From positions 186,001 to 250,000 of the forward strand of contig NZ_JAAIKE010000002.1 in NCBI RefSeq assembly GCF_010915705.1: a DNA stretch of 64,000 nucleotides. The letters run 5' to 3'. The position numbers and the translations under genes are program-made. Origin of the DNA: Pseudotabrizicola algicola (GTDB lineage: Bacteria > Pseudomonadota > Alphaproteobacteria > Rhodobacterales > Rhodobacteraceae). This document shows, piece after piece, positions 1 to 64,000 of this stretch (positions are counted from its first letter, which is position 1; each line of letters opens with the position of its first letter). The notes under the pieces were generated by a model. That model did not search any database, was not told where the DNA came from, and worked only from the letters and a program-made list of their open reading frames with translations.

Positions 1-535
1 TCAGGCCAAAGGCTTCGAGGATGATCTTGGCATCCACCAGCGTGCCCGAGCCGGGTTCGTCAAGCGACACGCGCTTGCCGCGCAGGTCGGCCACCGAGGT
101 GATGCCCGAGGCGGCACTTGCCACCAGATGGATGCTTTCGGGGTAGAGGTTGGCGATCAGCCGCAGCTTTTCCACCGCCGGCTGGCCTTCCCAGATGCCG
201 GTGCCGGTTTGCGCCCAATAGGCCACGTCGGACTGGCTGAAGCCCGCTTCCAGCGTGCCGCCGTTGATCGAGTTCACGTTGCCGACCGAGCCGTTGGAGG
301 CGACCGCGGTTGCGATCAGACCGGGCACGCCGCAAGAGCCGCCCGCGTCACAGGCACGCGAACCGGGGGGATTGGAAATGGCGTTCGCGATCAGCCCGCC
401 AATCGGGTAATAGGTGCCGGCGGTGCCGCCGGTGCCGATGCGGAAAAACTGCATGTCTTGGGCGACCGCCCCTTGGGTCAACATCCCTACCGCAAAGAAG
501 GCCCCCGCAAGGGACCGGAAAGAAAAGAGTTTCAT
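1..535 (-). CDS. TAXI-family TRAP transporter solute-binding protein (3' end outside window)
   Basis: This is the periplasmic substrate-binding subunit of a TAXI-type TRAP transporter, which hands a solute to a membrane permease. The gene runs off the left edge, so only the first 178 codons are seen. Residues 1-26 form a signal peptide (MKLFSFRSLAGAFFAVG then a hydrophobic stretch ending AVAQ). The mature protein opens with FFRIGTGGTAGTYYPIGG, the hallmark of the family, and continues with the typical ISNPPGS, a CDAGGSCGVPGL segment and an ADLRGKRVSLDEPGSGT segment. The ATG at 535 has a clear GGAGG about 8 bases upstream. The permease gene is expected further left and is not visible. The substrate cannot be told from the sequence. 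Confidence 0.9.
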   Translation of the reverse strand, partial: MKLFSFRSLAGAFFAVGMLTQGAVAQDMQFFRIGTGGTAGTYYPIGGLIANAISNPPGSRACDAGGSCGVPGLIATAVASNGSVGNVNSINGGTLEAGFSQSDVAYWAQTGTGIWEGQPAVEKLRLIANLYPESIHLVASAASGITSVADLRGKRVSLDEPGSGTLVDAKIILEAFGL

Positions 536-836
536 GCGTAGTGCCTCCAAAAATCATTCAGGTCGGTATCGCCCCAAGCAGGCAATCCGATGAGCAATAA
601 GCGAGGATCCGCGCGAGGTCTACCTCTGACTTCTCGTCTGGGTTGCGTCGCACGGGCTCGGTGCAGCATGGCAAATGGGTCTTCGCGCGCTGTGTCAGAC
701 CCTGCCCGCGCCGCGCTTGACCCAAGCTCTGGCCGTCAGCGCGCGGGCGTGGCGGGGGCCGTGCGGACCGCGTGCGAGGGGCGCGGCTATTGATGGTGAA
801 AGCGGAATGGCTATATAGAACCAAGCCGAGGAGAGC
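536..836. other. Divergent intergenic region between TAXI gene and DUF983 gene
   Basis: This 301-base gap separates divergently transcribed genes. It carries the ribosome binding site of the TAXI gene at its left end and a promoter-like pair for the DUF983 gene at its right end. I see no convincing small ORF, RNA or repeat in the middle, which is GC-rich and shows no codon-like bias. Confidence 0.5.
790..817 (+). promoter_or_regulatory. Predicted sigma70-type promoter of the DUF983 gene
   Basis: A -35-like TTGATG (790-795) lies 16 bases before a -10-like TATATA (812-817). A GAGGAG ribosome binding site follows just before the ATG at 837. The call rests on motif and position only. Confidence 0.5.
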
Positions 837-1202
837 ATGATGCAAGACGATCAACGCCACAGAAAGCCTGCGATGCTGAACGGATTGCGGCAGCGTTGCC
901 CGAATTGCGGCGAAGGACACCTCTTCACCAGCTACCTCAAGGTTGCCCCCGCCTGCGCGGTGTGCGGGCAAAGCTTTGCACCGCAGCGGGCAGATGATGG
1001 CCCGGCCTATTTCACCATCCTCATCATGTGCCACATCGCCGGCTTCATGCTGCATTTCATGATCGTTTACAGCGAATTGGGCCCTTGGGCCACGGCGCTG
1101 CTGATCGGCGGGATCGTGCTTGCGGGCAGTCTTCTCATGCTGCCGCGTATCAAGGGCATCATGATTGGCTGGCAATGGGCTGACCGTCTGCACGGGTTCT
1201 GA
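837..1202 (+). CDS. DUF983 family membrane protein
   Basis: This is a 121-residue protein of the DUF983 family, whose function is unknown. A four-cysteine zinc-ribbon-like N-terminus (CPNCGEGHLF near residue 20, CAVCGQ near residue 40) is followed by two membrane segments at about residues 55-78 and 83-103. Family members are small inner-membrane proteins common in alphaproteobacteria and are often found near respiratory genes. Two ATG codons stand in tandem at 837 and 840; GAGGAG lies about 4-9 bases upstream. The gene stands alone, with an acyl-CoA thioesterase 80 bases downstream that may be co-transcribed. Confidence 0.85.
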   Translation: MMQDDQRHRKPAMLNGLRQRCPNCGEGHLFTSYLKVAPACAVCGQSFAPQRADDGPAYFTILIMCHIAGFMLHFMIVYSELGPWATALLIGGIVLAGSLLMLPRIKGIMIGWQWADRLHGF

Positions 1203-1284
1203 CGTGGCGCGCAGCGGCGGGCCTACCTCGGGCGTGGAAACCTGCTAGGCTTGCAGGCTCTGACCCAAGCCGAGACAGGACAAG

Positions 1285-1692
1285 ATGAGCCGCGAAGACC
1301 AGCCACCCGAAGGCAGCCCCACCATCCGCACCATAGCGATGCCCGCCGATACCAACCCGTCGGGCGATATCTTCGGCGGCTGGCTGATGAGCCAGATGGA
1401 CCTTGCCGCAGGGAGTGTGGCGGCGCTGACCTCGGGCGGGCGCAGCGCCACGGTGGCCGTGGATGCGATGATCTTTCACCGCCCCGTCAAGGTGGGGGAC
1501 GAGGTCTCGCTCTATGCCACGCTGGTCCGGCAGGGCCGCACCTCGATGACGATCCATGTCGATGCATGGCGCCGCCCGCGCGCGGTTGCCCGGAGCGAAA
1601 AGGTGACCGAGGCGAATTTCACCTTTGTCGCCTTGGATGCCGAAGGCCGCCCCGTGCCGATCGGCACGCCCGCTGGCGCCGATCGGGCCTGA
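1285..1692 (+). CDS. Acyl-CoA thioesterase, YciA-like hotdog fold
   Basis: This 135-residue single hotdog-domain protein is predicted to hydrolyse acyl-CoA to free acid and CoA in the cytoplasm. The segment ADTNPSGDIFGGWLMSQMD near residues 20-38 carries the N-x-x-G-x-x-F-G-G-W-L signature of the YciA/ACOT group. It is followed by VAVDAMIFHRPVKVGDEV, the usual central strand, and a VTEANFTFVALD strand. Its length matches the family. Which acyl-CoA it uses cannot be read from the sequence. It lies upstream of the gamma-glutamyltransferase gene with a gap of 124 bases, so shared transcription is possible but not shown. Confidence 0.85.
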   Translation: MSREDQPPEGSPTIRTIAMPADTNPSGDIFGGWLMSQMDLAAGSVAALTSGGRSATVAVDAMIFHRPVKVGDEVSLYATLVRQGRTSMTIHVDAWRRPRAVARSEKVTEANFTFVALDAEGRPVPIGTPAGADRA

Positions 1693-1816
1693 CCCGGACT
1701 GCCCCCGCCTGTCATGGACAGGCCGTTTGCACCGCCCGCGCCAATGCGCTTTAAATTGCACCAGCTTTAACCCGCCACCGCCTCGCGGGGCCCCTTGAGG
1801 AAAGAAGACAACGCGC

Positions 1817-3403
1817 ATGCGCAATTTCCAGCTTCCCGGCCGCTCTCCGGCCCGCGCCACCGAGGCGATGGCCGCCACCTCGCACCCGTTGTCGACGCTG
1901 GCCGCGCTGGAAATCTTGCGGGCAGGCGGCAATGCGGTGGATGCCGCCATCTGCGCCGCAGCGGTGCAGGGTGTGGTGGAGCCGCAGTCCACCGGCATCG
2001 GGGGCGATTGCTTTGTGCTGATGTGCCTTGCGGGTCAGGAACCGGTGATCGCGCTGAACGGATCGGGCCGCGCACCGGCGGGCGCGACGATTGACGCCTA
2101 TCGCGGCATGGGGCTGGAGGCGGTGCCGACCTATGGCCCGCATGCGGTGACGATCCCCGGCGCGGTCGATGCGTGGTGCCGCCTGTCCGCCGATCACGGG
2201 CGGCTGGGGCTGGCTGCCGTGCTGGCCCCGGCCATCCATTACGCCGAGAATGGCTATGTGGTGCAGGACAGGGTGGCGCATGACTGGGCCGAGACTGCCG
2301 CCCGTCTGGCGCAGGATGAAGGGTCGGCGGCGATCTTCCTGCCCGATGGGCGCGCGCCCAAGGCAGGCGAGGTGCATCGCCAGCCCGCGCTTGGCCAAAC
2401 CCTGCGCCGGATTGCCGAACAGGGCCGCGCCGGATTTTACGAGGGGCCGGTGGCCGAGGCATTGGTGGCGCGCCTGCAAGCGCTTGGCGGCGTGCATCAG
2501 TTGGCCGATTTCGCCGCCACATGCGCCGACTATGTGACGCCGGTTGCGGCCCCCTATCGCGGCTACATGATCCACCAGATGCCGCCGAACAATCAGGGTC
2601 TGACCGCGCTCTTGATGCTCAACATCCTGTCGGGCTTCGCGCTGTCGGACCTTGCCCCGCTTGGGGCCGAGCGTCTGCATCTGGAGATCGAGGCGGGACG
2701 CTTGGCCTACCGCGACCGCAACGACTGCCTTGGCGATCTGCCGCCCGACGATGCCACCATCGCCGCCCTGTTGTCCCCCGCGCGCGCCGAGCGGTTGCGC
2801 ACGGCCCTGCGCGCCGACCGCGCGATGACCGGCCTGCCCGATCCGGGTCTGGCCAAGACAGACACGGTGTATATCTCGATCGTCGATGCAGATCGCAACG
2901 CGGTCAGCTTCATCAATTCAACCTATCACGCCTTTGGCAGCGGCATCACCTGCGCGCAAACGGGCGTGGTGCTGCAAAACCGGGGCGCAAGTTTCAAGCT
3001 GGACGCAGGCCACCCCAACGCGCTCGCCCCCGGCAAGCGGCCGATGCACACGATCATGCCGGGGATGGTCACGAAAGACGGGCGCGCGATCATGCCGTTC
3101 GGCGTGATGGGCGGAGACTACCAACCCTTTGGCCATGCGCATCTGCTCGGCAATCTGCTCGATCACGGGATGGATGTGCAGGAGGCGCTGGACTGCGCCC
3201 GTGTATTCTACCGGAATGGCGAGGTGCAGGCCGAACACGGCGTGCCGCTGGACAGCATCGCGGGGTTGCAGGCGCGCGGCCACAAGGTTTCGGTCGCGAC
3301 GGAACCGCATGGCGGCGGGCAGGCGATCTGGATCGACTGGGAAGCCGGCACGCTGACCGGCGGATCAGACCCGCGCAAGGACGGGCTGGCACTGGGGTAT
3401 TGA
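1817..3403 (+). CDS. Gamma-glutamyltransferase family protein, cytoplasmic type
   Basis: This 528-residue Ntn-hydrolase proenzyme is predicted to cleave or transfer gamma-glutamyl groups. The large-subunit part has STGIGGDCFVLM (residues about 58-69) and the oxyanion region. The small subunit should begin at the nucleophile Thr350 in KTDTVYISIVD, where autocleavage occurs in this family. It continues with the FGSGI, PGKRPMHTIMPG and GVMGGDYQPFGHA motifs. There is no signal peptide (MRNFQLPGRSPARATEAM), unlike the periplasmic E. coli enzyme, so a cytoplasmic role is inferred. A glutamine-synthetase-like gene follows after 54 bases on the same strand. The pair suggests making and breaking gamma-glutamyl amides. 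Some family members are acylases of other amides, so the substrate is open. Confidence 0.85.
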   Translation: MRNFQLPGRSPARATEAMAATSHPLSTLAALEILRAGGNAVDAAICAAAVQGVVEPQSTGIGGDCFVLMCLAGQEPVIALNGSGRAPAGATIDAYRGMGLEAVPTYGPHAVTIPGAVDAWCRLSADHGRLGLAAVLAPAIHYAENGYVVQDRVAHDWAETAARLAQDEGSAAIFLPDGRAPKAGEVHRQPALGQTLRRIAEQGRAGFYEGPVAEALVARLQALGGVHQLADFAATCADYVTPVAAPYRGYMIHQMPPNNQGLTALLMLNILSGFALSDLAPLGAERLHLEIEAGRLAYRDRNDCLGDLPPDDATIAALLSPARAERLRTALRADRAMTGLPDPGLAKTDTVYISIVDADRNAVSFINSTYHAFGSGITCAQTGVVLQNRGASFKLDAGHPNALAPGKRPMHTIMPGMVTKDGRAIMPFGVMGGDYQPFGHAHLLGNLLDHGMDVQEALDCARVFYRNGEVQAEHGVPLDSIAGLQARGHKVSVATEPHGGGQAIWIDWEAGTLTGGSDPRKDGLALGY

Positions 3404-3457
3404 CCGGGCATCGCGGCTGGTGTTGAGCCAGTGGAGCAGGAACACAGGACTTCGACG

Positions 3458-4837
3458 ATGACGACTTCTTTCCCCGGCGGGGCCACGCTGGCCGAGGCGC
3501 AGGCCTTTCTGGACCGCTACCCCGATGTGCAGGCCATCGACATCATCCTGACCGATTGCCACGGGATCGGGCGGGGCAAGACCATTCGGCGGCATGAACT
3601 GGAAAGCCTGTTTGCCTCGGGCAGGGGCCTGCCTGCGTCGATGTTCGCGCAGGATGTGGCGGGCGATGATGTGGAGGGCACCGGGCTGGTGCTGGAGGAT
3701 GGCGGCGGCGACCTGCGCTGCTGGCCGCTTGCGGGAACGCTGGGCTTTCTGCCCGCCACCGGACGGGGGCTGGTGTTGATCAGCATGTTCAACCCCGACG
3801 GCAGCGGCTTTGCGGCCGAGCCCCGGCATGCGCTTTTGCGGCAGGTGAAGCGGGCGGAAGCGCTGGGGTTTGCGCCGATGGGCGCGCTGGAGGTGGAGTT
3901 CTATCTGGTCGACCGCGAGCGGGACGGGAACGGACGCATGCAGCCCGCCCGCTATCCGCTGACGGGGCGGCGGTCGGGCAACACCAACACGATGTCGGTG
4001 GATGAGCTGGACGAGATGTCGCCCTTCTTTGACGCGGTGTATGAAGGGGCGGCGGCGCTGGATCTGCCGCTGGAGGCGCTGATCTCGGAATATGCCTGCG
4101 GGCAGTATGAGCTGACCATCCGCTACCGCGACCTCATGCGGGCGGCGGATGATGTGATCCTGGCCAAGCGGCTGCTGCGCAGCACGGCGCGGCGGTTCGG
4201 GATGGAGGCGTGCTTCATGGCCAAGCCGTTCGGGCAGATGGCGGGGTCGGGGATGCACCTGCACCTGTCACTGGCGGATGAGGGCGGCGCGAACCTGTTT
4301 GCGGACCCGGCGGAGGGCGCGCTGTCGCCGCTGATGCTACAGGCGATCGGGGGGGTGCGCGGGACCATCGGGGAGACGATGGCGGTGCTGGCGCCCTTCC
4401 AGAACTCGTGGCGGCGCTTTGCCAGCGTGAACTACTCGCCGGGGAATGACGCTTGGGGGGTGGAGAACCGGACGGTGGCCTTGCGGGTGCCGTCGGGCAG
4501 CGGGAAGGCGCGGCACTTCGAGCATCGGGTGGCGGGGGTGGACGCCAACCCCTACCTCGTCGCGGCGGTCACCCTCGGGGGGGCGCTGGACGGGATCGGG
4601 GCGGGGGCCGATCCGGGGCCGGCCACGCTGGGGAATGCCTATGAGAACGCCCCCGCCCACTCCCTGCCGAGGGACTGGCTGGGCGCGATCGAACGGCTGG
4701 AGGGGTCGGATTTTGCCCGCCGGGTGCTGGGCGAGCCGCTGCACCGGGGGTTCGTGGCCATCAAGAAGGCCGAGTATATGAGGATGGCGCTGGAGGTCAG
4801 CGAGGCCGAATGGGCGCTGTATGGCTTTTCGGTGTGA
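3458..4837 (+). CDS. Glutamine synthetase-like gamma-glutamyl-amine ligase
   Basis: This 459-residue protein of the glutamine synthetase superfamily probably ligates glutamate to an amine other than ammonia, as PuuA and GlnA3-type enzymes do. The N-terminal beta-grasp part (VQAIDIILTDCHGIGRGK) is followed by the catalytic domain with EVEFYLV, YACGQYELT, GSGMHLHLSL and NRTVALRVP, which carry the metal and ATP ligands. The Tyr adenylylation loop of GlnA (NLYDLP) is absent. I chose ATG 3458 over an upstream GTG at 3431 because homologous N-termini begin near there; neither has a strong ribosome binding site. Its neighbour is a cytoplasmic gamma-glutamyltransferase, which supports a gamma-glutamylation role. 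The amine is unknown. Confidence 0.85.
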   Translation: MTTSFPGGATLAEAQAFLDRYPDVQAIDIILTDCHGIGRGKTIRRHELESLFASGRGLPASMFAQDVAGDDVEGTGLVLEDGGGDLRCWPLAGTLGFLPATGRGLVLISMFNPDGSGFAAEPRHALLRQVKRAEALGFAPMGALEVEFYLVDRERDGNGRMQPARYPLTGRRSGNTNTMSVDELDEMSPFFDAVYEGAAALDLPLEALISEYACGQYELTIRYRDLMRAADDVILAKRLLRSTARRFGMEACFMAKPFGQMAGSGMHLHLSLADEGGANLFADPAEGALSPLMLQAIGGVRGTIGETMAVLAPFQNSWRRFASVNYSPGNDAWGVENRTVALRVPSGSGKARHFEHRVAGVDANPYLVAAVTLGGALDGIGAGADPGPATLGNAYENAPAHSLPRDWLGAIERLEGSDFARRVLGEPLHRGFVAIKKAEYMRMALEVSEAEWALYGFSV

Positions 4838-4901
4838 GAGGCGCGAACCCTGTGTTACACGCCATAAAACACAATGAAATCAAACATTTGACCCTGACGC
4901 C

Positions 4902-4916
4902 TTAACTCAATCTTAA
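4902..4916. promoter_or_regulatory. CtrA-type box upstream of gpmI operon
   Basis: TTAA (4902-4905) and TTAA (4913-4916) are separated by exactly seven bases and followed by CC. This is the full TTAA-N7-TTAA consensus bound by the alphaproteobacterial cell-cycle regulator CtrA. It lies about 85 bases before the chosen gpmI start. Binding is inferred, not shown. Confidence 0.5.
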
Positions 4917-5000
4917 CCCTTTCCCCCGCAAGGGGCGAGGGTGTTGCCCGAGGCCCGCCCAAGGGCTATGACAGGAAATCCGAAACGCATGAGGCCCGCC

Positions 5001-6524
5001 ATGACCGCTGCCCGCAAACCCGTTGTGCTGTGTATCCTCGACGGTTGGGGCATCGGCCCTGTGCGGGAATGGGATGCACCCGCGCTGGCCCATACACCCC
5101 ATTTCGATGCGCTGATGGCAACCTGCCCGCACAGCACGCTGACGACCTTTGGCCCCGATGTCGGCCTGCCGACCGGCCAGATGGGCAATTCCGAGGTGGG
5201 CCACACAAACATCGGCGCGGGCCGTGTGGTGGCGATGGACCTTGGCGCGATCGATCTGGCGGTCGAGGATGGCAGCTTTGCCGCCAACCCTGCCCTGCTG
5301 GATTTTGCCAAGGCGATCAGGGCCAAGGGCGGGACCGCGCATCTGATGGGCGTTGTCTCTGACGGCGGGGTACACGGGCATATCAGCCATGTGCTGGCCG
5401 CCTGCCGCGCGCTGACCGCGCTGGGTGTGCCGGTGGCGCTGCATGCGATAACCGACGGGCGCGACGTGCCGCCGTCGTCCGCCGCAGGCTTCATGGCGCA
5501 GCTGGTGGCGGGCCTGCCCGAAGGCGCGAGGGTTGCCACGGTCAGCGGGCGCTACTGGGCGATGGACCGCGACAACCGCTGGGAGCGGGTGGCGCGCGCC
5601 TATGAGGCGATGGTCTTTGCCAAGGGCGAAGCCGCCCCCGATGCAGAGGCCGCAGTGGCGCAATGCTATGCAAAGGGCGAGACCGACGAGTTTCTGGCCC
5701 CCACGGTGATTGGGGGCTATGCCGGAGCGCGGGACGGGGATGGCATCTTCTGCCTGAACTTCCGCGCCGACCGCGCGCGAGAGATTCTGGCGGCGATGGG
5801 CCAGCCGGGGTTTGACGGCTTTGCCGTGGGTGCGCGGCCTGTCTGGTCGGCCATGCTGGGCATGGTGGAATATTCCGACGCGCATAACGGTTACATGGCG
5901 ACCGCCTTTCCCAAGCGGGTGATCGTGAATTGCCTTGGCGAATGGGTGGCGAAGCATGGCAAGACCCAGTTCCGGCTGGCCGAAACCGAAAAATACCCGC
6001 ATGTCACATTCTTCCTGAACGGCGGGCGCGAGGTGCCGTTCGATGGCGAGGCGCGGTTCATGCCGCTGTCGCCCAAGGTGGCGACCTATGACCTGCAACC
6101 CGAGATGAGCGAGCCGGAGGTGGCGCTGCAACTGGAGGCGGCGATCGAGGCGGGCTATGACCTGATCGTGGTGAACTTCGCCAACCCCGACATGGTGGGC
6201 CACACGGGGGTGCTGGAGGCCGCGATCAAGGCCTGCGAGGCGGTGGATGATGGCCTTGGCCGCGCCATCGCGGCGGTGCGCGCGCGGGGCGGGGCCATGA
6301 TCGTGACCGCCGACCACGGCAATTGCGAACAGATGTGGGACCCCGAGACCAATGGACCGCACACGGCGCACACCCTGAACCCGGTTCCCGTGATCGTGAT
6401 GGGTGCGCCGGAAGGTGCAGGCTTGCGCGACGGGGGCCGATTGGCCGATCTTGCGCCGACGGTGCTGGCGCTGATGGGGCTGCCGCAACCGCCCGAAATG
6501 ACCGGAGCCAGCCTGTTGACATGA
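5001..6524 (+). CDS. gpmI: 2,3-bisphosphoglycerate-independent phosphoglycerate mutase
   Basis: This cytoplasmic enzyme interconverts 3- and 2-phosphoglycerate in glycolysis and gluconeogenesis using two metal ions. The 507-residue protein matches the family length. It has LCILDGWG at residues 10-17 and the catalytic Ser64 in MGNSEVGHTN, then the metal-binding histidines and aspartates in DGRDVPPSS, NFANPDMVGHTG and VTADHGNCEQMWD. Of three in-frame ATGs (4968, 4989, 5001) I chose 5001 because GAGG lies six bases upstream and residue numbering then matches the E. coli enzyme. The stop overlaps the envC start as ATGA, so the two are translationally coupled. A CtrA-type box lies upstream. Confidence 0.95.
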   Translation: MTAARKPVVLCILDGWGIGPVREWDAPALAHTPHFDALMATCPHSTLTTFGPDVGLPTGQMGNSEVGHTNIGAGRVVAMDLGAIDLAVEDGSFAANPALLDFAKAIRAKGGTAHLMGVVSDGGVHGHISHVLAACRALTALGVPVALHAITDGRDVPPSSAAGFMAQLVAGLPEGARVATVSGRYWAMDRDNRWERVARAYEAMVFAKGEAAPDAEAAVAQCYAKGETDEFLAPTVIGGYAGARDGDGIFCLNFRADRAREILAAMGQPGFDGFAVGARPVWSAMLGMVEYSDAHNGYMATAFPKRVIVNCLGEWVAKHGKTQFRLAETEKYPHVTFFLNGGREVPFDGEARFMPLSPKVATYDLQPEMSEPEVALQLEAAIEAGYDLIVVNFANPDMVGHTGVLEAAIKACEAVDDGLGRAIAAVRARGGAMIVTADHGNCEQMWDPETNGPHTAHTLNPVPVIVMGAPEGAGLRDGGRLADLAPTVLALMGLPQPPEMTGASLLT

Positions 6525-7630
6525 TCCGCGCCGCCGCCCTTGCCCTGATGCTGATGAGCCATGCGGCCCTTGCGCAGGGTGTGGCGGAACAGGCGGCGAC
6601 CGCATCGGCAAACTTGCAGGCGGCGGTGGCCGATCTGGAGGCGGCCAAATCCTCGCGCGAGCGGGTGGCAGCGCTGACGCGCACGATCCGCGCCTATGAG
6701 CAGGGGCTGGCGGCGCTGCGCGAGGCGTTGCGGCAGGCGCATCTGCGCGAGACGACCTTGCAGATGCAGTTCCGCGCCAAGCGCGACCGCGTGGCGCAGC
6801 TTGTGGGGGTGCTGAGCCAGCTCGAAAGCCGCCCCGGCCCCTTGCTGCTGCTGCATCCGGCGGGGCCGCTTGGCACCGTGCGGTCGGGCATGATGCTGGC
6901 GGATGTGACGCCGGCCCTGCAGGCCGAGGCCGAGACGCTGAACGCGGAACTGGCGGAACTGCGCGATTTGCGGGCGCTGCAGCAGGCGGCGGGAGAGACG
7001 CTGCTGGCGGGGCTCGATGTGGCGCAGGAGGCGCGCACGGCGCTGTCACAGGCGATTTCGGACCGCACCGAATTGCCGCGCCGCTTTACCGAAGACCCCG
7101 AAACGCTGCGCGGGCTTTTGGAAAGCGCCGATACGCTGGAGGCCTTTGCGTCGGGCCTTGCGCTGGATGCGCGCGAGGGCAGCAGCTTTCCCGATGCCAA
7201 GGGGCGCTTGCCGCTGCCGGTGCTGGGCACGCTGCTGCGCCGGTCGATGGAATCGGATGCGGTGGGGGTGCGCCGCCCCGGTCTGACGCTGGCCACGCGG
7301 GCGCGGGCGCTGGTGACGTCGCCCTGGCCCGCAACAATCCGTTACCTCGGGCCCTTGCTGGACTACGGAAATGTGATCGTTCTGGAGCCCGGCGGGGGCT
7401 ATCTGTTGATCCTAGCCGGGCTGGAGACGGTTTATGGTCAGGTCGGTGAAGTTGTGGCGGGTGGCGCGGCCCTTGGCCTGATGGGCGGCGGCGATCCGGG
7501 GGTTGCCGATTTTCTGGCAACGGCGCAAGAAGGCGGTGGCGTGCAGGGCACACAAACGCTTTATATGGAGCTCAGGCAAGGGGCGGACCCGGTCGATCCG
7601 GCCGAATGGTTCACGGCATTGAGGGAATAG
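6521..7630 (+). CDS. Murein hydrolase activator, EnvC family (degenerate LytM/M23)
   Basis: This 369-residue periplasmic protein likely activates cell-wall amidases during division, as EnvC does. Residues 1-18 are a signal peptide ending ALAQG. A long coiled coil covers roughly residues 20-190. The C-terminal M23/LytM domain (GNVIVLEPGGGYLLILAGLE, then LYMELRQGADPVDPAEWF) has the family fold but lacks the HxxxD and HxH zinc ligands, so it should not be a peptidase itself. That loss is what defines EnvC-type activators. The start overlaps the gpmI stop by four bases and ctpA follows nine bases later. The gpmI-envC-ctpA-rppH order is common in alphaproteobacteria. Confidence 0.88.
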   Translation: MIRAAALALMLMSHAALAQGVAEQAATASANLQAAVADLEAAKSSRERVAALTRTIRAYEQGLAALREALRQAHLRETTLQMQFRAKRDRVAQLVGVLSQLESRPGPLLLLHPAGPLGTVRSGMMLADVTPALQAEAETLNAELAELRDLRALQQAAGETLLAGLDVAQEARTALSQAISDRTELPRRFTEDPETLRGLLESADTLEAFASGLALDAREGSSFPDAKGRLPLPVLGTLLRRSMESDAVGVRRPGLTLATRARALVTSPWPATIRYLGPLLDYGNVIVLEPGGGYLLILAGLETVYGQVGEVVAGGAALGLMGGGDPGVADFLATAQEGGGVQGTQTLYMELRQGADPVDPAEWFTALRE

Positions 7631-7639
7631 GACGAGGCG

Positions 7640-8980
7640 ATGAGGAAATTCGTGATGGCCGCCATCGGTGGCACCGTGGCCGGGGTCGTGCTGACGACGC
7701 AGCTGGCCGCCCCGCTGATTGCGCAGGAAAACAGCCGCAATGCCAATGTCTATGAACAGCTGGACCTGTTCGGCGACATATTCGAGCGGGTGCGCGCGCA
7801 ATATGTCGAGGAAGTCGACAGCAAGCAGCTGATCGAGGCGGCGATCAACGGGATGCTGACCTCGCTCGACCCGCATTCGAACTATCTGGCGCCGAAGGAT
7901 TTCGACGACATGCAGGTGCAGACCCGCGGCGAGTTCGGGGGCCTTGGCATCGAGGTGACGCAGGAAGAGGGCTATGTGAAGGTCGTCTCGCCCATCGACG
8001 ACACCCCTGCCGACGAGGCGGGGATCGAGGCGGGGGATTTCATCACCCATGTGAACGGGGAATCGGTGCTGGGCCTGACGCTGGATGCGGCGGTGGACCT
8101 GATGCGCGGCCCGGTCGGGTCCGAGATCATCATCACCGTGGTGCGCAAGGATGTGGCCGAACCGTTCGACGTGTCGATCATCCGCGACACCATCAAGCTG
8201 ACGGCGGTGCGCAGCCGCGTGGTGGGCGACACCGTGGTGCTGCGGGTGACCACCTTCAACGACCAGACCTATTCCGGCCTCGAGGAGAACCTGAAGAAGT
8301 CGGTCGAGGAACTGGGCGGGATGGAGAATGTGAACGGCTTCGTCATCGACCTGCGCAACAACCCCGGCGGTTTGCTGACGCAGGCGATCCGGGTGTCGGA
8401 CGCCTTCCTCGACAAGGGCGAGATCGTGTCGACCCGTGGCCGCGAGGCGCGCGACAGCGAGCGGATCAACGCGCAACTGGGCGATCTGGCGGAAGGCAAG
8501 CCGATCGTGGTGCTGATCAACGGCGGCTCGGCCTCGGCCTCGGAAATCGTGGCGGGCGCGCTGCAGGATCACCGCCGCGCCATCGTGGTCGGCACCAAGA
8601 GCTTCGGCAAGGGCTCGGTGCAGACCGTGATCCCGCTGCGCGGCGAAGGCGCGATGCGGCTCACCACGGCGCGCTATTACACGCCCTCGGGCCGCTCGAT
8701 CCAGGCGCTGGGCGTGATGCCCGACATCGTGGTGAACCAGCCCCGCCGCGACCCCACCGCCACCACCACCCCCGAGGCCGAAACCAGCGCCGCCCGCCGC
8801 CCCACCTCGGAAGCGGACCTGCGCGGGAACCTCTCGAACGACTCCATGTCCGAGGATGAGCGCAAGCTTCTGGAAGAAGAACGCGCCCGCACCGAGGAAA
8901 CCGCCAAGCTGCGCGACGAGGATTACCAGCTCGCCTATGCTGTCGACATCCTGCGCGGCCTGCAAGCCGTGGCCCAGTAA
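7640..8980 (+). CDS. ctpA: Carboxyl-terminal processing protease, S41A family
   Basis: This is a periplasmic or membrane-anchored serine protease that trims or degrades proteins from their C-terminus; in other bacteria such enzymes control cell-wall hydrolases. The 446-residue protein starts with a signal or anchor (residues 5-25). A PDZ domain follows (VKVVSPIDDTPADEAGIEAG, near residues 115-134). The catalytic core has GGSASASEI with nucleophile Ser299, general base Lys324 in TKSFGKGSVQ, and Gln328. The C-terminal 60 residues are Thr/Glu-rich and charged. It sits directly after envC, nine bases apart. A role with EnvC in peptidoglycan remodelling is a fair inference. Confidence 0.93.
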   Translation: MRKFVMAAIGGTVAGVVLTTQLAAPLIAQENSRNANVYEQLDLFGDIFERVRAQYVEEVDSKQLIEAAINGMLTSLDPHSNYLAPKDFDDMQVQTRGEFGGLGIEVTQEEGYVKVVSPIDDTPADEAGIEAGDFITHVNGESVLGLTLDAAVDLMRGPVGSEIIITVVRKDVAEPFDVSIIRDTIKLTAVRSRVVGDTVVLRVTTFNDQTYSGLEENLKKSVEELGGMENVNGFVIDLRNNPGGLLTQAIRVSDAFLDKGEIVSTRGREARDSERINAQLGDLAEGKPIVVLINGGSASASEIVAGALQDHRRAIVVGTKSFGKGSVQTVIPLRGEGAMRLTTARYYTPSGRSIQALGVMPDIVVNQPRRDPTATTTPEAETSAARRPTSEADLRGNLSNDSMSEDERKLLEEERARTEETAKLRDEDYQLAYAVDILRGLQAVAQ

Positions 8981-9004
8981 GCCCTGACGCAGCAAGACCC
9001 GGCC

Positions 9005-9022
9005 GGGGGGCATCCGCCCCCC
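9005..9022 (+). terminator. GC-rich hairpin between ctpA and rppH
   Basis: GGGGGGC (9005-9011) and GCCCCCC (9016-9022) form a seven-base-pair perfect stem with a four-base loop. There is no T-run, so it may slow polymerase or stabilise the ctpA mRNA rather than fully terminate. It sits in the 54-base gap before rppH. Confidence 0.5.
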
Positions 9023-9034
9023 GCGCCCCACCGA

Positions 9035-9532
9035 ATGGCGGACCCCATGCCCATCGACCCCGCAACCCTGCCCTATCGCCCCTGCGTCGGGGTGGTCCTG
9101 ATCAACGCCGACGGCCGGATCTGGACCGGCCAACGCCTCGACTCCCCCTCCCCTGCCTGGCAGATGCCGCAAGGCGGCATCGACTCGGACGAATCCCCGC
9201 GCGAGGCCGCCCTGCGGGAACTCTGGGAAGAAACCGGCGTGACCGCCGACAAGGTCGAGATCCTCGACAGCACCCCCGACTGGCTGACCTATGACCTGCC
9301 GCCAGACCTTCTGGGCAAGGTCTGGAAAGGCAAGTTCCGCGGCCAGAAGCAGAAATGGTTCCTGTGCCGCTTTCTGGGATCGGACGCAGATATCAGCATC
9401 GACCGCCCGCATCCCGAGTTCGCCGCATGGAAATGGATCGGCGCGTCCGAGATGTGCGCGGCCATCGTCCCCTTCAAGCGCCAGGTCTATGACCAGGTGG
9501 TCGACAGGTTCCGTCCCCATCTGGCGGTCTGA
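9035..9532 (+). CDS. rppH: RNA pyrophosphohydrolase (Nudix)
   Basis: This enzyme removes pyrophosphate from the 5' end of triphosphorylated mRNA, starting RNase E-dependent decay, or hydrolyses dinucleoside polyphosphates. The 165-residue protein has the full Nudix box from GGIDSDES to [14 protein letters not shown] (residues about 48-70). The [19 protein letters not shown] segment is typical of RppH. ATG 9035 is used; an in-frame ATG at 9047 (MPIDPATL) is a possible alternative because neither has a strong ribosome binding site. It is the last gene of the gpmI-envC-ctpA group and converges on ubiH across an unusual 367-base gap. Confidence 0.92.
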
Positions 9533-9683
9533 AACACCCCGGCGTCACGTGGACGGAGGCGTTGCTTTTTTGAGTATTTGGAAAGCAGCAATTCGACAGG
9601 CAGCGCGCCCCGGCCATCGGCACCGGTCCAGTGCGCAGGAAGAGCTTTCCACGTGACCGGGGCGACTTGCTGCTTGCGGTCAT
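9474..9683 (-). CDS. Candidate small protein ORF in the rppH/ubiH gap
   Basis: This 69-codon ORF begins [15 protein letters not shown] and I do not recognise it. Its support is upstream: GGGAGGAG stands seven bases before the ATG, a TATACC -10-like element lies further up, and a CtrA-type TTAA-N7-TTAA box sits about 45 bases before the start. Against it, codon use is not biased like its neighbours and the last 20 codons run antisense into rppH. It has four cysteines and a basic N-terminus. It may be a real small gene, the remnant of one, or a CtrA-controlled non-coding transcript that only looks translatable. Confidence 0.3.
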
Positions 9684-9705
9684 CGGGACTCCTCCCTGTA
9701 CCGCC

Positions 9706-9742
9706 CTTCCGGTATAGCGCCTTAACCTTAACGGGGCATTAA
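9706..9742 (-). promoter_or_regulatory. CtrA-type box and -10 element reading leftwards
   Basis: On the minus strand TTAA-TGCCCCG-TTAA occupies 9742 to 9728, a perfect TTAA-N7-TTAA. A further TTAA (9725-9722) and a TATACC -10-like element (near 9715-9710) follow. Transcription would start near 9703 and run into the candidate ORF at 9683. No annotated gene is otherwise served by it. Confidence 0.45.
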
Positions 9743-9851
9743 GCGCAGCCTGCGATTGCTGCTTCCAAAATACTCCCGCCGGAGGCTCCCACGATGCCTC
9801 CCGGGCAGCGCGCGGGCTGCGGGCATGCGCGGTGACGTATCCCGTGGCAAC

Positions 9852-9886
9852 GCCGTCGCGGGTGGCTCGATGCCACCCGCGACGGC
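9852..9886 (-). terminator. 15-bp perfect hairpin downstream of ubiH
   Basis: The arms 9852-9866 and 9872-9886 (GCCGTCGCGGGTGGC and its complement) pair perfectly around the loop TCGAT, 13 bases past the ubiH stop. No T-run follows on either strand, so it is a strong 3'-end or RNA-stabilising hairpin rather than a classical intrinsic terminator. Confidence 0.55.
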
Positions 9887-9899
9887 CCCTGCGCTCCGG

Positions 9900-11129
9900 T
9901 TACAGGCTTTGCCCCGTCAGCAGGCGCGGCAGATCGCCGGTCAAGCCCGCGGCCTGCCGGATGAAACCGCGGCGCAGACCCGGCAAGGCGGCTACCGCGC
10001 CCATGCCCAGATCGCGGGCGAGGCGCAGCGCGGGGTTGTCGTTGGAGAACAGCCGGTTCACGCCATCCATGCCCAGCGCCAGCGTGGTCGAATCGAACCT
10101 GCGCCAGCGCTGGTAGCGTTCCAGCACATCCGCTGCGCCGATGTCTTCGCCGCGGCGGCTGGCGTCGACCAGCACTTCGGCGAGGGCCGCCACGTCGCGC
10201 AGGCCGAGGTTCAGGCCTTGGCCTGCGATCGGGTGGACACCGTGGGCGGCGTCGCCCACCAGCGCCACGCGGGGCGCGACAAAGCTCTGCGCGAGGCTGA
10301 GCGACAGCGGATAGGTGAAGCGCGCGCCGGCCAGTGCGATCTCGCCCAGAAAGCTGCCGAAGCGGGGGCGCAGGACCTGCAGATAATCGGCATCATCCAG
10401 CGCCTGGATGGCGGCGGCGGCGGTGTCTGTCTCGCTCCACACGATCGAGGAGTGGTGGCCGCCGGGCAGCGGCAAGATGGCGAGGGGACCTGCAGGCATG
10501 AAGAATTGCTGCGCGATGCCCTGATGGTGCCCTTCATGCCGCACGGCGGTCACGAGCGCGGTCTGCCCGTAGCCCCAGCCCACACGGCGGATGCCGGCCC
10601 GCGCGGCGGTGCCCGAGCCGCGCCCGTCACAGCCGATCAGCAGGCGGGCGGTCAGGGTCCTGCCCGAAGCGAGCGAGACGGTGACGCCCTGCGGGCCCGT
10701 CTCCTGCGCGACGACGGTTTCGCCCGACAGCAGGGTCAGGCCGGGGGTGGCCTGCATCGCGTTCAGAAAGGCGCGGTAGAGGTGGCGGTCTTCCAGCATG
10801 AAGCCCATCGGGCCTTCCTCGATCTCGGCCGACTCGAAGTGCAGGAAGAACGGCGCGGCCCCCTGCCCTGCCGTGCCGTCCGACGCCTTGATCTGCAGGA
10901 TCGGCTGCACCTGACCCGCCACGGCGGGCCAGAGGCCGATGGCGGTCAGCAACCGTTTTGACGCGATAGCAAGCGCGTAGCTGCGTCCGTCGAACCCCGT
11001 TTCGGCCCGCGCGGGGGCGGGGCGGGCGTCGATCACAGTGACGCTCAGCCCGCTTTGCGCGAGGGCAAGTGCCAGTGCCGGGCCGTTCAATCCCCCCCCG
11101 GCAATCAGGATGTCGCTGTCATATGTCAT
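9900..11129 (-). CDS. ubiH: UbiH/UbiF-family FAD-dependent hydroxylase
   Basis: This flavoprotein monooxygenase is predicted to hydroxylate the ring of a ubiquinone precursor. The 409-residue protein starts MTYDSDILIAGGGLNGPALA with the ADP-binding GxGxxG, has the GCDGRGS motif (the DG motif of the family) in the middle and GDAAHGVHPIAGQGLNLGLR near residue 280, which binds the FAD pyrophosphate and is a UbiH/COQ6 signature. An upstream in-frame ATG at 11165 would add 12 residues that do not look like family sequence. It is divergent from the amidase gene. Which ring position it acts on (UbiH, UbiF, UbiI or UbiL type) cannot be fixed by reading alone. Confidence 0.88.
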   Translation of the reverse strand: MTYDSDILIAGGGLNGPALALALAQSGLSVTVIDARPAPARAETGFDGRSYALAIASKRLLTAIGLWPAVAGQVQPILQIKASDGTAGQGAAPFFLHFESAEIEEGPMGFMLEDRHLYRAFLNAMQATPGLTLLSGETVVAQETGPQGVTVSLASGRTLTARLLIGCDGRGSGTAARAGIRRVGWGYGQTALVTAVRHEGHHQGIAQQFFMPAGPLAILPLPGGHHSSIVWSETDTAAAAIQALDDADYLQVLRPRFGSFLGEIALAGARFTYPLSLSLAQSFVAPRVALVGDAAHGVHPIAGQGLNLGLRDVAALAEVLVDASRRGEDIGAADVLERYQRWRRFDSTTLALGMDGVNRLFSNDNPALRLARDLGMGAVAALPGLRRGFIRQAAGLTGDLPRLLTGQSL

Positions 11130-11213
11130 GGCGGGGACTATGGGGCAAAGATCGGAATTGTCCATGCGCTGCCTTGCCGCTAGCGTGATTGCAAATCAGG
11201 GGCAGGCGTTTGC

Positions 11214-12560
11214 ATGGCAAAGACTTGGGCGAACATGACGGCGGCGGAGCTGGGGGCCGAGATCGGCCGGGGCCGGATCAATCCGGTCGAGTTGTGCGAG
11301 ATGCAGCTCGATGCCATCGACCGCCACCCGATGCGGGACCGCATCTATGCCCGGGTGATGCCCAACCGCAGCCGGGCCGAGGCGATGGCGGCGGCGGCGC
11401 GCGCCAAGGCGGGGTTGCGGCGCGGTGTGCTCGACGGGGTACCGGTCAGCTGGAAGGACCTGTTCGACACCGCCGGACGGCAGACCGAGGCGGGGTCTGC
11501 CCTGCTGGCCGGGCGGGTGCCGCTGGCGGATGCCGAGGTGTTGCGGGCGGCGACCCTGCAGGGGCTGGTCTGTCTGGGCAAGACCCATATGTCGGAGCTG
11601 GCGTTTTCCGGTTTGGGGCTGAACCCGGTGACGGCGACGCCGCCCTGCATCAACGACGAGTCGGCGGTGGCCGGGGGGTCATCCTCGGGCGCGGCGGCTT
11701 CGGTCGCCTATGGGCTGGCTCCGGCGGCGATCGGGTCTGACACCGGCGGGTCGGTGCGGATCCCGGCGGCGTGGAATGATCTGGTGGGGTTGAAGACCAC
11801 GCATGGGCGGCTGTCCCTGCGCGGGGTGGTGCCCTTGTGCGAGCAGTTCGATACCGTGGGGCCGCTGGCCCATACGGTGGAGGATTGCGCGCTGCTGCTG
11901 GCGGCGCTGGAGGGCGGGCGCGCCGCCGATCTGGGCGGGGCCGGTCTCGGCGGGGCAGGTCTGGGCGGCGCGCGGCTGCTGGTGCTGGAGACGGTGGCGC
12001 TGGACGATCTGCGCGACCGGCCTGCACGCGGGTTCGACGATGCGCTGGCGCGGCTGGCGCGGGCGGGGGCGCGGATCGAGCGCGGGGTGGTGCCGGAGGT
12101 GGCCGAGGCGATGGCGCTGACGGCGGTGCTGTTCACCTCGGAAGCCTATGGCATCTGGGGCAAGGTCATCGAGGCAGCGCCGCAGAAGATGTTTCCGCGC
12201 ATTCTGGAGCGGTTCCGCGCGGGGGCGGGGTTTGCGGCGGCGGATTATGTCGCGGCGTGGCGGCGGTTGCGCGAATTGCGGGCGGTCTGGGCGCAGGCGG
12301 TGGCGGGTTACGATGCGGTGCTGGTGCCGACCGCGCCGATCCTGCCGCCCGATGCCGCGCGGCTGCTGGACGATGATGCCTATTACGTCACCGAGAACCT
12401 GCTGGCGCTGCGCAACACGCGGATCGGCAACCTGATGGGGGGCTGCGCGCTGACCTTGCCGACCTCGGAGCCGTCCTGCGGGATCAGCCTGATGGCGGGG
12501 CCGATGCAGGAGGAACGGCTGCTGCGGCTGGGGGCGGCGGCGGAACGGGCGCTGCGCTAG
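11214..12560 (+). CDS. Amidase signature family protein
   Basis: This 448-residue enzyme should hydrolyse an amide bond using a Ser-cisSer-Lys triad. The lysine is in VPVSWKDLFDTAG (near residue 80), the serines in AGGSSSGAAASVAYG and IGSDTGGSVRIPA (near 155 and 175). It is shorter than GatA and lacks gatB/gatC neighbours, so it is probably not part of the tRNA amidotransferase. Around residues 240-254 a 15-base unit is present three times (11931-11975), giving LGGAG repeated in a surface loop. The RBS is weak. The substrate is unknown. Confidence 0.85.
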   Translation: MAKTWANMTAAELGAEIGRGRINPVELCEMQLDAIDRHPMRDRIYARVMPNRSRAEAMAAAARAKAGLRRGVLDGVPVSWKDLFDTAGRQTEAGSALLAGRVPLADAEVLRAATLQGLVCLGKTHMSELAFSGLGLNPVTATPPCINDESAVAGGSSSGAAASVAYGLAPAAIGSDTGGSVRIPAAWNDLVGLKTTHGRLSLRGVVPLCEQFDTVGPLAHTVEDCALLLAALEGGRAADLGGAGLGGAGLGGARLLVLETVALDDLRDRPARGFDDALARLARAGARIERGVVPEVAEAMALTAVLFTSEAYGIWGKVIEAAPQKMFPRILERFRAGAGFAAADYVAAWRRLRELRAVWAQAVAGYDAVLVPTAPILPPDAARLLDDDAYYVTENLLALRNTRIGNLMGGCALTLPTSEPSCGISLMAGPMQEERLLRLGAAAERALR

Positions 12561-12714
12561 CGGGGCGCGCGCGCCCATCGGGGGGGCGCGGGCGAAAAAG
12601 ACACAATCTGTTGTGGCTAACCCCGTGTGAGCGCGCCTTTTTCTGGACCGCGCGGGTATGAGGGGTTATCCTGACCGTCAAACGGGGCGCTACGACCCCG
12701 AACAAGAGGCAGAC

Positions 12715-13899
12715 ATGGCGTTTCCAGAGCGGTTCTCGAACCTGCCGGATTATGCGTTTCCGCGGCTGCGGAAGCTACTCGACACGCATGCGCCCGGTGG
12801 GCCTGTCATTCACATGACCATCGGAGAGCCGCGGCATCCGATGCCTGCCTTCGTCGGGCCGATTCTGGCGCAGAGCCTTGAAGGCTTTGGCGTTTATCCG
12901 CCCAATGACGGCACGCCCGAGCTGCTGGCCGCCATCGCGGACTGGGTGCAGGGGCGCTATGGTGTGGCGCTGTCGCCCGAGCGGATCATGGCGCTGAACG
13001 GCACGCGGGAGGGGTTGTTCAACGCCGCCGTCGCGCTGTCGGCCGAGACAAAGCGGGGCAAGCGCCCCGTCATCCTGATGCCGAACCCGTTCTATCAGGT
13101 CTATGCCGTGGCGGCGCTGACGGTGGGGGCGGAGCCGGTCTATGTGCCGGCCACCGCCGAGACGGGGTTTCTGCCCGATTATGAGGGTCTGCCCGCCGAG
13201 GTGCTGGACCGTGTGACAGTGGCTTATCTCTGCTCTCCGGCCAATCCGCAGGGGGTCGTGGCCCCCGCAGATTATCTGGCGCGGCTGATGGCGCTGGCGG
13301 AACGCCATGATTTCCGCATTTTTGCCGATGAGTGCTATTCCGAGATCTGGCGCGATGCGCCGCCCCCCGGAGCGCTTGCGGTGGCCGAGGCGCATGGCGT
13401 GGACCCCGAGCGGGTGGCGGTGTTCCATTCGCTGTCGAAACGGTCGAACCTGCCGGGGCTGCGGTCGGGCTTTGTGGCGACGGGGCCGCAAAGCATGGCG
13501 CGCATCCGGCAGTTGCGGTCCTTTGCCGGAGCGCCGTTGCCGCTGCCCATCCAGCGCGTCTCGGAAGCCGCATGGCGCGACGAGGCGCATGTGGCGGAGA
13601 GCCTTGCCCTCTATCAGGCCAAGTTCCGCATGGCCGACGAGGTCTTTGCCGGACGCCGCAACCGCGTTTCGCCCGAGGGCGGGTTCTTTCTGTGGCTGCC
13701 GGTGCCGGAAGGCGATGGCGAGGCTGCGGCGCTGAAGCTGTGGCGCGAAACGGGGGTGCGGGTCTTGCCCGGCGCCTACCTGTCGCGCGATGCGGGCGGC
13801 GAGAACCCCGGCAAGGGCCATATCAGGGTGGCACTGGTCGCCCCACAGACAGAATTGCAGCACGGGCTGACCCGCCTTCGTGACTGCCTCTACGATTGA
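12715..13899 (+). CDS. Class I/II PLP aminotransferase, DapC-like
   Basis: This PLP-dependent aminotransferase of 394 residues resembles succinyldiaminopimelate aminotransferases (DapC), which work in lysine and peptidoglycan precursor synthesis. It has [12 protein letters not shown] near the N-terminus, [26 protein letters not shown] and the PLP-lysine motif [15 protein letters not shown] (Lys near residue 242), then the carboxylate-binding Arg in GHIRVALV. I chose ATG 12715 because GAGG lies eight bases upstream and the 19 residues before it (from 12658) do not look like family sequence. ftsK follows 14 bases later. Specificity for succinyl-DAP is inferred from resemblance only. Confidence 0.82.
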
Positions 13900-13913
13900 G
13901 GACAGGTAAGGTC

Positions 13914-16900
13914 ATGGCATCCATCAACATGCGTCAACGCGACCCGCTTCTGGATCAGGACACCGCTGCCATGCTGGAGCGCCGCGGGCGCGAGCTGGTG
14001 GGGCTGGCCCTGCTGCTGGTGGCGGTCCTGTTCGCGGCGATGCTGTGGACCTATTCGCCGGAAGATCCGGGCTGGATGGTGGCGACCGACGAGCCTGCCG
14101 CCAACATGCTGGGCCGTTTCGGGGCGGCGGTCGCCTCGACCCTGATGATCATCGGGGGCAAAGGCGCGTGGATGGTGCCGCTTATTCTGGCGGTGTGGGG
14201 GGCGCGGTTTGTCAGCCATCGCGGGGCCGAGCGCGCCATGGGGCGCATCGTTTTCGCGGTGATCGCGGTGGCCCTTGCCTCGGTCTTTTGCGCGACGCTG
14301 GTGCCGGGGTCTGACTGGCCGCATTCCTTCGGCCTTGGCGGTCTGTTCGGCGATACCATCCTTGGCACCCTGCTGGGCGTGGCCCCTGTCAGCGCGGGCG
14401 TGGGGCTGAGCCTGTTTTCGCTGGTGCTGGGCGGGCTTTTGCTGGTCATGGGCCTGTGGGTGACGGGCTTCACGCTGCTGGAGCTTTCGGTGATCGGGCG
14501 TTTTCTGGCGATGGGCACCATCTTTGCCTATGGTGCGGCGCTGAACATGGCCGGACGTGGCACCTCGCGCGCGGCACATGCGCTGGCCGAGCGGCGGGCG
14601 GTGCGGGCCGAGGCGGTGGCGCAGCGGGGCGCCATGCGCACGCAAGACTGGGCAGGCAGCGAGGAACAGGGCGGCGCGCAGGGTTGGGGCGGGCCGCAGG
14701 GCTGGGGGCAAGAGGCCGCCGCACCGGCGCAGAAGGCCCCGCAAGGCGCCGCTGCGCGTGCGGGTGGCCCCAAGCCGATTGCGCCGATGGCGACCCGCAG
14801 CGCCGCGATCCACCGCCAGCCGGAGCCGGCCCCCGCGCCCGAGCCTGCACCGGCGAACAGCGAATGGGGGCGTCCCTCGGCGCTGCGCAGCACCTTGCGC
14901 GCCGATCCGCGCTATCCCGAACCGATGGCCGAGGCCGCCCATTACGCCCCCCCGCGCGAGCGGGCCGGATTGCTGGCGCGGATGCCGCAACTGATGCGCC
15001 GCGCCGAGCCGGAGCCGGAACTGGTGGAGCCGGTGCTGCCGGAGTTTCCCGAGGACATGGCCCCGAACGATGACCGGATCAAGGCGCGGATTTCCGATGC
15101 GATCCGTTCGCGCATGCGCCACCCCGGTCCGGTGCTGAACCCCGTGACCACCGCCGTCCATGCCCGCCGCGAGCCGCCGGTTGCGCGGAGCCTGACCCAG
15201 CGTCTGCGCGGGCCGCAGCCGCTGATCGCCGATACGCGGCGCGGGGCAACGCCGCCACCCGTCACCGCCGGGGGCCTGCCCGCCGAGCCGCCGCTGACCG
15301 CCGCCCATATGGCGCAGATGGCGGTGCCACCCGCGCCGCTGCGCGCCGTTCCTGCCGCGGTTTCGGCAGCCGTTTCCGGTGCGGCTCCGGCTGCGGCGAC
15401 GGCTGCGGCGACGGCTGCGCGCGGGATTGGCCTGCCCCCTGCCCCGCCGCTGCCGCGCACCTATCAGCCCGATGCCGAGCCGCGGGACTGGGAGGAGGAT
15501 GCCAATATCTTCACCCCCGATCTGCCGCCCGTGCCGCCCTATGCCGACGAGGCCAGCGATGACTGGCAGCCGGATGACAATTACGAGCCGGATTACGACC
15601 CGTTCCCCGTTCGCGCGCCCGTGCATGCGCCCCTGCGCTCTGCCGGCCATGCGCAGGCGTATTCGGATGGTTATTCCGACGGCTATTCCGATGACGAGGC
15701 GGGCGGCTTTGCCCCCGTTGCCCCGCCCGTGATGTCACAGGGGGCGGCCCATGCCGCGCCTTCGGCAGCGCCGCGCCTTGCCCCGCATATTCCGCTGACC
15801 GAAGTGCGCAAGCCGGTAGTGCAGCATGTGGTGAAAAAGCCCGTGCCGCCGTCGCGGCAGGCCATCGCCGAAAGCCAGCCGCGGATGCGTTTTGACGAGC
15901 GGGTGGCGGCCCCCTACGAGTTGCCGCCGCTGTCGCTGCTGTCGAGCCCCTCCTCGGTCGAGCGCTTCACGCTGTCGGACGAGGCGCTGGAAGAAAACGC
16001 GCGGATGCTGGAATCGGTCTTGGATGATTACGGCGTGAAGGGCGAGATCGTGAGCGTGCGCCCCGGCCCTGTGGTCACGATGTATGAACTTGAACCCGCG
16101 CCGGGCCTGAAGGCCTCGCGGGTGATCGGGCTGGCCGATGACATCGCGCGCAGCATGTCGGCGCTGTCGGCCCGTGTCTCGACCGTGCCGGGCCGCAGCG
16201 TGATCGGGATTGAACTGCCCAATGCCACCCGCGAAAAGGTGGTGCTGCGCGAGATCATCGCGGCGCGCGATTTCGGCGATTCGAACATGCGGCTGCCGCT
16301 GGCACTGGGCAAGGACATTGGCGGCGATGCGATTGTCGCGAACCTTGCCAAGATGCCCCACCTGCTGATCGCCGGAACCACGGGGTCGGGGAAGTCGGTG
16401 GCGATCAACACGATGATCCTGTCGCTTCTCTACAAGCTGACGCCGGAAGAATGCCGGTTGATCATGATCGACCCGAAGATGCTGGAACTGTCGGTCTATG
16501 ACGGGATTCCGCACCTGCTCTCGCCCGTGGTGACCGACCCGAAGAAGGCGGTCGTCGCCCTGAAATGGGTGGTGGGCGAGATGGAGGAACGCTATCGCAA
16601 GATGTCCAAGATGGGCGTGCGCAACATCGAGGGCTACAATGGCCGCGTGCGCGAGGCGCTGGCCAAGGGCGAGATGTTCAAGCGCACCATCCAGACCGGA
16701 TTTGACGAGGATACCGGCGAGCCGGTGTTCGAGACGGAAGAATTCGCGCCGGTCGCCCTGCCCTATATCGTGGTGATCGTCGACGAGATGGCCGACCTGA
16801 TGATGGTGGCGGGCAAGGAGATTGAAGCCTGCATCCAGCGCCTTGCGCAGATGGCGCGGGCGTCGGGCATCCACCTGATCATGGCGACGCAGCGGCCCTC

Positions 16901-17420
16901 GGTCGATGTGATCACCGGCACGATCAAGGCGAACTTCCCCACCCGGATTTCCTTCCAGGTGACCAGCAAAATCGACAGCCGCACCATTCTGGGCGAGCAG
17001 GGGGCCGAGCAGCTTTTGGGCATGGGCGACATGCTCTATATGGGCAATGGCGCCAAGATCACCCGTATCCACGGCCCGTTTGTGAGCGACGAGGAGGTCG
17101 AGGAGATCGTCAACCACCTCAAGAGCTTTGGCCCGCCCGTCTATATGTCGGGCGTGGTGGAAGGGCCGGACGAGGACTCGGCGAGCGACATCGACGTGGT
17201 GCTGGGCCTGTCGAGCGGTGAAGGCGGCGATGACGCGCTTTACGATCAGGCGGTGGCGATTGTCGCCAAGGACCGCAAATGCTCGACCAGCTATATCCAG
17301 CGCAAACTGGGGATCGGCTATAACAAGGCCGCGAAACTGGTGGAGCAGATGGAAGAACAGGGCGTCGTCACAGCGGCCAACCATGTGGGCAAGCGCGAGA
17401 TTCTGGTGCCGGAAACCTGA
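13914..17420 (+). CDS. ftsK: DNA translocase FtsK
   Basis: This membrane-anchored hexameric motor pumps chromosome ends through the division septum and activates XerCD recombination at dif. The 1168-residue protein has about four membrane segments in residues 25-195, then a very long Ala/Pro/Glu-rich linker (about 200-655) that includes the short repeat [13 protein letters not shown] near residues 583-595. The motor has Walker A GTTGSGKS at residues 821-828 and Walker [11 protein letters not shown]. The C-terminal gamma winged-helix domain that reads KOPS sequences covers about 1102-1168 ([20 protein letters not shown]). The start is ATG 13914 with AGGTAAGG upstream. A strong bidirectional terminator follows. 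Confidence 0.97.
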
Positions 17421-17442
17421 CGCGGCAGCCAGAGGCGAGACG

Positions 17443-17472
17443 AAAACGCGCCCCGCTTCGGGCGCGTTTTTT
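17443..17472. terminator. Bidirectional intrinsic terminator between ftsK and RNase T2 gene
   Basis: AAAACGCGCCC (17443-17453) and GGGCGCGTTTT (17460-17470) form an 11-base-pair perfect stem with a six-base loop, flanked by an A-run on the left and a T-run on the right. It can serve both converging genes. Confidence 0.9.
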
Positions 17473-17477
17473 ATTGC

Positions 17478-18119
17478 TCAGCGGACAGCGTTGAGTTCGG
17501 CATCTTGCAAGCTGCAGTCGCGGATCACATCCGCGCCGCAGCGGCGGGGTTGCAGATCGCGGGTCAGGCAGAGGCGCACTTCCTGAATCATGCCCGCGCG
17601 GCAGGTCACGGTGATCTGGTCGCGCGCAAGGCCGGGGTTGCTTTCCACAAACGCGTCCTCGACCACCGAAGCGGGCAGCTTCATGTCCTTGGTGATGCGC
17701 GAGAACACCGGCGGCACCGTCACCGCGCCAAAGGCCTTGCGGGCCAGTGCGTAATAGTCGCGCGCGGAAAGGCCGGAGCAGCGCCCGTGTTTCTTCCACT
17801 GGTAGAAGGCAGAGCCCGCGCCGCCGAACACATCGGCCACCGCCGCCGTATCGCCGCGCGACGGGTCTGCCGCGCCCGTGCGGCAATAGCTGGGCCAGCC
17901 GGTTTCAAACTGCGGCCAGAGCCCGTGCAGCACGAAGGGCACCCCGCTGCCCCGGTCACATTGCGGATCGCGGCGCGCGTCGCCTTCCAGCGCGCACCAG
18001 TTGGCCGACCATGACAGCGCCATCACATAATAGTCAAAATCGCCCGCCCGCTCGCCTTCGGCGCGCGCGGCCCCCGCAAAGGCGCAGATCGCCGCCAGCA
18101 CAGGCCAGAGCTTTCGCAT
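17478..18119 (-). CDS. Secreted ribonuclease T2 family protein
   Basis: This 213-residue endoribonuclease is predicted to act in the periplasm on single-stranded RNA. Residues 1-20 are a signal peptide ending AARAEG. The first active-site segment is FVLHGLWPQ (catalytic His near residue 65) and the second is FYQWKKHGRC (near residues 104-113). In the second segment the usual acidic residue is Gln, a known tolerated variant of the family pattern. Seven further cysteines are available for disulfides. The gene is single, converges on ftsK across a shared terminator, and starts 124 bases from the divergent trcR gene. Confidence 0.9.
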   Translation of the reverse strand: MRKLWPVLAAICAFAGAARAEGERAGDFDYYVMALSWSANWCALEGDARRDPQCDRGSGVPFVLHGLWPQFETGWPSYCRTGAADPSRGDTAAVADVFGGAGSAFYQWKKHGRCSGLSARDYYALARKAFGAVTVPPVFSRITKDMKLPASVVEDAFVESNPGLARDQITVTCRAGMIQEVRLCLTRDLQPRRCGADVIRDCSLQDAELNAVR

Positions 18120-18243
18120 TTACACTTCCCCTTCCGGTCAAAACCGCCTATATCGGCCTAGAATTCCCGACATCGTGGAAATCGCAGGCAAAGCGCCTGC
18201 AGCCGTTTTCCCGGCACGGGAGAGATTTGTAAAGGAGTTGGGC

Positions 18244-18987
18244 ATGAACAAGCCGCTTATGGCAAAGGCCACCGCCGTCTGGCTCGTGGACAATACCACC
18301 CTGTCGTTCAAGCAGGTCGCGGATTTCTGCGGCATGCACGAGCTTGAGGTGCAGGGCATCGCCGATGGCGACGTCGCCCCCGGCGTCAAGGGGTTTGACC
18401 CGGTGGCCAACAACCAGTTGGACGCGATCGAGATCGAGAAGGGCCAGAAGGACCCGCTCTACAAGCTCAAGCTCAAGTTCAACGCGGCGGCCGTGGGCGA
18501 GGAAAAGCGGCGCGGCCCGCGCTATACCCCCCTGTCCAAGCGTCAGGACCGCCCTGCCGCGATCCTGTGGCTGGTGAAGTTCCACCCCGAATTGTCGGAT
18601 GGCGCGATCGGCAAGCTGGTGGGCACCACCAAGCCGACCATTCAGGCGATCCGCGAGCGCACGCACTGGAACATCAACAACATCACCCCGGTGGACCCGG
18701 TGGCGCTTGGCCTGTGCAAGCAGTCCGAGCTTGACGTGGCGGTGCAGGCCGCCGTGCGCCGCCGTGCCGCCGAAGGCATCGTGATGAGCGATGACGAGCG
18801 GCGCAAACTGGTGTCGACCGAGCAATCGCTGGGCATGCCGGAAGAGCCGAAGATCCCCTCGGGGCTGGAAATGTTCGCCCGTCCGGAGAAAGAGGAAAAG
18901 CCCGCAGATTTCTCGGATGCGGACAGCTTTTTCAACCTGCCGCAGCATGATGATGATGACGAGGATGACGAGGACCAGCGCCGCTGA
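18244..18987 (+). CDS. trcR: TrcR/DUF1013 family transcriptional regulator
   Basis: This 247-residue cytoplasmic protein belongs to the DUF1013 family, for which the name TrcR, a cell-cycle transcriptional regulator of alphaproteobacteria, is in use. It begins MNKPLMAKATAVWLVDNTTLSFKQVADFC, includes a helix-turn-helix-like region (LSDGAIGKLVGTTKPTIQAI near residues 118-137) and ends in a very acidic tail (DDDDEDDEDQ). An AAGGAG lies seven bases before ATG 18244; the upstream GTG at 18175 adds 23 residues without support. An intrinsic terminator follows at 19015. The window also contains two CtrA-type boxes, but a link to them is only suggestive. Confidence 0.85.
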   Translation: MNKPLMAKATAVWLVDNTTLSFKQVADFCGMHELEVQGIADGDVAPGVKGFDPVANNQLDAIEIEKGQKDPLYKLKLKFNAAAVGEEKRRGPRYTPLSKRQDRPAAILWLVKFHPELSDGAIGKLVGTTKPTIQAIRERTHWNINNITPVDPVALGLCKQSELDVAVQAAVRRRAAEGIVMSDDERRKLVSTEQSLGMPEEPKIPSGLEMFARPEKEEKPADFSDADSFFNLPQHDDDDEDDEDQRR

Positions 18988-19000
18988 GGCCCGTTGCCGA

Positions 19001-19930
19001 TCAGAACCCGGCGGAAGGCACCCTTTGGGGTGCCTTTTGCTTTGGTGCGGAAGGCGGCGGCGCTTTGGCAGGCAGCGTTTCGGCCCAGTGGCGCACTTCG
19101 GGCAGGCGGGGGCGCGCGACGGGGACGCTGATGCCGCTGGTCAGCAGGAGTTGCGCGCCGGGCTTGTCAGCGCGAAAGGCGGCGACGGCGCTGGCTGCGA
19201 CCCAGTAGCTGCGATGCACCCGCAGCCCGAGACCGGGGGGCAGCACCGACTCAGCATCGGCGATGCGCCCGCGCAGCAGATGGCGCGTGCCATCCTTGAG
19301 CAGGATGGCGACGTAATGCTCTTCCGCCTCGATCAGTTGCAGGCTTGCGGTGGGAAAGCAGCGCCCGAACAGGGTCACGGTTGCGGGCAGGTCGGGCGCG
19401 GCGGGCAGGACGGGGGCCGCCGAAGGCAGCGTGCCCGCCTCGGAGGCGATGAACTCGACCAGCATGTCCTGCGCCGGACGGCCCCGCAGATCGGCCATGA
19501 TACGCGGGATGATATAGGTGGACTGGATGGTTTCGCCGAGGTAGCAGAACACAAGGTTGAAGCCCGTCACCAGCAGCATGTCCTTGAAACTGGGCATGTC
19601 TGCGCCCAGCAGCAGCGCCATCAGCAGGCCGCACAGCGTGGCACCAAGGCCCGACAGGCCCACGGTGAACAGGCTGTAGGCCTTCCAGTTCAGCCGGTGG
19701 CACAACCAGAGCGAGAAATACAGAAGCGCGCTGAAGCTGCCGAAGCAGGCGGCGTAGAAGATGGTCAGCCGCAGGGCGGTGAAGTTGAGCAGATGGTCAT
19801 AGGGGCCGATCAGAACGATGACCAAGGCCATCATCAACATCATGCCCACAAAGTAGGGGTGGCGAAATTGCGTCTGCAATTCACGCCACGTGAGTTGCAA
19901 GCGTCTGCCGTTCAAGTAAACAACCTGCAT
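19001..19930 (-). CDS. Membrane-bound LytTR-domain transcriptional regulator
   Basis: This 309-residue protein joins four predicted membrane helices (about residues 25-45, 55-75, 85-110, 115-140) to a C-terminal LytTR DNA-binding domain (about 195-285: LQLIEAEEHYVAILLKDG, then GLRVHRSYWVAASAV). LytTR proteins bind DNA through a beta-fold. Having no receiver domain, this one probably senses something in or at the membrane. The C-terminal 20 residues are Pro/Lys/Ala-rich and their DNA overlaps the trcR terminator. No strong ribosome binding site precedes the ATG. The target genes and signal are unknown. Confidence 0.85.
   Translation of the reverse strand: MQVVYLNGRRLQLTWRELQTQFRHPYFVGMMLMMALVIVLIGPYDHLLNFTALRLTIFYAACFGSFSALLYFSLWLCHRLNWKAYSLFTVGLSGLGATLCGLLMALLLGADMPSFKDMLLVTGFNLVFCYLGETIQSTYIIPRIMADLRGRPAQDMLVEFIASEAGTLPSAAPVLPAAPDLPATVTLFGRCFPTASLQLIEAEEHYVAILLKDGTRHLLRGRIADAESVLPPGLGLRVHRSYWVAASAVAAFRADKPGAQLLLTSGISVPVARPRLPEVRHWAETLPAKAPPPSAPKQKAPQRVPSAGF
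19015..19038 (+). terminator. Intrinsic terminator after trcR
   Basis: AAGGCACCC (19015-19023) pairs with GGGTGCCTT (19028-19036) around a TTTG loop and is followed by TT. It overlaps the last codons of the converging LytTR gene, whose stop is at 19001, so one sequence is both terminator and protein C-terminus. Confidence 0.85.
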
Positions 19931-20136
19931 TTCGCACCAATCGTTTTGGCAAGCCGATAATGGCCCCGGTAATCTCCAGTCTCGGGTCGGGGGCTTTTGG
20001 CCTGAAGGTTGTAAGCCCGTTGCCGAGTGCTTGTGTGAACGTACCGACCCGGCCTTTTCTTAGCCCCCTCCTCCCTTGCAGGTTGTCGAAAACTTTAGTT
20101 CTGTCCAGTGCCAAGCACGGACCTGCGCCAATTTGA
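19931..20136. other. Structured gap between recR and the LytTR gene
   Basis: This 206-base gap holds paired arms TCGGGTCGG (19982-19990) and CCGACCCGG (20044-20052), the latter followed on the plus strand by CCTTTTCTT. Nested inside is GGGCTT (19991-19996) with AAGCCC (20013-20018). A CCTCCTCCC stretch stands at 20067-20075. It could be a small RNA on the plus strand or the recR 3' end on the minus strand. I cannot assign it to a known RNA family. Confidence 0.35.
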
Positions 20137-20736
20137 CTAGACCTTACGGCGCGCGCGCAACGCCGCACCGATGGTGCCGTCATCGAGATAGTCGAGCTCG
20201 CCCCCGATGGGCACGCCTTGCGCAAGCGAGCTGATCTGCACATCGAGCGGGGCCAGCGTATCGGCGATGTAATGCGCGGTGGTCTGGCCGTCGACGGTGG
20301 CATTCAGCGCAAGGATCACCTCGGTGATGCCTTCGGCGCGCACCCGTTCCACCAGATCGGGAATGCGCAGCGTGTCCGGCCCGATGGCATCGAGCGCAGA
20401 CAGCGTGCCGCCCAGAACGTGATAGCGCCCCTTGAACGCCCCGCCACGTTCCATCGCCCAGAGATCGGCGATGGATTCCACCACGCAGATCTCACCGGTG
20501 GCGCGGCGGGGATCGTCACAGATCGGGCAGAGGTCGGTGGTGCCGATGTTGCCGCAGATCCGGCAATCCTGCGCGGTCAGCGCCACGGTGGCCATCGCCT
20601 GCGCCAAGGGGGCCATCACGCTATCGCGGCGCTTGAGCAGGTGCAGCGCCGCACGCCGGGCCGAGCGCGGCCCAAGCCCCGGCAGCCGCGCCATCAGCGC
20701 GATCAGGGCCTCGATCTCGCGCGGGGGGCCCGACAT
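20137..20736 (-). CDS. recR: Recombination mediator RecR
   Basis: RecR works with RecF and RecO to load RecA on gapped DNA during repair. The 199-residue protein has the helix-hairpin-helix N-terminus ([18 protein letters not shown]), a four-cysteine zinc finger ([18 protein letters not shown] near residues 57-74) and a Toprim domain ([14 protein letters not shown], then [15 protein letters not shown]). Its length is typical. It is the last gene of the dnaX-ybaB-recR operon, with only three bases between it and ybaB, the usual order in bacteria. Confidence 0.97.
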
Positions 20737-20739
20737 GGG

Positions 20740-21084
20740 TCAGAACGGCAGCTTCATGCCGGCGGGCAGGCCCAGACCTTCGGTCAGCTTGGCCAGTTCC
20801 GCCTGACTGCGTTGCGCCGCCTTTGACTGCGCATCCTTGATTGCGGCAAGGATCAGGTCTTCCACCACTTCCTTTTCCGAGGCGACAAAGATCGAGGGGT
20901 CGATCTCCAGCCCCGTCAACTCGCCCTTGGCGGTGGCACGCGCCCGCACCAGCCCCGCGCCCGATTCGCCGATCACCACGATGCGCGACAGGTCTTCCTG
21001 CATCTCGGCCATCTTGGCCTGCATTTCCTGCGCCTTCTTCATCATCCCGGCCATGTCGCCTAGACCGCCCAAACCTTTCAGCAT
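20740..21084 (-). CDS. YbaB/EbfC nucleoid-associated protein
   Basis: This 114-residue dimeric DNA-binding protein is of the YbaB/EbfC family. It begins MLKGLGGLGDMAGMMKKAQEMQAKMAEMQ, a long amphipathic helix typical of the family, then a beta-sheet part with VRARATAKGELTGLEID. It lies between dnaX (12 bases) and recR (3 bases) on the same strand, the conserved position. Family members bind DNA and help organise the nucleoid; a specific role in recombination is suggested by the operon but unproven. Confidence 0.93.
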   Translation of the reverse strand: MLKGLGGLGDMAGMMKKAQEMQAKMAEMQEDLSRIVVIGESGAGLVRARATAKGELTGLEIDPSIFVASEKEVVEDLILAAIKDAQSKAAQRSQAELAKLTEGLGLPAGMKLPF

Positions 21085-21096
21085 CCTGTCATCCTC

Positions 21097-22827
21097 TCAA
21101 TTGTCCTCGAACGGGTCCCATTCGTCTTCGACCTCGGGCAGCGCCTCGGCGGCGGCGGCCTGCACCAGATCTTCCGCCGTGCGGATCTCGGCGATCTTCG
21201 CGCCCGGAAAGGCCAGCATCACCGCCTGCACCAGCGGGGTCTGCAGCACCTCGGCCTCGGTCTGCAGGCGGTCGGCGTCGCGGGCCTCGGCAATCGTGGG
21301 CTGGCCGCCGCCCGACACCACCGAGACGCCCCAGCGCTGGCCGGTAAAGGCCTGCAACCGCTGCCCCAGCCGCGCCGCCAGATCGGCACTGGCACGCGGC
21401 GAGGGTTCGAATTCGATACGGCCGGGGGCATAGCGGACCAGCCGCACACCCTCCTCGACCTCGTAGAGCAGCTTCATGTCGCGCCGCTCGCGGATCAGGG
21501 CGACCACCTGATCGAAGCTGGTGTAGACCACCTGCTCGGCGGCCAGCGCCATCGCCTGCCCCGCGCCGTTCATCATCGGCCCCCGCATCGGGGCCGAGGG
21601 CGCGCGCACCGCCCCATGCACACTGGCGCCCCCCGCCGGCGCGCCGCCCGGCATCGGGCCGGGCGCGTTCTGCAAGCGCCGGACCAGCGATTCGGGGTCG
21701 GGCAGATCGGCCACATGCGTCAGCCGGATGATCGCCATTTCCGCCGCCATCATCGCATTGGGGGCAAGCCCCACCTCCTCGATGGCCTTGAGCAGCATCT
21801 GCCACATCCGGCTCAAGGACCGCATCGGCAGGCGCTGCGCCATGTCGAGGCCGCGCGCCCGTTCATCGGGCGGCGTCGTGGGGTCTTCCGCCGCCTCGGG
21901 GGTGATCTTGATGACGCTGACCCAATGGGTTATCTCGGCCAGATCGCGCAGGATCGCCATCGGATCGGCCCCGTCGGCATATTGGCCCGCCACCTCGGTC
22001 AGCGCCGCCGCCGCCTCGCCCTTCATGATCAGGTCGAACAGGTCGAGCACGCGCCCGCGGTCGGCCAGCCCCAGCATGGCACGCACCTGCAGCGCGGTCG
22101 TCTCCCCCGCGCCGTGGGCAATCGCCTGATCCATCAGGCTCATGGCATCGCGGACCGAGCCTTCGGCGGCCCGCGTGATCAGCGCCAGCGCATCGGGGGC
22201 AAGCTGCGCGCCTTCCAGCGCGGCCACCTTCGACAGATGCGCCATCATCACCTCGGGTTCAATCCGCTTGAGGTCGAACCGCTGGCAGCGCGACAGCACG
22301 GTGACAGGCACCTTGCGGATCTCGGTGGTGGCGAAGATGAATTTCACATGGGCCGGAGGTTCTTCCAGCGTTTTCAGCAGCGCGTTGAAGGCGCTGGTCG
22401 ACAGCATGTGCACTTCGTCGATGATGTAGATCTTGTAGCGCGCGCTGGCGGCGCGGTAATGCACCGAATCGATGATCTCGCGGATGTCGCCCACCCCGGT
22501 GCGGCTGGCGGCGTCCATCTCCATCACATCCACATGCCGACCTTCGGCAATGGCGCGGCAGGGTTCGCACTGGCCGCAAGGTTCGGTCGTCGGGCCGCCG
22601 CTGCCATCGGGGCCGACGCAGTTCAGCCCCTTGGCGATGATGCGCGCGGTGGTGGTCTTGCCCACCCCCCGCACGCCGGTCATCACGAAGGCATGGGCAA
22701 TGCGGTCGGCGGCAAAGGCGTTTTTCAGCGTGCGCACCATCGCCTCTTGCCCGATCAGATCGGCAAAGGTGGCGGGGCGGTATTTGCGCGCCAGAACCTG
22801 ATAGGATTTCTCGGGGCTGTCAGACAT
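21097..22827 (-). CDS. dnaX: DNA polymerase III subunits gamma/tau
   Basis: This is the clamp-loader ATPase of the replicative polymerase. The 576-residue protein has Walker A GVRGVGKT at residues 51-58, a zinc-binding segment with CGQCEPC, Walker B IIDEVHML, and sensor I VLSRCQRFDLKRI. After about residue 375 comes a Gly/Ala/Pro-rich linker and a C-terminal tau-like domain. GGAAGG lies nine bases upstream of the ATG. I do not see an obvious programmed frameshift slip site, so whether gamma is made separately is unknown. It heads the dnaX-ybaB-recR operon. No SRP RNA was found beside it. Confidence 0.97.
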   Translation of the reverse strand: MSDSPEKSYQVLARKYRPATFADLIGQEAMVRTLKNAFAADRIAHAFVMTGVRGVGKTTTARIIAKGLNCVGPDGSGGPTTEPCGQCEPCRAIAEGRHVDVMEMDAASRTGVGDIREIIDSVHYRAASARYKIYIIDEVHMLSTSAFNALLKTLEEPPAHVKFIFATTEIRKVPVTVLSRCQRFDLKRIEPEVMMAHLSKVAALEGAQLAPDALALITRAAEGSVRDAMSLMDQAIAHGAGETTALQVRAMLGLADRGRVLDLFDLIMKGEAAAALTEVAGQYADGADPMAILRDLAEITHWVSVIKITPEAAEDPTTPPDERARGLDMAQRLPMRSLSRMWQMLLKAIEEVGLAPNAMMAAEMAIIRLTHVADLPDPESLVRRLQNAPGPMPGGAPAGGASVHGAVRAPSAPMRGPMMNGAGQAMALAAEQVVYTSFDQVVALIRERRDMKLLYEVEEGVRLVRYAPGRIEFEPSPRASADLAARLGQRLQAFTGQRWGVSVVSGGGQPTIAEARDADRLQTEAEVLQTPLVQAVMLAFPGAKIAEIRTAEDLVQAAAAEALPEVEDEWDPFEDN

Positions 22828-22895
22828 ACTGCCTTCCGGGGTTGCACTGGCCCCAACCTAGGCGCTGCCGCGCCCCGCGTCCACCCGAAGGCCCG

Positions 22896-23378
22896 ATGAT
22901 GACCCTCGAGATTGCAGAAATTCCCGCCCTGGGCGGCACCCTCGCGCTCTGCCCGATGCCGGGTCGGCAGGGCGATTATGCGGGCGATCTGGCCACGCTG
23001 CTCGCATGGCGGCCCGCGCTGGTGCTGACGATGACCTCAAGGCTGGAACTGGCCAGCAAAGGGGCGGGCAGCATGCCCGCCGATCTTGCCGCCGCAGGGG
23101 TGGCCTGGCGGCACCTGCCGGTGCCGGATTTCGGCACACCCCGCGCCGACACCGCCGCCCTCTGGCCCCAGATCTCGTCCGAGGCGCGCGCGCTGCTGGC
23201 CGATGGCGGTCGCGTGCTGGCGCATTGCATGGGGGGCTGCGGCCGGTCCGGCATGGCGGTGCTGCGCCTCCTGGTAGACGGCGGCGAAGACCCTGAAACC
23301 GCCCTGCCGCGCCTGCGCGCCGCGCGCCGCTGCGCGGTGGAAACCAAGGCGCAACAGCGTTGGGCCAGCGCGCGCTAA
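22896..23378 (+). CDS. Small protein-tyrosine/dual-specificity phosphatase-like protein
   Basis: This 160-residue cytoplasmic protein carries the cysteine phosphatase P-loop HCMGGCGRSG (Cys near residue 111, Arg near 117), matching HCxxGxxRS. An upstream Asp in VPDFGTP could be the general acid. The fold resembles CDKN3-like and bacterial dual-specificity phosphatases. Two tandem ATGs stand at 22896 and 22899. It is divergent from dnaX with 68 bases between them and converges on rlmH. The substrate, protein or small molecule, is not known. Confidence 0.8.
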   Translation: MMTLEIAEIPALGGTLALCPMPGRQGDYAGDLATLLAWRPALVLTMTSRLELASKGAGSMPADLAAAGVAWRHLPVPDFGTPRADTAALWPQISSEARALLADGGRVLAHCMGGCGRSGMAVLRLLVDGGEDPETALPRLRAARRCAVETKAQQRWASAR

Positions 23379-23390
23379 GCCTTTTCATCT

Positions 23391-23415
23391 GTTCTTAAAT
23401 ATCCCCGCCGGAGGC
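23391..23415 (-). terminator. 3'-end motif of the rlmH operon (GCCTCCGGCGGGGATATTT type)
   Basis: Read on the minus strand this is GCCTCCGGCGGGGATATTT, a short GC hairpin followed by an AT-rich tail. A near-identical motif lies after ubiH at 9766-9790. Both follow minus-strand genes at convergent ends, so a role in 3'-end formation is inferred. Confidence 0.45.
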
Positions 23416-23437
23416 TCCCGCACCTTCAGCCCGAGCC

Positions 23438-23908
23438 TCACGCCCGATGGTAAGGTGCGCCCGCAAGGATCGAGGCCGCGCGATACAGCTGTTCGCTCAG
23501 CATCACCCGCACCAGCATATGCGGCCAGACCATCTTGCCAAAGCTGACCGAGGCATCGGCCCGCGCGCGCAGGGCCGGATCGATGCCATCCGCGCCGCCG
23601 ATCACAAAGGCCACATCCTGCCGCCCGTCATCGCGCCAGCGCGCCAGCATCGCGGCAAACTCGGGGCTGCTCACAAGTGCGCCGCGTTCGTCCAGCGTGA
23701 CCATCACCGCGCCCGCCGGCACGGCGCGCGCCAGCAGTTCGGCCTCGGTCGCCATGCCGCCGCCGCGCCGGTCCTCGACCTCATGCTCGCTCAGCGGGCC
23801 CAGCGACAGCGCCCGCCCCGTGCGGTCAAAGCGGGTGGTGTAATCGTCGATCAGCACGCGTTCCGGGCCGCTGCGCAGCCGGCCCACGGCGCAGAGATGC
23901 ACCCGCAT
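23438..23908 (-). CDS. rlmH: 23S rRNA pseudouridine-1915 N3-methyltransferase RlmH
   Basis: This SPOUT methyltransferase adds a methyl group to pseudouridine 1915 in helix 69 of 23S rRNA. The 156-residue protein begins MRVHLCAVGRLRSGPE, carries the knot region with FVIGGADGIDP (near residues 103-113) and ends MLSEQLYRAASILAGAPYHRA, close to the family consensus. Start 23908 was chosen because family members begin at this Met; the longer ORF from 24001 only reads through rsfS DNA. It lies four bases after rsfS, a conserved pair. Confidence 0.96.
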   Translation of the reverse strand: MRVHLCAVGRLRSGPERVLIDDYTTRFDRTGRALSLGPLSEHEVEDRRGGGMATEAELLARAVPAGAVMVTLDERGALVSSPEFAAMLARWRDDGRQDVAFVIGGADGIDPALRARADASVSFGKMVWPHMLVRVMLSEQLYRAASILAGAPYHRA

Positions 23909-23912
23909 ACGG

Positions 23913-24347
23913 TCAGACGACCGACCCGCGCAGGGCATCGCCCGAGGGCAGCCACATCTTTTCCAGCTGGTAGAAATCGCGCACTTCGGGGCGGAAGACA
24001 TGGACGATCACATCGCCGCTGTCGATCAGCACCCAGTCACCGGTTTCCTTGCCTTCCATCTTGCAGACGAGGCCGAAGCCCTGCTTGATGCGGTCGGCCA
24101 GCTTTTCGGCAATCGCCGCGACCTGACGCGATGACCGGCCCGAGCAGATCACCATGTAATCGGCCACGTCCGACCGGCCGCGCAGGTCGATCTGCACGAT
24201 CTGTTCGGCCTTGTCGTCATCGACCGAGGCCAGAACCGCCTCCAGCAGCTGTTCGGCGGTATAGTCCGGGGCGCTTGCGCGGTTGGCCCGGGGTCCGACC
24301 GGCAGCCCGGTCGCAGGATCTGAGTGAGACAGGACAACGTCCTCCAT
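23913..24347 (-). CDS. rsfS: Ribosomal silencing factor RsfS
   Basis: RsfS binds L14 on the large subunit and blocks subunit joining when nutrients are short. The 144-residue protein has a variable 25-residue N-terminus, then the conserved core DLRGRSDVADYMVICSGRSS, MEGKETGDWVLIDSGDVIVHVF and RDFYQLEKMW. Its start is ATG 24347; a shorter form from an internal start cannot be excluded. It forms an operon with rlmH. In many alphaproteobacteria gpmI, envC, ctpA and rppH follow, but here that group is some 14 kb away. Confidence 0.94.
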   Translation of the reverse strand: MEDVVLSHSDPATGLPVGPRANRASAPDYTAEQLLEAVLASVDDDKAEQIVQIDLRGRSDVADYMVICSGRSSRQVAAIAEKLADRIKQGFGLVCKMEGKETGDWVLIDSGDVIVHVFRPEVRDFYQLEKMWLPSGDALRGSVV

Positions 24348-24493
24348 CTGACGCGCCGATCCATCCCCGGCGCCGGGACCTGCTCAGGGTAGCACCCTTG
24401 GGGGGCAACCTCAACAAAGCGGGCAAGCCGGGGGGCATAGCGCCGAATGGCCGCGCGCGCAAGTCGGGATGGCGCGCGGGGGCCAAGAGAACC

Positions 24494-24522
24494 TTGCCTG
24501 ACGCGGCGTTTGGGCGTATCAA
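24494..24522 (+). promoter_or_regulatory. Predicted promoter upstream of the leuC leader ORF
   Basis: TTGCCT (24494-24499) and TATCAA (24517-24522) are 17 bases apart, the ideal spacing. Transcription would start about seven bases later, at or next to the ATG of a 30-codon ORF at 24530. It is the best promoter candidate for leuC. Confidence 0.5.
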
Positions 24523-24529
24523 GCGCGCC

Positions 24530-24622
24530 ATGAGCGGGTTCATCTATTTCAACATCACCGACCATGCGCGGCTTCCGGCCCGCTTTTTCGGCATGACCCG
24601 CACCGTGCTTGCGCGCCTTTGA
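24530..24622 (+). CDS. Candidate leaderless small ORF upstream of leuC
   Basis: This 30-codon ORF reads MSGFIYFNITDHARLPARFF and ends GMTRTVLARL. Codon third positions are mostly G or C, as in real genes of this genome. The predicted promoter would start RNA at the ATG itself, giving a leaderless message, and no ribosome binding site is present, which fits. It has only three leucine codons, so it is not an obvious leucine attenuator peptide. Between it and leuC is a GC-rich hairpin (about 24635-24653). The alternative is that it is simply the untranslated leader of leuC. Confidence 0.4.
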   Translation: MSGFIYFNITDHARLPARFFGMTRTVLARL

Positions 24623-24700
24623 CGCTGGCCGCGCGCGCCCCGCAGGCGGGCGCTGATCCCTGCCCCTTTCTCCAAGCCATCCCAAGATAAGGTGAGAGCC

Positions 24701-26119
24701 ATGACCGCTCCGCGTACGCTTTACGATAAAATCTGGGACGATCACGTCGTCCATCAGGCCGAAGACGGCACCTGCCTGCTCTACATCGACCGCCATCTGG
24801 TGCATGAGGTCACCAGCCCGCAAGCCTTTGAAGGGCTGCGGATGACGGGCCGCAAGGTGCGCGCGCCGGAAAAGACCATCGCCGTGCCCGACCACAACGT
24901 GCCCACCACGCTCGACCGTGCCAATGCCGCGACCATGACGGAAGACAGCCGCGTCCAGGTGGCAGCGCTTGACAAGAACGCGCGCGATTTCGGCATCAAC
25001 TACTATCCGGTCTCCGATGTGCGGCAAGGCATCGTGCATATCGTCGGCCCCGAACAGGGCTGGACCCTGCCCGGCATGACGGTGGTCTGCGGCGATTCGC
25101 ATACCGCGACGCATGGCGCCTTCGGCAGCCTCGCGCATGGCATCGGCACCTCCGAGGTCGAACATGTGCTGGCGACGCAGACGCTGATCCAGCGCAAGGG
25201 CAAGAACATGAAGGTGGAAATCACCGGCTCCCTGCGCCCCGGCGTCACCGCCAAGGACATCACCCTGTCGGTGATCGGTGCCACCGGCACCGCAGGCGGC
25301 ACTGGCTATGTCATCGAATATTGCGGTCAGGCGATCCGCGAGTTGTCGATGGAAGGCCGGATGACCGTCTGCAACATGGCGATCGAGGGCGGCGCCCGCG
25401 CGGGGCTGATCGCGCCGGATGAAAAAACCTTTGCCTATTGCATGGGCCGCCCGCACGCGCCCAAGGGTGCCAAATGGGAGGCCGCGGTCGCCTATTGGAA
25501 GACCCTGTTCTCGGATGAGGGCGCGCATTGGGACAAGGTGGTCACCCTGCGCGGCGAGGATATCGCCCCCGTCGTCACCTGGGGCACCAGCCCCGAGGAC
25601 GTGCTGCCGATCACCGGCACCGTGCCTGCGCCGACCGACTTCACCGGCGGCAAGGTCGATGCGGCGGCGCGCAGCCTTGACTACATGGGCCTGACGCCCG
25701 GCATGAAGCTGACCGACATCGCCATCGACACCGTGTTCATCGGCTCCTGCACCAATGGCCGGATCGAAGACCTGCGCGCGGCGGCCGAAATCCTCAAGGG
25801 CCGCAAGATCAAGGTCAAACGCGCAATGGTGGTGCCCGGCTCGGGCCTCGTGCGCGCACAGGCCGAAGAAGAGGGCCTCGCGCAGATCTTCATCGACGCG
25901 GGCTTCGAATGGCGGCTTGCGGGCTGCTCGATGTGCCTTGCGATGAACCCCGACCAGTTGCAACCGGGCGAGCGCTGCGCCGCGACCTCGAACCGCAACT
26001 TCGAAGGCCGTCAAGGCCGCGGCGGGCGCACGCATCTGATGTCGCCTGCGATGGCGGCAGCGGCAGCGATCACCGGCCATCTGACCGATGTGCGCGAACT
26101 GATGACCGAAACCGCCTGA
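24701..26119 (+). CDS. leuC: 3-isopropylmalate dehydratase large subunit
   Basis: LeuC and LeuD together isomerise 2-isopropylmalate to 3-isopropylmalate in leucine synthesis, using a [4Fe-4S] cluster held by LeuC. The 472-residue protein begins [17 protein letters not shown] and shows [20 protein letters not shown] and [12 protein letters not shown], which supply the three cluster cysteines, then [10 protein letters not shown] 24701 is preferred over the GTG at 24692 because AAGG stands nine bases before it. leuD follows 94 bases later with a long hairpin in between. Confidence 0.97.
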
Positions 26120-26126
26120 TCGGGAC

Positions 26127-26189
26127 GCTCATCCGCCCTTGCGGGCGTCTTCGCTGCACGCGAGGAGCGACCGCAAGGGAGGGACGAGC
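26127..26189 (+). repeat. Long hairpin between leuC and leuD
   Basis: The arm 26127-26144 (GCTCATCCGCCCTTGCGG) pairs with 26171-26189, and the inner segments GCGTCTTCGC and GCGAGGAGC pair as well around a TGCAC loop. The whole 63-base segment can fold into one nearly continuous stem. It lies 8 bases after leuC and 24 bases before leuD, with no T-run, so it may protect or separate the two messages. Confidence 0.6.
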
Positions 26190-26213
26190 ACCCGCCGTGC
26201 AAAGGACAAACCC

Positions 26214-26819
26214 ATGGATAAATTCACCACCCTGACCGGCATTGCGGCGCCCATGCCATTGGTCAACATCGACACCGACATGATCATCCCCAAGCAGTTC
26301 CTGAAGACGATCCAGCGTTCGGGCCTTGGCAAGAACCTGTTCGACGAGATGCGCTACACCCAGGACGGGCAGGAAATCCCTGATTTCGTGCTGAACCAGC
26401 CCGCCTATCGCAGCGCCGAGATCATCATCGCGGGCGACAATTTCGGCTGCGGCTCGTCGCGCGAACATGCACCCTGGGCGCTTCTCGACTTCGGCATCCG
26501 CTGCGTCATCTCGACCAGCTTTGCCGACATCTTCTACAACAACTGCTTCAAGAACGGCATCCTGCCCATCGTGATGCCGCAAGAGGTGGTCGATGTGCTG
26601 ATGGCCGACGCCCGCAAGGGGGCCAATGCCCGCATGACGGTGGATCTGGCGGCGCAGACCGTTACCACCTCGGACGGACAGAGCTTTGGCTTCGAGGTGG
26701 ACAGCCACCGCAAGCACTGCCTGATGAACGGTCTGGACGATATCGGCCTCACGCTGGAGAAGGCTGCCGCAATTGACAGCTTCGAAGCCAAGGCCGCAAC
26801 GCTGCGCCCTTGGGCCTGA
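26214..26819 (+). CDS. leuD: 3-isopropylmalate dehydratase small subunit
   Basis: This is the swivelling small subunit that completes the LeuCD active site. The 201-residue protein begins [29 protein letters not shown] and carries [17 protein letters not shown], the family signature, then [19 protein letters not shown] 26214 has AAAGGAC about 8 bases upstream; the longer ORF from 26139 only reads through the intercistronic hairpin. A strong intrinsic terminator follows at 26844. Confidence 0.97.
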
Positions 26820-26843
26820 AAAACCTGCAACCACAACATCTTG

Positions 26844-26873
26844 GGCCGCCCTACCGGGCGGCCAATTTTTTTT
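26844..26873 (+). terminator. Intrinsic terminator after leuD
   Basis: GGCCGCCC (26844-26851) pairs with GGGCGGCC (26856-26863) around TACC, followed by AA and eight T residues. This ends the leuCD transcript, so leuB needs its own promoter. Confidence 0.92.
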
Positions 26874-27075
26874 CGCTCTCTTGATGCAATCCTGCGACAC
26901 ATTGGCCGTATATGTGCCGTAATAATTGATCACACCGGGACACAGCATTGCGGGCTGGAGCGAAAGAAGGCACAAATTGGGCAGGATTGAGGCAACCCGC
27001 CACAAATGGTGGGAGAACTTCGGAACAAGGTCCCGGCGAAGCATCGGGTCCGACCGGGTGGAAGGTAGCAAAGCT

Positions 27076-27921
27076 GTGGTCTCGCGTTTCTCGGGGGCAT
27101 TTGTCAGGGCTGTTCTGGTCATGGGGGTGGTTGTCACGCCCTCCGTGCTGATGTCGGGCGTCTCGGTCGACGCGCGGCAGATGGCTGCGCTGGTCGCCCT
27201 GTTTGCCGGGCTGCTGACCTTTGTCGAATACAACACCGATGCCCCCAGCCTGATCGAGTTCCGTGACGCCCCGCCCTTCAACCGCGTGCGGCTCGGCATG
27301 CTGTTTGCCACCGTCTTTTGCCTCTCTGTCGTGGAAAGCGGGCGCGAGAATGCGACCAGCCTGTCCGAACTGGTGCAGGCCGTCGGGCATCTGGTGGGGC
27401 GCTCGATGGATTTTCCCTATTCTCCGGTGCGTCTGGCCAAGCTGATGCTGGCCGAGACGGCCACTCCGGCGCAGGTGATGGCGGTGCGCGATGCGGCGGG
27501 CATTGCCTATCTGACCTCGCTCGTCTCGCTGTCGGTCTTCGTGATCCTGCTCAAGGCCGGAAGCTGGCCGCTGCGGGACCGCGTGTTCAACGTCTGGGTC
27601 AACCTGCCCACCTTTGACCCGACCGCAGGCGATCTGGTCGAGCGGCTGGAGCGGGACGGGCGCATCAACATCGCGCTTGGCTTCCTCATTCCCTTCATCA
27701 TTCCCTTTGTCGTCAGCCTGTCCTCCTCGGGGATCAATCCTGACAGCATGACTTCCTCGCAAACCCTGATCTGGACGATGACAGCATGGGCCTTTCTGCC
27801 TGCCAGCCTGTTCATGCGCGGCATTGCGCTGGGGCGGATCGCCGAGATGGTGCGCGACATCCGCCGCGCCCAGGGCGCGCGCGACAGCGTGGCCACCTCG
27901 CGGGCCTCGCGGGTGTTCTGA
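27076..27921 (+). CDS. Uncharacterised polytopic membrane protein
   Basis: I do not recognise a named family for this 281-residue protein. It has about five membrane segments (near residues 8-28, 35-52, 75-93, 140-165 and 198-220, then one close to 240-260). Soluble loops include VEYNTDAPSLIEFRDAPPFNRVRLG, which looks conserved-type sequence. The start is uncertain: GTG 27076 (VSRFSGAFVRAVLVMG) is preferred because the 50 codons before it, from a TTG at 26926, read as unstructured basic sequence, and AAGG lies ten bases upstream. It overlaps or abuts the following EEP-fold gene, so the two are likely co-expressed between leuD and leuB. Confidence 0.65.
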   Translation: MVSRFSGAFVRAVLVMGVVVTPSVLMSGVSVDARQMAALVALFAGLLTFVEYNTDAPSLIEFRDAPPFNRVRLGMLFATVFCLSVVESGRENATSLSELVQAVGHLVGRSMDFPYSPVRLAKLMLAETATPAQVMAVRDAAGIAYLTSLVSLSVFVILLKAGSWPLRDRVFNVWVNLPTFDPTAGDLVERLERDGRINIALGFLIPFIIPFVVSLSSSGINPDSMTSSQTLIWTMTAWAFLPASLFMRGIALGRIAEMVRDIRRAQGARDSVATSRASRVF

Positions 27922-28847
27922 TCGCCCTTGCCGCGCCCTGCGGGGCCGACGGGTTGCGGCTTGCCTATTGGAATACGGACCTGAACCGCGCCGGACCGGG
28001 GCTGTTGCTGCGCGACCTGCGGCTGGGGCGTGCCGATGATCTGCGCGTCGCCGCCCGGACGATTGCCGCCTTGCAGGCCGATGTGCTGGTGATCTCGGGC
28101 TTCGATTACGATGCGGGCGGGCTGGCCCTTGCGGCGCTGAACGCAGCCCTGCCGCAGCCCTATGACCATCTGCGGCCCTTGCGGCCCAATACCGGGATTG
28201 CCAGCGGCTTTGACCTTGACGGCAACGGGCGCAGCGACGAGGCGCGGGATGCCATCGGCTTTGGCCGCTTTCCGGGGGAAGGGGGCATGGCGATCCTGTC
28301 GCGCCTGCCGCTGGATGCGGCGGCCAGCGTGGATCATTCGGGGCTGTTGTGGCGCGATCTGCCGGGGGCCGCCCTGCCGCCGCTGCCCGAAGGCGCGGCA
28401 GAGATGTTGCGGCTGTCGACGACGGGGCATCACGATACGGCGGTGGTGCTGCCCGATGGCCGCCGCCTGCATCTGCTGACATGGCACGCCACGCCCCCCG
28501 CCTTTGACGGGGAGCGCAACATCAGGCGCAACCACGATGAGGCGGCGTTCTGGCTGCATCTGCTGGACAGCCCGCAGGCCCCGCAAGCGCCCTTTGTCCT
28601 GATCGGTCAGGCCAATGTGGACCCGGACAAGGGCAATGGCGACCCTGCCGCGCTGCGGGCGCTTTTGGCCGATACGCGGCTTCAGGATGTGCTGGCGGGC
28701 GATACGGTGGATTATGGCGGCGCGCTGGGGGTGCTGCGGGTGTCCTACATCCTGCCCTCGGCAAGCATCACCGTGACCGGCGCGGGCCATGCGCCGCAGC
28801 CCGAAGGCGCGCGGCACCATCCGATCTGGATGGAAATCAGCCCCTGA
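27786..28847 (+). CDS. Endonuclease/exonuclease/phosphatase-fold protein
   Basis: This protein carries an EEP-type hydrolase core: AYWNTDLNR (metal-site Asn), LTWHATPP (His), GQANVDPDKGNGD (the D-x-N pair) and the final HHPIWMEI His. A hydrophobic stretch just before the core (VLIALAAPCGADG) looks like a signal peptide. The start is unclear: the only standard start codon in frame is ATG 27786, which lies 135 bases inside the previous gene and adds a basic, non-signal-like 45 residues. A CTG at 27918 overlapping the upstream TGA is an alternative. The true protein is therefore probably shorter than the 353 residues given. The substrate may be DNA, RNA or a phospholipid head group. Confidence 0.65.
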   Translation: MGLSACQPVHARHCAGADRRDGARHPPRPGRARQRGHLAGLAGVLIALAAPCGADGLRLAYWNTDLNRAGPGLLLRDLRLGRADDLRVAARTIAALQADVLVISGFDYDAGGLALAALNAALPQPYDHLRPLRPNTGIASGFDLDGNGRSDEARDAIGFGRFPGEGGMAILSRLPLDAAASVDHSGLLWRDLPGAALPPLPEGAAEMLRLSTTGHHDTAVVLPDGRRLHLLTWHATPPAFDGERNIRRNHDEAAFWLHLLDSPQAPQAPFVLIGQANVDPDKGNGDPAALRALLADTRLQDVLAGDTVDYGGALGVLRVSYILPSASITVTGAGHAPQPEGARHHPIWMEISP

Positions 28848-28931
28848 GCCCCCTGCTTTCCCCAAGGACCGCTTGACCCTGTGCGGCCCATTGGCTACGC
28901 CGCTGCCAACCCAAAGACAGGAGCCTTTGCG

Positions 28932-30038
28932 ATGGCCAACCCTTCCCTTCTTATCCTCGCCGGTGACGGCATCGGCCCTGAAGTCATGGCCGAAGTGAAG
29001 AAAATCATCGGCTGGATGGGCGCCAAGCGCGGCGTCACCTTCGATGTCACCGAAGATCTGGTCGGCGGCTGCGCCTATGACAAACATGGCGTGCCGCTGC
29101 ATGACGACACGATGGCCAAGGCGCAAGAGGTGGATGCCGTTCTGCTGGGCGCCGTGGGCGGGCCGCAATATGACAACCTCGATTTCAGCGTGAAGCCCGA
29201 GCGCGGGCTGCTGCGCCTGCGCAAGGAGATGGACCTGTTTTCCAACCTGCGCCCCGCGCAGTGCTTTGACGCGCTGGCCGACTTCTCGTCGCTGAAGAAG
29301 GATGTGGTGGCGGGCCTCGACATCGTGATCGTGCGCGAGCTGACCAGCGGCGTCTATTTCGGCGAGCCGCGCGGCATCTTCACCGAAGGCAACGAGCGGG
29401 TGGGCATCAACACCCAGCGCTACACCGAATCGGAAATCGCACGCGTCGCACGCTCGGCCTTCGAGCTGGCGCGCAAGCGCGGCAACAAGGTCTGCTCGAT
29501 GGAGAAGGCCAATGTGATGGAATCGGGCATCCTGTGGCGCGATGTGGTGCAGGAAATCCATGACAAGGAATACCCCGATGTCGCCCTGTCGCACATGTAT
29601 GCCGACAATGGCGCGATGCAGCTTGTGCGCTGGCCCAAGCAGTTCGATGTGATCGTCACCGACAACCTGTTCGGCGATGTGCTGTCCGATTGCGCCGCGA
29701 TGCTGACCGGATCGTTGGGCATGCTGCCCTCGGCCAGCCTCGGCGCGCCGATGGCGAACGGCCGCCCCAAGGCGCTGTACGAGCCGGTGCATGGCTCTGC
29801 CCCCGATATCGCGGGCACGGGCAAGGCGAACCCGATCGCCTGCATCCTGTCGTTCGCGATGGCGCTGCGCTATTCCTTCGACATGGGCGAGGATGCCACG
29901 CGGGTGGAAAAGGCGGTCGAGAAGGTGCTGGCCGATGGTCTGCGCACCGCCGATCTGATGGGGCCCGAGGGTGGCACCCCGATCAGCACCGCCGCGATGG
30001 GCGATGCGATTGTGGCGGCGCTGGACGCCAGCCTCTGA
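28932..30038 (+). CDS. leuB: 3-isopropylmalate dehydrogenase
   Basis: LeuB oxidises and decarboxylates 3-isopropylmalate with NAD in leucine synthesis. The 368-residue protein has [12 protein letters not shown] at the N-terminus, the substrate-binding [34 protein letters not shown], and the signature [20 protein letters not shown]. The NAD site [15 protein letters not shown] follows near residue 280. AGGAG lies eight bases before ATG 28932. It is separated from leuCD by two unrelated genes but lies in the same direction. A terminator hairpin follows at 30060. Confidence 0.97.
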
Positions 30039-30059
30039 ACCCGTCGGCAAGATGTTGCA

Positions 30060-30087
30060 CAAAGGCCCGCACACCGGCGGGCCTTTG
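30060..30087 (+). terminator. Intrinsic terminator after leuB
   Basis: CAAAGGCCCGC (30060-30070) pairs with GCGGGCCTTTG (30077-30087) around a six-base loop. The T-run is short, formed by the TTTG of the stem itself. Confidence 0.75.
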
Positions 30088-30186
30088 TCACTTCCGCCTC
30101 GGGGGGCGTTGAGCCTGCCAGCGGTTTCTGCGCATAGTGTTTGCGCAAACAGGGTGGCGCAGTGCCCCTGTCGGCCGGAGGACCCC

Positions 30187-31146
30187 ATGGGACATAACCT
30201 TAAAGGAGCGCTTTACGCGCTGCTCGCCTTTGCGATCTATGCAACCCATGACGTGGTGATCAAGTTTCTGGGCGAAAGCTATAACTCGTTCCAGATCATC
30301 TTCTTTTCGGGGCTTCTGGGCTTTCCGCTCATCACTTTCATGCTGATGAGCGACCGCACCGACGGCAACCTCATTCCGCGCCATCCGTGGTGGTCGCTGC
30401 TGCGCTCGCTGACCGCGGTGTCCACGGGGGCAGCGGGGTTCTACGCCTTTACCGTGCTGCCGCTGGCGCAGACCTATGCGATCCTGTTCGCGATGCCGCT
30501 GCTGATCACCGTGCTGGCGATCCCCATGCTGGGCGAGAAGGTGGGGCTGCGCCGCGGAATCGCGGTGGTGGTCGGTTTGCTGGGCGTGCTGATCGTGCTG
30601 CGGCCAGGGTCGGCGGAATTGTCCTGGGGGCATCTGGCGGCGCTGTCGGCGGCGCTGACAGGCTCTCTCACCTCGGTGATCGTGCGCAAGATCGGGGGCG
30701 AGGAGCGTTCGGCGGTGCTGATGCTGTATCCGATGGTCGCGACCTTCCTGCTGACAGGGGCGGCGATGCCCTTTGTCTATGTGCCGATGCCGCTCGAGCA
30801 TCTGGCGCTGACGGGGGTCATCGCGCTGATGGCCTTTGTGGCGGCGATGCTGTCGATCGCCGCCTATCGCACGGCGCCCGCCATCATCGTGGCGCCGATG
30901 CAGTATTCGCAGATCATCTGGGCGGTGATCTACGGGGCGTTGCTGTTCGACGAACAGGCCGATGCCTATACGCTGGTCGGCACCGGCGTGATCATCGCGT
31001 CGGGCATCTACATCGTGATGCGCGAAGGCACCGGCAGCGTGTCGAAGAACAGCCCCGTGCTGTCGAACAAATCGCGCCCCGAAACCGGTTTGATGCCCCG
31101 CATCAGCCTGCTTTTGAAACGCGGCGAGCGACGGCGGAGCGAGTAA
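30187..31146 (+). CDS. EamA/DMT family transporter
   Basis: This 319-residue inner-membrane protein has ten predicted helices in two EamA repeats (residues about 5-140 and 150-290), typical of the drug/metabolite transporter superfamily. It begins MGHNLKGALYALLAFAIYATHDVVIKFLG. The last 30 residues are a hydrophilic basic tail (LLLKRGERRRSE). Members export metabolites such as amino acids, but the substrate cannot be read. The start at 30187 fits the first helix. It stands alone between leuB and tRNA-Pro. Confidence 0.85.
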   Translation: MGHNLKGALYALLAFAIYATHDVVIKFLGESYNSFQIIFFSGLLGFPLITFMLMSDRTDGNLIPRHPWWSLLRSLTAVSTGAAGFYAFTVLPLAQTYAILFAMPLLITVLAIPMLGEKVGLRRGIAVVVGLLGVLIVLRPGSAELSWGHLAALSAALTGSLTSVIVRKIGGEERSAVLMLYPMVATFLLTGAAMPFVYVPMPLEHLALTGVIALMAFVAAMLSIAAYRTAPAIIVAPMQYSQIIWAVIYGALLFDEQADAYTLVGTGVIIASGIYIVMREGTGSVSKNSPVLSNKSRPETGLMPRISLLLKRGERRRSE

Positions 31147-31160
31147 GCGCGCGAGGCCTC

Positions 31161-31189
31161 TTGCAAAGTGCAAACGACGGGTTTATGGC
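31161..31189 (+). promoter_or_regulatory. Predicted promoter of tRNA-Pro(CGG)
   Basis: TTGCAA (31161-31166) and TATGGC (31184-31189) are 17 bases apart, placing the RNA start about six bases before the mature tRNA 5' end at 31202. Confidence 0.55.
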
Positions 31190-31201
31190 CTGTCCCACGG
31201 T

Positions 31202-31278
31202 CGGAGCGTAGCGCAGTCTGGTAGCGCACCTGCTTCGGGAGCAGGGGGTCGGAGGTTCGAATCCTCTCGCTCCGACCA
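31202..31278 (+). tRNA. tRNA-Pro (anticodon CGG)
   Basis: The acceptor arms CGGAGCG (31202-31208) and CGCTCCG (31268-31274) pair, followed by A and an encoded CCA. The D arm has GCGC/GCGC, the anticodon stem is CCTGC/GCAGG with loop TTCGGGA giving anticodon CGG, which reads proline codon CCG. The T arm has GGAGG-TTCGAAT-CCTCT. CCG is a common proline codon in this GC-rich window. Confidence 0.97.
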
Positions 31279-31348
31279 AATTTTCCCGCCCTTGATACAG
31301 ATGTCTCGCGCCCTGTGCGCGCCTTGCGCCGGCTGCTTGCGCGGCCGG

Positions 31349-32341
31349 TCAGGTTTCGACCTTCAGCACGATCTTGCCGGTGTGGCCCGAGCTTTCCATG
31401 CGGGCATGGGCCTGTGCGGCCTGTTCCAGCGGGTATTCGCTGTCCATCACCGGAGCGAAGTGGCCTGCCGCGATCATCGGCCAGACATGCGTTTCCACCT
31501 CGCGCGCGATGCGTGCCTTGGCAGCATCGGATTGCGGGCGCAGGGTGGAGCCGGTGATCGTCAGGCGGCGGACCATCAGTTCGGAGAAGTTCAGTTCCAC
31601 CTTGGGGCCTTGCAGGAAGGCGATCTGCACAAGGCGGCCATCATCGGCCAGCGTGCCGATGTTGCGCGGCAGGTAAGGACCGCCCACCATGTCGAGGATC
31701 AGGTCGGCGCCGCCCAGTGCCTTGACCTCGGCCGCCCAATCCTCGGTCCTGTAGTTGAAGGCACGCTCGGCCCCCAGAGCTTCGCAGGCGCGGGCCTTGT
31801 CATCGCTGCCCGCAGTGGTGAAAACGCGCGCGCCGAGGCTGCGGGCGATCTGGATGGCGGTGGTGCCGATGCCCGAAGCGCCGCCATGCACGAGGAACCG
31901 CTCTCCCCCGCGCAAGCCGCCGCGCATCACCACATTGGACCAGACGGTGAAGCAGGTTTCGGGCAGGCAGGCAGCCTCTTTCAACCCCATGCCGGCAGGG
32001 ACGGGCAGCGCATGGGCTTCGTGGGTGGTGACATATTCGGCATAGCCGCCGCCCGGCAGCAGGGCGCAGACCTTGTCGCCGATCTGCCAGCGGCTGACGT
32101 TGGGGCCGATCTCCACCACGGTGCCCGACGCCTCCAGCCCCGGCAGCGGCGAGGCGCTGGCGGGCGGGGCGTAGCGTCCGGCACGTTGCAAGGCATCGGG
32201 GCGGTTCACCCCGGCATAGGCAACGCGGATGACGATCTGGCCATGCCCCGGCACCGGCACCGGATAGGTGGCGGGTTTGAGCACCTCCGGCCCGCCGGGT
32301 TCAGAGATTTCGATGGCGCGCATGGTGTGGGACAGGGTCAT
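31349..32341 (-). CDS. NAD(P)H:quinone oxidoreductase, PIG3-like MDR family
   Basis: This 330-residue medium-chain dehydrogenase/reductase lacks the zinc ligands of alcohol dehydrogenases and should reduce quinones or related enones with NADPH. It has MRAIEISEPGGPEVLK, the family signature YAGVNRPDALQRAGRY, GLEASGTVVEIG, and the nucleotide-binding LVHGGASGIGTTAIQIA (near residues 145-161). The start could be ATG 32341 or the ATG six codons later. It is 24 bases after coq9 on the same strand, and the ubiquinone link fits a redox role. Confidence 0.9.
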   Translation of the reverse strand: MTLSHTMRAIEISEPGGPEVLKPATYPVPVPGHGQIVIRVAYAGVNRPDALQRAGRYAPPASASPLPGLEASGTVVEIGPNVSRWQIGDKVCALLPGGGYAEYVTTHEAHALPVPAGMGLKEAACLPETCFTVWSNVVMRGGLRGGERFLVHGGASGIGTTAIQIARSLGARVFTTAGSDDKARACEALGAERAFNYRTEDWAAEVKALGGADLILDMVGGPYLPRNIGTLADDGRLVQIAFLQGPKVELNFSELMVRRLTITGSTLRPQSDAAKARIAREVETHVWPMIAAGHFAPVMDSEYPLEQAAQAHARMESSGHTGKIVLKVET

Positions 32342-32365
32342 GTCAGGTCTTTCAATCGGGGCGTT

Positions 32366-33061
32366 TCAGCGGAAACGGTCCGCCATCTTGCCGGGCAGAT
32401 CGTCGGGCGTCTCGGGCCTGCGGATCTTTTCCATGAGTTTCATCGGCCCGGCAAGCACGGCCTTGGCCAGCGCATTCTCGCGCACCGCGGCCTTGGCCTT
32501 TTCGATGCGCATCACATCCTCGATCCGGCGGTCGAGGAAATCCCAAGTGGCCTGATGGCCGGGGCTGTCATCGCCCAGCCAGAACAGCACGGTGGCGGAA
32601 TAGACCGCCGACAGGGTGGCGCGTTTGGTGTACCAGTTGATGTCGCGGCTGGTGTCGCCCAGCGCCGACCAGATGGCATCGGCGGTGCCCCAGATCGCCC
32701 GCGCCCCGTCGGCGGCATGGATCGGCAGGGCAAAGAGCGTGGTGCCACGGCGCACGGCCTCTTTGTCCTCGACCAGTTCCAGCCGCAGGCGCACGGCGTT
32801 GGTGATGCGGTCGCGGTAGCGCAGGGCGGCCAGATCGGTGGCAGCCAGCCGTTCGCGCATCAGCGCATCGCCGCGCCGGTGATAGGCCAGCGCCAGATCG
32901 ACCCCGCCGCGCGGGAACAGCGCACGCGCCAAGGCCGGATTGACCCCCGAATCGGTGATGGCAGCGCGCAGGGTGGTTTCGGACCAGCCGTCGAACGGCA
33001 CATGCATCAGGGCTGCATCCAGCACCATATCCTCGGGGGCGGGCTTTGCTTCGGTCGTCAT
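32366..33061 (-). CDS. COQ9 family ubiquinone biosynthesis protein
   Basis: COQ9 binds lipid and assists COQ7-type hydroxylation in ubiquinone synthesis. The 231-residue protein has an N-terminal TetR-like helical region, FDGWSETTLRAAITDSGVNP, then FPRGGVDLALAYHRRGD and the COQ9 core with NWYTKRATLSAVYSATVLFWLGDDSPGHQATWDFLDRRIEDVM. This resembles bacterial and mitochondrial COQ9. It is divergent from rpsU, an arrangement often seen in alphaproteobacteria, and followed by the quinone oxidoreductase gene. Confidence 0.93.
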   Translation of the reverse strand: MTTEAKPAPEDMVLDAALMHVPFDGWSETTLRAAITDSGVNPALARALFPRGGVDLALAYHRRGDALMRERLAATDLAALRYRDRITNAVRLRLELVEDKEAVRRGTTLFALPIHAADGARAIWGTADAIWSALGDTSRDINWYTKRATLSAVYSATVLFWLGDDSPGHQATWDFLDRRIEDVMRIEKAKAAVRENALAKAVLAGPMKLMEKIRRPETPDDLPGKMADRFR

Positions 33062-33085
33062 GTCGTCATCCTTCCGTCATGGCGG

Positions 33086-33114
33086 TGGACAGGGGCTATC
33101 GGGTTTGTTATAGC
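33086..33114 (+). promoter_or_regulatory. Predicted promoter of rpsU
   Basis: TGGACA (33086-33091) and TATAGC (33109-33114) are separated by 17 bases. The transcript would start about 50 bases before the rpsU ATG. Confidence 0.55.
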
Positions 33115-33169
33115 GCGCCCTGCCTGCACAAACAGTGCAACTCTAACCTAGGAAGGTGGTGACAACCAC

Positions 33170-33376
33170 ATGCAGGTCAGCGTCCGTGACAACAACGTTG
33201 AGCAAGCGCTCCGCGCCCTCAAGAAAAAGCTCCAGCGCGAAGGCGTGTTCCGCGAAATGAAGCTCAAGCAGCATTTCGAGAAACCCTCCGTCAAGAAAGC
33301 GCGCGAGCAAGCCGAAGCCGTTCGCCGTGCGCGCAAGCTTGCGCGCAAGAAGGCATTGCGCGAAGGCGGCGTTTAA
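33170..33376 (+). CDS. rpsU: 30S ribosomal protein S21
   Basis: S21 is a small basic protein of the 30S subunit needed for initiation. The 68-residue sequence, [20 protein letters not shown] through [14 protein letters not shown] to the Lys/Arg-rich C-terminus, is a clear family match. AGGAAGG lies about 17-23 bases before the ATG with GGTGG closer. An intrinsic terminator follows, so it is a one-gene unit. Confidence 0.98.
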
Positions 33377-33424
33377 GTCGTTCTGGAATGCTGGGCGGTG
33401 GCTGTAGGCCGCTGCCCCACGATC

Positions 33425-33453
33425 AACCCCCGTCCGCAAGGCCGGGGGTTTTT
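33425..33453 (+). terminator. Intrinsic terminator after rpsU
   Basis: AACCCCCG (33425-33432) pairs with CGGGGGTT (33443-33450) and is followed by a run of five T residues. It can also receive transcripts from the converging Lrp gene. Confidence 0.9.
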
Positions 33454-33467
33454 CCTTGCGCGGGCAT

Positions 33468-33926
33468 CTAGACCGCGATGGCGGTGGTCTTGACCACGGT
33501 GCGCAGCGCGAAGGACGACTGCATCTGCCGCACGCCCGGCAGGCGCGACAGGAACTGGCGGTGGATGCGGGCGAAATCCTCGGTGTCTTCGGCCATGATC
33601 TTCAGCAGGTAATCCGCCGTGCCTGCCATCAGGTGACATTCGAGCAGGTCCGGCAGGCGGGCCACCTCGCGCTCGAAGGCGTCAAGCAGGTCTTCGGCCT
33701 GGCTTTGCAGGGTGATCTCGACAAACACCGTCGTCAGCCGCCCGATCTTGCGGGTGTCGAGCAGGGCGACATAGCCGGCGATATAGCCCTCTTGCTCCAG
33801 CCTTTGCGTGCGGCGGTGACAGGCCGAGGGAGACAGGTTCACCCGTTCGGAGAGGTCCGCATTGGTGATGCGGCCATCGCGTTGCAGCACGTTCAGGATG
33901 CGGCGGTCGGTTGCGTCAAGGTCCAT
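33468..33926 (-). CDS. Lrp/AsnC family regulator, probable regulator of ald
   Basis: This 152-residue regulator has an N-terminal winged helix (MDLDATDRRILNVLQRDGRI, then NLSPSACHRRTQRLEQEGYI) and a C-terminal RAM ligand-binding domain (HLMAGTADYLLKIMAED). It is divergent from ald, the alanine dehydrogenase gene, with 146 bases between. By analogy with AldR and similar pairs it probably senses an amino acid such as alanine and controls ald. The ligand is inferred from context only. Confidence 0.9.
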   Translation of the reverse strand: MDLDATDRRILNVLQRDGRITNADLSERVNLSPSACHRRTQRLEQEGYIAGYVALLDTRKIGRLTTVFVEITLQSQAEDLLDAFEREVARLPDLLECHLMAGTADYLLKIMAEDTEDFARIHRQFLSRLPGVRQMQSSFALRTVVKTTAIAV

Positions 33927-34072
33927 GATGGTGGTGGTTTCTTTCGTAAATGGGCCGTTACACGAGGTATTCTACGCAAGATCACGCCCTCTGTCGCTGA
34001 AAATTCAAAGAAGTGACGGACAATCGGCGCGAGACTGGAGGGCATAAACCAATAACCAACAGGGTCGAGAAC
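33927..34072. promoter_or_regulatory. Divergent regulatory region of the lrp-type gene and ald
   Basis: This 146-base region serves two divergent genes and is relatively AT-rich in its middle (around 33945-34015), as expected for Lrp-type operators. I cannot define individual Lrp sites or a single promoter with confidence. Confidence 0.4.
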
Positions 34073-35191
34073 ATGAAAATCGGTTGCCCAAAGGAAATCA
34101 AACCGCAGGAGTTTCGCGTCGGCATGACGCCCGATGCGGTGCGCGATGCGGTGGCACATGGCCATTCGGTGCTGGTAGAGACCGGCGCGGGGATGGGCGC
34201 AGGCTTTACCGACGCCGATTATACGGCAGCGGGCGCGCAGATTGCGCCGGATGCGGAAAGTGTCTTTGCCGACAGCGGCATGATCGTGAAGGTCAAGGAA
34301 CCGCAGGCGGTGGAACGCAAGCGCCTGCGCGAGGGGCAGGTGCTGTTCACCTATCTGCACCTTGCGCCAGACCCCGAGCAGACGCGCGATCTGCTCGACT
34401 CGGGCGTCACCGCGATTGCCTATGAAACCGTGACCGACCGCGCGGGCGGCCTGCCTCTGCTGGCGCCGATGTCGGAAGTGGCGGGGCGTCTGGCCCCGCA
34501 GGTCGGCGCGTGGACGCTGCAAAAGGCCAACGGCGGGCGCGGCGTGCTGCTGGGCGGCGTGCCGGGGGTGCTGCCTGCCAAGGTCGTCGTCATCGGCGGC
34601 GGCGTGGTGGGCACCCATGCGGCGCGGGTGGCCGCAGGCATGGGCGCGGATGTGGTGGTGCTGGACCGCTCGCTCAACCGCTTGCGCTATCTGGATGATG
34701 TATTCGCGGGCGTGTTCCGCAACGCCTATGCCAGCGGGGCCGCCACGGCGGCAGCGGTGGCCGAGGCCGATCTGGTGATCGGGGCGGTGCTGATTCCCGG
34801 TGCGGCGGCCCCAAAGCTGGTCAGCCGGGCGCAACTGGCCACGATGAAGCCGGGTGCGGCGATCGTGGATGTTGCGATCGATCAGGGCGGCTGCTTTGAG
34901 ACCAGCCGCGCCACCACGCATCAGGACCCGATCTACGAGGTGGATGGCATCATGCATTACTGCGTGGCCAACATGCCGGGGGCGGTCGCCCGCACCTCGA
35001 CGCTGGCCTTGGGCAATGCCACCCTGCCCTTCCTGCTGGCGCTGGCCGACAAGGGCTGGAAAGCCGCCTGCGCCGATGACCCGCACCTCAAGGCGGGGCT
35101 GAACACCCATGCCGGAAAGCTGACCTATGCCGCGGTGGGCGAGGCTCTGGGGCTGGACTGGATCAGCGCGGACGCGGCACTGGCCCTGTGA
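34073..35191 (+). CDS. ald: Alanine dehydrogenase
   Basis: This NAD-dependent enzyme interconverts alanine with pyruvate and ammonia. The 372-residue protein begins [20 protein letters not shown]. It has the substrate site [19 protein letters not shown] (the catalytic Lys region) and LFTYLHLA. The Rossmann motif [21 protein letters not shown] lies near residues 170-190, and the C-terminal [18 protein letters not shown] matches the family. The start 34073 removes 20 unsupported residues of the longer ORF. A strong terminator follows. Confidence 0.97.
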
Positions 35192-35196
35192 ACGCG

Positions 35197-35224
35197 AAAG
35201 GCCCCCGCGCAGGCGGGGGCCTTT
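35197..35224. terminator. Intrinsic terminator between ald and mscL
   Basis: AAAGGCCCCCGC (35197-35208) pairs perfectly with GCGGGGGCCTTT (35213-35224) around a four-base loop. It is symmetrical and serves both converging genes. Confidence 0.9.
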
Positions 35225-35248
35225 GTCCTTGGCGGCGGCGCGCGGCGT

Positions 35249-35680
35249 TCAGCGCGCCTGCAGCGCGTCACGGATTTCCTTGAGCAGGTCAAGCTCGGTC
35301 GGGCCAGCCGGAACGGCGGCAGCCTCTTCGGCCTTTTGCTTGCGCACGACCTGATCTTTCAGGCGGTTCACCGCCTTGACCAGCAGGAACACGACCCATG
35401 CGATGATCATGAAATTGATCACGGCGGTGATGAAGGCCCCATAGGCAAACACCGGCACACCGGCTTCACGCGCGGCAGCCAGCGACACCGGATTGGTGCC
35501 GGAGAGGTCGATGTAGAGGTTCGAGAAATCGACGCCACCGGTGATAAGACCGATGATCGGGTTGATCAGGTCTGACACCAGCGAGTTGACGATGGCGGTG
35601 AAGGCCGCCCCGATGATGATGCCGACGGCAAGATCGACCACATTGCCTTTGGCGATAAACGCCTTGAATTCATTAATCAT
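35249..35680 (-). CDS. mscL: Large-conductance mechanosensitive channel
   Basis: MscL is a pentameric emergency valve that opens on strong membrane tension after osmotic downshock. The 143-residue protein begins [20 protein letters not shown], with the first helix [20 protein letters not shown] lining the pore and the second helix [22 protein letters not shown]. The C-terminal helical bundle ends [12 protein letters not shown]. Start 35680 is chosen because the family begins at this Met. The gene stands alone. Confidence 0.97.
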
Positions 35681-35860
35681 GTCCCACACTTCCCTCTGAA
35701 GGCCCATTTTTGACGGTTTGCCCGTTGCTTGCCCGTTGTCCGCGCCGCAGGGCGCGGGGCGGTTATGCCACAGCCACGGCGCGATGCGCAGGGGGAATTT
35801 TCGCGCGGGAATGTCTTTATGAGCGCCGCGCAGCGGCTGCGCGGGCCTTTGGCACCCCTG

Positions 35861-36442
35861 TCAGGGCAGCGCCCGCACCATCGTGACCGCCCGCGAAAAG
35901 CCGAACACATGGCGCAGCAGGCCGAGTGTTTCGCTGCGCCAAGGGGCAAAGCCCAGGCGTTCGTAAAGCGCGCGGGCGCGGATGTTGGTGTCGATCACCT
36001 CCAGCCGGATCGCGCCATAGCCGCGCCTGCGTGCCTCGTCCATCAGGGCCGAGACGAGCGCGCTGCCGATGCCCTGCCCGCGCTGGTCGCGCGCAACGCA
36101 CAGCCCGTCGATCAGGAAACGGTCATTGTCGATATCGCTTTGCAGCAGCCGCAGCAGCGCGCCGCGCCATGCCGCGCCCCAGTATCCGTAGACGCGGCGC
36201 AGGTCTTCGCTCGCGCCTCCGGCAAAGCTGCCCTGCGGGGATTTGAAGCCGGCAATGCCCAGCAGCCGGCCTTCGTCGGACAGGGCGCAGATGCAGTGAT
36301 CCGCCCGCAGCACCCGCAGCAGAAAGGCATGGGCGCGCGGGGCAGGCCCCATCACGCGGCCCAGTTTGCCGCCAAAGGCCTGCCAATACAGATCGGCGGC
36401 CTGCGGCCGGAGGTGATCGGGAAGGCCAAAGCAGATCTGCAC
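35861..36442 (-). CDS. GNAT family N-acetyltransferase
   Basis: This 193-residue protein is a GCN5-related acetyltransferase. The acetyl-CoA binding motif A is VARDQRGQGIGSALVSALMDEA (key residues Arg-Gly-x-Gly-Ile-Gly near 120-127) and motif B is ARALYERLGFAPW. The N-terminal region starts MQICFGLPDHLRPQAADLYW. The acceptor substrate is unknown. It is divergent from azlC with 70 bases between and may be unrelated to its neighbours. Confidence 0.88.
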   Translation of the reverse strand: MQICFGLPDHLRPQAADLYWQAFGGKLGRVMGPAPRAHAFLLRVLRADHCICALSDEGRLLGIAGFKSPQGSFAGGASEDLRRVYGYWGAAWRGALLRLLQSDIDNDRFLIDGLCVARDQRGQGIGSALVSALMDEARRRGYGAIRLEVIDTNIRARALYERLGFAPWRSETLGLLRHVFGFSRAVTMVRALP

Positions 36443-36512
36443 CCCGTTTGTCCCTTTTCACGCGCGCCCAAAATGCCTAAGCCTAGCGCGACGCCCGGTA
36501 AAGGCCAAAGCT

Positions 36513-37232
36513 ATGACCCCCATCAGATCGCCCTTCCTGCGCGGCTGCGCCGCATCAGCCCCGTTTGTCATCGTGGTGGTGCCCTTCGCGCTTTTGTTCG
36601 GGGTGGTGGCGACAGAGGCGGGGTTGAACCTGTTGCAGGTGATGCTGTTCTCGCTCAGCGTCTTTGCGGGCGCCTCGCAATTCGCCGCCGTGCAACTGAT
36701 GCAGGATCAGGCGCCGGTGCTGGTGGTGCTGGCCACCTCGCTGGCGGTGAACCTGCGGATGGTGATGTATTCGGTGGCGATGACGCCGCATCTGGGCGGC
36801 GCGCGGTTCGGCACGCGGGCCCTGATGGCGTATTTTCTGGTCGACCAGAGCTTTGCCGCAAGCCAGATGGAGTTCGAGCGCAGGCCCGATCAGCCCTTGG
36901 CCGACAAGGTGGCGTTCTTCTTCGGCACCGTCGCGCCCATCGCGCCGCTGTGGTTCGCGGCCTCTTTCGCCGGTGCCGTGGTGGGAGAGGCGATTCCCCC
37001 CGAATATGCGCTGGATTTCGCGGTGCCGATCACCTTTCTGGCGATCTGCGCGCCGATGCTGCGCAGTATCCCGCATGTGGTGGCGGCGGCGGTGTCGATC
37101 ATCGCGGCGCTGCTGTTTGCGGGCCTGCCCTATGGCACCGGCCTTTTGCTCGCGGCGGTGCTGGCGATGGCGGCGGGGGCCGGAGCCGAGGTGGCGCTGA
37201 CAGGGAAAGGGCAGGCAGGCCATGAAGATTGA
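36513..37232 (+). CDS. azlC: AzlC family branched-chain amino acid exporter subunit
   Basis: AzlC and AzlD together export branched-chain amino acids or related compounds. The 239-residue membrane protein has seven or eight helices and the family motifs FALLFGVVATEAGL, FAGASQFAAVQLM and LAVNLRMVMYSVAMTPHL, then DQSFA. It overlaps azlD by 11 bases, so the two are coupled. The leucine genes are 6 kb away, which fits a link with branched-chain amino acids only loosely. Confidence 0.92.
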   Translation: MTPIRSPFLRGCAASAPFVIVVVPFALLFGVVATEAGLNLLQVMLFSLSVFAGASQFAAVQLMQDQAPVLVVLATSLAVNLRMVMYSVAMTPHLGGARFGTRALMAYFLVDQSFAASQMEFERRPDQPLADKVAFFFGTVAPIAPLWFAASFAGAVVGEAIPPEYALDFAVPITFLAICAPMLRSIPHVVAAAVSIIAALLFAGLPYGTGLLLAAVLAMAAGAGAEVALTGKGQAGHED

Positions 37233-37545
37233 TCCGCTGACCTTCTGGATCGTGCTGCCGGTGCTGGCGATCGGCACCTATGTGATCCGGCTGTCCTTTC
37301 TGGGGGTCCTCGGCAACCGCCCGCTGCCCGAGGGGTTGCGCCGCGCGCTGCGCTATACGGCCGTGGCGATCCTGCCGGGGCTGGTGGCCCCGGCCGTGCT
37401 GTGGCCTGCAGCAACGGGCGGGCAGACAGACCCCGCGCGGCTGGCGGCGGCGCTGGTCACGCTGGCGGTTGGCATTGCCACCCGCAGCGTGATCGGGGCC
37501 ATCCTTGCGGGCGGGGTCACGCTTTATGCGGTGCTTTGGCTCTAG
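37222..37545 (+). CDS. azlD: AzlD family transporter subunit
   Basis: This 107-residue protein has four predicted helices and is the small partner of AzlC. The sequence begins MKIDPLTFWIVLPVLAIGTYVIRLSF and includes LRRALRYTAVAILPGLVAPAVL, both typical of AzlD. It overlaps the azlC end and converges directly on the next gene, whose stop is one base away. Confidence 0.9.
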   Translation: MKIDPLTFWIVLPVLAIGTYVIRLSFLGVLGNRPLPEGLRRALRYTAVAILPGLVAPAVLWPAATGGQTDPARLAAALVTLAVGIATRSVIGAILAGGVTLYAVLWL

Positions 37546-38157
37546 TCACTGCAACGCCGGATCGCCGACCTGCACCATAAGGACGCCGTGGTTGTTGTCG
37601 GCATCGGTATCGGTGATGGTGCGGGTGGCCACGCCGGGCAGCTTGCCGAACGCTTCCATGAACTTGGCCGGATACCATGTCGAGGGTAGCGATTCAAAGC
37701 CCGGCACCTCGCGCAGGATGGCCGAGATCGACCGCGTGCATTGCGCCTTTGGCACCGCGCCATAGGCTTTCGCCCGCTGCGCCACCAGTTCGGCCACACC
37801 GGGCGAGACGATGATGGTCTGCTCGACCACATCGAATGTCTCGCGCGCATGATAGTCGATGTAGAAGTTCACCATCTTTGGTGTCATGCCGAAATGCACA
37901 TCGTTCCGTTCCGGCAGGAACGGGTGATACCATGTGCCTGCCGGATCGAACATGATGCGTTCGGACCCGTTGATGAGCAGGCCCGAATGCGCGCCAGAGC
38001 CATCGCGGGTGGCCAGCACCGTGTAAAGCGTGATCGACGCGGGGCCGTCGTGCACATAGCGCGCCCGCGCCACCTCTTCGTCGGTGGCCCATTTGGGCTC
38101 TGCCCCGCAGGCGGCAAGCGTCAGCGTCGCCAGAAGGGCGAGGATCAGGCGAACCAT
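37546..38157 (-). CDS. Putative lipoprotein, possible permuted papain-like hydrolase
   Basis: I do not recognise a named family. The 203-residue protein has a lipoprotein signal peptide with lipobox LAAC (Cys17), so it should be lipid-anchored in the periplasm. The motif AHSGLLINGSERIMFDPAG around His57 and the later AQCTRSISAIL around Cys140 stand in the order seen in permuted NlpC/P60-type cysteine hydrolases, where His precedes Cys. That is an inference from pattern only. ATG 38163 is an alternative start two codons earlier. It follows the oxidase subunit IV gene by about 14 bases. Confidence 0.6.
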   Translation of the reverse strand: MVRLILALLATLTLAACGAEPKWATDEEVARARYVHDGPASITLYTVLATRDGSGAHSGLLINGSERIMFDPAGTWYHPFLPERNDVHFGMTPKMVNFYIDYHARETFDVVEQTIIVSPGVAELVAQRAKAYGAVPKAQCTRSISAILREVPGFESLPSTWYPAKFMEAFGKLPGVATRTITDTDADNNHGVLMVQVGDPALQ

Positions 38158-38171
38158 GTGCATGCGCGGTG

Positions 38172-38306
38172 TCAGGCGTTCACGAGGGCGAGGAAAATCA
38201 GGATGCCGATGCTGATGCCGGCGCCCCAGCTCACCATGCGGATGAACCCTGCAAAGGTCTTTTCCTGCGCCTTGATGTCCATGCTGCCATGCTTGTGTTC
38301 GGCCAT
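38172..38306 (-). CDS. aa3-type cytochrome c oxidase subunit IV
   Basis: This 44-residue one-helix protein is the small subunit IV of bacterial aa3 oxidase. It reads MAEHKHGSMDIKAQEKTFAG then a single membrane helix (SWGAGISIGILIFLALVNA), a close match to the Paracoccus/Rhodobacter subunit. Family members often sit apart from the main ctaCDE genes, as here. The start 38306 was chosen because MAEHKHGSMD is the family N-terminus. Confidence 0.9.
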   Translation of the reverse strand: MAEHKHGSMDIKAQEKTFAGFIRMVSWGAGISIGILIFLALVNA

Positions 38307-38402
38307 GTCGTAACGTCCTCTGATTGGTCTTTTTCCCGCTGATAAACGATTCACCGCGCCCTGTCACGGGGATGCGCGCGTGTGCGCGCGAGGGGCGGCG
38401 GG

Positions 38403-38795
38403 TCAGGCCGAGCCGTCGCCGGAATCGCCCCCTGTCCAGCCCGAGGGCAGGTGAAAGCCGATCCGGCGCGGCGGTTCCGCCGGACGCCGCTTTGGCACCG
38501 CGCGCAGGATTACGTTCAACTGGCTGACGTGCTGGATCAACTGGGTTTTCTGGCCATCCTCGTCGATGCCGTAGAAGGTCAGGATGTCAGGCTCGTAGAA
38601 CCCGAGACCCTCGATCTGCAAGATCCCGGCTTCCGATCCGGTAAACCCGAGCGCGACCTCATGCGCGTTATCAAGCTGCGCCTCAAAGTTGCGCAGGTAA
38701 AGGATCACCCTTTCATAGGCCCATTCCGCCGCGCTCTTGGCTTGCGGGGGTGAGGGTGGCAGGGTTTCCACCTGCGCCGCCTTGGTCTTTTTCAT
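38403..38795 (-). CDS. Small uncharacterised protein, DUF6173-like
   Basis: This 130-residue cytoplasmic protein resembles the DUF6173 family, of unknown function. It has a Pro-rich N-terminus, then SAAEWAYERVILYLRNFEAQLDNAHEVALGF, EGLGFYEPDILTFYGIDEDG and QHVSQLNVILRAVPK. The C-terminal 25 residues are Gly/Ser/Asp-rich. The DUF assignment is from memory of the pattern. It is three bases after the MBL hydrolase gene. Confidence 0.7.
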   Translation of the reverse strand: MKKTKAAQVETLPPSPPQAKSAAEWAYERVILYLRNFEAQLDNAHEVALGFTGSEAGILQIEGLGFYEPDILTFYGIDEDGQKTQLIQHVSQLNVILRAVPKRRPAEPPRRIGFHLPSGWTGGDSGDGSA

Positions 38796-38798
38796 CCG

Positions 38799-39833
38799 TC
38801 ACACCCTTTGCCACAGCCATGCGCCATCCGGCGAAAGGTCGCGCGAAACGCGGCCCAGATGCAAGAGGTGGTTCAGATGGGCCACCGCCTCGACCAGCGC
38901 CATGCCATGCGCGGGGCCGCTGATCTCGCGCTTGAACAGCGGCAGGAAACAGTCGGCGGCGCTGCGCGGTTCGGCCAGATGGTCGTGCAAACGGTCAAGC
39001 GCCCCGATGTGGTTGTCGATCATCTGCACCAGCCGCAGCGGCAGGCCGGTGAAGGGCAGCTTGTGGCCGGGCAGCACGAGCTGGCTGTCGCGGGCAAGGG
39101 GCTGGAAGCGGCGGCAACTGTCCAGCCATTCGGCCAGCGGATCGCCCTCCGGCTCGGTCGGATAGACGCCGATATTGGCGGAAATACCGGGCAAAAGCTG
39201 ATCGCCGCCAAGGATCAGGTCGCCCGCCCAGAAGGTCGCATGGTCTGGCGCATGGCCGGAGCCAAAGCGGATGGTCCAGTCGCGCCCGCCCATGCGAATC
39301 GTGCCGCCCTCGTGCAGGACGGTAAAGCCGAGCGGCATCGGCGCCACCACGTCGCAGAAATTGAAGGGGCGGCTGGCGGCGCGTTCGGCAAGTTCCGCTG
39401 CGGACAATCCGGCGCGCCGATAGAAAAGCTGCGCCTCGGGCGGGGGGACGGGCTGTTCGTCCAGCACCAGCATGCGCGCATAAAGCCACGCGGTGCGCGG
39501 CATCAGAAGTTCTGCCCCCTGCGCCTGAAACCAGCCCGCAAGGCCCACATGGTCGGGGTGGTGATGGGTGACGATGACACGGGCCACCGGACGGCCCGCC
39601 AAGGGGCCAGCCAGCAGCCGCCCCCAGATCGCACGGCTGCGCCTCGTGTCCATACCGGTGTCGATCAGCGTCCAGCCAGTCCCGTCATCCAGCGCGTAGA
39701 CGTTCACATGATCGAGCGTCATCGGCAGCGGAAGGCGCATCCACAGGATGCCGGGGGCCACCTCGGTGGCGCAGCCCTCGGCGGGCGGTTCGGGAAACGG
39801 ATGCCGGATGCCCGATGCGCCCGCCGCGGTCAT
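38799..39833 (-). CDS. MBL-fold metallo-hydrolase
   Basis: This 344-residue protein has the metallo-beta-lactamase fold. The zinc motif THHHPDHVGLAG (near residues 89-100) and a second SGHAPDHATFW histidine region are clear, as is the later LVLPGHKLPFTG. It resembles LACTB2-like hydrolases. The C-terminal winged-helix-like part (ALVEAVAHLNHLLHLGRV) is also typical of that group. It overlaps the acyl-CoA dehydrogenase stop by four bases (TCAT), so the two are coupled and it may act on a thioester or related metabolite. Confidence 0.88.
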   Translation of the reverse strand: MTAAGASGIRHPFPEPPAEGCATEVAPGILWMRLPLPMTLDHVNVYALDDGTGWTLIDTGMDTRRSRAIWGRLLAGPLAGRPVARVIVTHHHPDHVGLAGWFQAQGAELLMPRTAWLYARMLVLDEQPVPPPEAQLFYRRAGLSAAELAERAASRPFNFCDVVAPMPLGFTVLHEGGTIRMGGRDWTIRFGSGHAPDHATFWAGDLILGGDQLLPGISANIGVYPTEPEGDPLAEWLDSCRRFQPLARDSQLVLPGHKLPFTGLPLRLVQMIDNHIGALDRLHDHLAEPRSAADCFLPLFKREISGPAHGMALVEAVAHLNHLLHLGRVSRDLSPDGAWLWQRV

Positions 39834-41545
39834 GCCGCCAGATCTTCGGGCGAGAGCGCGTAAAGATCGCCCGCGCCTTCACGCATCTGCGCCAGCAGCC
39901 CCGTGTATTCGGGCAAGAGCCGTTTCACCGCCACCCGCGCCAGCGCACTGCGCGGGCCGGTGCCGCCATCGGCCAGCGCGGATTTCAGGTGGAAATGCCC
40001 GCCCAGAACCAGCGCAAAGGCGCGCAGATAGGGCACCGCACCGGCAAAACGGTCGGTCAGGTCTTGCGCCAGCAACGCTTCGGTCGCCTCGCGCAGCGAT
40101 TCGCAGGCCTGCCAGACATCTTCGGCCAGATCGGGCAGGCTGGCGCGGGCGGTCTGCGCCCCCATCTCGATCTCGCGCAAAAGCCGGAAGGCGGCCTCGC
40201 CATTGTCCATCATCTTGCGCGCCACAAGGTCCATCGCCTGAATGCCGTTCGTGCCTTCGTAAATCGGGGTGATGCGGGCGTCACGCAGGAATTGCGCGGC
40301 GCCAGTTTCCTCGATGAAGCCCATGCCGCCGTGAACCTGCACCCCTTCCGAGGCGACGGCAACCCCGACATCGGTGCCATATGCCTTGGCAATCGGGGTC
40401 AGGAAGGCGGCGCGGGCCTTCCACCCGGCCTCGCCGGTGGCCTGCGCCATGTCGATGGCGACCGCGCAGGACAGGCCGATGGCGCGGGCGGAATAGACCT
40501 GCGCCTTCATCGTCGCCAGCATCCGGCGCACATCGGCATGGCCGATGATGGCGGGGATTTCGGGGCTGGCGGTGCGGCCCTGCACGCGCGTCATCGCGTA
40601 ATCGAGCGCCTGCTGGTAGGCCGCTTCGGCGACGCCCACGCCTTGCATGCCCACACCCAGACGGGCGTTGTTCATCATGGTGAACATCGCCGCCATGCCC
40701 TTGTGCGCAGCGCCCACCAGCCAGCCCTTGGCCCCGTCAAACTGCATCACGCAGGTCGGGCTGCCGTGGATGCCCAGCTTGTGTTCAAGGCTGACGACCG
40801 AAAGGCTGTTGCGCGGGCCAGGGTTTCCATCTGCATCGGGCAGGAACTTCGGCACCAGAAACAGGCTGATGCCCGCCGTGCCGGGCGCGCCATCGGGCAG
40901 GCGGGCCAGCACCAGATGGATGGTATTGGCCTGAAAATCCGAATCCCCCCATGTGATGTAGATCTTCTGCCCGCTGATCGCATAGCTGCCATCGCCGTTC
41001 GGTTCCGCCTTGGACCGCAGCGCGCCGACGTCAGACCCGGCCTGCGGCTCTGTCAGGTTCATGGTGCCGTTCCATTCGCCCGAGATCAGCTTGGGCAGAT
41101 AGGTGGCTTTCAGATCATCGCTGGCGTGATGTTCCAGCGCCTCGATCTGGCCTTGCGTCAAGAGCGGGTTCAGTTGCAGCGACAGGCAGGCCCCCGAGAA
41201 CATCTCGTTCACCGCGCTGGCCAGCGTCAGCGGCAGGCCCATGCCGCCATGCGCGGCCCCTGCCCCGATGGCCACCCAGCCGCCCTCGGCAATCGCCCGA
41301 TACGCCTCGGCAAACCCCGGAGAGGTGCGCACCACCCCGTTTTCCAGCCGTGCCGGCACCTTGTCACCGGCGCGGTTCACCGGGGCCAGCACCTCTGCCG
41401 CCAGACGCCCCGCCTCGGTCAGCACGGCATCCACCGTTTCCGGCGTGGCTTCGGCAAAACGGTCGGTGGCGGCGACCTGAGTAAAGCCGACAACATGGTC
41501 GAGCAGGAAACGCAGATCGGACAGGGGGGCGCGATAGGGCATCAA
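39830..41545 (-). CDS. Acyl-CoA dehydrogenase, DmdC-like long form
   Basis: This 571-residue flavoprotein should oxidise an acyl-CoA to the enoyl-CoA, passing electrons to ETF. It begins MMPYRAPLSDLRFLLDHVVG, the N-terminus of the long acyl-CoA dehydrogenase group that includes DmdC. It has MNLTEPQAGSDVGALRSKAE, GQKIYITWGD and GTNGIQAMDLVARKM, plus the extra C-terminal domain. Two tandem ATGs are available. ETF-QO lies 3 kb away and would take up the electrons. The true acyl-CoA is unknown; a methylmercaptopropionyl-CoA role would need dmdA/B/D elsewhere. Confidence 0.87.
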   Translation of the reverse strand: MMPYRAPLSDLRFLLDHVVGFTQVAATDRFAEATPETVDAVLTEAGRLAAEVLAPVNRAGDKVPARLENGVVRTSPGFAEAYRAIAEGGWVAIGAGAAHGGMGLPLTLASAVNEMFSGACLSLQLNPLLTQGQIEALEHHASDDLKATYLPKLISGEWNGTMNLTEPQAGSDVGALRSKAEPNGDGSYAISGQKIYITWGDSDFQANTIHLVLARLPDGAPGTAGISLFLVPKFLPDADGNPGPRNSLSVVSLEHKLGIHGSPTCVMQFDGAKGWLVGAAHKGMAAMFTMMNNARLGVGMQGVGVAEAAYQQALDYAMTRVQGRTASPEIPAIIGHADVRRMLATMKAQVYSARAIGLSCAVAIDMAQATGEAGWKARAAFLTPIAKAYGTDVGVAVASEGVQVHGGMGFIEETGAAQFLRDARITPIYEGTNGIQAMDLVARKMMDNGEAAFRLLREIEMGAQTARASLPDLAEDVWQACESLREATEALLAQDLTDRFAGAVPYLRAFALVLGGHFHLKSALADGGTGPRSALARVAVKRLLPEYTGLLAQMREGAGDLYALSPEDLAA

Positions 41546-41653
41546 AACCTCGGTTCAGGGCGGGTTGCCTTGGCAAAGGCAACGGTCCGGCGTATGGGCG
41601 TAGGCCATAGGTTAGCCAAGGGGGCCGACCTCTCAAGCCATACGCTGCGTCAC

Positions 41654-42610
41654 ATGAGCCCGATCACCCAAGACCTGTCACCCACGGAAGACGGCATTGC
41701 CAGGGCGGCGGCGCTCTTGCGGGTGGGCGGACTGGTGGCGATGCCGACCGAAACCGTCTACGGGCTGGCGGGCGATGCGATGAACGGGGCGGCGGTGGCG
41801 CGCATTTTTGCCGCCAAGGCGCGGCCCGCCTTCAACCCGCTGATCGCCCATGTCACCGGGCCGGAGATGGCCGAGCGGCTGGCGGTGTTCGATGACCGCG
41901 CGCGGGCAGTGGCGGCGGCCTTCTGGCCCGGCGCGCTGACGCTGGTCTTGCCGCTGCGCGAAGGGTCGGGCCTGTCGCCCTTGGTGACCGCCGGCCTGCC
42001 GACGGTGGCTATCCGATGCCCCGCGCATCCTGTGGCGCAGGCGCTGATCGGGGCCTTTGGCGGGCCGCTGGCCGCGCCTTCGGCCAACCCCTCGGGCCGT
42101 GTCTCGCCCACGCGGGCCGAACATGTGCGCCAAGGTCTGGGCGGGCGGATCGATGCGATCCTCGATGGCGGCCCCTGCGCGGTGGGGGTGGAATCCACCA
42201 TTCTGGGGCTGGAGGGCGCGCCCCTGCTTTTGCGCCCCGGCGGCGTTCCGCTGGAGGCGCTGGAGGCGATGCTGGGGCCGATCGGCAGCGGGGGCGATGC
42301 GCATAAACCCAACGCCCCCGGCCAGTTGGCCAGCCATTACGCGCCCGAGGCGGGGGTGCGGCTGAACGTCACCGCCCCTGCGGCGGGTGAGGTCTGGGTC
42401 GGTTTCGGCCCCGATTGCGTGGGTGCCGCACTGTCGCTGTCGCCGAAGGGCGATCTGATCGAGGCGGGGGCGGCGCTGTTCCAGACCCTGCGCGATGCCG
42501 ATGTTCTGGCCGGAGCGGGCGGGCGCATCGCCTTTGCGCCAGTGCCGGAAACGGGGCTTGGCCGCGCGATCAATGACCGCCTGCGCCGCGCTGCAGCCCC
42601 GCGCGACTAG
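41654..42610 (+). CDS. Threonylcarbamoyl-AMP synthase (Sua5/YrdC)
   Basis: This enzyme makes threonylcarbamoyl-AMP for the t6A modification of tRNAs that read ANN codons. The 318-residue protein has the N-terminal YrdC domain with AMPTETVYGLAGDA, RPAFNPLIAHV, and the SxN motif AAPSANPSGRVSPTRAEHV, then a C-terminal Sua5 domain after LLRPGG. The start at 41654 has no strong ribosome binding site. Its stop TAG shares the CTAG palindrome with the stop of the converging gene. Confidence 0.93.
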   Translation: MSPITQDLSPTEDGIARAAALLRVGGLVAMPTETVYGLAGDAMNGAAVARIFAAKARPAFNPLIAHVTGPEMAERLAVFDDRARAVAAAFWPGALTLVLPLREGSGLSPLVTAGLPTVAIRCPAHPVAQALIGAFGGPLAAPSANPSGRVSPTRAEHVRQGLGGRIDAILDGGPCAVGVESTILGLEGAPLLLRPGGVPLEALEAMLGPIGSGGDAHKPNAPGQLASHYAPEAGVRLNVTAPAAGEVWVGFGPDCVGAALSLSPKGDLIEAGAALFQTLRDADVLAGAGGRIAFAPVPETGLGRAINDRLRRAAAPRD

Positions 42611-43614
42611 TCGAACACACCCATCACCCGCCCGAACAGCATGAAGGCGCGGGCGGTGCGGGTATCGGCCAGTTCGGAAATCTCGGCATCGGTCGCGTTC
42701 TTCTCGAACTGCTGGAACATGCGGTCGAAGGTGCGCAGGAAATGGTGGCCCGCGTCGCGGAACACCGGGTCTTCGCGCATCCGCCCCGCTGTCAGCGCCA
42801 GCGAGGACCGATCCCGCACCCCGCCAATCGCCGCAATGCCGCGCCCGCGCTCCCCTGCCGCAAAGCGCCGCCACAGCTCGGGGCGGGCGCGGTCGGGGCG
42901 CAGGTCGTCCATGTAGATGCCTTCCTGACTCATCAGGGTCAGCACATCCTGCGCCGCGCGGATCAGCTTGGCGACATCACGATCTTCCAGCGCCAGCCGC
43001 AGCGCGCGAAAGCCTTCGCGGTCATCGGGGTTTTCAGGGAATTGCAGCGCGCGGATGAAATCGGCCACCGAAAGGGGCGGGCGCAGCGATTCGGCAGGGG
43101 TGCCAAGCGCAAGGCCCGGCTGTTCCTCGGCAGGCGCGGGGGCGGGCGGAGCCACGAGCGCCGCCTTGCGGTCGGCCGAAGGCTGCGTCAGCCCGGCATC
43201 GCGGCGCGAGGTGAAGGTGGCCAGCGCGGTTTCGGTCTGCCGCGCGATATCATCCAGCTTTTTCTCGACCGAGGGGCGCAGGCCCGCCGTCCCGTTGCGC
43301 TGCGCGTTCACATAGGCGGTGCGCATCGCATCGACCGTCGCCTGCAACCGCGCCGCCTCTGCCCGCAACACCCGGACAGAGCGCAGCGTGGTGACGGCGG
43401 CCCAGATCAGCGCGAGCGGCAGGAACACCACCAGCAGCGTCATCACCAGACCCGGCACGCCGCTGCCTTCGGGGGCGTTCATCACATAGATCACCACCGC
43501 CACCACCCAGACCACCGCCAGCCCTGCGGCCACGGTTTCGGTCACGGTAAAGCGTGGCTCTTCCGGGCGGGCGTTCAGCGCGAAGTCGATGGGCTTGTCG
43601 TCAGGTTCGGGCAT
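42607..43614 (-). CDS. Uncharacterised membrane protein with coiled coil
   Basis: I do not recognise a named family for this 335-residue protein. It has two membrane helices (about residues 28-46 and 54-75) at the N-terminus, then a coiled coil (VLRAEAARLQATVDAM), a Pro/Ala-rich linker and a soluble C-terminal domain (about 185-335) with SVADFIRALQFPENPDDREG and ELWRRFAAGERGRGIAAIGG. The soluble part should face the cytoplasm. It converges on the Sua5 gene with shared stop bases and lies upstream-adjacent to greA. A role is unknown. Confidence 0.75.
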   Translation of the reverse strand: MPEPDDKPIDFALNARPEEPRFTVTETVAAGLAVVWVVAVVIYVMNAPEGSGVPGLVMTLLVVFLPLALIWAAVTTLRSVRVLRAEAARLQATVDAMRTAYVNAQRNGTAGLRPSVEKKLDDIARQTETALATFTSRRDAGLTQPSADRKAALVAPPAPAPAEEQPGLALGTPAESLRPPLSVADFIRALQFPENPDDREGFRALRLALEDRDVAKLIRAAQDVLTLMSQEGIYMDDLRPDRARPELWRRFAAGERGRGIAAIGGVRDRSSLALTAGRMREDPVFRDAGHHFLRTFDRMFQQFEKNATDAEISELADTRTARAFMLFGRVMGVFD

Positions 43615-43638
43615 GGGTGCCTCGTTGCGCTCCGGGGA

Positions 43639-44109
43639 TCAGACGTAACGAATGCTTACCACTTCGTAGCTGCGGTCACCGCCGGGGGTTTTCACCTCGA
43701 CGCTGTCGCCTTCCTCCTTGCCGATCAGCGCGCGCGCCAAGGGCGAGCGGATGTTCAGCAGGCCGCGCTCGATATCGGCCTCTGTCTCGCCGACGATCTG
43801 GTATTTGCGTTCCTCGTCGGTGTCTTCGTCGACCAGAACCACCGTCGCGCCGAACTTGATCGAGCCGGACAGTTTGGTCGGGTCGATCACCTCGGCCAGC
43901 GAGAGGATGCCTTCCAGCTCCTTGATGCGCCCTTCGATGAAGGACTGCTTTTCGCGGGCGGAATGGTATTCGGCATTTTCCGACAGATCGCCGTGTTCGC
44001 GGGCTTCGGCGATGGCACGGATCACAGCAGGGCGTTCCACCGATTTGAGGGTTTTCAGCTCTTCATCCAGAGCATCGAAGCCGCCACGGGTCATCGGGAT
44101 CTTTTCCAT
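43639..44109 (-). CDS. greA: Transcription elongation factor GreA
   Basis: GreA enters the RNA polymerase secondary channel and stimulates cleavage of backtracked RNA. The 156-residue protein begins [19 protein letters not shown] and contains the coiled-coil tip with [20 protein letters not shown], including the acidic pair used for cleavage, and the C-terminal [10 protein letters not shown]. Start 44109 is the usual Met with GGAAGA upstream. A hairpin with a short U-run lies in the leader (44126-44161). Confidence 0.97.
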
Positions 44110-44125
44110 CGTCCATCTTCCACGA

Positions 44126-44161
44126 AAAGGGAGGCCACGGCCCCTGTGGGGGGCCATGGCC
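44126..44161 (-). promoter_or_regulatory. Hairpin with U-run in the greA leader
   Basis: On the minus strand GGCCATGGCCCC pairs with GGGGCCGTGGCC (one U-G pair) around a five-base loop and is followed by TCCCTTTT, ending 16 bases before the greA start. It looks like an attenuator or weak terminator. Confidence 0.5.
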
Positions 44162-44307
44162 CGTCACTATATGAAGATCACCCAAACGGAAGGCGGCACG
44201 AATTGCAAGGGGGGATGGCGCTTTGTGTGGGCAGCTTGTCGCTCAGGCACCACCACCCGCGCTGCGGGGGCGCTACGCCGTCAAGACATAAAGTTGCGGC
44301 GACGCTG

Positions 44308-44320
44308 CATTGCGGCAATG
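44308..44320. promoter_or_regulatory. Palindromic operator-like site upstream of ETF-QO gene
   Basis: CATTGC and GCAATG flank a single G. TTGCG also occurs at 44294-44298 and 44326-44330. It lies about 100 bases upstream of the ETF-QO ATG and may be a repressor site; TGC/GCA symmetry recalls PhaR-type sites, but this is only a resemblance. Confidence 0.35.
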
Positions 44321-44422
44321 TGATGTTGCGTTATGGTTGACCGTGTCCCTGCCATCGGGCAATGACGAGGCCAGCAAAATCAAGCGATCAGAACGGGCCG
44401 CGCCCGTCAGCGGAGACGAAAG

Positions 44423-46072
44423 ATGAGCCAGATAACACGCGAAAAGATGGAATATGACGTCGTCATCGTCGGCGCGGGTCCGGCTGGCCTGTCGGCGGCG
44501 ATCCGGCTCAAGCAACTGGATGCCGATCTGTCGGTCGTGGTGCTGGAAAAGGGCTCGGAAGTGGGCGCGCATATCCTGTCGGGGGCGGTGCTGGACCCGT
44601 CGGGCCTCGATGCGCTGCTGCCCGACTGGCGCAGCATGGGTGCGCCGATCAAGACGCTGGTGCAGGAAGACAATTTCTACATGCTCGGGCCTGCGGGGCA
44701 GATCCGCATCCCCAACTTCCCGATGCCGCCGCTGATGAACAACCACGGCAACTACATCGTGTCGATGGCCAATGTCTGCCGCTGGATGGCGGGCGTGGCC
44801 GAGGGGCTGGGCGTCGAGATCTTCCCCGGCATGTCGTGCAGCGAGCTGGTGTTTGACGGCGACCGCGTGGCCGGTGTGGTGGCGGGCGAATTCGGGCGCG
44901 ATCCGGCAACCGGGGAACCCGGGGCGGGCTATGAGCCGGGCATGGAGCTCTTGGGCAAATACGTGTTCCTGTCCGAAGGCGTGCGCGGCAGCCTCGCCAA
45001 GCAGGTGATCGACCGCTACCAGCTGTCCAAAGGCCATTGCCCGCAGAAATACGGCCTTGGCATGAAAGAGATCTGGGAGATCGACCCCGCCAAGCACAAG
45101 CTTGGCACGGTGACGCATACGATGGGCTGGCCGCTGGGCAAGAACGCGGGCGGCGGGTCTTTCATCTATCATCTGGAAAACAATCAGGTTTATGTGGGTT
45201 TCGTGGTGCACCTGAACTACGAGAACCCGCATCTTTACCCCTATATGGAGTTCCAGCGTTTCAAGCATCATCCGATGGTGGCCGACCTGCTGGCGGGCGG
45301 CAAACGGGTGGCTTACGGCGCGCGGGCGATTTCCGAAGGCGGCTGGCAGTCGATGCCCAAGATGGTGGCCCCCGGTGTGGCCCTGCTGGGCTGCTCGGTG
45401 GGCATGGTCAACGTGCCGCGCATCAAGGGCAACCACAATGCCATGCTGTCGGGCAAGGCCGCAGCCGAGGCGGCGCATGCCGCGATCAAGGCCGGGCGTC
45501 AGGGCGACGAGCTGGCCGCCTATGAGTCCGAGGTGCGCGGCGGCGCGATTGGCCGCGATCTGAAGAAGGTGCGCAACGTCAAGCCCTTGTGGTCGAAATA
45601 CGGCCTCGTCGCCAGCCTGATGGGCGGCGGTCTGGACATGTGGACCAACACGCTCGGCTTTTCGCTGTTCGGCACGCTCAAGCATGGCAAATCCGACGCC
45701 GCCGCCACCGGACTGGCCAAGGATTTCGCGCCGATCGACTATCCCAAGCCAGATGGCAAGCTGTCCTTCGACCGTCTGACCAACGTGGCCTACAGCTTTA
45801 CCAACCATGACGAGGCGCAGCCTGCGCATCTGAAGCTGAAAGACCCGTCGATCCCGATCGCGGTGAACCTGCCGAAATATGCCGAACCTGCGCAGCGCTA
45901 TTGCCCGGCGGGGGTCTACGAGGTGGTGGCCGAAGAGGGCAAGGACCCGCGCTTTGTCATCAACTTCCAGAACTGCGTGCACTGCAAGACCTGCGACATC
46001 AAGGACCCGTCGCAGAACATCGTCTGGACCACGCCGCAAGGTGCGGGCGGGCCGAACTATCCGAACATGTGA
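44423..46072 (+). CDS. Electron transfer flavoprotein-ubiquinone oxidoreductase
   Basis: ETF-QO takes electrons from ETF, reduced by acyl-CoA and other dehydrogenases, and passes them to ubiquinone in the membrane. The 549-residue protein has the FAD motif VVIVGAGPAGLSAAIRLK near residues 11-28, a membrane-surface ubiquinone-binding region in the middle (GMKEIWEIDPAKHKLGTV), and a C-terminal [4Fe-4S] ligand set: the RYCPAGVYEV Cys plus NCVHCKTCDIKDPSQNI. ATG 44423 follows GGAGACGAAAG. It supports the acyl-CoA dehydrogenase in this window. Confidence 0.96.
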   Translation: MSQITREKMEYDVVIVGAGPAGLSAAIRLKQLDADLSVVVLEKGSEVGAHILSGAVLDPSGLDALLPDWRSMGAPIKTLVQEDNFYMLGPAGQIRIPNFPMPPLMNNHGNYIVSMANVCRWMAGVAEGLGVEIFPGMSCSELVFDGDRVAGVVAGEFGRDPATGEPGAGYEPGMELLGKYVFLSEGVRGSLAKQVIDRYQLSKGHCPQKYGLGMKEIWEIDPAKHKLGTVTHTMGWPLGKNAGGGSFIYHLENNQVYVGFVVHLNYENPHLYPYMEFQRFKHHPMVADLLAGGKRVAYGARAISEGGWQSMPKMVAPGVALLGCSVGMVNVPRIKGNHNAMLSGKAAAEAAHAAIKAGRQGDELAAYESEVRGGAIGRDLKKVRNVKPLWSKYGLVASLMGGGLDMWTNTLGFSLFGTLKHGKSDAAATGLAKDFAPIDYPKPDGKLSFDRLTNVAYSFTNHDEAQPAHLKLKDPSIPIAVNLPKYAEPAQRYCPAGVYEVVAEEGKDPRFVINFQNCVHCKTCDIKDPSQNIVWTTPQGAGGPNYPNM

Positions 46073-46078
46073 GGCGGC

Positions 46079-46507
46079 ATGAACGGGCCGGGGCGCGAAG
46101 ACATTCTGGTGTTTATCGAGCGCCGGACCGGGCGGCGGCTGACGACGGCAGAGCAGGCCGATGTGCTGCCGGCGCTCGATCTGGACGGCGCGGCGGCAGA
46201 TGCGTTCCTCGACGCATTCGCCGCCGAATTCCGGGTGGACCTGACGGGGCTGGAGCCGCGCTTCCATTCCCGCGACGAGGCAAGGGTGCGCCGCCCCGGC
46301 TGGCCCTTTGCGCCGCCGCTGCTGTTCGGGGTGCGCCTGCCGCTTTCGGTCACCACTTTGGCACAGGCGGCGCAGACCGGACGCTGGCCGCTGGTCTATC
46401 CGGCGCTGACGGTGGCACCGTCGCGGCAATGGCTCAACGCGCCTCTCCTGCTCATCGGGCTGCCCCTGCTGGCGGCGGCTGCGGTGGCGGTGGTGCGTTT
46501 TCTCTGA
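46079..46507 (+). CDS. DUF1493-like protein with C-terminal membrane helix
   Basis: This 142-residue protein begins MNGPGREDILVFIERRTGRRL. The region LDLDGAAADAFLDAFAAEFRVDL near residues 33-55 resembles DUF1493, a family with an acyl-carrier-protein-like helical pattern but no obvious attachment serine here. A C-terminal helix (about 118-138) would anchor it in the membrane. It follows the ETF-QO stop by six bases and is probably in the same transcript. Function is unknown. Confidence 0.65.
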   Translation: MNGPGREDILVFIERRTGRRLTTAEQADVLPALDLDGAAADAFLDAFAAEFRVDLTGLEPRFHSRDEARVRRPGWPFAPPLLFGVRLPLSVTTLAQAAQTGRWPLVYPALTVAPSRQWLNAPLLLIGLPLLAAAAVAVVRFL

Positions 46508-46588
46508 CATTTGCGCGATCATAGCGACAGACCGTCCCCTGCCATTGCCAGCGCTGCGGGCGGCGGCTAGCTTTGCGGTATCTTTCCT

Positions 46589-48343
46589 ATGAAAAGTGAC
46601 CAGATGACCCACCCCCTGCCGCCCCGCCTGACTGCCCTAGTGCTGGCGGGCCTGATGTCGCTCCATCCGGCCACATTGCCCGCGCAGACCGATCCGGCCC
46701 CGCAGACCGCGACCGCACCGGGCGATGCCGGGGCCTATCTTGCGGCGCGCTCGGCAGCGGCGCAAAGCAACTTCCGCGAAGGGGCCTTCTGGTTCGCGCG
46801 CGCGCTGGAGTCGACCCCCGACAATCCGGGCCTGCTCGAGGGGGCGGTGCTGTCTTTCATCGGGACCGGAGATTTCCCGAAGGCTGCGGAGGCCGCCGCG
46901 CGCCTGACCGGGCAAGGGGGGCGAAGCATCGGGGCCAGCATTGCCCTGATGGTGCGCGATGTGCAGGCCGAAAACTATGATGCCCTGCTGGCCGTGCCGG
47001 AAAGCCGCAAGATCGGCAATCTTTTGGATGATCTGGTCCTTGCATGGGCCGAGTTCGGCAAGGGTCGCATGTCGGAAACCGTGGCGGCCTTCGATGCGAT
47101 TGCCGCCACCGAAGGGCTGAAGGCCTTCGGCCTCTATCACAAGGCGCTGGCGCTGGCGGCGGTGGGCGATTTCGAAGGGGCCGATGACATTCTGTCGGGC
47201 CGCGCCGAGGGGCCGCTGGTGGTGAACCGTCGCGGCGTCATCGCCCACGCGCAGATCCTGAGCCAGCTTGAAAAGTTCGACGAGGCGCTTGCCCTGCTGG
47301 ACCGGGGCTTCGGCTCGGACCCTGACCCCGAGATTTCGGCACTGCGCGCAGCGCTGGAGGCCGACCCGCCCTTGGCCTTTGACGTGGTGCAAAATGCCAA
47401 GGACGGCATCGCCGAGGTGTTCTTTACCGTCGCCGTGGCGCTGAACGGCGAGGCCGAAGATGGCTACACGCTGCTCTATTCCCGCGCCGCGCTCGACCTG
47501 AAACCGAACCACGCCGAGGCGCTGCTGCTGTCTGCGGGGCTGCTGGAACAGTTGCGCCAATATGATCTCGCGGGCGAAACCTACGCGCTCTTGCCCGCCG
47601 ACCACCCCAGCTTTCACGCCGCCGAGATCGGGCGCAGCGCCACGCTGATGGCGCAAGGCCAGACCGATGCCGCGCTCGAGGCGCTCAGGGCGCTGACCCA
47701 AAGCCACCCTGACCTTCTGATGGTGCGCATGGCCTATGGGGACACCCTGCGCCGCGTCGAGCGGTTCGAGGAAGCCGCCGCCGCCTATGACGCCGCAGTG
47801 GCCTTGGTGGACGTGCCGGCCGAGCGGCATTGGGGCCTGTTCTACGCCCGCGCCGTGGCCTTCGAACGGTCAAACCAATGGGACAAGGCCGAGGCCGATT
47901 TCCGCAAGGCGCTGGAACTGAACCCCGACCAGCCGCAGGTGCTGAACTATCTGGGCTACAGCTTTGTCGACCGTGGCGAAAACCTTGAAGAGGCGCTGGA
48001 GATGATCGAGCGCGCGGTCGCGGCACGGCCCGATGCGGGCTATATCATCGACAGTCTGGCATGGGCCTATTTCCGCCTTGGCCGCTATGAGGACGCGCTG
48101 CCGCAGATGGAACGCGCCAGCCTGCTGGAACCCGTCGATCCGGTGGTGACCGACCATCTGGGCGATGTGTATTGGGCCGTCGGGCGGCAGCTCGAGGCCC
48201 GCTTCCAATGGCGCCGCGCCCTGTCCTTCGACCCCGAGGAAAAGGACGCCGTGCGCATCCGCCGCAAGCTGGAAATCGGTCTGGATGCGGTTCTGGCCGA
48301 AGAAGGCGCCCCGCCCCTGACTGCGGTGCCGAATGGCAACTGA
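46589..48343 (+). CDS. Secreted tetratricopeptide repeat protein
   Basis: This 584-residue protein has a signal peptide ([29 protein letters not shown] from the second Met) and at least six TPR units. The clearest lie in the C-terminal third, for example [25 protein letters not shown] and [23 protein letters not shown] proteins are protein-protein scaffolds; a periplasmic or outer-membrane site is implied. Two starts are possible, 46589 and 46604, neither with a strong ribosome binding site. It overlaps ispE by 11 bases. A specific partner cannot be named. Confidence 0.85.
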
Positions 48344-49184
48344 GCCTGGCGCGGACTGCACCGAATTCGCCCCTGCAAAGATCAACCTGACCCTGCATGT
48401 CACGGGGCAGCGCGCCGATGGCTATCACCTGCTCGATTCGCTGGTGGTGTTCGCCGATGTGGGCGACCAGATCACGGTGCGCGCCGCCGACAGCCTGCGG
48501 CTGGAGATCAGCGGCCCGCAGGCGGCGGCGCTGCCGCCCAGCGACGACAATCTTGTGCTGCGCGCGGCACGGCTGATGGGGGTGCCTGCGGCGATCACGC
48601 TGGAAAAGCGGCTTCCGGTGGCCTCGGGCATCGGGGGCGGCTCTGCCGATGCCGCCGCTGCGCTGCGCGCGCTGGCGCGCCTGTCGGCTCGCCCGCTGCC
48701 CACCGAGGCCGAGGTGCTGACACTGGGCGCCGATGTTCCGGTGTGCCTCAAGGGCAGACCCGTGCGCATGCAGGGCGTGGGCGAGGTGCTGACCCCGGTG
48801 CCGGACATGCCAAAGGCGTGGCTGGTGCTGGCCAATCCGGGTGTGGCGGTGGCCACACCGGCGGTGTTCCGCGGACTGTCCCGCAAGGACAATCCGCCGA
48901 TGCCCGCCGCCCTGCCCGCCTTGCGCACCGCCGAGGCGCTTGCGGCATTTCTGCACGGCCAGCGCAATGACATGGAGGCCGCCGCCCTTGCGCTGGCCCC
49001 CCCCATCGGCACCACGACGGCGGCACTGGGCGCGCAGACGGGTTGCCTACTGGCGCGGATGTCAGGGTCGGGCGCGACCTGCTTCGGCCTCTTTGCCGAT
49101 GCGGCATCGGCCCAGACTGCCGCGCGGGCGCTTCAATCCGCCCAGCCGGGCTGGTGGGTGGCGGCGGCGCGGCTGCTCAGCTGA
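48333..49184 (+). CDS. ispE: 4-diphosphocytidyl-2-C-methyl-D-erythritol kinase
   Basis: IspE phosphorylates CDP-ME in the MEP route to isoprenoids. The 283-residue GHMP kinase begins [23 protein letters not shown], with the substrate Lys in PAKINLTL. The GHMP motif 2 is [20 protein letters not shown] (near residues 91-110) and motif 3 is [15 protein letters not shown]. It overlaps the TPR gene upstream and converges on the polyprenyl synthase with an 8-base overlap. IspE supplies precursors for that synthase. Confidence 0.95.
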
Positions 49185-50193
49185 TCCGCTCGACCACATA
49201 ATCGGCCAGATCGGCCAGCATGTCGCGCAACTCATGCGCGGGCAGCGGGTCCAGCGCGGCACGCGCCTTGCGCGCCCAGGCCAGCGCATCCTGCCGCGCC
49301 GCCTCCATCGCGCCATGCCGGTCCATCAGCGCGCGGGCATGGTCCAGATCGCCCTCGCGCTGGTCGCCCTTTTCGATCACGCGCTGCCAGAACGCATGTT
49401 CCTCGGCCGAGGCTTTCGCCACCGCCTTGATGACCGGCAGCGTCAGCTTGCGTTCGCGGAAATCGTCGCCGGTGTTCTTGCCGATCACCGCATCGGTGCC
49501 GCCATAATCGAGCAGGTCATCCACGATCTGGAAGGCAATCCCCAGCGCATCGCCATAGTCGTAAAGCGCCTGCACCTGCGCCTGCCCCGCCCCCGCGATC
49601 ACGCCGCCCACCTCGGTGGCCGCCGAAAACAGCGCCGCCGTCTTGCCGCGCACGACCTTGAGGTAAACCGCCTCGTCCGTGCGCAGATCCTGTGCGGCGG
49701 TCAGTTGCAGAACCTCGCCTTCGGCAATCACCGCCGAGGCATTGGACAGGATGGCCAGCACCCGCATGTTGCCGGTTTCGGTCATCAACTGGAAGCTGCG
49801 GGCAAAGAGGTAATCGCCTACCAGCACGCTCGACTTGTTGTCCCACAGCAGGTTGGCCGTCGGCCGCCCGCGCCGCTGGCGGCTTTCGTCTACCACATCG
49901 TCATGCAGCAGCGTGGCGGTGTGGATGAATTCCACCGTCGCGGCCAGATGCACATGGAACGGGCCGCCATAGCCACACATCCGCGCCGCTGCCAGCGTCA
50001 GGATGGGCCGCAGGCGCTTGCCGCCCGCCTCGATCAGATGCGCGGTCACTTCCGGGATTCGCGGCGCATGTTCGCTGGCCATACGGGCGCGGATCAGCTG
50101 GTTCACCGCTTCCATATCGCCCGCAAGCCACTCCGTCAGCCGTTCCTGCGGCTTTTTCGGGGACGGTCCTGCTGCGATCTGATCCAAACTCAT
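49177..50193 (-). CDS. ispB: All-trans polyprenyl diphosphate synthase (ubiquinone side chain)
   Basis: This trans-prenyltransferase builds the long polyprenyl chain of ubiquinone from IPP. The 338-residue protein has the first Asp-rich motif [10 protein letters not shown] (near residues 90-99) and the second DDLLDYGG (near 222-229), GGKRLRPIL and the KTAALFSAA segment. These are typical of octaprenyl, nonaprenyl and decaprenyl synthases; chain length cannot be read directly. Start 50193 (MSLDQIAAG) was chosen because earlier in-frame codons cover antisense of the next genes. It overlaps ispE tail to tail. Confidence 0.93.
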
Positions 50194-50247
50194 CCCCTGT
50201 CTGCTCCACTCTCGCCTTTCCGTGGAAAAGGCCATAAATCTGGACCC

Positions 50248-50463
50248 ATGAAAGAGCTCCTCCGCACCACAGATGTTACGGTGATCGCCTATGCGCAAGC
50301 CCTGCTTCAGGGCGAGGGTATAGCGACCTTTGAAATGGACGTCCACATGAGCATCCTTGACGGAAGCCTTGGAATATTGCCGCGCCGCCTGATGGTGCGC
50401 GATCAGGATCTTTTTCTGGCGCGCAGCGTCCTGCGCGACAATGACATAGACCTTGGCCAATAG
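50248..50463 (+). CDS. DUF2007 domain protein
   Basis: This 71-residue cytoplasmic protein belongs to DUF2007, described as putative signal-transducing proteins. It reads MKELLRTTDVTVIAYAQALL, then GEGIATFEMD and RRLMVRDQDLFLARSVLRD, the standard compact alpha/beta pattern. It is 15 bases before the methyltransferase gene and 54 bases from the divergent polyprenyl synthase. Function is unknown in the whole family. Confidence 0.85.
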   Translation: MKELLRTTDVTVIAYAQALLQGEGIATFEMDVHMSILDGSLGILPRRLMVRDQDLFLARSVLRDNDIDLGQ

Positions 50464-50478
50464 CGCGACAGAGCCGCA

Positions 50479-51234
50479 ATGTTCGACGATGCCGATCTGA
50501 CAGATGACAAGTTTCTGTGCGGCAAGCTGACCTTGCTGCAACCCGCCAAAGGCTATCGCGCCGCGACAGACCCTGTGCTGCTGGCCGCCGCCTGCCCCGC
50601 GCGGGCGGGGGAACGGGTGCTCGACATCGGCTGCGGCGCCGGGGCGGCCAGCCTGTGCCTTGCGGTGCGGGTGCCTGCGGTGCGGCTCTGGGGGCTGGAA
50701 GTGCAGGCCGGATACGCCGACCTTGCCCGCCGCAATGCCGCCCGCAACGGCATAGAGTTGCAGGTGCATGACGGCGATCTGGCGCAGATGCCCGCCGCGC
50801 TGCGCATGGATTTCGACCATGTCATCATGAACCCGCCCTATTACCCGCCCACGGGCACCCGCTCCCCCGTGCCCGAACGCGCGCGGGCGATGCAGGTAGA
50901 CCTGCCGCTGTCAGACTGGGTGCAGGCAGGGGCGCGCCGTCTTGCCCCCGGTGGCTGGCTGACGCTGATCTGCGGGGCCGATGGCCTGCCTGCGGTTCTG
51001 GCGGGGGCGGGCAAGCTCGGGTCCATTTCTGTCCTGCCGCTGGCCCCCCGCGTTGACCGCGCCGCGCCGCGCATCATCGTGCAGGCGCGCAAGGGCGGGC
51101 GCGGCCCGTTCCGCCTGCTGGCCCCGCTGGTGCTGCACGCAGGGCCAGCCCATGACGGCGACCGCGAGAATTACACGCCAGAGGCGAGTGCGGTTTTGCG
51201 CGATGGCGGCGAGCTTTTGGCGCGATTTCGCTGA
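50479..51234 (+). CDS. tRNA N6-adenine methyltransferase, TrmN6-like
   Basis: This 251-residue protein has the SAM motif VLDIGCGAGAASLCLA (near residues 47-62) and the target-base motif IMNPPYYPP (near 115-123), which marks N6-adenine and similar amino-methyltransferases. It resembles TrmN6/YfiC, which methylates A37 of tRNA1(Val). The N-terminal FLCGKLTLLQPAKGYRAATDPVLLAA is characteristic of that group. The DUF2007 gene is directly upstream. The exact tRNA is inferred. Confidence 0.85.
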   Translation: MFDDADLTDDKFLCGKLTLLQPAKGYRAATDPVLLAAACPARAGERVLDIGCGAGAASLCLAVRVPAVRLWGLEVQAGYADLARRNAARNGIELQVHDGDLAQMPAALRMDFDHVIMNPPYYPPTGTRSPVPERARAMQVDLPLSDWVQAGARRLAPGGWLTLICGADGLPAVLAGAGKLGSISVLPLAPRVDRAAPRIIVQARKGGRGPFRLLAPLVLHAGPAHDGDRENYTPEASAVLRDGGELLARFR

Positions 51235-51334
51235 TTTTGCGGCAAAGCCTGTGACCTTTCTGTCGATTTTGGGCGACACGACTCGGGTCTTGTGGTGCAA
51301 TCGTCATATTGGAACCGATTACAGGAGGGTTAAG

Positions 51335-51502
51335 ATGACCGTTGCTTCGCACCTGCAGGAACTGCGCCGCAAGCATGAGCACCTCTCGGAACAGGTGGAG
51401 CGTGAGCAGCGCAGTCCGGCAACGGATGCTCTGAAAATCGCGGATATGAAAAAGCAGAAAATGAAATTGAAAGAGGAAATCACCCGCCTGATGCAGGCGT
51501 GA
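51335..51502 (+). CDS. DUF465/YdcH-like small protein
   Basis: This 55-residue protein reads MTVASHLQELRRKHEHLSEQ followed by a second basic helix with KKQKMKLKEEITRL, the helix-hairpin pattern of DUF465 (SlyX-like, YdcH). A perfect AGGAGGG lies about 7 bases before the ATG. Function is unknown. It stands 100 bases after the methyltransferase gene and probably has its own promoter, the region before it being AT-richer. Confidence 0.88.
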   Translation: MTVASHLQELRRKHEHLSEQVEREQRSPATDALKIADMKKQKMKLKEEITRLMQA

Positions 51503-51504
51503 TC

Positions 51505-52377
51505 TCAGGTTGATTTTGCCTTGGCGGCGCTGGCGCGCGCTGCCAAGGCAGCACCGCCCGCGATCAGCACAGCCGCCACACCGATGACGGGGGTTGCGGG
51601 CGTGATTCCGGCGGCAATCAGCGCCAGCGTCGACAACAAGGGCGCAGCATAAGAGGCGACACCCAGAAGCTGGATGTCGCCTTTTTTCATCCCGATGTCC
51701 CATGTGAAAAACGCCGCCCCCACCGGGCCAAGCCCCAAGGCCAGCACCGCCAGCCAGCCCAGGGCCCCGTCAGGCCAGACCGTCTGTTCCAGCGCCAGAT
51801 GTGCCACCAGCGACAGCACCGCCGTCGCAAGGCAGAACACGGTGACCGTTTCGGTCGGCACCTCGCCCAAGCGGCGCGATACCACCGAATAGGCCGCCCA
51901 TGTGATCGCGCAGGCAAAGCCCAAAAGCAGGCCGGGGGCCGAGGCGCCACCCGGATCGACCCCGCCCCGCAGCACGATCAGCGCCGCCCCGCCAAAGGCG
52001 ATCAGCGCGCCGACGATATGCAGCGGGCGCAACCGCTCGCCGGGAAGCAGGCCGGAAAACAGCACGATGAACAGCGGCCACAGATAGGCGATCAGCCCTG
52101 TCTCGGCAGTAGGCGCGATGCGAAAGGCGGTGAAATAGAGGAAATGATAACCGAACAGCCCCAGCGTGCCGAAGGCATAGACCTTCCACGGAACGCCCCG
52201 CAGCACACCGAACCCCCGCCGCGCTGTCCAGATCAGGCCGATCCCGCCCCCGATGCCAAAGCACAGCGCATTGAGCAGAAAAGGCGGCACCGGAGCCGAG
52301 CCGATGGTGAAAAGCGCCAACAGCGCCCACATCAGAATGGCGGAAAACCCGATGGCCGTGGCCCGTCCTGTCGTCAC
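51505..52377 (-). CDS. EamA/DMT family transporter
   Basis: This 290-residue membrane protein has ten predicted helices in two EamA repeats, beginning VTTGRATAIGFSAILMWALLALFTIG. The segment GLIAYLWPLFIVLFSGLLPGERL is typical of the family. It resembles the aromatic amino acid exporter YddG group in length and layout, but the substrate is not certain. The start is GTG 52377 with GAGG eight bases upstream; the longer ORF from 52515 adds hydrophilic residues with no match. It converges on the DUF465 gene. Confidence 0.85.
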   Translation of the reverse strand: MTTGRATAIGFSAILMWALLALFTIGSAPVPPFLLNALCFGIGGGIGLIWTARRGFGVLRGVPWKVYAFGTLGLFGYHFLYFTAFRIAPTAETGLIAYLWPLFIVLFSGLLPGERLRPLHIVGALIAFGGAALIVLRGGVDPGGASAPGLLLGFACAITWAAYSVVSRRLGEVPTETVTVFCLATAVLSLVAHLALEQTVWPDGALGWLAVLALGLGPVGAAFFTWDIGMKKGDIQLLGVASYAAPLLSTLALIAAGITPATPVIGVAAVLIAGGAALAARASAAKAKST

Positions 52378-52562
52378 GATGCTGCCTCTGTCCGATGCTT
52401 TTCCCCGCCGACCTGATGCCAGCGGCAGGCCAAGGTCAAGCCCCGCGCTTGCAGTTTGCGGGCAGCGGCAATGCAGAAAACGCATGGACTCTTTTGTTGC
52501 AAACACCTGTCGCAACAGGCATTTTTCAGGGCAGGGAGGACAGATCCAAAAGGAAATGTCCG

Positions 52563-52709
52563 ATGTCGGAACAAAGCGTAAAGATTGACCACGATGCCAT
52601 CATGCGTGAAGCGCGCCAGTTGCGTGCGCAGGCGATGGCAGACCTGATGCATAGCATCATCAGCTTTTTCCGCCGCAAGCCTGCTTTGCGCGGCGTGGCA
52701 AAAGCCTGA
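52563..52709 (+). CDS. Small RSP_7527-like protein
   Basis: This 48-residue protein reads MSEQSVKIDHDAIMREARQL then RAQAMADLMHSIISFFRRKP, with a basic C-terminus. It resembles small proteins of Rhodobacteraceae listed under the name RSP_7527; the match is from memory. AAGGAAA lies eight bases before the ATG. A strong intrinsic terminator follows at once, supporting a separate one-gene transcript. Function is unknown; the amphipathic helix could lie on the membrane. Confidence 0.75.
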   Translation: MSEQSVKIDHDAIMREARQLRAQAMADLMHSIISFFRRKPALRGVAKA

Positions 52710-52715
52710 CAGAAC

Positions 52716-52750
52716 AGGGCCGCCCCGATCGGGACGGCCCTTTCTTTTTT
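52716..52750. terminator. Intrinsic terminator between the small gene and phaB
   Basis: AGGGCCGCCCC (52716-52726) pairs with GGGACGGCCCT (52731-52741) with one mismatch around GATC, followed by TTCTTTTTT. It ends the plus-strand transcript and may also serve phaB. Confidence 0.85.
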
Positions 52751-52759
52751 CGCGCCGGA

Positions 52760-53485
52760 TCAGACGAAGAACTGGCCGCCATTCGCGCTGATCGTGGCAC
52801 CGGTGATGAAGCCCGCTTCCTCGGCGGCCAGAAAGACCACGCAGCGCGCGATTTCCTCGGGCTCGCCCAGACGCCCCACGGGGATTTGCGGGATGATGCG
52901 CTCGTTCAGCACCTTCTCGTCAATCGCGCGCACCATTTCGGTGCCGATATAGCCCGGGCAGATCGCGTTCACGGTGATGCCCGCGCGTGCGCCTTCTTGC
53001 GCCAGCGCCTTGGTAAAGCCCAGATCGCCCGATTTCGCGGCGGAGTAGTTGGCCTGCCCCGCCTGCCCTTTCTGCCCGTTGATCGACGAGATGTTGATGA
53101 CGCGGCCAAACTTGCGGTCACGCATCCCCGACCACAGCGGATGGGTCATGTTGAACAGCCCTGTCAGGTTGGTGTCGATCACCTCTTTCCACTGGGCGGG
53201 GGTCATCTTGTGGAACATGGCGTCGCGCGTGATGCCTGCATTGTTCACCAGCACGTCGACCGGGCCCAGATCGGCCTCCACCTGCTTGATGCCTTCGGCG
53301 CAGGCGTCATAGTCGGCAACCGACCACTTGTAGGTCTTGATCCCGGTTTCGGCGGTGAACTTGGCCGCAGCCTCGTCATTGCCGGCGTAATTGGCGGCAA
53401 CAGTATAGCCAGCGGCCTTGAGCGCTACGGAAATCGCCGCGCCAATCCCGCGCGACCCCCCCGTAACCAATGCAACACGCGCCAT
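52760..53485 (-). CDS. phaB: Acetoacetyl-CoA reductase
   Basis: PhaB reduces acetoacetyl-CoA to (R)-3-hydroxybutyryl-CoA with NADPH for polyhydroxybutyrate. The 241-residue short-chain dehydrogenase has the nucleotide motif VTGGSRGIGAAIS (near residues 7-19), NNAGITRDAMFHKM, and the catalytic Ser-Tyr-Lys set in INISSINGQKGQAGQANYSAAKSG. The C-terminus TGATISANGGQFFV is typical of PhaB. GGAGG lies six bases before ATG 53485. It follows phaA across a 103-base gap with a strong hairpin. Confidence 0.95.
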   Translation of the reverse strand: MARVALVTGGSRGIGAAISVALKAAGYTVAANYAGNDEAAAKFTAETGIKTYKWSVADYDACAEGIKQVEADLGPVDVLVNNAGITRDAMFHKMTPAQWKEVIDTNLTGLFNMTHPLWSGMRDRKFGRVINISSINGQKGQAGQANYSAAKSGDLGFTKALAQEGARAGITVNAICPGYIGTEMVRAIDEKVLNERIIPQIPVGRLGEPEEIARCVVFLAAEEAGFITGATISANGGQFFV

Positions 53486-53534
53486 GGTATCCTCCTTATC
53501 TGGCATTTCTTGAAATATACGTATCGTCAACACG

Positions 53535-53563
53535 ATGGGCGCGCAAGATTATTGCGCGCCCAT
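53535..53563 (-). repeat. Perfect hairpin between phaA and phaB
   Basis: ATGGGCGCGCAA (53535-53546) and TTGCGCGCCCAT (53552-53563) pair perfectly around a five-base loop. It lies in the 103-base gap of the phaA-phaB transcript. There is no T-run on the minus strand, so mRNA processing or partial termination is more likely than full stop. Confidence 0.7.
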
Positions 53564-53588
53564 TTTGCAATCGCAGCAATAAAACCGA

Positions 53589-54761
53589 TCAGCGCTCAAG
53601 GCACATGGCAACGCCCATGCCGCCGCCGATGCACAGCGTGGCAAGGCCCTTCTTGGCATCGCGCCGCGCCATTTCATGCAGCAGCGTGTTCAGGATGCGG
53701 CAGCCCGAGGCCCCGATCGGGTGGCCGATGGCAATCGCGCCGCCGTTGACGTTCACGATCTCGGGGTTCCAGCCCATGTCCTTGTTCACGGCACAGGCCT
53801 GTGCGGCAAAGGCCTCGTTCGCCTCGACCAGATCGAGGTCGCCCACCGACCAGCCCGCCTTTTGCAGCGCCTTGCGCGAGGCGTGGATCGGCCCCACACC
53901 CATGATCGACGGATCAAGCCCGGCGGTCGCATAGGAGGCGATGCGCGCAATCACGGTCAGCCCGCGCTTGGCAGCCTCTTCCTCGGTCATCAGCAGCACC
54001 GCCGCCGCCCCGTCGTTCAGGCCCGAGGCATTGCCCGCCGTGACAGTGCCATCCTTGGTGAAGGCGGGGCGCAGTTTGGCCATGCTGTCCAGCGTCGCGC
54101 CGTGGCGGATGTATTCGTCCTGATCCACCACGATGTCGCCCTTGCGGGTCTTGACGGTGTAGCCGATGATCTCGTCCTTGAACTTGCCCGCCTTTTGCGC
54201 GGCTTCGGCCTTGTTCTGGCTGGCCAGCGCGAATTCGTCCTGCATGTCGCGCGAAATCTGCCACTGGTTGGCAACATTCTCGGCGGTCTGGCCCATGTGA
54301 TAGCCGTTGAAGGCATCCCAAAGCCCGTCGCGGATCATGCTGTCGATGAAGTTCAGATCGCCCATCTTCTGCCCCGCCCGCAGATGCGCGACATGGGGGG
54401 CAAGGCTCATGTTTTCCTGACCGCCGGCGACCACGATGCGCGCATCGCCCAGTTGCACATGCTGCGCGCCCAAGGCCACCGCCCGCAGGCCCGACCCGCA
54501 GACCTGGTTGAGCGACCATGCGCTCGCCTCTTTCGCAAGACCGGCCTTGATATGGGCCTGCCGCGCCGGATTCTGGCCCTGACCCGCGGTCAGCACCTGC
54601 CCCAGAATGGTTTCTTCCACCTCGGCCTTGTCGATGCCCGCGCGTTCGATCACGCCCGCGATCACGGCGGCCCCCAGATCATGCGCCGGCACATTGGCAA
54701 AAGCGCCGTTGAAGCTGCCAACCGCGGTGCGCCCTGCAGCAACGATTACGACATTGGTCAT
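53589..54761 (-). CDS. phaA: Acetyl-CoA C-acetyltransferase
   Basis: PhaA condenses two acetyl-CoA to acetoacetyl-CoA. The 390-residue thiolase has the first active Cys in [15 protein letters not shown] (near residue 88), [29 protein letters not shown] (His near 348) and the second Cys in [14 protein letters not shown] (near residue 378). The start [17 protein letters not shown] at 54761 is the family N-terminus; the longer ORF from 55031 reads into the EAL gene. It heads the phaA-phaB pair. phaC, phaP and phaR are not in this window. Confidence 0.96.
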
Positions 54762-54889
54762 GTGATCTTTCTCCCTTGGCCAAGGCGGCAGCGGGCCTTC
54801 CCCTGCCTTCTCTTTTGACCTAAGCCGCTGTGCCGCAAAGCGCAAGATTCTTGCGTCACCAATCTGACCCTGCGTCAAGATATCCGCCG

Positions 54890-55726
54890 TCAGGCCGTGC
54901 GGCGCGCGGCAGCCCCGCTGAAATCGGGCTGAAGCGTGGGCGCGCCGAACAGATAGCCCTGCTGGCAATCCACGCCCAGCGCCTGCAGATAGGTGGCATC
55001 GGCCAGCGTTTCGACCGATTCCGCGACACACAGCATGTCAAACTGCCGCCCGATCGCCAGAAGCGCCGCCGTCAGCACCTGATTGTCGGGGTCGGCATGG
55101 ATGTTGCGGATGAACTGCCCGTCAATCTTCAGGATGTCGAAGGAGAAATCCTTGAAATAGCGGATGGCGGTATAGCCCGCCCCGAAATCGTCCAGCGCAA
55201 AGGCTACCCCGTCGGCCTGCAGATCCCGCATGAAGGCGACCACCAGTTCCGGCACCAGCATGGCCGAGCTTTCGGTGACCTCGAGGATCAGCCGCTCTCC
55301 CAGTCCGGCATGTTTGCGCAGGGCATTGCGCAGGATCGACAGCCATTTGGGGTAGCCGATGGACCGTGCCGACATGTTCACCGACAGCCGCACCTGCGGC
55401 TCGCGCACCAGCGTGGCCAGCGTCATCGTCAGCGCGGCGCAGTCGATTTCGCGGCCAATGTCCTGCGCCTCGACCGCGCCCATGAAATCGCGCGCCGGAA
55501 TCGTGCGCCCCGTCGGGTCCAGCACCCGCATCAGCCCTTCGTGAAAGGCGATGCGGCCCGTATCGGCCGACAGCACAACCGGCTGATAGGCCAGCCGCAA
55601 GCGGCCCGTGCGCAGCGCCTCGCGCACCATCGCGATGGTCTGCCGATCATTTTGCGACACCGCATAGACAAGGGGGCTGGCCATCGTCGGCGGCACCTCC
55701 TCTGGCGGGAACCCGTCTTGCGCCAT
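54890..55726 (-). CDS. EAL-domain protein, probable c-di-GMP phosphodiesterase
   Basis: This 278-residue stand-alone EAL protein should hydrolyse c-di-GMP. The signature is FHEGLMRV, so EAL reads EGL, a small change at the middle residue. The other catalytic points are present: [38 protein letters not shown] and [10 protein letters not shown], then QGYLFGAP. No sensor domain or membrane helix is fused. The start 55726 ([10 protein letters not shown]) was chosen because the longer ORF reads antisense through tag. Activity is likely but not certain. Confidence 0.88.
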
Positions 55727-55861
55727 ACCGCACCCCCTTCGCTTCCTACCGGCCGAAGATGCCGCCAGCGGGGTAAAGCTTGCGTAAAGTTTCGCATTTT
55801 GTTCCAATTGTCGCCAATCGGCCCGCCATGCGCGGGCCTGCGGCGACAACGGGGGCGGGAC

Positions 55862-56440
55862 ATGGACGGCGGGGCACAAACGCGCTGCGGCTGGTGCGGC
55901 ACGGAACAGATTTACGTGGATTACCATGATCATGAATGGGGCGTGCCCGAACGCGATGGCCGCGCCCTGTGGGAAAAGCTGATCCTCGATGGCTTTCAGG
56001 CCGGACTGAGCTGGATCACGATCCTGAAAAAGCGTGACAATTTCCGGCAGGCCTTCGCAGGCTTCCGCCCCGAGATCATTGCCCATTGGGGCGAAGAGGA
56101 TGTCGCCCGCCTGCTGGCAAACCCCGGAATCGTGCGCCATCGCGGCAAGATCGAAGGCACCATCCGCGCGGCGCAATCCTATCTGCGCATCGAACAGCGC
56201 GAAGGATTTGCGCCTTTCATCTGGGGGTTTCAGGACGGCAAGGTGCAGCAGAACCACTGGCAAAGCCTGTCGCAGGTGCCCGCCCAGACCGCCACCTCTC
56301 AGGCCATGTCCAAGGCGCTCAAGGCCGAGGGGTTCAGCTTTTGCGGCCCCACCATCGTCTATGCCTTCATGCAGGCGACGGGCATGGTGAACGATCATCT
56401 GGTCACCTGCCCCTGCCACGCCAGACTGGCCAAGGGCTGA
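55862..56440 (+). CDS. tag: DNA-3-methyladenine glycosylase I
   Basis: Tag removes 3-methyladenine from alkylated DNA. The 192-residue protein begins MDGGAQTRCGWCGTEQIYVDYHDHEWGVP, with the zinc ligands Cys and His at the N-terminus, then FQAGLSWITILKKRDNFRQAF, the helix-hairpin-helix part, and a C-terminal NDHLVTCPCH zinc segment. These match E. coli Tag. Start 55862 follows GGGCGGGAC; it is divergent from the EAL gene. It lies alone before mnmH. Confidence 0.95.
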   Translation: MDGGAQTRCGWCGTEQIYVDYHDHEWGVPERDGRALWEKLILDGFQAGLSWITILKKRDNFRQAFAGFRPEIIAHWGEEDVARLLANPGIVRHRGKIEGTIRAAQSYLRIEQREGFAPFIWGFQDGKVQQNHWQSLSQVPAQTATSQAMSKALKAEGFSFCGPTIVYAFMQATGMVNDHLVTCPCHARLAKG

Positions 56441-56503
56441 CACCCCGCCCCACTTGCGCCCGCCCGCCAAGCCGTTATTGCTTGCCCGGTCCCGGAGATC
56501 GCG

Positions 56504-57550
56504 ATGGCCATAGAACTGACCTCTCTTGCCGATGTGCTGGCCTTGCGCTTCGATGACATCATCGACGTGCGGGCGCCCGCCGAATATGCCGATGACCACC
56601 TGCCCGGCGCCATCTCGCTCCCCGTGCTCGACGATGCCGAACGCGCCCGCGTCGGCACGCTCTACAAACAGGTCTCGCCCTTCGATGCGCGCAAGCTGGG
56701 CGCGGCGCTGGTGGCACGGAACGCCGCCGCGCATCTGATGGGGCCGCTCGCAGACCGCCCCGGCGGATGGCAACCGCTGGTCTATTGCTGGCGCGGCGGC
56801 CAGCGGTCAGGCTCTTTCGCCACCATCCTGTCGCAGATCGGCTGGCGGGTGCAGACGCTCGCCGGTGGCTACAAAAGCTGGCGCAAGCTGGTGGTCACCG
56901 CCCTGCAGGACACGCCCTTTCCCTGCCCCGTCATCGTGCTCGACGGCAACACCGGCACCGCCAAGACCGAGGTGCTGGCCCATCTGCCCGCCTGCGGGGT
57001 GCAGGTGCTCGATCTCGAGGCGCTGGCACAGCATCGCGGCTCGGTGTTCGGCGCAACCGGACCGCAGCCTTCGCAGCGCAGCTTCGAAGGGCGGCTGGCG
57101 CTGGCCATCGCACGGCTCGATCCGGCCCGCCCTGTGGTGATCGAGGCGGAAAGCTCCCGCATCGGCCGCCTCAGCCTGCCCCCCAGCCTGTGGCGCGCCA
57201 TGCAGGGCGCCCCGCGCCTTGCGCTCGACGCCCCGCTTGACGCGCGCGCCCGCTATCTGGCCCGCACCTATGCCGATATCGCCGCCGATCCGCAGCGGCT
57301 CGCACAGGTGCTCGACTGGCTCAAGCCCTCGCACCCCGCCGAGGTGATCACTGACTGGCACCGGCTTGCCGCCACCGGCCAGTTCACCGACCTGGCCAGC
57401 GGGCTGATGCAGCGCCATTACGATCCGCGCTACGCCAAGCACCGCGCCCGCAGCGCCCCGCCGCTGGCCGAGATCGCCACGACCAGCCTCGATCCCGAGG
57501 CGCTGCCCGATCTCGCGCGGCGCATTGCCGAGGCGCTGCCGCGGCGCTGA
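56504..57550 (+). CDS. mnmH: tRNA 2-selenouridine synthase
   Basis: This enzyme (SelU/MnmH) replaces sulfur with selenium in 2-thiouridine at the wobble base of some tRNAs, using selenophosphate and a geranylated intermediate. The 348-residue protein has an N-terminal rhodanese domain with active Cys in VYCWRGGQRS (near residue 92) and a P-loop GNTGTAKTEVL (near 149-159). Its convergent neighbour is selD, the maker of selenophosphate, which supports the assignment. AUG 56504 has GGAGATCGCG upstream. Confidence 0.95.
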   Translation: MAIELTSLADVLALRFDDIIDVRAPAEYADDHLPGAISLPVLDDAERARVGTLYKQVSPFDARKLGAALVARNAAAHLMGPLADRPGGWQPLVYCWRGGQRSGSFATILSQIGWRVQTLAGGYKSWRKLVVTALQDTPFPCPVIVLDGNTGTAKTEVLAHLPACGVQVLDLEALAQHRGSVFGATGPQPSQRSFEGRLALAIARLDPARPVVIEAESSRIGRLSLPPSLWRAMQGAPRLALDAPLDARARYLARTYADIAADPQRLAQVLDWLKPSHPAEVITDWHRLAATGQFTDLASGLMQRHYDPRYAKHRARSAPPLAEIATTSLDPEALPDLARRIAEALPRR

Positions 57551-57615
57551 CCTCCCGCGTCTTGCACGCTTTCCAACTGCTCCCGCGCGGAGCGCCCGAC
57601 GACAGCCCCGCGCGT

Positions 57616-59817
57616 TCAGACCAGCCGGATCCGCGCCGGCCCCGCCACGACGCGGCCGATCCGCACCGCCGGCTCGCCCGCCGCCGCCAGCGCGGCCAGC
57701 GTGGCCTCCGCATCGGCCTCGGGCAGGCAGGCCAGCAGGCCACCGCAGGTCTGCGGGTCAAACAGCAGATCCCGCCTCGGCCCCGTCCCGCCCTCCACCT
57801 GCCAGTCCAGCGCCGCGCGGTTCTCGGGCGCAAGGCTGGAGGCGACGCCCTGCGCCGCCAGCCCCTCGGCCCCCGGCAAGACGGGCAGCGCGGCAAGGGA
57901 CAGGTCCGCGCCAAGCCCCGACGGCTCCAGCATCTCCCAAAGATGCCCCGCCAGCCCGAAGCCGGTGACATCCGTCATCGCCCGCGCCTTGCCGCGCAGG
58001 ATCGCCGCCGCGGTCCCGAGGGGCCGCGCCATGCTCTCGATGCAGCTTGCCCAGACCTCTCCCAGCATCGGCCCACCGCGGGCCGCCCGCACCCGCGCCA
58101 TTTCGGCGGCCAGAACCACACCGTTGCCCAAGGGCTTGGTCAGCACGATCACATCGCCGGGCTGTGCCCCGCCCTTGTGCAGCGCCGCACCTTCCAGAAC
58201 GCCCGTCACCGTAAACCCCAGCGTCAGTTCGTCCCCCACCGATGAATGGCCCCCCACCACATCGGCCCCGGCAGCGCGGAACACGTCGGCGGCGGCGCGC
58301 ATCACCTCGGCCAGCATATCGGCCTGAAGGGTCTCGGACAGGCGCGGCAGGGTGATCTGCGCCAGCGCCGCCTGCGGCTCTGCCCCCATCGCCCAGATGT
58401 CGCCCAGCGCATGCACCGCCGCCAGCCGCGCCATCAGCGCCGGATCGCTGACAAAGGCGCGCAGATGATCGGTGGTGATCACCTGCTGCTGCCCGCCCAG
58501 CCGCAAGAGCGCCGCATCATCGCCGCGCCCCGACAGCACATCGGCCCGCCGTGGCGCGGGCAGGTCCGCCAGCGCCGCGCCCAAGGCCCCCGCCCCCACC
58601 TTTGCCCCGCAGCCGCCACACATCGGCTTGTCGCCCAAAGCCTCGGGCAAGCCTTTGGCGTGAACCTTCGGCAACGCGGGGCGCGGCATCTCGGGATAAT
58701 CCGAGAACTTCGCCATGAACTTCGCGTCGATCCGGTCCTTGACCCGCCACAGCCACGCGCCGCCCGTGCGCAGCCCGAACTTGTCGGCCACCGCGCGCCT
58801 GTCACCCATCGACACCAGCTTCAGGTAATCGCGCTGCGGCGCATAGTGGCGCATGACCCCGCCCGAGACGGCGGCGCGCAGATTGTGCCGCAGCACAGGG
58901 GCCTGCCGCACCGCGAAAACGCCGGCCTTGGGGCGGGGGGCGTGGCGCATATGGGCGCAGTCACCCGCCGCGAAAATCGACGGGTCCGAGCTTTGCAGCG
59001 TCGACCCCACCGCGACAAAGCCCGCCGCCAGATCCAGCCCCGTCCCTGCCAGCCAGTCCTGCGGGCGCGCCCCCGCCACCGACAGCGTGAACGACGACGC
59101 CAGCCGCCGCCCGTCCTCCAGCACCACCGCATCGGCCAGCACCTCGGCCGGGCTGGCCTGCAGGATCAGCGTCACGCCCGCCGCCTCCAGCGCCGCCAGC
59201 AGGCTGCGCCGCGCCCCCGCCGAGACACCCTGCAACGGCTCTGCCCCCCGGTCCAGCAGCGTGATGCGCGGGGTCTTGCCCGCCGCGCGCAGCCGATGCG
59301 CCGAGGCCATTGCGAGTTCCACCCCGCCCACGCCCGCCCCGATGATGACCAAGGCGGGGTCTTGCGCGCAGGTGGCCACAAAGCTCTCCCAGCGTGCGGC
59401 ATAGGCCCCGAGGGGCTTGGCCGAAACCCCGTGCTCGGCATAGCCCGGCACTTCGGGCAGATCAGAGGCGATCCCGATATCGAGCGAGGCCACATCATAG
59501 CGCAGCCGCCGCCCCGAGTGCAGCACCACCTCCCGCGCGCTGCGGTCGATCGCGCAGGCACGGTCCAGCACCAGCCGCGCCCCCGCAAACCGCGCCAGGC
59601 GCACCAGATCGATCATCATCTCCTCGCGGCTGTAATGCCCCGCAATCGCCCCCGGCAACATGCCGGTATACGGGGCGACAGGGCCGGGGTTGACCAGCGT
59701 GATCCGCGCGCCCGCCAGCGGGTCCATCGCCCAGCCGCGCAGCACCAGCGCATGCGCATGCCCGCCGCCGATCAGCACGATATCGCGGGTCAGGGGAAGC
59801 GGCGGCAAGGGCATCAT
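57616..59817 (-). CDS. selD: Selenide, water dikinase fused to an NADH dehydrogenase-like flavoprotein
   Basis: SelD makes selenophosphate from selenide and ATP. Here 733 residues join an N-terminal FAD/NAD(P) oxidoreductase of type II NADH dehydrogenase kind (IVLIGGGHAHALVLRGW near residues 12-28, IIGAGVGGVELAMA near 155, SIFAAGDCAHM) to a C-terminal SelD domain from about residue 385. The catalytic set is MCGGCGAK, with Cys400, Cys403 and Lys406, so Cys rather than selenocysteine is used. The fusion is a known arrangement in several bacteria. The first half may reduce a selenium precursor, an inference. Starts at 59817 or 59814 are equivalent. Confidence 0.95.
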   Translation of the reverse strand: MMPLPPLPLTRDIVLIGGGHAHALVLRGWAMDPLAGARITLVNPGPVAPYTGMLPGAIAGHYSREEMMIDLVRLARFAGARLVLDRACAIDRSAREVVLHSGRRLRYDVASLDIGIASDLPEVPGYAEHGVSAKPLGAYAARWESFVATCAQDPALVIIGAGVGGVELAMASAHRLRAAGKTPRITLLDRGAEPLQGVSAGARRSLLAALEAAGVTLILQASPAEVLADAVVLEDGRRLASSFTLSVAGARPQDWLAGTGLDLAAGFVAVGSTLQSSDPSIFAAGDCAHMRHAPRPKAGVFAVRQAPVLRHNLRAAVSGGVMRHYAPQRDYLKLVSMGDRRAVADKFGLRTGGAWLWRVKDRIDAKFMAKFSDYPEMPRPALPKVHAKGLPEALGDKPMCGGCGAKVGAGALGAALADLPAPRRADVLSGRGDDAALLRLGGQQQVITTDHLRAFVSDPALMARLAAVHALGDIWAMGAEPQAALAQITLPRLSETLQADMLAEVMRAAADVFRAAGADVVGGHSSVGDELTLGFTVTGVLEGAALHKGGAQPGDVIVLTKPLGNGVVLAAEMARVRAARGGPMLGEVWASCIESMARPLGTAAAILRGKARAMTDVTGFGLAGHLWEMLEPSGLGADLSLAALPVLPGAEGLAAQGVASSLAPENRAALDWQVEGGTGPRRDLLFDPQTCGGLLACLPEADAEATLAALAAAGEPAVRIGRVVAGPARIRLV

Positions 59818-60006
59818 GACAGGGCACACTTTCTGTTGCGGTCTGCCCGACCCTACGCGCAGCCAGCCGCAAGCGCGAGGGGGGGGGCAGAGGGGACTGC
59901 GGGGGGCGGACCATCTGCCGCGCAAATCGGCGCGCTTGGCGGCAGGGTGCCGCAGCAGCGGCAATCGGCTTGCCGCGCCACGCCCTGCCGCCATACTCTG
60001 CCCCGC

Positions 60007-61254
60007 ATGGATGTGCGCTCGAAACTTACCGTCAGCCAGACCCAGCGTCTGCACCTCAGCACAGGCTTGCAGGCGGCGCTCCAGGTGCTGCGCGCCGATG
60101 CGGCGGGCCTGACGCAATATCTCGAAGAACAGGCCGCCGAGACACCCGCGCTGACCCTGCAACCTGTCTTGCCACCGGCGGGCGAATGGCTTCCCCGCTG
60201 GACGGGTGTTCTGCCCCACAGCGGCCCCGACGAACTGGCCGCGCTGGCGGCGCACGGGCCAAGCCTGATCGCCCATGTTCTGGCCGCGATTCCCGATCTG
60301 GTCAGCACCCCGTCCGAACGCGACATCGCAATGGCGCTGGCCGATGCACTGGAACCCTCGGGCTGGCTGGGCCGCCCGCTGGCGGACATTGCCGCCGAAC
60401 TTGAAGTGAGCGAAAGCGCGGTGGAAGCGGTGCTCGTGCGCCTCCAGCGCATCGACCCGCCCGGCCTTTTCGCCCGCAATCTCGCCGAATGCCTGCGCCT
60501 GCAAGCGCAAGAGGCCGAGGTGCTGGATCCGGTGCTGGACCAGATGCTGGGCAGGCTCGATCTGGTGGCTTCGGGCGATTGGGCGGCGCTCTCGCGGCTA
60601 TCGGGCGCGCCCGAGGCGCTGCTGCACCACCATTTCCGCGTGATCCGCAGCTTCAATCCCAAACCGGGGGCCAGCTTTGCCGCCATCGCCAGCCCGCAGC
60701 GCGAACCAGACCTGATCGCGCGCGAGGGAGAAGCGGGGTGGCTCGTCTCGCTCAACAAATCCTCGCTGCCCGCGCTCGCCATCGACCCCGAGGCCGAAGG
60801 GGCCCCCCGCGCGCGGGAGGTGATGCGCCTGATCGAGACGCGCAACACCACCCTTCTCGCGGTGGCCCGCGCGATCCTGACGCATCAGCAGGCGGCGCTG
60901 GCCCAAGGCCCCTCGGCGCTGCGTCCGCTCACCATGCAGACCATCGCCGACACGCTTGGCCTGCACAAATCGACCATCAGCCGCGTGGTTGCCGGAACCT
61001 CTGTCGATACCCCGCATGGCACATGGTGGCTGCGCCGCCTGTTCTCGCCCGACATGGGGGCCGATACCGCCGCCGCCGCCCTGCGCACCCGACTCGCGCG
61101 GCTCATCGCCGAGGAAGATGCCGCGCAGCCGCTGTCAGACGCGGCGCTGGCCGATGCGCTTTGCACCGAGGGCGCTGCGCTCTCGCGGCGGACGGTCGCG
61201 AAATACCGCGCCGACCTGCGCATCCCCCCCGCCCATCGCCGGCGGAAATCCTAG
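60007..61254 (+). CDS. RNA polymerase sigma-54 factor, RpoN paralogue
   Basis: This 415-residue sigma-54 family protein has the activator-binding region I in a short and Gln-poor form (MDVRSKLTVSQTQRLHLSTG), a core-binding region III, a helix-turn-helix (TMQTIADTLGLHKSTISRVV near residues 310-330) and the RpoN box SRRTVAKYRADLRIPP close to the C-terminus. It is shorter than E. coli RpoN (477 residues). No nif, flagellar or PTS genes are nearby; Rhodobacteraceae often carry several rpoN copies with divided jobs. Its stop shares CTAG with the stop of rnr. Confidence 0.9.
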   Translation: MDVRSKLTVSQTQRLHLSTGLQAALQVLRADAAGLTQYLEEQAAETPALTLQPVLPPAGEWLPRWTGVLPHSGPDELAALAAHGPSLIAHVLAAIPDLVSTPSERDIAMALADALEPSGWLGRPLADIAAELEVSESAVEAVLVRLQRIDPPGLFARNLAECLRLQAQEAEVLDPVLDQMLGRLDLVASGDWAALSRLSGAPEALLHHHFRVIRSFNPKPGASFAAIASPQREPDLIAREGEAGWLVSLNKSSLPALAIDPEAEGAPRAREVMRLIETRNTTLLAVARAILTHQQAALAQGPSALRPLTMQTIADTLGLHKSTISRVVAGTSVDTPHGTWWLRRLFSPDMGADTAAAALRTRLARLIAEEDAAQPLSDAALADALCTEGAALSRRTVAKYRADLRIPPAHRRRKS

Positions 61255-63500
61255 CGCCGCTTGCGCACCAGCTTGCGTTTCAGCTTGCCCTCGCGCGCCG
61301 CCGCCTGCCCCGGCTTGCGCGGGTTGAACCGCCCCTTGCGCGGCGCAGCGCGCGGCATCGCGCCCCCCTCGATCTCCAGCAGGTCAAGCGTGATGCCCCC
61401 CGTGACCGGAATCGCCTCGGCCAGCCGCACCGTCACCCGCTGGCCGATGCCGATGGTCATGCCGGTGTCGGCGCCGGTCAGCGTCTGGCTGTCCTGATCG
61501 AAATGGAAGAACTCGCGCCCGATGCTGCGCACCGGGATCAACCCGTCAGCCCCGGTTTCATCCAGCTTGACGAACAGCCCGAACCGCTGCACCCCCGAAA
61601 TCCGTCCGGTGAACTCTGCCCCGACCCGCTCGGCCAGATAGGCGGCCAGATAGCGGTCGGTGGTGTCGCGCTCGGCCGCCATGCTGCGCCGTTCGCTGTC
61701 GGAAATCAGCTTCGCCGTCTCGTCCAGCGTCTCGATATCCTGCGCCGAAAGCCCGTCCTTGCCCCAGCCATGCCCGGCAATCAGCGCGCGGTGCACGATC
61801 AGGTCGGAATAGCGCCGGATGGGGCTGGTGAAATGCGCGTAATTCTTCAACGCCAGACCGAAGTGGCCGAAGTTCTGCGGGAAGTAATAGGCCTGCGTCA
61901 TGCTGCGCAGGGTGGTGATGTTCAGCAATTCGTCAAACTCGGTGCCCTGCGCCGCCGCCAGCAGCGTGTTCAGGTGCCGCGTCTGCAGCACCTGCCCCTT
62001 GGCCAGCACAAAGCCCGAGGCTTCGGCCACCTCGCGCAGCGCGTCCAGCTTTTCGGGCGTCGGCTCCTCATGCACGCGGAACAGCAAGGGCCGCTTCAGC
62101 CGCACCAGTTCTTCCGCCGCCGCCACATTGGCAAGGATCATGAACTCCTCGATCAGCCGGTGCGCGTCGAACCGCTCCTTGAACGAGACCGAGGTGACCT
62201 CGCCCGCCTCCGACAGTTCGATCCGCCGCTCCGGCAGGTCCAGATCCAGCGGCTGGCGCAGCGCGCGGGCGTGCTTTGTCGCGGCATAGGCCGCATAAAG
62301 CGGGCGCAGCACGCCCTCCAGCAGCGGCGCGGTCACAGCGTCGGGGTTGCCATCCACCGCCGCCTGCACCTGCTCATAGCTCAGGCTGGCGACCGACCGC
62401 ATCATGCCGCGCACGAAACGGTGGCTGATCTTGGCCCCCTGCGCATCCAGCCGCATCCGCACCGCAATACAGGCGCGGTCCACATGCTGGTGCAGGGAAC
62501 ACAGATCGCCCGACAGCACATCGGGCAACATCGGCACCACCCTGTCGGGGAAATAGGTGGAATTGCCGCGCTTGCGCGCCTCGCGGTCCAAGGCAGAGCC
62601 GGGGCGCACATAATAGGCCACATCGGCAATCGCGACCCAGACGACAAAGCCGCCCGGATTGCCGGGCTCGGTGTCATGCTCGGCGTAGACCGCGTCATCG
62701 CGGTCGCGCGCATCGGCAGGGTCGATGGTGCACAGCGGCAGGTCGCGCAGATCGGTGCGCCCCTCCAGCGGCGCAGGCTGCGCACGGTCGGCCTCGGCAA
62801 TCACCGCATCGGGAAACTGGTCGGGGATGCCATGCTGGTGAATGGCGATCAGGCTGACGGCCTTTGGCCCGCTCGGGTCGCCCAGCACCGCCGTCACCCG
62901 CGCCTGCGGCAGACCCATGTTGCGCCGCCCCACCGCCTCGCCTTCGACCAGCTCGCCATCCTTGGCACCCAAAGTCATGTCGCGACCGACGCGCCATTCC
63001 TTGTCCTGCCCCTTGTCGATCGGCACGATCCGACCGCCCTCGGCCCCCGCGCGGAACACGCCCAGAACCCGCAAGGGGTTGGTGCCGATATGGCGGATCA
63101 GCCGCGCCTCATACTGGTATTCGCCCACATCCACGGGCGACAGCCGCGCCAGAATGCGCTCGCCCGCCGCAAGGGCCGGATCGCCCTTCTTCGGCACGAA
63201 CAGGATGCGCGGGGCCTCGCCCTCGCCAGTCCATTCCATCGGGCGGGCAAAGACATCGCCCTGCGCATCCGGTCCGGTGATCACCAGAATAGAGACGGGC
63301 GGCAAGCCTTCGGGGTCGCGATAGCTGCGGCCCTTCTTGGCAATCGCCCCCGTCTCGGCCAATTCGCCAAGGATGCGCTTCAACTCGATCCGCGCCGCCC
63401 CCTTGATGCCAAAGGCCTTGGCGATGTCGCGCTTGGCCGAAAGGCCGGGGTTATCGGTGATCCATTGCAGGATCTGCTCTTTGCTGGGCATCTGTTCCAT
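61251..63500 (-). CDS. rnr: Ribonuclease R
   Basis: RNase R is a 3'-5' exoribonuclease that unwinds and degrades structured RNA. The 749-residue protein has an N-terminal helix-turn-helix (FGIKGAARIELKRILGEL), cold-shock domains, and the RNB catalytic domain with IDPADARDRDDAVYAEHD, whose Asp residues bind metal, and PIRRYSDLIVHRAL. A C-terminal S1 domain (ISGVQRFGLFVKLDETGADG) and a basic Lys/Arg-rich tail follow. Start 63500 (MEQMPSKEQI) is used; ATG 63491 is also possible. It converges on the sigma-54 gene. Confidence 0.95.
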   Translation of the reverse strand: MEQMPSKEQILQWITDNPGLSAKRDIAKAFGIKGAARIELKRILGELAETGAIAKKGRSYRDPEGLPPVSILVITGPDAQGDVFARPMEWTGEGEAPRILFVPKKGDPALAAGERILARLSPVDVGEYQYEARLIRHIGTNPLRVLGVFRAGAEGGRIVPIDKGQDKEWRVGRDMTLGAKDGELVEGEAVGRRNMGLPQARVTAVLGDPSGPKAVSLIAIHQHGIPDQFPDAVIAEADRAQPAPLEGRTDLRDLPLCTIDPADARDRDDAVYAEHDTEPGNPGGFVVWVAIADVAYYVRPGSALDREARKRGNSTYFPDRVVPMLPDVLSGDLCSLHQHVDRACIAVRMRLDAQGAKISHRFVRGMMRSVASLSYEQVQAAVDGNPDAVTAPLLEGVLRPLYAAYAATKHARALRQPLDLDLPERRIELSEAGEVTSVSFKERFDAHRLIEEFMILANVAAAEELVRLKRPLLFRVHEEPTPEKLDALREVAEASGFVLAKGQVLQTRHLNTLLAAAQGTEFDELLNITTLRSMTQAYYFPQNFGHFGLALKNYAHFTSPIRRYSDLIVHRALIAGHGWGKDGLSAQDIETLDETAKLISDSERRSMAAERDTTDRYLAAYLAERVGAEFTGRISGVQRFGLFVKLDETGADGLIPVRSIGREFFHFDQDSQTLTGADTGMTIGIGQRVTVRLAEAIPVTGGITLDLLEIEGGAMPRAAPRKGRFNPRKPGQAAAREGKLKRKLVRKRR

Positions 63501-63576
63501 GACACCAGCCCTAGCACGCCCGGCAGGCGCAAGAAAGCCGCCTGCCGCTTGCAGCTTTCCCAAATGCGCCCGCGCG

Positions 63577-64000
63577 CTACCAGCGGGTCAGCGCGGCCTC
63601 GTCCTCGTCCTTGGCCGCAACCCAGGATGCCCCGTCCGGCCCAAGCTCCTTCTTCCAGAACGGCGCGCGGGACTTGAGGTAATCCATCAGGAACTCGGCG
63701 GCGGCAAAGGCATCGGCGCGGTGCGGCGCGGCGGTGGCGACCATCATGATCATCTCTCCCCCCGCCAGCCGCCCGTAACGGTGGATCACCAGCGCATCCA
63801 CCAGCGCCCAGCGCGCCACGGCCTGCTCCATGATCGCGGCGATGGCGCGCTCGGTCATGCCGGGGTAATGCTCGATCTCCATCGCCGAAAGGCTGCCGCC
63901 ATTGTCGCGCACGATGCCGGTGAAGGTCACCACCGCCCCCGCGCCCGCCGCCCCCTTGGCAAAGGCCAGCGACTCGGCCCCCAGATCGAAGGGCGCGTCC
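63577..64000 (-). CDS. moaE: Molybdopterin synthase catalytic subunit (5' end outside window)
   Basis: MoaE and MoaD convert precursor Z to molybdopterin by adding sulfur. The gene runs off the right edge, so its first codons are missing; 141 codons are seen. The visible part includes APFDLGAES, the motif GAVVTFTGIVRDNGGS, the MEIEHYPGMTERAI region, and RAPFWKKELGPDGASWVAA with the catalytic Lys pair near the C-terminus. It is about 75 bases upstream of rnr on the same strand. Confidence 0.94.
   Translation of the reverse strand, partial: DAPFDLGAESLAFAKGAAGAGAVVTFTGIVRDNGGSLSAMEIEHYPGMTERAIAAIMEQAVARWALVDALVIHRYGRLAGGEMIMMVATAAPHRADAFAAAEFLMDYLKSRAPFWKKELGPDGASWVAAKDEDEAALTRW

What the first reader, a model, noticed from the sequence alone, without database searches (positions are those of the whole stretch)
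9684..9745. CtrA-type box, -10 element and strong ribosome binding site point into a convergent gap
On the minus strand a perfect TTAA-N7-TTAA (9742 to 9728) is followed by another TTAA, a TATACC, then GGGAGGAG seven bases before an ATG at 9683. All this lies between converging genes (rppH and ubiH), where no promoter is expected. The layout fits a CtrA-controlled transcript that may make a short protein (69 codons) or a small RNA antisense to the rppH 3' end. If real, it would be a cell-cycle-linked regulator of RNA decay or of the gpmI-envC-ctpA-rppH operon.
Basis: partly seen in the sequence, partly recalled or inferred. Interest (0 to 1): 0.6.

Follow-up and report, generated by a model that had tools for sequence, protein, structure and literature searches.

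The report
Guide-like RNA paired with gene-end repeats
The odd promoter in this gap belongs to a small RNA family not found in the RNA library, and two short segments of that RNA match the dozens of DNA repeats that sit at gene ends in the same genome, changing together with them from species to species.

Summary
The box, -10 element, GGGAGGAG and ATG exist as described, and the promoter is conserved. The product is not a protein but a structured RNA (minus strand, 9704-9605): hairpin H1, linker, hairpin H2, with strong covariation (26 of 32 pairs). A covariance model finds it in 210 of 295 sampled family genomes; copies also lie on plasmids of Rhizobiales, Azospirillum, Thiothrix and Nitrosococcus. 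Rfam gave no credible match. TTAA lies within 45 nt upstream in 153 of 186 copies.

Unexpectedly, the H1 loop and the linker copy the variable parts of a repeat found mostly at gene ends, NNN-TATTT-n-TAIL. Five genomes whose RNA reads AAGCAGCAAG carry 64-117 AAGCAGCAA repeats; three reading AAAGGTGCAAG carry 44-98 AAGGTGCAA repeats; cross-dialect counts are 0-6. Predictions for two other genera held. At matching gene ends of related species the repeat switches dialect in place. Linker-repeat differences are almost all repeat A to RNA G, as wobble pairing with the opposite strand would give. No expression data were available; protein partner and outcome are unknown.

The parts
9605..9704 (-). 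Conserved structured RNA, 100 nt core (H1, linker, H2)
   Evidence: Near-identical in 8 genomes of the genus, own genome included; covariation in 47 homologues; minus-strand fold z -2.47 against -0.36 for the plus strand
9676..9704 (-). Hairpin H1 GCGGTACAGGGAGGAGTCCCGATGACCGC, loop GGAG; the loop's last three bases match the GAG before TATTT in the matching repeats
9665..9675 (-). Unpaired linker AAGCAGCAAGT; matches the TAIL AAGCAGCAA of the repeats
9606..9664 (-). Hairpin H2 (CGCCCCGG...CCGGGGCG, branched); followed by a T run in several out-group copies, not here
9728..9742 (-). CtrA-type box TTAA-N7-TTAA at -38..-24 of the RNA start
9711..9716 (-). -10 element TATACC at -12..-7
9681..9683 (-). 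ATG inside the 3' side of H1; not a conserved reading frame
9756..9775 (-). Gene-end repeat after ubiH: GAGTATTT-n-AAGCAGCAA
9572..9591 (+). Gene-end repeat after rppH: GAGTATTT-n-AAGCAGCAA (inverted relative to the RNA)

Best explanation
The locus is a gene for a small trans-acting RNA expressed from its own promoter with a CtrA-type box. H1 is a conserved handle, probably bound by a protein. The last three bases of the H1 loop (GAG here) and the linker (AAGCAGCAAG here) form a two-part address. They pair with the strand complementary to a gene-end repeat NNN-TATTT-n-TAIL, where TATTT is constant and presumably read by protein or by RNA polymerase. I think recognition is most likely at the DNA of gene ends (about 0.5), used to mark or block the point where transcription of the upstream gene ends; recognition of RNA antisense to the repeat is the main alternative (about 0.35). 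Shown by computation: the conserved RNA structure, its promoter, the two-part match, and the genome-wide co-evolution. Inferred: transcription, pairing, protein partner, effect, timing by CtrA. The confidence below is for a trans-acting RNA that pairs with the complementary strand of the repeats; it overlaps the first two rivals, which differ in how that pairing is used.
For: RNA: 26 of 32 pairs change on both sides, 97.5% of 1208 cells paired against 36-51% for slid structures. Strand: G-U pairs occur when the minus strand is read; fold z -2.47 against -0.36. Promoter. Linker match to flanking tails: 61 of 67 loci on at least one side (59 upstream, 58 downstream) against 11-13% per side for shuffled linkers; tail-to-linker differences A>G in 44 of 47 (upstream) and 41 of 47 (downstream), never G>A in the matched segments. 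Loop match: positions 2-4 identical in 96, 97 and 99% of 302 RNA-repeat pairs, position 1 in 57%; mean 0.873 against 0.587 shuffled, maximum 0.622 in 1000. Genome-wide dialects: 8 of 8 genomes with this RNA follow its linker. Several RNAs per genome match several repeat families, with the triplet following the loop: all RNAs found in G006 (3), G002 (3), G014 (2), G005 (1) and G000 (2) have a repeat family in the stretches read. Predictions noted beforehand held: ACGTGAGCAA repeats in G221 (5, one of them beside its RNA) and in none of 11 others; AAGGTGCAA in G152 (47, two beside its RNA), G000 (2, already known) and none of 10 others. Position: 13 of 16 repeats in 400 kb of G000 and 22 of 28 in 400 kb of G002 follow a co-oriented gene.
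Against: No transcript, binding or mutant data were available. H2 has no T run in the window, so the 3' end is uncertain. The spacer between TATTT and TAIL varies, which rigid recognition would not expect. The A>G bias sits mainly at linker positions 5-6, which are G in 165 and 168 of 197 RNAs, so it could reflect a need for G in the RNA rather than wobble pairing. G000 has a third repeat family (GACGGAAAA, 3 in 400 kb) for which no RNA was found; G002 has one repeat each of three further families, G006 one AAGCTGCAA and G005 one AAGGTGCAA after GCC. Some tails abut start codons, which does not fit a simple terminator role. No partner protein was identified; the constant TATTT could simply be a U-tract. 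Related genomes are not independent tests. The strict CtrA box is found in only 7 of 171 copies.
Confidence: 0.6

Rival explanations
1. Classical regulatory sRNA: loop and linker pair with RNA antisense to the repeat, that is with the 3' untranslated region of the convergent neighbour or read-through RNA, or with its own downstream copy of the antisense tail, using a common chaperone such as Hfq.
For: 20 of 44 repeats lie between convergent genes, so the neighbour's mRNA could carry the antisense tail. RNA genes in the family mostly have an inverted tail just downstream (58 of 67). RNA-RNA pairing tolerates G-U. The RNA occurs on small plasmids, so any partner is probably a common host factor.
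Against: 24 of 44 repeats are not between convergent genes by my simple gene calls, yet carry the same tails. In G538, Azospirillum and Thiothrix copies no inverted tail was found just downstream.
Confidence: 0.3
2. RNA-guided selfish or self-homogenising element: the RNA directs an enzyme that inserts or rewrites the short repeat at gene ends; the RNA gene between two inverted repeats is the master copy.
For: RNA genes are commonly flanked by inverted copies of their own repeat (153 upstream and 149 downstream pairs from 184 records). Dialects switch in place at orthologous gene ends with flanks kept, which is hard to reach by point mutation at 44-117 sites. Repeats of the dialect are nearly absent where the RNA is decayed at its locus (G009 0/1, G011 1/7) or not found there (G005, G008, G014 0/0; G010 0/6). 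One RNA locus is inverted between G003 and G014.
Against: RNA loci mostly sit at the same places across the genus, so the gene itself moves rarely. No recombinase or transposase is among the five neighbouring proteins scanned. No target-site duplication was looked for.
Confidence: 0.22
3. Shared-site decoy: a protein or RNA binds the tail sequence, and the RNA is a sponge carrying the same sequence.
For: The RNA carries the same sense as the repeat, not its complement.
Against: One binder would have to follow dozens of unrelated tails and several loop triplets, several per genome. The one-way A>G difference favours pairing.
Confidence: 0.06
4. Short protein of 69 codons, as first proposed.
For: SD-like GGAG and ATG at good spacing; ATG in 197 and TTG in 2 of 199 copies that fit a pattern allowing only these two.
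Against: Frame and length not conserved; covariation explains the conservation around the ATG; loops such as GCCG, GAGA or GGCG replace the SD-like GGAG in other copies.
Confidence: 0.02

Closest known systems
Bacterial trans-encoded small RNAs (recalled)
   Same: Own sigma-70-like promoter, about 70-110 nt, single-stranded segment between hairpins, terminator-like last hairpin in several out-group copies
   Different: The single-stranded segment follows a genome-wide DNA repeat dialect at 44-117 sites, and the loop gives a second matching segment
CtrA-activated promoters of alphaproteobacteria (motif recalled)
   Same: TTAA-N7-TTAA type box overlapping the -35 region
   Different: Most copies have only one exact TTAA half; five Rhizobiales plasmid copies have GATTC (GANTC) instead
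IS110 bridge RNAs (recalled)
   Same: Two-part guide in a small structured RNA, reading sequence on both sides of a constant core
   Different: Both segments have the same sense, and no recombinase gene is among the neighbours scanned
Guide RNAs of TnpB, TldR and Cas12 (recalled)
   Same: Hairpin handle 5' of the guide; T-rich constant motif 5' of the target
   Different: A hairpin follows the guide; distance from the T-rich motif varies; no nuclease gene among the neighbours scanned
DNA uptake sequences and their dialects; REP/BIME repeats (recalled)
   Same: Short dispersed repeats, often inverted pairs at gene ends, species dialects
   Different: As far as I recall, those systems have no matching RNA

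Membership tests
Known RNA families (Rfam 15) | Match to any covariance model | tested here: not met
   Gap: only matches far below gathering scores, best E 0.13; six loci: one weak match away from the RNA; eleven further loci: none at E 0.05
Trans-encoded sRNA | Own conserved promoter | tested here: met
Trans-encoded sRNA | Conserved secondary structure | tested here: met
Trans-encoded sRNA | Intrinsic terminator | tested here: inconclusive
   T run after H2 in several out-group copies, none in the window; scan of the gap found none
Trans-encoded sRNA | Transcript detected; pairs with target RNA | not testable with these tools
   No expression data
CtrA regulon | CtrA-type box at promoter position | tested here: met
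   Perfect in the window; TTAA starting at -29..-26 in 103 of 171 copies, strict double box in 7 of 171
CtrA regulon | CtrA binding and CtrA-dependent expression | not testable with these tools
   needs ChIP-seq or a ctrA mutant
Small protein gene | Conserved reading frame | tested here: not met
   indel
Antisense RNA of rppH | Overlap with rppH | tested here: inconclusive
   Core ends 72 nt short of rppH; the true 3' end is unknown
IS110 bridge RNA | Adjacent IS110 recombinase gene | tested here: not met
   Five neighbouring proteins scanned with Pfam: NUDIX, FAD binding, peptidase S41, amidase, aminotransferase; other copies not scanned
IS110 bridge RNA | Guide arms read opposite strands | tested here: not met
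   Loop and linker have the same sense as the repeat
TnpB/Cas12-type guide RNA | Effector gene beside the RNA | tested here: not met
   None among the five neighbours scanned in this window; distant effectors not tested
REP/BIME repeats with RAYT; DNA uptake sequences | RAYT gene; sequence-dependent DNA uptake | not tested
   no search or experiment made

The most novel reading that the evidence does not exclude
An RNA-programmed system that writes or homogenises short gene-end repeats. A small RNA with a two-part address (loop triplet plus linker) directs an as yet unknown, widely available enzyme to NNN-TATTT-n-TAIL sites and keeps dozens of them in one dialect; new dialects arise in the RNA and spread over the genome. 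It would be a genetic element without a protein of its own, found on chromosomes and small plasmids.
Probability: 0.22. Interest if true: 0.96.

Novelty: categorically new. Interest (0 to 1): 0.9.

Why it matters
A single small RNA gene and 44-117 dispersed DNA sites co-evolving in sequence, with separate RNA-repeat pairs coexisting in one genome, is not a pattern I know from any described RNA or repeat system. If pairing is confirmed it would be a natural, compact two-part RNA address system at gene ends in a large marine and soil bacterial family, under a cell-cycle type promoter, and present on small plasmids. It would account for the GAGTATTT/GGATATTT gene-end repeats of these genomes and gives direct tests: change the linker or loop and see whether the target set changes.

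Tried and rejected
Short protein: rejected on frame and length. Chance promoter: rejected on conservation. Plus-strand RNA: disfavoured by wobble pairs and folding energy. Rfam and the sigma-70/terminator scan gave nothing useful. Cis-only explanation (linker merely pairs with its own downstream tail): disfavoured by genome-wide dialects and by out-group copies in which no downstream inverted tail was found. RNA-templated writing (copying the linker into DNA): disfavoured because the RNA has G where the repeat has A. Frequent movement of the RNA gene: disfavoured by stable loci in the genus, although the copy in G012 lies elsewhere. Phage origin: no match in phage records, one stretch in viral contigs. 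Literature: the searches listed no paper that by title and abstract start describes this RNA (1,084 papers hold GAGTATTT, 20 listed, none on this subject), and a search for six H1 words found 0 papers; the library holds open-licence papers only. An expression match to Paracoccus denitrificans sRNAs (PMC5107571) could not be made: only 16 of its 167 sRNAs are in the text read, and coordinates and strand in another strain do not correspond. An early alignment mixed orientations because I took the loci as oriented; it was replaced. Scripts ended in errors; one search was redone, and the linker search.

Full report
What was checked. The finding names a TTAA-N7-TTAA box, a -10 element, a strong ribosome binding site and an ATG on the minus strand between convergent rppH and ubiH. 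All are there; the two genes match NUDIX and FAD-binding families. The question was whether the signals do anything.

A conserved RNA, not a protein. A search of 41 related genomes with the gap showed a block conserved in the genus. After orienting the loci (the first alignment, mixed strands), eight genomes including the window's own share a 100-101 nt core at 95% mean column identity, window 9704-9605 on the minus strand, while G011 and G009 keep only its second half and have lost the first hairpin at this locus. The core folds as hairpin H1, an unpaired linker and a larger hairpin H2. The minus strand folds better than shuffles (z -2.47, 3 of 200 shuffles as good), the plus strand does not (z -0.36, 65 of 200). 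On 47 homologues 97.5% of 1208 cells are paired, 26 of 32 pairs change on both sides and none of 500 shuffles reaches any of the five measures; structures slid by 1-3 columns pair 36-51% (that alignment was fitted to the model, so cells paired lean towards it). The SD-like GGGAGGAG is part of the H1 stem and loop, and the ATG lies in its 3' side. The reading frame is broken by a 1-nt linker indel within the genus, and ORF length from the ATG is scattered (10th to 90th percentile 10-110 codons, 54 of 182 under 25, 30 of 182 at 60-80).

Distribution. Model R1 finds the RNA in 13 of 16 genus genomes and 138 of 295 family genomes at E 0.01 (many of these matches are weak). Model R2, built from 47 diverse copies, finds it in 210 of 295 family genomes at E 1e-4 (186 of 260 of good quality), in 15 of 16 genus genomes at E 0.01, and in 10 of 289 class genomes at E 0.001, three of them in the family. 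E-values of these models are rough. Plasmids with an H1-type RNA, read in the sequence, come from Paracoccus, Thalassococcus, Azospirillum, Rhizobium, Neorhizobium, Mesorhizobium, Shinella, Roseibium, Cereibacter, Thiothrix, and the 5.6 kb Nitrosococcus plasmid pNWAT02, whose H1 is slightly irregular (some of the BLAST matches were weak, E up to 0.9). In 7 of the 15 plasmid loci fetched the RNA lies within about 1 kb of a replication gene and points at its 3' end; four of the 15 stretches carry no annotation. Rfam gave no credible match.

Promoter. Aligned at the first base of H1, 176 upstream regions show A at -11 (65%), T at -7 (74%), a TTAA at about -28..-24 and a weaker TAA at -38..-36. 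Of 171 copies with 140 nt upstream, 141 have TTAA in the last 60 nt against 12 in the 60 nt furthest upstream; 103 have it starting at -29..-26; nTAA-N7-TTAA is found in 33 and the strict TTAA-N7-TTAA in 7. In 186 copies outside the plasmid set 153 have TTAA within 45 nt. In the window the box (-38..-24) and TATACC (-12..-7) fall on this profile. In the five Rhizobiales plasmid copies L349-L352 and L355 the promoter has GATTC close to -15 instead; that GANTC is the CcrM site is recalled.

The match to gene-end repeats. The linker AAGCAGCAAG recurs in the gap on both sides: GAGTATTT-n-AAGCAGCAA follows rppH on the plus strand and ubiH on the minus strand. Genome-wide such repeats are common (69 in G000 by a broader pattern, reversed-pattern controls 0), some as inverted pairs about 20 nt apart, and in 400 kb stretches they follow a co-oriented gene in 13 of 16 (G000) and 22 of 28 (G002) cases; 20 of these 44 lie between convergent genes (gene calls are my own simple ones). 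Over 67 RNA loci (68 collected, L066 left out for short flank) the linker matches a tail on at least one side in 61; shuffled linkers reach that score on a given side in 11-13% of trials; the differences are almost only repeat A to RNA G (44 of 47 and 41 of 47). The H1 loop carries the second part: in 302 RNA-repeat pairs from 184 records its last three bases equal the three bases before TATTT in 96, 97 and 99%, its first base in 57%. Examples are GAGG, GCCG, GAGA, GCGG and GGGG loops with the same letters before TATTT. The pattern reaches Gammaproteobacteria: a Thiothrix plasmid has linker CCAGGGTGATG and a repeat AAGGTATTT-n-CCAGGATGATG.

Trans coupling. Counting GAGTATTT-n(1-5)-AAGCAGCAA against -AAGGTGCAA in 14 genus genomes: G000 64/2, G001 77/0, G002 117/6, G003 84/0, G015 81/0 (RNA linker AAGCAGCAAG); G004 3/46, G006 0/98, G012 0/44 (linker AAAGGTGCAAG); where this RNA is decayed at its locus or not found, G005 0/0, G008 0/0, G014 0/0, G009 0/1, G010 0/6, G011 1/7 (counts include the repeats beside the RNA itself). 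In the stretches fetched, each RNA found in a genome has a repeat family there, with the triplet following the loop: G006 GAG-AAGGTGCAA 12, GGA-AACAGATGA 5, GGA-CCAAGATAAA 1; G002 GAG-AAGCAGCAA 18, GGA-GACAGAAAATG 4, GAG-CCARGATGA 3; G014 GGA-GACAGAAAATG 4, GGA-GAAGGGGAA 4; G005 GGA-AACAGATGA 5; G000 GAG-AAGCAGCAA 10, GGA-AACAGATGA 3 (the families counted were chosen after reading the stretches). Exceptions: G000 has GGA-GACGGAAAA 3 with no RNA found; G002 has one repeat each of three further families; G006 one AAGCTGCAA; G005 one GCC-AAGGTGCAA. Predictions noted before the last searches, taken from each RNA and its flank, held: ACGTGAGCAA only in G221 (5 sites, one beside its own RNA; 0 in 11 others), AAGGTGCAA in G152 (47, two beside its RNA), 2 in G000 as already known, 0 in 10 others. 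At orthologous gene ends of G000 and G006 the flanks align while the tail reads one dialect or the other (for example the sites at 118579, 144277, 91060 and 81444 of the G000 stretch); at others the tail is unchanged (298983, 209404). One site switches family between G000 and G002 (209404).

Mobility. In the genus the RNA loci are mostly stable: rppH-ubiH in G000-G004, G006 and, on its preserved side, G015; a second locus in nine genomes; three more shared by 2-4 genomes, one of them inverted between G003 and G014 (two of the 29 loci, L340 and L342, did not fit my H1 pattern, and a few showed no partner). The linker evolves in place. G012 carries the first RNA beside other genes. rppH-ubiH gaps of G005, G007 and G014 lack it and G013 has a possible remnant.

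Interpretation. That the RNA is conserved as a structure, has this promoter and co-evolves with the repeats is well supported by computation. That it pairs with the complementary strand is likely (two separate segments, one-way wobble-type differences). Whether it is transcribed as drawn, whether the partner strand is DNA or antisense RNA, which protein holds the RNA, and whether the outcome is termination, regulation or copying of the repeat are open. Its presence on very small plasmids suggests that any partner is a common host protein. I lean to DNA-level recognition because 24 of 44 repeats do not lie between convergent genes yet carry the same tails.

Literature. Seen: passages of PMC4809877, passages and section 12 of PMC5107571, passages of PMC8632094 (its Rhodobacterales motifs HRC-8-4 and uORFC-8-2 sit at cco and cysS genes and are different). 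Other papers were seen only as search listings. No paper held prints the six H1 words searched. Novelty is judged against Rfam, this library and recall.

Noticed in passing
window 4902-4916: A second perfect TTAA-N7-TTAA box just upstream of gpmI, the first gene of the gpmI-envC-ctpA-rppH run.
   Followed up: no
G000, 400 kb of C12 (L130-L149): A third repeat dialect GGATATTT-n-GACGGAAAA (3 copies) for which no RNA was found in this genome.
   Followed up: partly
L341 and L069: The same RNA locus with flanking genes kept but the RNA inverted between G003 and G014, as recombination between inverted repeats could give.
   Followed up: no
L349, L350, L351, L352, L355: Small Rhizobiales plasmids carry the RNA about 450-600 bp from repA, pointing at its 3' end, with GATTC in the promoter in all five.
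   Followed up: partly
L043, L030, L040, L036: Some tails sit directly before an apparent start codon, so the repeat may double as a ribosome binding region of the next gene.
   Followed up: no
L288: One viral contig (IMG/VR) carries an H1-type RNA followed by a terminator-like hairpin.
   Followed up: no
promoters of the 186 copies outside the plasmid set: GANTC at -21/-20 (20 occurrences) and at -12 (7 occurrences), near the TTAA box.
   Followed up: no
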